From Saccoglossus kowalevskii (Eukaryota; Hemichordata; Enteropneusta; Harrimaniidae): a DNA stretch of 23,919 bases. This document shows positions 1 through 23,919 of this stretch, in pieces. The notes under the pieces are model-generated. The model was not told where the DNA came from. It did no database searches and was given only the letters and a program-made list of their open reading frames with translations. Within the stretch, counting starts at the first letter, position 1; every line of letters begins with the position of its first letter. The stretch covers positions 134,612 through 158,530 of the forward strand of contig NW_003122930.1 in the NCBI RefSeq assembly GCF_000003605.2. The letters are read 5' to 3'. Position numbers and translations under genes: made by a program.

Positions 1-756
1 AATTGTATCACATTTTGTACATATACAATACTCTTTATAAAGTAATTGAGCTGATTTGGACTGGAATAAAATATTTTTTATTGGAACACATCGCAATTGA
101 TCAGGAAATATTTGTTTGCTCCAATTTTCTGCTTCGATGCCGTGGGCCGGTGACTGTTTTACAATTTAAAATCAGTTTGCATTGTTTACTATAGCTGTTT
201 ACAGTGTTCTAATCATTACGATTTACTTATTTTTTTGCTTCCATTCTAGATAATTATGCTCAGTGGTGTAAAATTGAAGCGATGACTGAATGAACGAACC
301 TTGGCTAGCGAAGATGTATCTGGAAGTGTACACATTTGTTGGAAGTGAAAAAAATGTTCAATGTAATGACAAAAATTGTAAAATGCTGAGGAATTTCTTT
401 TGCAAATAAAAATATACTAGCAATTTTCTATTAATGGTTTATTCAAGTGGGCAAAATATAATGTACAGAAAGATTGCCCGTAGAGTATCGCTACACTGAA
501 AAGTAAGCAACCGACAGCCTGTATAAAAGGGGGGGGGGGCTGTGATTGGCTGTTACTTACGCGAGATTTGAACGGGACTTACATAGGCGTCGGATCAGAT
601 GTAGGTAGGGCAGAATTAAAAAAAAATCACAAAATCAAAATCAAAGTAAAATAATAAAATAAAAGGGCATTAATAACAAAAGTAATAAAAAATAAAATTA
701 AAATAAGTTTATAGCCAAAATAATTAAAGCCCGTACACTACATCAAGATTTTAATC
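1..756. other. AT-rich non-coding stretch, presumed intron of the PhzF-like gene
   Basis: No convincing exon is seen on either strand. The minus strand was checked by eye for a second exon of the PhzF-like gene, in particular for a SETAF-type motif, and none was found. Positions 600-720 are very A-rich. At 522-539 the plus strand has a TATAAAAGG match running straight into eleven G residues, followed by GATTGGCTG, an inverted CCAAT-type box. It resembles a core promoter, but no coding exon follows it, so it may be chance. The 3' end of the LINE fades out at about 740-757. Confidence 0.4.
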
Positions 757-2025
757 AGATTGCTTCGGACCAAAAAAGTCGGTTTGAGAAAATAACACCT
801 AAATATATATAATATGGCACCACTATGATTCGTTCCCCACCGTAAGTCCATTTCTCATTTTTTGAAAGTTGACCCCCCAGCTTTGAATACAATCACTTTA
901 GATTTACATAAATTTACAATTAGTTTCCACTTATTACAATAAGAACTCAATGTGTTAGAGTGTCGCTGTAAGCCAATGACAGTGTCAGAAAATAAAGCGA
1001 CATCATCTGCAAAAAGCAAGCACATAATTTCAACTAGATCAGGTGAAAGTTGTATGCCCCTCTGAACCCCAGAATGTAACTCGCGTGCCAATTCATTTAT
1101 AAAAAAGGAAAACAAGAAGTGGCTAAGTACAACCCTGACGCACACCGGTTGGGCAGTTAAAATATTCAGTACAACTAGTGATAGACGTGCGCACGCACAA
1201 CTTGACATCTTCATTCATAGCATAAAGCATTTTGAACATTTTACCTGTAACACCACCCCTCAGAAGAATATACCACAATCGTTGGTGTTCAACAGTGTCG
1301 AAGGCCTTGGAAAAATCGACAAATGCGCAGTAAAATTCTCCACGTTTTTAGACAGATATTTTTTAATATCGCACTGTAAAATGAAGATACTGTCAACAGT
1401 TGAATAACCACCACAAAAACCTTTCCGAAGGCCTCCGAACAGAACTCGAGACGTCGGTTAAGAATAGACGTGAATATTTTGCTAAATATACTTAGTAGAG
1501 ATATTCCCCTGTAATTGTCGGGTCTGTTCAGTGAACCTTTTTGTGAAGTGGTACAATGGTAGCCCTTGACCACCGCTGAGTAAAAATAATTGAATCAAAT
1601 AATCTGTTAAATAACACAATTAAGTACGACAAAAGATAATCTATATTCGATTTAAAAAATTCCCCTAATAATCCATCCGGTCCGGGTGATTTGCCATATT
1701 TTAACTTGCGAACCGCTACTATAATTTCATCAGCCAAGATCGGACTATTTAAAAACTTTACTTCCGACTCTACACCAGAAGAAATATCAATACTGTTAAT
1801 TAAATTTAAAAACTCGTCAGAAGGAGGGAAATCATCCTATCCTGGTGGATCACAGGGAGTAAATAATTTACTAAAATAATCAAACCACTCATCAGGTTGG
1901 ATAGAGTTAATACTAACAGGTACGGACGATAAACGTCGCAAAATGCTCCAGAATTTTTTTGAATCTTTCAATCCCAATTCAGTCCTTTTTTCACAGAAAA
2001 AAGGCAAGTTTTTTTCTCTCCACAC
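757..2025 (-). pseudogene. LINE ORF2 linker and reverse transcriptase, frameshifted
   Basis: The linker at 1837-2025 has FWSILRRL and WFDYFSKLF, typical of the stretch before a LINE RT. The RT starts at 1528-1737 with LKYGKSPGPDGLLGEFFK and TIVPLHKK, then changes frame into NYRGISLLSIFSKIF (1440-1573). Motif A (VDFSKAFD) is read at 1297-1320. The motif-B region has PTGVRQG, then a frameshift into LSHFLFSFFINEL. Motif C is LFADD, with the FADD codons at 1002-1013, so the catalytic Asp pair is intact. One more frame change near 855 leads into EKWTYGGERI and YLGVIFS, ending at a TGA near 757. The domain copies the element's RNA at the nicked target. At least four frame changes make this copy non-functional. 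The family is clear; the exact clade is not. Confidence 0.9.
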
Positions 2026-2105
2026 ACAAGTTTAATTTTGTTTTCGCGGCGAATCAATGCTATTATTAACTCTGAAATTTCTCAACAACTTATACTTCCC
2101 ATACT

Positions 2106-3557
2106 TCAAAGCTTCAAAGATGGCTGACTATGATAATGTGATACATTTTCTGGTGCCCGCCGACCCATTCCACACAAATCAGCTGTCCTAGTAAAGATAT
2201 TACTCATATTATAAACAAAATTAGAAATGTCATAATTTGGGTCGGAAATAAAGCTGTCAAGACCTTTGTCAACTAAACTAGATTTGAGTTTGTCGTTCTT
2301 TTCTTTACTCAGTAACCAAATGTAACGTTTTAAAACTAATTCATTTGTTTCATGCTGGGTAGTAGCCACATTTGGTACACTGGCATTTATTGAAAAAGAC
2401 AAAGGAAGTTGATCGGAATCCGTACGAATACCAACTACAAAAGTGGACAACGTTGTAAACAAAATAGAGGACATAATAGTATAATCAACCACGCTGGGAC
2501 CCGAATTGGCGATGCAAGTAAATTCCCCGTGCTTGGCATCCTCGCCAAAGCGGCCATTTATAATATGCAAATTAAACGTACAACACACGGAAAATAGCGA
2601 CCTCCCGAAAATGTTACTGTTTTGTCTTTTGAAACTCGTGTTAACGCAAAATCATCTTTGTCATAAAGGAAATCAGAATCAAGCATATATTTCGTATCAT
2701 CATCTATTATATAATCAGGTAATTCGCCAGTTCGAGAATTCAGGTCACCAGTAATTATAATGTAAACATCGTTCAATTTATTTAGATTGTCTACAAGTTC
2801 ATTTTCTAAAAGTTCTAAACCATTTGACGAAGAAAGACTATTATAGATGACTGAATACTGTGGGGCAATATAAATACTACTAAAGAGAACATCTTTATTA
2901 AACCCAAAAATATTTCTATCAAACAAAAGAAATATACAATCATGTAAAGCAGAATTTAAAGAGGGGGGCAAGGGTTATTTTCGTTCAACGTAATTGCAAT
3001 ATTTTTTGTTCGTACAACGTAAATTGAAAAAAATTAACTCCGTAATTCTGCAATCACAGGCTAGACGTACAACGTAATCAATCAATATTTTTTGTACACT
3101 GTGAAAATGTGTCATTTTTCTCGGTACGTGCAAGAATTTACATCCAAATAAAAAAAGTCGTAAAGAATAACCCAGGGAAATTACATTTAATTTCGAAACT
3201 GTAAAACGACTAGATGACACAATTCATTGCAAAATTCAATTTTCACTGTTAACTGTAAAAACGTCTTTTTTTCCTTGTAAATTGTAAAAAAAAACTTTTT
3301 ATTTCCCGTAAAACTGTACCAGCTACCCCTCTTGCCACTCTCTTCAAGCGTTTGACATAGCTGGATAGATTGTTACCCACTATAGTGCAGACACCCCCGG
3401 CGTATCTACCACGTGCAGTGTTGCGTTTGGGGGATGTACTGTAAATTGTAAATCCTGGGAAAGGTTGGTCAAACTGATCATCGTTTTCTGCCCATGTTTC
3501 AATAAAAGATGCTACATAATTTTTTTTTAAATTTAACGAACTAATTTTGTTATTCAA
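2106..3557 (-). pseudogene. LINE ORF2 endonuclease (EEP/APE-like) domain, broken
   Basis: The N-terminal part is at 3330-3557 with LNNKISSLNLKKNYVASFIETWAEN, broken here as LNNKISSLNLKK / NYVASFIETWAEN; the ET is the conserved metal-binding Glu motif of the endonuclease. The middle part (2558-2971) has YIAP and GDLNSRTG at 2726-2752, equivalent to the G-D-F/L-N catalytic motif. The C-terminal part (2106-2588, different frame) has INGRFGED, SVVDY and SDQLPL. In active members the last motif is S-D-H-x-P-L, so the catalytic His is Gln here (codon at about 2409-2411). The domain nicks target DNA to prime reverse transcription. It is disabled by the nested insertion at about 2961-3332, at least one frameshift near 2580 and the His change. 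Confidence 0.85.
2961..3332. mobile_element. Nested AT-rich insertion inside the LINE endonuclease region
   Basis: LINE-like coding stops at about 3332 and resumes at about 2971. The sequence between is unlike the LINE. It is AT-rich and contains the motif TACAACGTAA at 3013-3021 and 3069-3077 and TTCAACGTAA at 2984-2993, plus many TTTACAGT-like words. Its outer ends are G-rich in inverted orientation: GAGGGGGGCAAGGGTTA on the plus strand at 2961-2977, and AAGAGGGGTAGCTGGTACAG on the minus strand at about 3314-3333. This suggests a short nonautonomous DNA element with degenerate terminal inverted repeats. I found no clean target-site duplication, so a satellite-like insertion is possible. Confidence 0.45.
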
Positions 3558-4142
3558 ACCTTGAACATTCCAAGTTTGAAAAGTTATTATGTTTGGGCCA
3601 AGGCCACACTCCTAGTTTGTTATGTTTGTCCTGGCGTTTTCTTTTGTGCCTTTCTGTGCCGTGTTTTTGGCCCTTGTAACTCTGTTATTTTCTTTGTACT
3701 ATCCATTTCTTTCTTCTTATCTATTACAACCAATTTTCCACTTTTGTAATAAGCAATTTTATCTTGTTTCTTATAATCCGTAACGGTTTTTTGTTGTCGC
3801 TTTGTAAGGTCGTTGCCAATGCCGATACCAACCTGTTATGTATAATTTTAAATCGTCTTTTGAGTATGTTCCACTATTCACAATTCTACAAAATGTTAAC
3901 AGTCTATAGCCAAGACTGTTTGGATAATAAAAAGCAACAACAAAAAAATTCACTCCCAAGTGCCCACGAACCTGCATCTCTACCTTAAGTTCCGATCTGG
4001 CCGCCAACGCAATCATTTTATCGACCCAGTGGTGAAACTATACGATAACAGGACGCGCACCATTTTTTTGTTCTACTACCTGGTGCTCGATGTGCTCTAA
4101 CTATATCACGAAGTACCTACTGCTTTTTGTTCACATGCATAT

Positions 4143-4930
4143 TCAAAATCGCCAATACTTGCTATTTGCGTTGGTCAACGATTCACCCGGTATCTCCTCA
4201 ATTCCGTACAGCCGAACATTTTCCCTCCGCAGGATCGATTCAGATTTATCTTTAGCATTTTCGACGGTTTCTACGCGATTAAATAATTCATCCAGCTTCA
4301 TAGATATAGAGACCAAGTCTAGAATTACTGCATGCTTACTTTCCTTCAGTTCACGAATGTCCACTTCAACTTTGTCAAACATTTTTTTTAAGTTGAACAA
4401 ACTATGGGCTTATCACTGAACACGTCTCACGTAAATTTGTTTGTTCAGATTTCAGGTCTTGTAACTCATGATGTATGTCTTCCCTCATCTTTTTCATTTC
4501 GTTTAATAGTTCCGACTTCATGGACGACACGGCTTCAATGATATCATTCTCACGGGGACCGGGGTAGAGTTCAATATCACCAGCTAAATGTAACAAGTGT
4601 TCAATACATGGGTTTCTAAACTCGTGTGTTACATAATCAGCAAGAGTAGATGAACGTATAATAACACTGCATAATTGTCAACTCAATTTGCGTAGCACAT
4701 TGTTTAGGCTTTCTGATTTAAAATTTCGAATGCAACTAGATTGGTCTCCTAGGAAGCATAATTGCCCAGATTCTTCTAACCATTTATGACTGAAATCAAT
4801 ACCAAATAGTTACAAATTTGCTCCGCCAACTGTGAGGACAAGCATCGGGATACAAACTTTCAACCGATATGATAGCTCATTTGCATACGACCATCTCGTT
4901 GTTGGACAGTAGAACTCAATACGAATGTCT
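4143..4930 (-). pseudogene. LINE ORF1 remnant with 2A-like motif, coiled coil and RRM-like part
   Basis: The N-terminal part (4600-4930) has a frame with WRDIRIEFYCP, a hydrophobic stretch (CIPMLVLTVGG) and then two in-frame stops, TAA near 4814 and TGA near 4680. The frame from about 4677 to 4402 contains LLHLAGDIELYPGP at 4555-4596. This fits the 2A-like signature D-x-E-x-N-P-G-P known at the same place in several animal APE-type LINEs, except that Asn is Tyr. A charged helix-forming stretch follows, rich in K, E and L (SMKSELLNEMKKMREDIHHE). After a frame break the ORF continues at 4143-4400 with more coiled-coil sequence and the block RRENVRLYGIEE. That block resembles the R-R-x-N-x-R-x-x-G-I-P-E motif at the start of the RRM-like domain of LINE ORF1 proteins. 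These act as nucleic-acid chaperones in the retrotransposition particle. Positions 3771-4016 are further degraded sequence between ORF1 and the endonuclease. Confidence 0.75.
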
Positions 4931-5350
4931 CTCCAGTTTTTTTGGATGAACAAAACATCCGATCCGACATCTCGAATTCCCGATGCTATCTCCGATCGTT
5001 GGGCTAACTATAACGGCAATAATCAATGCAGAAAGAATGAAGTTTTCACGAGGACCTGTGAATACCCCTACCTACCATTCAAACTCCAATCACGTGACCT
5101 CCAGAACAGGAGGCGACGACTACCGCCCTTTAAATGGTGTCAACGCAATTATTAATTATCAGTGGATTATTAATTCTGATTACGGAATTGTAGTTTTTGC
5201 TCAACTAGGAATGTAGTATCCCGGTGTAGTATACGTGTTTGAAAGAGTTACAGCGGGCTTTGAGTCAATGAGTTAAATTGTTACCCTCTCTGGTAGCTCT
5301 GTTATTTCAGGGCTTCACTTTTCAGGACGGCGGTCACCCCGGACAGCGAT
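4931..5350. other. Presumed LINE 5' UTR and intron sequence, no gene
   Basis: No coherent coding frame is visible. A short inverted repeat (CCTCC/GGAGG, six-base loop) lies at about 5098-5113. The position directly upstream of LINE ORF1 makes part of this a candidate 5' UTR. The boundary with the host intron cannot be drawn by eye. Confidence 0.35.
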
Positions 5351-5520
5351 CTTACCTATACAAGTTGACGGGGCACGTGCACGACACCAATGCAGACCAT
5401 ACTGACCGGTATACGTCGGTTGGATGCGCGCGCATCTGACCCAGTTTGAGGCCAAACAGATTTATTTTGTAACAAGCTGAACTGCATGAAATCGCCCAAT
5501 GTGCTCGTTGTAGTGCTTAC

Positions 5521-5622
5521 CTTGCCTTCAAGTAAACATACAGCTGCTGGATTTCCAGTGAATGGCTTGTTTGTAAATGCATCGACTGTATACAGGGGCA
5601 GGGTTCTGGTTTGGACAGCCAT
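5521..5622 (-). CDS. PBLD-like: PhzF/PBLD-family protein, first coding exon only
   Basis: Thirty-four codons from an ATG with a good start context (G at -3 and +4) to a strong splice donor, AAG|GTAAGC, with GT at 5520-5519. The exon ends in phase 0. The peptide contains LPLYTVDAFTNKPFTGNPAA followed by VCLLEG. This is the N-terminal signature of the phenazine-biosynthesis-like PhzF fold (V-D-A-F-T, then F-x-G-N-P-A-A-V), found in animal PBLD proteins and bacterial isomerase/epimerase relatives of diaminopimelate epimerase. The animal function is poorly known. The catalytic Glu of this family (S-E-T-A-F) is encoded further on, in an exon I could not find at 1-5520, so the intron must run out of the window or the gene is broken. 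Translation continuing past the donor meets a stop near 5358 and does not look like PhzF, which supports splicing. The intron carries the LINE. A solo-exon pseudogene is possible but less likely given the clean donor. Confidence 0.85.
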
Positions 5623-5625
5623 CAC

Positions 5626-5990
5626 GAAGTTGTATTATTGTGCTCGACGCTGCCTATCAATGTGACTCATCAACCGTGAACATCGCCCGATATCATCGAT
5701 GACATCAGGTCAGGAAACAGGTGAACCCCGGGAAAAATGGAAATAACATTTAAAACACAACTATCGCAACAATACCCATACTATATATGTTTGGTTGACA
5801 CATATACCACAACGACGCGTTGCGTAGCGTAATATTATTAGGGTCTAGTCATTCAATTTCGTTGATTAATTCAACATCATGAAGAATGAGGTAGCAATTG
5901 TGACACGAACAAATGAACCGACAAAATTTTAAAGGTTTATAGATAACAAAAGAAATTCGCAGAAACAATGTATTGGAGCAACAAAGATAA
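5626..5990. other. Upstream region of the PhzF-like exon
   Basis: Likely 5' UTR and promoter of the minus-strand PhzF-like gene. No clear TATA box at a suitable distance, no CpG cluster and no coding frame that I trust were seen. Confidence 0.35.
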
Positions 5991-5993
5991 AGA

Positions 5994-6087
5994 AGATATT
6001 TTAAGTGCTTAACTGCTAAGGCTGCCCTCAACGACTGTGGCCAAGATTGTCGAATACTTGTAAAAGAGAGGAAGAAAGGCGAACAAA
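5994..6087 (+). repeat. Direct repeat, copy 1 (71-bp core at 6017-6087)
   Basis: The 71-bp core matches 6483-6553 at all but two positions (GATTGTCGAATAC against GATTCTCAAATAC). Similarity continues upstream through AGATATTTTAAG. Copy 1 has about 11 extra bases between this word and the core. The copies are about 466 bp apart, in the same orientation. The plus-strand frame of the core is open (KAALNDCGQDCRILVKERKK), so it may derive from coding sequence, but the two differences change amino acids and no splice sites frame it. Confidence 0.85.
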
Positions 6088-8202
6088 AAGAAGATAATAT
6101 ATATGTTTTTATATATATTATTACTATTAATTGTATTTATTATTATTCGTTTTAATATTTGCTTTTACAATAAACTTGCCACACCGGTGGCTTTCATAAA
6201 CAAACCAATTCTTGTAAAATTCTTGCAAAATAATTGTAACGTCAACAAATAATTAAAATAAATAATAATTATATAGAAAAAAATTAAGCCAACCAGGATC
6301 TTATTTTAATCAGATTGGGGCACTTCCTACAAGAGTTTATGAAATTCTATTATTTTTATAGTATACTGTGATTATATAACTCTTACCAAACCCTAAATTC
6401 TTATTGAAAGTTCACATGCGTCAGGTAAAAAAATATCTATCCCTAATTACCATATTTAAGCTTGCAGGCCAGATATTTTAAGTAAGGCTGCCCTCAACGA
6501 CTGTGGCCAAGATTCTCAAATACTTGTAAAAGAGAGGAAGAAAGGCGAACAAAGGCCAGACTTTCAGTCGAGTGTTCCCGACCCGAACTGGTTAAAATCA
6601 CTAAAATGCATGGTTTGGTTAATAATTAATAATAATGAGTCGTCATTTATATATGGTACTATGTGGACATTAATAATTCATATAAGGTTTCTTGATAACA
6701 GAGTTAAGCATATATACTGTACACAGTTGCAGGAGCCTGCATTTAGAACACTTGTTATGGGAAACTGACTCCTGAACAATTTTCGACTCTAGGTGGCGCT
6801 GTTTACGACACCATGGAAATCTCAATTTTCACATTGACGCACTACATCACGATGATACTCGCTGAAAGCGCTACACTATTATATCCAACAATAGTCAACT
6901 ATCATTAGATAAATTTTGCATATAGTTGGGCGTATTTCTTTTTTATTATTAAGATGTGGAATATGCCGCTCTACCATATCGATGCCGTCGGACTCCAGTG
7001 CACGGCTCGCCTTTAATAAACTGTAAATAGACAGCAAAGGTAAAATGTTGTTAATAAAATAAGATAAATGTAACTGGGCATGTCAATATACATGAGGTCA
7101 CGATAGGTCATTGAAAGAAGGTTGAACTATTGGCTCAAAAATGTGGTTATTGAGTATGAGACAATCACTGTCTGTTCTAAGTATTATGATAAGCACTTGA
7201 TACGATGCGTGTCGTACGTTACCATTCTTCGGTATGACACGAAAGCATTTGGCGAGTTTCCTTTAATTCCACCTAATTTAAGATAATAATAGTCATTAAT
7301 TATTTTCATCAGTTAACTAATGATTTGTTCATCCATAAAAAAATATTACAATAAAATCAACATAAACATCCACTAAGATTTTTGAAAACTGCCATTAAGT
7401 TTATGAAGTTTTAGTAATCCCCAATCGCCTACATAAATCTTTCAAATCGATATGAGCGGCATACTTGAAAATGAGGCGCAAGACTCTTTTATTTACGACA
7501 CGGTCGATTTACGGCAAAATACCTTATTGACGCGCTCTAATTACTGGTAGTTGTCATGGTTGTCGATTACTGGGTACATAGCCTGTTTTAGTGAGGCGCG
7601 CTCTTATTGGTTGGCGAATCTCGTCAGACAAAAGGTGCACAAACGGGATTTGAATAAATTCGAATAAAGCTTTTTTAGTACACCGGCATCCATATACTGA
7701 AAACAATCAGACCCTCAACCTAAATCAGAATTTAATCAGATGGCATTTTAGCCAAATTTGGGTTGACTAAGTGTTCAAGTCGATTAACTGAAAATCTTTT
7801 GGCTCAGTCAATGTATGATATTCAACCAGTGGGATATCAGTTATTGGTCACGTGCCACTCCCGATGTCGTCATGATCTCATACTATGAAATCATGATTAT
7901 CTTTTTACTACTCTTGTATGTGCTGTGGATTCTGCTTGCTTCAGAAAATGATCGTCGGTGTATGTGTGTGATGGGTTGTTACGTACCACCGTAAATAATA
8001 TGCTCTGATACAATATTTAAAATTTCAATTTATTCTCTACAATTACTCCCAAATCTTGTTACATATATTCATATAAACATTCTGCATAAAAATCCAATAT
8101 AAATGGAATTTTCCCCAGTTCTACAAAAATTGGCAAGTTTAATGTTTCTACAAAAGATTAAAATGTTGTTCATAATTGTTTACAATATTTTACCTTATTC
8201 TG
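6088..8202. other. Intergenic or intronic stretch, no gene recognised
   Basis: Apart from the direct repeat (copy 2), I see no supported gene. AT-rich sequence dominates, including an ATATAT run at 6098-6120. Acceptor-like sites on the minus strand at about 7940 and 7782 are followed by stops within seven codons and are not called. Confidence 0.3.
6471..6553 (+). repeat. Direct repeat, copy 2 (71-bp core at 6483-6553)
   Basis: Second copy of the repeat at 5994-6087, same orientation, two mismatches in the core, and lacking the 11-base spacer. The matching plus-strand frame stays open past the repeat for about 75 more codons, but it does not resemble a known protein and its composition is low in complexity. 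It may be a segmental duplication or two copies of an unnamed dispersed repeat. Confidence 0.85.
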
Positions 8203-8262
8203 TCACACCACTGCATGGTAGCCAAATGTGTGACTTGATTTGATTTGAAACACTGCGAAATC
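8203..8262 (-). CDS. Possible terminal coding exon, 19 residues plus stop
   Basis: A minus-strand acceptor (ACTCGTTCAG) ends at 8263. The exon read in phase 0 gives DFAVFQIKSSHTFGYHAVV and a TGA at 8203-8205. An AATAAA polyadenylation signal lies about 170 bases downstream at 8029-8034. The phase matches the end of the internal exon at 8440-8497, separated by an intron of 177 bp. No family is recognised and the pyrimidine tract is modest, so chance is a real alternative. Confidence 0.3.
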   Translation of the reverse strand, partial: DFAVFQIKSSHTFGYHAVV

Positions 8263-8361
8263 CTGAACGAGTTGCATTATTTTGGTTTAGCTCGTATGGT
8301 GAAAATTCGCAAATGAATCATGCAATTGGTCAGAATGACACGTGCATCGGAAAACCGCAAT

Positions 8362-8382
8362 CAGTGATCTATTTGATCACTG
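8362..8382. repeat. Perfect 8-bp inverted repeat (hairpin)
   Basis: CAGTGATC and GATCACTG pair around TATTT, just downstream (minus strand) of the small exon's donor. Confidence 0.75.
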
Positions 8383-8439
8383 GTGAGCGACTCCGAGTTT
8401 GGAGACTGGGGTACTGCCATATGACAAGCAACTCCTCAC

Positions 8440-8497
8440 CTGCCCCAAATACGTTTCATGCAATCTGAAACTTGAAGCTCTATTCAAAATATTGGCA
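8440..8497 (-). CDS. Small internal exon, unrecognised protein
   Basis: A 58-nt minus-strand segment lies between a strong acceptor (pyrimidine-rich TTAATCTCTCTTTCAG, AG at 8499-8498) and a consensus donor (CAG|GTGAGG, GT at 8439-8438). Only one of three frames is open. It needs two bases from the exon before and reads ANILNRASSFRLHETYLGQ, ending in phase 0. The first exon at 14147-14520 on the same strand ends with exactly two spare bases, so the two are phase-compatible (joined codon AAT, Asn) across an intron of about 5.6 kb. Membership of that gene is inference. I do not recognise the peptide. Confidence 0.45.
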
Positions 8498-8716
8498 CTG
8501 AAAGAGAGATTAAATACAGACTATCATATTATTATTATTGTCATTTACAAAAAAGTAAGTACCATCGTTAATATCTAATATTGCACAATAACAGAAAGAA
8601 AGAACTACGTCGAAATACTATTTGGAAGAGCATTGACTGAAATGACCTCCCGGTTGAAGGTCTCAATATAAAAAAGTATATTAACATATTATATAATACT
8701 AGCATTGTGCAACCAT

Positions 8717-8742
8717 GGCAATTACTTACACTAGTAATTGCC
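8717..8742. repeat. Perfect 10-bp inverted repeat (hairpin)
   Basis: GGCAATTACT and AGTAATTGCC pair perfectly around a six-base loop (TACACT). A second hairpin follows 16 bases later. Confidence 0.8.
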
Positions 8743-8758
8743 TCAATTTATGTATAAA

Positions 8759-8779
8759 TACGTCTTCTATAAAGACGTA
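8759..8779. repeat. Perfect 8-bp inverted repeat (hairpin)
   Basis: TACGTCTT and AAGACGTA pair around the five-base loop CTATA. It follows closely on the hairpin at 8717-8742. Confidence 0.8.
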
Positions 8780-10382
8780 ACCTATTTTTCCGAGAAAATT
8801 TCCTACATTTTTTTGACGTCCACTTGTTATTTTACCATCACCTGCTTGGTAAGCAAACCCAACCTAGAACAACGCCATTTTGGTATGTTTTCTTCGCGGT
8901 GATTTCTCTACCCATAGATAGAAATCTCTCTATGTTGTGGACACCTCGTATAAGGCACTGCTTGTTGCATGTAAATACTCCATCATCAGTATATTTCAAC
9001 AGCGAGAAAAAAAGACCAGGGTCTGCAAGTTTGCGGTTCGACTCGACGTCACGTGGTATATTCACCAATATTTTAAAGTAAATTAAATAACATAACATAT
9101 CTTGCATTTTTCCGTTGATACAATTATGGCATTTGGTCAACGTATGTTCTATTTTCCAATGATTACCCCGGGCACAGTAAAGCAAAACACCATTCAGAAC
9201 CGGGGCACGATTCTCATAAACACGAGTACATATCCATCCCATTCAACATGTTTACAATATCATCCACAGAGACAGTGCTCAAGTATACCGCAGCCAGTAA
9301 TCATTTGATATTATATTATATTATATTCAGCCATGAAAGAATTTGGTATATATTTCATATTGCCGGATATGATGTGTATTCAATTTGTCATGATTGATAT
9401 CTACGTGACGTTGTAAGGCACTCGGCGTTAATATTTACCCTGTTAATTCAATATCAGATATACACTGCACGTGGTCACACTTACATGGTTAATAAATAAA
9501 TTAAAAATCAAGAAAAGGAACCCGCGTAAAGTATTGCAAAACATAAGTATTATAACGTCGTGATGCTAGTGAACGAAAAACTATACTGATTTTTGTTTTT
9601 ATGTTTTCGCAATACTAGTCTAGACTTGGCATTCATTGAGTTTTATTCCCCATCATATTGAAATAAATAGCGCCAGGCAGTTATGACAGTATGAGTAGAT
9701 AATCCCACGTAACAGTATGTCTGTTTCAATGTTACAAGGTTAACGTACGACGCACTGTTACCACAATGGCATATCCAAATTACTAACATAGTGATATATT
9801 ATAGGAATCATTTGACTTTTCAGTATTTTTAACATTTTTAAAACACCCTTCATATTAAGTATAATTAAAATACAGCATATAAGGTTTTCTTTTGACCACC
9901 GCGAAGCAAATGCACCCTTGAAATACGCCACTCTTATTTTCGACGATATTTATTGAGCCAAATAGAAATAGTTACACCCCGTATTTTTTTTACTATTAGA
10001 CCGGCCAATCAATATTTATCATGGCAGACTATAAATTTTGGCAAATTGAGCAAAAACTCTTTTTTTTTTTTTTTTAATTTTTGAAATATATATTATACCA
10101 CATCATTTCAGTTTGTTGTAGAATTAAACCTTTCTGTTCTGTGTAAAATATATAAATTTTCACCTGACCTTGCCAACTATTTGAACACTATCATTTTCCC
10201 GCCAAAGCCTAGGTGCAACATTTTGCGTCTTTGTTTTACTTTTATAATTTATTTGTTAATTTTGGAGCAAAATTAAATTTTGCATTGCTACAAATTTAAG
10301 TGGATGTATGTATTTAATTTGATAAGCGACAAAAATTGGTTGGTTTTTGCATTCACATAGTTGAAAAAATCCTGTCTAAGTC
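8780..10382. other. No supported gene; open frames on both strands near 8830-9300
   Basis: Overlapping open frames occur on both strands at 8824-9308, the longest being 134 codons on the minus strand at 8838-9242. None shows a domain, clean splice sites or a credible start, so none is called. A TATTA-type pentanucleotide run is at 9309-9327 and a 16-base T-run at 10060-10075. Confidence 0.3.
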
Positions 10383-10634
10383 TCATTTTATATTCAATTT
10401 TCGTAACAGACTACAGTAGGAACCAGAATACAAATAAATAGTGTAAACGATGCTGTCAATGGTGTCTTCTGAATCCACAGTGTAATACCAAGGATAGATA
10501 TTTTCGCCTTTAAAGCACCCAAAATCGTCGTGCAGCGTGCGTTCGATTTTTGTGTGAAACAATGTTATTTTATAAGCGTTGTTTACTTCTTGTGGACTCT
10601 TGTCGAACACGACGCGTTGCGACGACCGTGATGC
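10383..10634 (-). CDS. Coding-like fragment, unrecognised, next to a MITE
   Basis: A minus-strand frame of about 80 codons, open from the edge of the MITE (about 10634) to a TGA at 10383-10385. There is no ATG near the beginning. The residues look protein-like (FDKSPQEVNNAYK, then TLHDDFGCFKGENIYPWYYT), with balanced charge and aromatic residues. No family is recognised and no clear acceptor is seen, because the MITE abuts the 5' side. It could be an exon interrupted by the MITE, a pseudogene piece or a chance open frame. Confidence 0.25.
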   Translation of the reverse strand, partial: ASRSSQRVVFDKSPQEVNNAYKITLFHTKIERTLHDDFGCFKGENIYPWYYTVDSEDTIDSIVYTIYLYSGSYCSLLRKLNIK

Positions 10635-10635
10635 T

Positions 10636-10795
10636 TTAAAGCGGGGGAGTCGTTACCTGCGCATGCGCCAGATGGTCGTATCGTGTCATTATTTACAAAC
10701 AAGCGTCTATCCATGAGCCTTTGCGTTTTAACATGTGTTATCGTTGCTTGGAACTCATTTCCCGCGCGTGCACAAGTGACGACCCTCTCGCTTAA
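10636..10795 (+). mobile_element. MITE copy 1, TTAA-bounded, 160 bp
   Basis: It begins TTAAAGCGGGGGAGTCGT and ends with an imperfect inverted copy (GACCCTCTCGCTTAA), with TTAA at both ends. The internal part (TTTACAAACAAGCGTCTA, CATGAGCCTTTGCGTTTT) matches the copy at 19950-20114 in the same orientation. TTAA target duplications and short inverted ends are the hallmark of piggyBac-type elements, and at this size it cannot code for a transposase. The assignment to piggyBac is inference from the TTAA alone. Confidence 0.8.
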
Positions 10796-13700
10796 AATTA
10801 ATTACAGGGAGTTAACATTGCTATATTTGTAATCTTCGTGGATGTACGACATGCAGTTTTCCTACAGAAGCACGCTTTGACGGCAATGCCACAATGCACG
10901 GAATGCCGTTATTTTTATGATCTGTTAACGCTCGCACTTCATTGGTGGAATGGATGCGCTGAGACAGGCTGTACATTACAATATTCCATTTCTAGCACTA
11001 AAGTCTCGTCATTTCCTTCCGTCTATTTGATGTTCTCTCCGGGTGGTCCAAATCGATATCTACAAGGTCCCTACAAAAAAACACATGACATTTTAGTATA
11101 AGTAGTGAAATATAAAGACGTATACCAATGTTATAGTCACGTGACACAGAGACGGGAAAACAAGAGTGCCAGAAGTTATGATTCTTGTGTACTCTAAAAC
11201 AATATGTTTTACTGAATAAGATACACACAACTGCGACAAACAAGAATTATTTTTAGTCGTTCGCGTGCGTACACGTTTTGCAGTTTATCACGTTTTCCCA
11301 GAGTAATTGTTTATAAAGTATAAAAAATAATGCAAAAATAGTGATTTTATTATTTTTTTCGTATGTGATATTCTCTTCATATGATGAGGACGTGAAAAGT
11401 TAACTAACCAAAATTGATAGTAATCAATTCATTAAATTAGCATTCCGACGGAAGAATAACTCAACATCACATAATTTTGTGAGAAAACGTTTTGTCGCCG
11501 CATCAAATTTGGTAAACACACATTTATATTCTTTCACATTTGTTTCAGGTCGCGCGTGTATGTCACAACTGTCGCGTCAATCATGAACGACTGTGACAGC
11601 CGGCTGTCACTCCTCTCCATGACTAATTTTATCTAATTTTTTGGGGGAATGGCTGCATTCAACTTGAAATGATTCATAACCAAGGTTGTTCCGGAGATCA
11701 AATTATTTGTGTTTTGTTGTTTATAATATTTATGTTGTCGGGAATTCAGCAACATAAAATGTAAATCGCATGCAATATATTGTGGAATGTAGTGTGACGT
11801 CACTCGGAATTCGAACGTGATATTACATCAAAGTAAATACCACCATTTGCGCGTCATGGTTTCACATATAAGGTTATTTATAGGCCAGGCAATTGAAAAA
11901 CGTACACTTGAAATAACCGGGGTATTTGTGTGAGTGAATGAGGGTAGAGTGTTCTCAAATCAATCATCCAGAATGACGTATACTCGTATATAGAAAGGCA
12001 ATATCCAGTGTGAGTAAATGTTCAGGTGCTGTACAAAACACAAAATGTGAGCTTTTACCTAGGGCGTGTTGATTGACGCAATGCCAGCGGTTACGTTTTC
12101 CTTAGATGCGGTGAAGCTCGCGAAAAGTCCTGTAAAACACGTTTTTTTAGCTTGCATGTCATTTTAGCTAAGGCCAGAAAAAAAAATTTCTCTGTTTCTC
12201 GTTTCATGTAAATTTTAAAATGAGGCGGCGAGGCGATTTTCTTTTTGAATACTGAGCTAAAATTGGGGGAATTAGAGACAAGTGCGAGTACAATCGCATT
12301 TTTGAATACTTTAGAAGAACAAAAACGTCCGAGGCGCATAGTTCAAAATGATGCGCACGGAAACGAGAAATAGAGATATTTTATTTCTCAGCCTAACCTG
12401 TAGTTTCGCTAATTCAAGATGTCGCTAATTTAGAATAAAGTATATTCCCACAATGAGATTGTTGCCATTTTAGCTAAATTAACATTTTGTTAATTTATGT
12501 TTTGAGTCAAATTCGCTAAAATGGCACGTAAGTATTTCAATGTGTTTTACAGTATGTCTCCCTAATGATGTTAGTATGTAAGTTGGTTCAACAACGAAAC
12601 ATTTTATAAACGAAATGTACAGTAAACTACCTGACAACACAATCACATTAAATGGAATACAAGGGGAATTATTTCAACGCGCACTTCAGCAAAATATTTA
12701 GACTAAATATCTTCAATGATTCACAGCAATAGATCACTAATTTACGTAAATTGTATGGCCGACTTATGATTTTCTGAAAAAAATGGTCAATGAATTCGGG
12801 TGATGCCAAATTTGAATATAACATTTATTTAAAAAACACGTATTATTGCATAGTTACTAATAATAGTACGCTAGACATGTTCTATAACCGAAACTCGCTC
12901 TATCTCTCTCTCTGAGTAGTGCCCTTCAACTTTATGGTTGACTATTCATGATGTATACGTGTGTGTTAGAAGCAGTTAATGTGTCTTCGTCCCTCCAATT
13001 ACCGCCTCTTAAGACAGGGGCGGCGGCACGAAATGTTGCATGGAGGCGAGATCAGCTCACCAACCTTGCGCGACCTTACTAGGGGGACCAGGCATGCCCC
13101 TCCTTAATAATTTGAAATATAGACCCCCTGAAACGCTATTTCCTGCATTTTGAGGGGAAAATTTTGCCGACACAAATGGTTTCAGCTTGATTTTGGGGGC
13201 GACGCCCTCTCTGTCCCCTGTGTCGCCGCCAATGTAAGAAAAGCTTTTAGCCTTCTGCAAGATTTCAAATACATAGCCAGCCAACGTATGCCATGTCTAT
13301 ACAAATGTAAGATTTTTATCCAAATTTACATTAAAACAATTCTACGAACTCATAATTTGAAGCCGACATTGTTATACTCCACAAAGAATATATTGGTGTC
13401 GCCGATACTGTGCGATAGATTTATTAAATTTACTTCTGCCTAGATATAAAACGATTTTTTTAACTTCAGTGTTCACCAATTTGTGTATATTCCGGCGATA
13501 CTATTGCTGTCCCCAATATCGTAGTCGAATTTTCCATAGCGTATCTTATATTGACACCCATACGTACATCCGGGTAGTTACATTGTAATGTATTATATCG
13601 CGATATGTGGTCCTTGCTCTCTTGTACGAGTCCGTGTTTGATTCGAAAATATGGTAGCTCGGGGCATTAATTATGCTGCATGGTAACAGCTGTGAATAGC

Positions 13701-14146
13701 AAAATCCGTAACATATTAAATAATTGAATATTTCATTTGTATTGAAAAAGGGCAGTATCTTGTGGCTGAAAATGGCACGAGCAACCTTTGTTTTAGATGT
13801 TGAAATATCGTCTGTTCCAATTTCATATTTCCCGCCATTTTTTCTTATGCGCTACAACGTTAATTGATTCCATTTTTTTTTAGCCATGATTTAAATTTAA
13901 ACGGACGCGCAGTACAAATGTGCTTGAATCTACTATACATTCATTTTTTTAAAGTCTGAATTGAATAGACAGAGAACCAGAAAACGAAGCCATGTCACAG
14001 CTGCCACGCCGCGACGAATAATAATATGCTGGGGTCTGGGGTCATTATATATCCATCCGCCGTGCGTGTCAAAATACTTGTTCCCAAAATATAAATACCT
14101 AAAAAAGAGGCAGATTCACACAATTGAATGTGTCGTCACAACTCAC
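10796..14146. other. Long stretch without a supported gene, presumed intron of the two-TM protein gene
   Basis: Several short open frames on both strands lack domains and splice support. An imperfect inverted repeat (15 of 17 bases; GCCATTTTAGCTAAATT at 12464-12480 against 12509-12525) and other TTTTAGCTAA words at 12100-12530 suggest a decayed repeat. A TC-run is at 12903-12913. Positions 13015-13240 are richer in G and C, with CCCC/GGGG words, and look like an unnamed repeat. Acceptor-like sites exist on the minus strand (for example near 12773), but none gives a convincing exon. Confidence 0.3.
12464..12525. repeat. Imperfect inverted repeat, 17-bp arms
   Basis: Arms at 12464-12480 and 12509-12525 match at 15 of 17 positions with a 28-base spacer. 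A related word (TCATTTTAGCTAA) occurs at about 12160, so this may be part of a larger decayed element. Confidence 0.7.
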
Positions 14147-14520
14147 TTTCGTCTGTTTGTTTCAGTAATATCCAAATCATCGTCAAAACATTCAAAATCT
14201 TCATCATTTCCAACATGTCCATCTTGTCTCCGATGATTGCTCTCATTGATTTCTTCCTCGCCTTCGACCTCAGACGACTCGATTTCATCACCGGTTCCCG
14301 CCAAGCGTTCCATTTCCTCCTCGTCCGCGGGTACTAATAGTCTCCGCTGTTTCACACACAGTATTAATATTCCGACGGTATACGCCCCTGAAGCCAGCGT
14401 TAAAAACGTACAAGCGACGTAAAGGGTATGTTGCCCGCTAAGATATGAAAATATACACGCCGTCAAAAACAGCGCCGTGGATAAACACGACATAGCACAT
14501 ATTGTCGACGCTACTGCCAT
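14147..14520 (-). CDS. Two-transmembrane protein with acidic tail, first exon
   Basis: An ATG with good context (A at -3, G at +4) opens 124 codons plus two bases, then a consensus donor GTGAGT (GT at 14146-14145). Without splicing the frame would stop at once (TGA at 14145-14143), which supports the donor. Residues 7-27 and 33-56 are hydrophobic and should form two membrane helices with a very short loop. A basic patch (KQRR, 57-60) follows, which by the positive-inside rule puts the tail in the cytosol. Residues 66-119 are strongly acidic (DEEEMERL, EGEEE, DEDFECFDDDLD). The exon at 8440-8497 is phase-compatible as the next one. I do not recognise the family. Its start lies 199 bp from the start of a plus-strand exon, so the two genes probably share a promoter. 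Confidence 0.7.
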
Positions 14521-14719
14521 TATAGAAATTTAAAAGCCCTGTAATTCGCGATTAGCACAAAATAATTCCTCCACAAATTGTCATCGCTTTTAAAAATGCC
14601 TTCTACCAGCTCTGAAAGAAAAATGTAATACAGCATCAGAAAAACGTGTCAATTGATATGCAAATGAGGCTGCGCTGCGATGAAAGATGGTGCCATTGTG
14701 ATAAGAGGTCATCCGTGCG
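14521..14719. promoter_or_regulatory. Putative bidirectional promoter between divergent first exons
   Basis: This 199-bp gap separates two start codons facing away from each other (14520 minus, 14720 plus). It must hold both 5' UTRs and start sites if both genes are real. No TATA box stands out. An upstream out-of-frame ATG at about 14680 on the plus strand would run past the plus-strand start codon. Close head-to-head pairs with shared TATA-less promoters are common in animals; here it is inference. Confidence 0.45.
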
Positions 14720-14779
14720 ATGGCTTCCGTATTTCTCCATAACAATGAGATTAATAATGCTTTACACAAATTGTATCAA
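14720..14779 (+). CDS. Short first coding exon, unrecognised protein
   Basis: An ATG in strong context (G at -3, G at +4) opens 20 codons, MASVFLHNNEINNALHKLYQ, followed by a perfect donor CAA|GTAAGT (GT at 14780-14781). It ends in phase 0. The residues look like an amphipathic helix start. The next exon was not identified: acceptors at about 14887 and 15011 lead to stops after 2 and about 23 codons. Support rests on the start context, donor quality and head-to-head position with the two-TM protein gene. It is too short to name. Confidence 0.5.
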
Positions 14780-14785
14780 GTAAGT

Positions 14786-17700
14786 ATTACTCCAAATGCG
14801 GGATATTTATTTTAACACCACGAGTATTTATAATCCTTAACGAAGTACCCGCTACATTGAGAATTTCTAATCATTCGTCTGTTTGTAGTTTGCGTGACGT
14901 CATGACTAAAATTATATGATATGCACATGACACTCATAATATATGTTCTGCATTAGAGAGATATTAGAGTTCACCTATATAGAATAACCTGTTAAATATT
15001 GATATTTGTTAGTTTCTCGCATTATTAAAAACGATTGCTTTGGTGGGAGACGTCGCCATGCCGATCATGGATGTGCATTCGTGACTTTGTAGTAGCGGAA
15101 TTACATAGTGGCGAATAACAATGCTGGCGGCAGTAACATATGTTAACATATACAATTATGCCGGGTTGGGTTTTGTTTCAATGCAATACATTCAATTTCC
15201 ACATGCGCAAATGTCATCTATGTATCAAAGTCACAATAATACTCACAGTGAACATAAAATACTAGACGTATATAACTGCCGGATCGTCGTAAACGACTCC
15301 TATGTCCGTTTTACAGCGCGTCTTACTTTGTTATACGGGAGTTATATATTCGATGCAACCCGTATGGCAGACAGCGCCCTCTGTCGTAGTTGATTTTTTT
15401 GATAATTATAATTTATATACAAGTAACCTCGTAGTAAATTTTTATTGAGTACGTATGATTATGTGACACTAAATGGGTCCCTTGTCTCATTGAAAAATGG
15501 GAAATAATAAAAAATATTCAACTTATTGGTGATGTTTCGTGACACCATACGACTACTACTGAATCATAATTGCGCATGCGTCAGTAATTAATGTTCATTA
15601 TAGTATTAAATCATATATATATATATAGAACTCCGACAGAATAAGTAAATTACCAGAATATCATGACAACTTAGCATATACATTGAAAGGACTACCTAGT
15701 CCATACAATATTATTAATTAATTAAATTAAAAATTCATTTTTTATTGAAGTGGGAGAGCATTCATTCGCCAGCCGTCGCAAGCTCCACACGCTGACTTCA
15801 CAAAGTGGAGCCCTTGAAATAGGCCGTAATTTAGGATTGGCGCCTTGATTTTTGTTAAAGGTATTTGTGACATGGGGGATTCTGGAGCAAAATGGCAACT
15901 TATTACTCTCATTCCATCGCGAGTTGTCGCTAAGTCTCTTCCCGTGATCCAATTATTACTACGCAGCCTAATAATCCATCAAAGCAGAGTGCGATTTCCC
16001 GTCGAAACTAAACTTAATATGTCCAAATTCTATTTCGCCTGAATTCGTGAGCCTTTTTAGTAACATTCACAAAGTTTGGCTTCCCGCATAGATACGCTGT
16101 CTACCTCGCATGTCGTTGGTAGTGTCCGGGTGATGATGTCACGTGCATACCTCACGAGATGGAGTCTACATTCAAACGTTTACAACACCGCCCCTGGATT
16201 AGTTCACTGATAATTTACATTGACATAATTAACCCGAGTAAAAGTAGTTTTGGCATAGTATTCATAATTTAGTTAAAGAGCCATCATGATATTGTACTTT
16301 TTATTTTACGTCGCATGGGACCCGTCCGTATAGAACCGGTCACGGCGCGGCGACCATCGCCAATTAATACATTTTCTCACAATAATAGAACCTACCAAGT
16401 ACAGCAACATATTGTTTTTCTCATTGACGTTCCCTATATTCCCCTAAAATGACATGATGTTCACTCACCAAATTCGCACGTTAACAGTACATGATAACAT
16501 CGATGTTAGATACACATTTGCTCCAGCACTGCCGACTTGACTACGTGTCTGTTCTCAATAAAGCAGCTGAATACCGTTAAAAAGGGATTTCACAACCATA
16601 TGTTGCCGCACACCCTGATAAACTCGCTTCGCTAAACAGTTGTGATATTAGTTGTCACGACAACAGAATAGATTTTTTCTCTTTGCCTGCGAGGGATTTC
16701 AGTGATTTAATTTTGTACCACTTCCAGCATGGTTTGACCCAAAGTAATAAACGTGCGTTATCTCACTTATTTAATTATCACATAATTATAATCGTGATTA
16801 GTTATTTTATATGGGATTGGACGAGAAATGGAAATATTGAGCGCGAAATGAATCATCCTGAACACACAAACTGGAAATGGTCATAAACGGCTGGCTGGAC
16901 CTTGGCAGCTTATGTATAGCCATGTTAATATTCACCCACCCACCTCGCATATGCAACAGGTGTCCTTAGAATATAACACTGCAACAATATAAAAAAATAT
17001 ATAAAGGCCAAATTTGATTCTTTATACTAAAAAAATCACAATTCAAACTGAAATGATAGGTTTCCATTGGCTGATTGAAAGATGTTATCCAATGACGTCG
17101 TTGCGCACTGCGACGGATCGTTGATGGGCTGACTAGATTCAACTGCTAAACGATTTTATAAATATTTACAAAAAAGGGAACGGGTTTGTTGTGCAGCTAG
17201 TATACAAACGAAACAATGATGGTTATATTTGTTGTGAGCTCCGTGTAACGCGAGTGTATGGGGTTCGTGTCCGCAGTGTATTATGGGACACACCCACTCA
17301 ACCAGGCACATGGGAAACCCATGGTGTATTAAACACCGTGAAACATGAACAACGTGAAAGCTACCCTTTAGGACATTGGCGGTGCTCGTGAACCACGTTA
17401 TCAGAATCGACAGGACCCCAATGCCAGGAACGAATATTACACCTGGAAACGCACCACAGTCGTCACCGTGTTCGCTATTGAGACATACTAGAGAGATACA
17501 CTTCATTTCAATGACCTTTTTACCGTGCACACCTTGTTTGCCGGAAGGATAGTTACGTCGTAGAAAATAGTATATACGGTTTGTAAAATGGATTGTTTAT
17601 TTACACGGAATTAGAAAGCTCATCGCGCATCAACTGTGCCGCTTCAGTGTGGGTTAGGGTGTAAGGGCGCTGTTTCGGCATTACAAACAAAAGGATTTAT

Positions 17701-19622
17701 TATAATTGATTTTTAACCCTGAGGGCGTAACTCGAGGCGGTGCTCGAAATTATCTTGATATGATAAACATACGTCGCTGTGTTCAAATAATATGTGAATA
17801 AACTTGTAAAGTATGAATAAAATGAAAGAAATTTGATTTGAATCATCTCTGCCATTGTTGCTGGAAACCAAGTTCCATCTCCTCAGTACAAATTTTCTGA
17901 GCCTCCACATGTAAGTATGTACGCTCTAAGCATGTAAAATCAGAGACCATTGGCTAGGGTTTCGTTGATTTCTGAATATAATTATTTTACAATTATGATT
18001 TCTTATCTATGTCTTTAAAATGTCTTAGAACTGACCTTTTGTTTATCAATGCCACATGACGTCATAAGTTGACTATTTGCGTCCATAAGAATTGCATCCA
18101 AAAAAATGTGACCATGTTCAAAACGGAGAACTTGGCAGACATTAGTGTAGGGGGTCGGTGTTGTCAGCATTTTTCGTGCTAGTATTCGCGGGAAGATTAA
18201 TTATTAAGCACATGCAATATGTGTTTTATAACACATTACACGTAGAATTGCCAGAGGAACGAGCATAGGTCGTCTGCCGTCTTCTTCTCGACGTCTAGTA
18301 GCGGTGTCCCGATTTCTTCACAAAACGATGTAAAGACGCTTTTAGAAAAATTCAAATTCATCCAAGTTGTTCAAAGAGAGCACTAACATTTTACCTGAAA
18401 CACACACAACAACTCGAAATAAGTTATGAACTATAAAACAAAAGGCTTGTTTGCTGCAGCCTAATAATGCAGTCGTGGAAGTGTTTTTTTCAGTCTTGAA
18501 ATGAAGCCGTTTTAGGCAAAATATATGTTGCGGTCAAATGTTGTGTGCCCTGGGCACCAACGATGCGTGTTTTCAAAAATTGAAATCCTAATTATCATAT
18601 TTGTGAAAAAACTGATTATAACATTTCTGTTAAATTGTTTGTTATTACACAAGTCAAGTATCTAAACGCGATTTAAAACATGAAATACCGCGCGACTTTC
18701 AACGCGACACACTCGTGAAAGCATATGCATGTGGCCTATTAACAATGTGACACATATATTGCAGTAGACTGCTTTTAATAATTCCACTGCACAACTAATA
18801 ACTGGCCCAAGGCCCAAGTCTGAAGCTCCAAAATTGTCCATTAATTCTTTTTAACGTAAAAGTATGGGTGTAATAACGAAGATATACTAGTACTACGAAC
18901 TGGACTAATTTAAGGTATTTACTTCGAGGGTTCTGTGTTGTCACAGCGTACGTGTGTTACTAAACTCCTGTTGTATAGCAAGACAATATAATGAACGAAT
19001 GATGGGGTCAATGATCTTTAGTATCGTACCTGATAAATCTATGTATCATAGCGAACTTAATAATGCAGTCTACCATAAATCACCCGGCCTGTTTATCCCA
19101 TTCACTGACCGTGTACTAACACAGCTCACGATTTGAAAATCCAGAGTGTCACTGCTAAAAAATGTACAATTTTTAAATAGTAAGGGGAACGTTCAGTTGT
19201 GCTCTTCACTTAAGTCATGTGAGAAAAACCTAGGTCTAATAAATGGGTATTGATGAGAACAAAAAAAAATAGTAAACAGGTACTGTTTGGAACAAAGAAA
19301 ACGTACTTTTCAGTAAATGCTGAACGCTATTGCAGGTTAGTGGACTGTTAGTAAGGATACGAACCAAAAAGCAATATTACTGAATCAACGGTCCACAGAA
19401 TTAAGTTGGCAAGTGGAGAGTGATATTATCATTCTCCAGGGTTTCAGGTTGAGTATAATGCAATATTAGTATTGTGTCCGATGAGGTGTTTTATACAATC
19501 TTAAATGAATTCCAAACTAGAGGTCTCGTGATTCAGGTTGTGCGACTTTTGGCAGTGGCTGGCGTGGCAGTCTCTATGAAAAACATTAACAACATGACAT
19601 TATATATTTAGCATAATTGCTA
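14786..19622. other. Long stretch without a clearly supported gene
   Basis: Probably the intron and downstream part of the plus-strand gene starting at 14720, plus intergenic DNA. Seen: an AT dinucleotide run at 15613-15627; a 7-bp perfect stem (GCTCCAC/GTGGAGC) at 15782-15811; a GGTGT/ACACC hairpin at about 17325-17339; and a possible 24-nt plus-strand microexon at 17887-17910. The 124-codon minus-strand frame at 17156-17530 starts with GTG, has no domain and overlaps an open frame on the other strand; it is not called. Confidence 0.3.
17887..17910 (+). CDS. Possible 24-nt microexon
   Basis: The acceptor CCATCTCCTCAG ends at 17886 and a perfect donor GTAAGT follows at 17911-17916. The 24 bases between are open in the frame YKFSEPPH, and that frame is also open upstream for 16 codons. 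It could be part of the plus-strand gene that starts at 14720 (the phases are compatible). The evidence is splice-site quality only. Confidence 0.2.
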
Positions 19623-19628
19623 TTTATT
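19623..19628 (-). terminator. Polyadenylation signal AATAAA of the NTF2-like gene
   Basis: AATAAA on the minus strand, 12 bases after the stop codon at 19641-19643. This would make a very short 3' UTR. Confidence 0.6.
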
Positions 19629-19640
19629 ATCGGTACTGGC

Positions 19641-19861
19641 TTAGTTAGACATATCGACATGGGCACGATAAATGCCTTCTACTTTCTTCCAGATAATGAG
19701 ATTGTTGTAAGGTTTTCCCTCGGTCCCATCAGCTTTTTGCCCTTGCAAACTGACGATACAATATGCCATCTCACCATCTGGACTCGTGGAAAAGTCAACA
19801 ATTTCGCTTTTTATGTTTACGGCACCTTCTTCTTTGAATCTCTCGCACGCCTTGACAAGCT
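19641..19861 (-). CDS. NTF2-like (SnoaL/DUF4440-type) protein, exon 2 (terminal)
   Basis: The acceptor TTTCGTCTACAG ends at 19862. The exon starts with AG, which completes a Gln codon with the C left by exon 1, then gives 72 residues and a TAA. It reads LVKACERFKEEGAVNIKSEI, then SPDGEMAYCIVSLQG, then NNLIIWKKVEGIYRAHVDMS. The final block, W-K-K-x-x-G-x-[YW]-R-x-H-x-D-M, is the characteristic last two beta strands of the DUF4440/SnoaL branch of the NTF2-like superfamily. The fold is a cone-shaped alpha+beta barrel that binds small ligands or forms dimers. Function in animals is mostly unknown. With exon 1 the protein is about 124 residues, the normal size of one such domain, with no signal peptide, so it is probably cytosolic. 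The intron of about 1.17 kb contains a MITE. Confidence 0.9.
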
Positions 19862-19949
19862 CTGTAGACGAAACACAAACACTGACATGATAAATACTTC
19901 TATATAAGTTGCACTGTATACAACTGATTTGCGATTCTGACCAATTGAG

Positions 19950-20114
19950 TTAAAGCGGGGGAGTCGTCACCTGCGCATGCGTCAGATGGGCATAGTGTGT
20001 CAATGTTTACAAACAAGCGTCTACTCATGAGCCTTTGCGTTTTTAGCGTGTGTTGTTATCGTTGCTTGGGACTCAATTGCCACGCGTGCGCAGGTGACAA
20101 CCCTCCCGCTTTAA
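19950..20114 (+). mobile_element. MITE copy 2, TTAA-bounded, 165 bp, in an intron
   Basis: Left end TTAAAGCGGGGGAGTCGTCA, right end (inverted) TTAAAGCGGGAGGGTTGTCA. The arms pair over about 32 bases with five or so mismatches and run on into CCTGCGCATGCG and CCTGCGCACGCG. The ends are better preserved than in the copy at 10636-10795, and the interior matches that copy closely. It sits inside the single intron of the NTF2-like gene, opposite in strand to the gene. No coding capacity. Confidence 0.85.
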
Positions 20115-20402
20115 ATATTGTTAGCAATATGTTGCAATCGTTATTTTAATATATCTTATATACGATTGAAAAAATATCGCCTAGAATAAATATTGTTGTC
20201 GATTTTATCTTTCTATCATGTTTAAACTAGATTGCTACACTACTACATTGCGTGTTTGGTACAAAACCACAATTGCCGCGATCAGTCATAGTATGAATAG
20301 ACAATTCATTGATTCAGAATTCAATTCAATTCATAGACAATTATTCAGTTTTTAAGGGTGATGTTTCACATTAAACAAGTATTCACATTAAATATATAGA
20401 TT

Positions 20403-20420
20403 TAATAATAATAATAATAA
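20403..20420 (+). repeat. TAA trinucleotide run
   Basis: A short perfect microsatellite of about six TAA units inside the NTF2-like gene's intron. Confidence 0.85.
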
Positions 20421-21027
20421 TTGGCACGATATTCGTAAAAATCTACATTTCCGCCAAACATCAGTTTAATGGTAACTAATATATCAAACCGATTACTGAT
20501 ATTTCCCTCTATTTCTTAACATACCACGATGTATGCAGTATGGGTAATGGATTTTAAATAAATGGCTATTTTTACCGGACACCGAATGACATGACTGATG
20601 ATTGCAACTGATTCACTTTTAACAAGACAAAGTCACGTATCATGCATGCCTTCACACCAACAAAACACACTGAGTTGTTTCAGTTCATTTGGTAAATAAA
20701 ATAGCAAAGGATGTAGCAACTGATATTTCCCAGGCTACCCTTGCAAAAAGCAGTGACAGATTCAACAAAAAGGGCTTGTCTAACAACACAGTACCCTGGA
20801 TAACTGATATATCACTGGAATGGAAACCTGTCTGCCAATGTTACCGATTGCAATTATGGTATCAATTAAATTGAATGCACGATTACTGGACTAACCAAGA
20901 TTGGGTTGGCAACTGGTGGGATAGAGTGGCATACGATAAAGACTAAATCAAGATATAGGAGGACTTCATCCAACGGAACATCGCTGAACTTGAAATAAGA
21001 GTTAATTTCGGAAATCAAGACACTTAC

Positions 21028-21180
21028 GTTCATGTCCAGTCGCAACGGCAAGTCCAGGGAAGACTGACTTGCAGTCCTCAGTATAACATTGTTTCGCTAG
21101 GGCCTGGTAGTCACCGGAATTGTAGATTCTCTCAATATCTCTATATCTTGAAGTAATTGCATTTTCAGATCACTAGACAT
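21028..21180 (-). CDS. NTF2-like (SnoaL/DUF4440-type) protein, exon 1, with a one-base frame break
   Basis: The ATG at 21180-21178 starts MSSDLK. The frame carrying the family pattern is the next one and reads AITSRYRDIERIYNSGDY, then YTEDC and FPGLAVATGHE, up to a donor C|GTAAGT (GT at 21027-21026). The pattern (helix, then Y-N-x-G-D-[YF], then Y-T-E-D, then P-G-x-x-x-x-G-[RH]-E) is the N-terminal half of DUF4440/SnoaL-type domains. One missing base in the A-run at 21162-21165 (four A, five would restore the frame) separates the start codon from this frame. The exon leaves one base, C, which with AG from exon 2 gives Gln. The two exons thus cover the whole domain with nothing missing. The frame break may be a sequence error, a polymorphism or a true inactivation. 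A stop in the homologous frame just upstream (TGA at about 21172) rules out a simple in-frame upstream start. Confidence 0.85.
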
Positions 21181-21253
21181 GTTGATATAGCGTATATAGT
21201 CGTTCACCGTCTTTGCTGTATAATGCAAGTCCAGGTTACACGGGCCATACCAT

Positions 21254-21261
21254 TATTTATA
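21254..21261 (-). promoter_or_regulatory. TATA box of the NTF2-like gene
   Basis: TATAAATA on the minus strand, 73 bases upstream of the ATG. With the usual spacing of about 30 bases, transcription would start near 21230 and give a 5' UTR of about 50 bases. The position fits the gene well. Confidence 0.6.
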
Positions 21262-21358
21262 GGGGGCTACTCTATTCGTTTTTCATAATCTGAAAAGCTC
21301 GTCATGTTTTTTGAGCAAGTCTTGGGTAGTTTAATCCAACTTATTTTTCAAAAAAATG

Positions 21359-21619
21359 TCACTGCAATAAATGGAACGTCCCGCTTTGTGTTTCATATTT
21401 AGTGTTCATCACGATGTGACTGTCGATCACCCCCATATTAGGAATGGTATTGCCGGGGTTAGAATAGTTTTGAATATGAAGTACGTTCATAATGTCATGT
21501 ATTATGAACAACGTGTGCTGACCTGAATAAGACACATGTATACCCCCGTTCACATTAGAAAAAGTAACATCATCGGCACCATATATCAAGTTTAACAACG
21601 TATACAGGTATATAACAAC
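21359..21619 (-). CDS. Candidate terminal exon of an upstream minus-strand gene, unrecognised
   Basis: The frame is open for 86 codons from a possible acceptor (AATCACTAG, AG at 21621-21620) to a TGA at 21359-21361. An ATTAAA signal follows 24 bases after the stop (21330-21335). The peptide looks like folded protein: YGADDVTFSNVNGGIHVSYS, then QHTLFIIHDIMNVLHIQNYS, then NMGVIDSHIVMN. It alternates polar and hydrophobic residues as in beta strands. The acceptor has a weak pyrimidine tract and there is no ATG near the start. It ends 98 bases upstream of the NTF2-like gene's TATA box, so two genes would lie close together head to tail. No family is recognised; a pseudogene remnant or chance frame is possible. 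Confidence 0.35.
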   Translation of the reverse strand, partial: VVIYLYTLLNLIYGADDVTFSNVNGGIHVSYSGQHTLFIIHDIMNVLHIQNYSNPGNTIPNMGVIDSHIVMNTKYETQSGTFHLLQ

Positions 21620-23228
21620 CTAGTGATTTTACATACTGTGCGAGCCAGCCTACTTTAACATTAGACAAAACTTAAATACAGTTGACCGAACACTATAATT
21701 CATTTTAGTGAATACCCTTAGGGTGTAGAGAGTGTTGCCCTCTGCGGCGCTAGCCATTCTACGCCTGTCGTCTGTCTTCTTGCTGTCACATGTTCTGGTG
21801 AATCATGTAAGACTAGACAGTTGAGTCGAATCGTATATACAAGGCATAATTTGATACGTCGAAAAGCCTGTCAACTAACAAGCTGCTCTCTGATTGGTCC
21901 TAGTTTGTGTTGCTAGCCAATCAGTCATAATCTTGTAAGTAGCTTTGGCTCAGACGGAAAAGACACGTCCACATCAATATGTGGTATTCGTTTTTTTTTT
22001 TGTGGCACAGAAAAATTGTAGCAGAAATGTTCAATGCAGCGGAATGCTGAACTACTCAATCGATGCAAGCTAATTCTGTCTTTCTGCTCGATTGCCTTCT
22101 TGGTAGCGACGTGCGTGTTGTACACGAGTCAGCCTCGTAGCTAGACTCCATTCTTCTACCGCATTTTTTGGATTTACCAAATTTATGTTAAACACCTTTA
22201 TTCAATAATGGGGCTAATATGTAATCCCCCGTGGCGCCACGTGGGCGGAAGCTTTTGTGTTCATATCCCTTCGGTCCAAGAAGCAGCTTCCGTCGTATGT
22301 TTAGATCAGTTCTTTGTGGCGACGCGAAAAGTTCTAACAATCGGAATATTCTGTATGAATTTCTTTTTGCTTGGAAACCCTTCCAAATAAAATAAAATAA
22401 AATTCATATAGCGACATTTAACAATCATTTTGTCGCTTTTATTCGATTGATGTTTGGTTACCCGCGAGGAACGCGAGTAGAGTATGATTGGCCTTTATAG
22501 AAATTCGCCTTTACAAAAAAGTTCAAATCGTTCCTGAATTAATAATTTCAAGAATGACGCGTATGTTGTAACAACACATTTCTTGTTTTATTTGCCATTT
22601 GAAAATCAGCATATCAATATTATACTGTAGAATATGTATTGCATTAAAACGAGATAGTTCGTTTTGCAACCTTGTATTTTGTCAATGCACACCAGAATTG
22701 GTTTTCATGTTATTGATATCCATGATACAAAACCGATGATATTGTCCACTTTGAGTGTATGCGTGTGTGTTTCGGTAAATATTTACTCCAATGCCAAAAG
22801 AACAAACCATTTTCACCGCGAACGATAGAAATCCGGTATGCGATTCAAAATTTACATTCAGACAAAGTCTGGCGAGGGCATCAGGTTCATTCATTCGGCG
22901 GAATCCATACAGATATCAAATGCAAAATTAGTTTTTTTTTTCACTTCTGCAAAAATTTGACGTTTAATTTCAGAATACTAAGCGTATATATTGTCTTAGT
23001 AGTAATAAATGTATTTATTTATTCACGTTGTTGTGGATTAAAACTGAACGCTTTTATTGAAACAAGTCTGCATACAAGAGGGCGCTATTATTAATACATC
23101 CCCGCCTGGCAAGGTCGCGTGAGTTGCGCCCGCCGCGGTGCTCCAATCCCAACACGCGGTTGACAGACGATATAGTTTTTCACTTCCCCTGACGGTTTTT
23201 TGTCGGAACCAATCAAATGGCAGGAACC
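21620..23228. other. No supported gene
   Basis: Short open frames only, none with a domain or splice support. A pentanucleotide run (AAATA/AATAA type) is at 22385-22403, and short A/T runs are at about 21990 and 22930. Confidence 0.3.
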
Positions 23229-23411
23229 TCAGATAGTGACAGCCATCAAAGAATAACCATTCACGACAGAGTTTATTTGTTGACATAATGTGTGATAAGG
23301 TGCTGGCAAATTTCCACCCAATGTTATCATCTTGTTGAAAACAGTCTGTGATCTTTGATTGATGGTATTACCATGACCATCGAAATTAATATTCAATGAA
23401 ACTCGTTGCAA
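23229..23411 (-). pseudogene. Coding-like fragment, unrecognised, possibly frameshifted
   Basis: A minus-strand frame of about 60 codons contains VSLNINFDGHGNTINQRSQT and NKMITLGGNLPAPYHTLCQQ, then stops at 23229-23231. An overlapping frame (23038-23286) carries on with CREWLFFDGCHYLRFLPFDW. The switch between two protein-like frames suggests a decayed coding region or transposon remnant. There is no ATG start and no recognised family. Confidence 0.25.
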
Positions 23412-23482
23412 GAAGACATGAACTTTGCGAATTCGCAGTATTGGTCTTACCGACTAGAACAACCCTATTCTGTCAGGCGTTA

Positions 23483-23560
23483 GTAGGGTCTGATGCCGTT
23501 CGGCCGGCGAGAGCTGCTTACTCACGCCTACATGTCAGACTACCCCGGTGAAAGGGACAA
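23483..23560 (-). other. GC-richer foldable block with good splice-like signals
   Basis: Arms at 23483-23493 (GTAGGGTCTGA) and 23535-23543 (TCAGACTAC) pair with a two-base bulge. A small hairpin (GCCG/CGGC) lies between them. On the minus strand, an acceptor (TTGTTTTGTTTAG, ending at 23561) and a perfect donor GTGAGT (23525-23520) bracket a 35-nt segment (23526-23560) that is open in one frame only. This could be a small exon, a structured RNA or part of an unnamed repeat; the sequence alone does not decide. Confidence 0.3.
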
Positions 23561-23919
23561 CTAAACAAAACAAGTAACCTATAGAATACTGTGTGGGTAA
23601 TATTTTTTATATTGATTTTTGTTGCATTTGCAGCAAATAGTTACCAAACAATGAGAAATCTATAGGATTGAATATACCCCACAGCTGGCTTCACATGCAT
23701 TGTTCATAGTTCATATGGTGCTTACACCAGGATTTAATTACAGCACCTAGGCGGTATGTGGTTACAGCTTAATGTTCGAGTAATCGCAAGAAATTGACAT
23801 GACAATAGAAATTCATTAAAGACTGCCACTCCCATGCAATTAACAGCGAGTGAAATTCCTGGGATTGAAACATATATTTTGAAGTCACTGATGTAGGCAA
23901 CGAATAACTGCAAGTTGAC

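Follow-up and report, generated by a model that had tools for sequence, protein, structure and literature searches.

A two-exon DUF4440-like gene of Saccoglossus kowalevskii whose start codon and conserved frame lie one base apart

NTF2-like domains have been described in both catalytic and non-catalytic, small-molecule-binding versions (PMC3924330). Within this superfamily, the closest described systems to the protein considered here are Pfam family DUF4440 (PF14534), the bacterial proteins filed as DUF4440 or 'SgcJ/EcaC family', and the putative ketosteroid isomerase of PDB entry 3hx8. The protein is encoded in two exons within a stretch of 23,919 nucleotides of Saccoglossus kowalevskii DNA, referred to as the window, which is part of contig C1572 (205,538 bases). 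Its joined frame of 120 amino acids matches DUF4440 over nearly the whole profile (residues 5-112 to positions 1-105 of 107, E 1.1e-4) and differs from it in scoring 23.0 bits, short of the curated cut-off of 25.2 bits. Because of this score, and because an exon-by-exon search of the animal's own genome for DUF4440 gave no matches at E <= 0.001, the protein was filed as DUF4440-like. Exon 2 alone scores 13.1 bits against DUF4440 and exon 1 alone gives no match to it, which argues that the two exons form the domain jointly.

The bacterial proteins and 3hx8 carry the same domain, aligned nearly over its full length. A custom profile, made from nine bacterial loci chosen from 24 plasmid hits together with a stretch of 3hx8 that is 26% identical to the window protein, gives the joined frame 29.2 bits, with an alignment reaching from the third residue to the last. 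By eye, four of the nine bacterial loci fetched (L001-L004) carry a signal-like N-terminal extension. A search of the PDB at E <= 1 returned two sequences, 3hx8 (E 0.039) and 2mx0 (E 0.97); the latter, 5iep (E 1.4) and a match to Pfam Herpes_UL52 (E 0.18, under its cut-off) were not relied on. The joined protein had no match in NCBIfam at E <= 1, and no relative was confirmed in plasmids at E <= 0.01, in viral contigs (8 pattern matches) or, with a two-row alignment as the query, in other genome contigs (57 pattern matches). The window itself revealed no second copy of the gene and no Rfam match at the gathering score, and a term search found no literature pairing DUF4440 with amphioxus. Judged from these comparisons, the predicted product is a small NTF2-like protein that consists of a single domain of DUF4440 type, and the gene is ordinary in kind.

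The gene lies on the minus strand, where sequence and translation give the conserved frame as 21169-21028 joined to 19861-19644. Its features are as follows, with L013, L014 and L015 denoting related exons elsewhere in the same genome.

21256-21261, minus strand: TATAAA, possible core promoter, starting at 21261, 81 nt 5' of the ATG; weak alone.
21178-21180, minus strand: start codon ATG in the context TATCAACATGT, reading MSSDLK up to the break, with matching ATGs in L014 (AATCAACATGG) and L015 (MSSDMK).
21170-21172, minus strand: TGA closing the conserved frame on its upstream side, from frame reading.
21161-21165, minus strand: site of the frame break at about codon 7, comprising the A-run (21162-21165) plus the base that follows it, placed by the distance from ATG to domain in comparison with L014 and L015.
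21028-21169, minus strand: exon 1 in the conserved frame (SENAITSRYRDIERIYNSGDYQ... to GHE and the C of a split codon), from the frame and the Pfam and profile matches.
19862-21027, minus strand: intron of 1166 nt, GTAAGT...CTACAG, from splice scoring, with donor and phase as in L015/L013.
19641-19861, minus strand: exon 2 with stop codon TAA at 19643-19641, from the frame and the Pfam and profile matches.
19623-19628, minus strand: AATAAA, possible polyadenylation signal, starting at 19628.

The TTTT at 21162-21165 of the forward strand reads AAAA on the gene strand. Starting from the ATG at 21180-21178, the frame runs for 27 codons (MSSDLKMQLLQDIE...) and then meets TAG; the conserved frame, beginning after the TGA at 21172-21170, reads SENAITSRYRDIERIYNSGDYQALAKQCYTEDCKSVFPGLAVATGHE up to the GTAAGT donor after 21028. 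ATG and conserved frame are offset by one base, and from the upstream stop to the domain the latter contains no in-frame ATG. Since exon 1 ends in C (C/GTAAGT at 21028) and exon 2 begins with AG (ACAG/AG at 19861), the split codon is C+AG. The splice matrices behind all donor and acceptor scores given here are approximate. With them, the donor falls among the best 1.7% of the 1451 GTs on the minus strand, and the acceptor among the best 1.3% of 1122 AGs. Taken singly, the ATG, the TATAAA, the AATAAA and the base runs mean little, because their chance levels in the window are high: 44% of 30-nt intervals contain an ATG, 57% of 40-nt intervals contain a run of at least four identical bases, and of 100-nt intervals 10% contain TATAAA and 12% contain AATAAA.

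Other features of the window were recorded alongside the gene. Within the intron, near the exon 2 acceptor, a segment at 19950-20114 has 33-nt terminal inverted repeats that are 88% complementary and each start with TTAA; in this it resembles a short MITE that targets TTAA. The remaining observations concern the minus strand. Broken open frames resembling a non-LTR retroelement extend over 855-4677, and one of the four pieces sent to Pfam matches RVT_1 (E 7e-10), the others giving no match over the cut-off. Just upstream of this relic, 5356-5634 looks like the opening exon of a PhzF-like gene; it matches PhzC-PhzF at E 4.4e-6, and its 26.8 bits fall narrowly short of the cut-off of 27. An open frame of 128 amino acids at 14143-14529, by eye membrane-spanning with an acidic tail, has no Pfam match at E 0.1.

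The closest relatives of the gene are found in its own genome. A search of 572 Mb in 4830 contigs with the joined protein at E <= 1 gave at least 12 matches, made up of the two exons of the window, at least nine on contig C2738 and at least one on contig C4724, all these counts being lower bounds. Those on C2738 (290,886 bases) form a group of DUF4440-like exons at about 143-246 kb (L013-L017 and L019-L022), six of the nine having an E above 0.001. Among the ten matches listed outside the window, three were strong (L013, 1.4e-13; L014, 9e-8; L015, 1.7e-6) and the remaining seven had E values of 0.004 to 0.63. A second close copy of the window locus was not found in the assembly by this protein search, whose counts are lower bounds. 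Over the matched stretches, L014 and the gene formed by L015 and L013 show 40-53% protein identity to the window copy. L014 and L015 have the start M-[SA]-[SA]-D-[LM]-K and the exon-1 core R[YF]...GD[YF]...YT.DCK in common with it, and the L015/L013 gene has the same donor, AAC/GTAAGT, and the same one-plus-two split codon; comparison across the intron and to the stop covers L015/L013, the other copies being compared at exon 1 alone. Identities at codon positions 1, 2 and 3 were 0.79, 0.85 and 0.55 with L014 (33 codons), 0.65, 0.63 and 0.37 with L015 (43 codons) and 0.61, 0.65 and 0.28 with L013 (72 codons). As third codon positions differ most in all three related stretches, the gene had long been subject to coding constraint, which holds for its past and says nothing about the time since the break.

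Six exon-1 stretches besides that of the window were compared (L014, L015, L017, L019, L022 and one inside L021), and in all six an in-frame ATG precedes the codon aligned with Ile5 by 18, 24 or 27 nt, which argues that the break is more than chance. In L014 and L015 this in-frame ATG lies 24 nt ahead, whereas the ATG of the window lies 23 nt before the Ile5 codon. The starts themselves are alike: L014 begins MAADLKAT, L015 begins MSSDMKAA, and the window reads MSSDLK up to the break; the leaders of L014 and the window are also similar (AATCAACATG vs TATCAACATG). Given that the ATGs of the relatives are all in frame and that MSSDMK and MAADLK resemble MSSDLK, the ATG of the window is, on sequence comparison, very probably the true start. 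Downstream of the break, from the first domain codon, the window aligns without gaps to L014 over 33 codons and to L015 over 43 codons, so that family-like sequence flanks the break on both sides, with MSSDLK before it and AITSRYRDIER after it. A matching start before the break, gap-free alignment after it and a distance one nucleotide short together place it at about codon 7, overlapping the A-run. Scored with the custom profile, the first eight residues behind the break reach +2.35 bits when read in the conserved frame, within the top 3.1% of 14909 window 8-mers, and -3.0 bits when read in the ATG frame, a verdict that depends mostly on one isoleucine. We are highly confident of the gene anatomy, comprising the structure, the matching start, the frame difference and the in-frame starts of the related copies. 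The initial annotation, which had described a two-exon gene with an ATG one base out of its conserved frame and a break beside the start codon, is upheld on these points: the offset is present in the sequence as given, read on the minus strand, the splice sites, phase, DUF4440-like match and related exons agree on the structure, and the related exons put the break where it touches the A-run.

A disabling change in an otherwise conserved frame is therefore present in the assembly as given. In the haplotype as assembled, the gene lacks one base at about codon 7; translation from the ATG would yield about six residues resembling the family, followed by 21 that do not belong to it and a stop, and no domain would be made from this start. 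We favour the reading in which the base loss is real in the animal and constitutes a recent null allele, segregating or newly fixed, and give it about an even chance; weighed against a sequence error the choice is close to even, and such gradings are estimates, not computed values. A null copy may be tolerable where relatives exist. As to its age, the earlier view of a very young pseudogene in which nothing else has decayed was too strong: among 3000 simulated copies that underwent substitutions only, with no indels, 120 codons stayed free of stops in 47% at 5% divergence and in 12% at 15%, so that stop-free length sets a loose age limit only.

A sequencing or assembly error, in which the gene of the animal is intact and one base was dropped from the consensus at about codon 7, falls somewhat short of an even chance. 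All other gene features checked are intact, as an error would leave them, and the absence of further visible damage in the gene suits an error equally well as a null allele. The break also touches the A-run, which the initial annotation had regarded as the typical place for a slip; that argument does not hold, since the run is merely four bases long, runs of this length are as common in the window as stated above, and exon 2 contains four runs of four or five bases, none of them with a break. The A-run is thus no sign of a slip, and the missing base may have been one other than A.

That the gene is intact after all, whether by starting further upstream in another exon, by using a non-ATG start codon or by ribosomal frameshifting, is very unlikely. 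An out-of-frame ATG nearby would be unsurprising at its chance frequency, but the matching start codons of the related copies favour the ATG of the window. An upstream exon, which had been named as the finding that might overturn the broken-gene reading, obtained no support in the forms tested, namely acceptor ranks and donor scans over 2.7 and 12.5 kb: the interval from the upstream stop to the domain contains no AG acceptor, and the next one, at 21146, ranks in the top 37%; in the phase fitting 21146, a scan of 10 donors over 2.7 kb gave one weak ATG-bearing first exon (donor score 1.5), and a stricter scan of the 12.5 kb upstream, with 15 donors at a score of 2 or more, gave none. Inspection by eye showed no slippery heptamer at the break that could speak for frameshifting.

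Exon 1 also contains an imperfect 8-base tandem repeat at 21148-21130 (AGATATAG-AGATATTG), both copies of which encode D-I-E, each in a different one of the two frames. A tandem duplication here, away from the A-run, first seemed a better lesion than the run, because repeats with a unit of 2 mod 3 are rare, occurring in 26 of 3412 intervals of the window and in 1 of 2000 shuffles. L014 and L015, however, align with the window without gaps through this stretch (33 and 43 codons), and since related copies are equal in length there the repeat is no insertion; the conserved-frame residues ahead of it also fit the family better. The duplication was accordingly ruled out as the cause by this comparison, and we regard it as hardly credible. 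Nothing was found in favour of a frame regained by regulated ribosomal or transcriptional slippage at the A-run.

For annotation, the consequence is that automatic gene prediction would probably overlook this gene or cut it short. Should the break be real, as in the favoured reading of a recent null allele, the locus would be a plain and unsurprising case of a duplicated family that has recently lost a gene. The narrower case of a real break that is segregating, as a fresh loss-of-function allele of a gene standing apart from its cluster, is improbable; if true, it would make gene loss observable in a living population.
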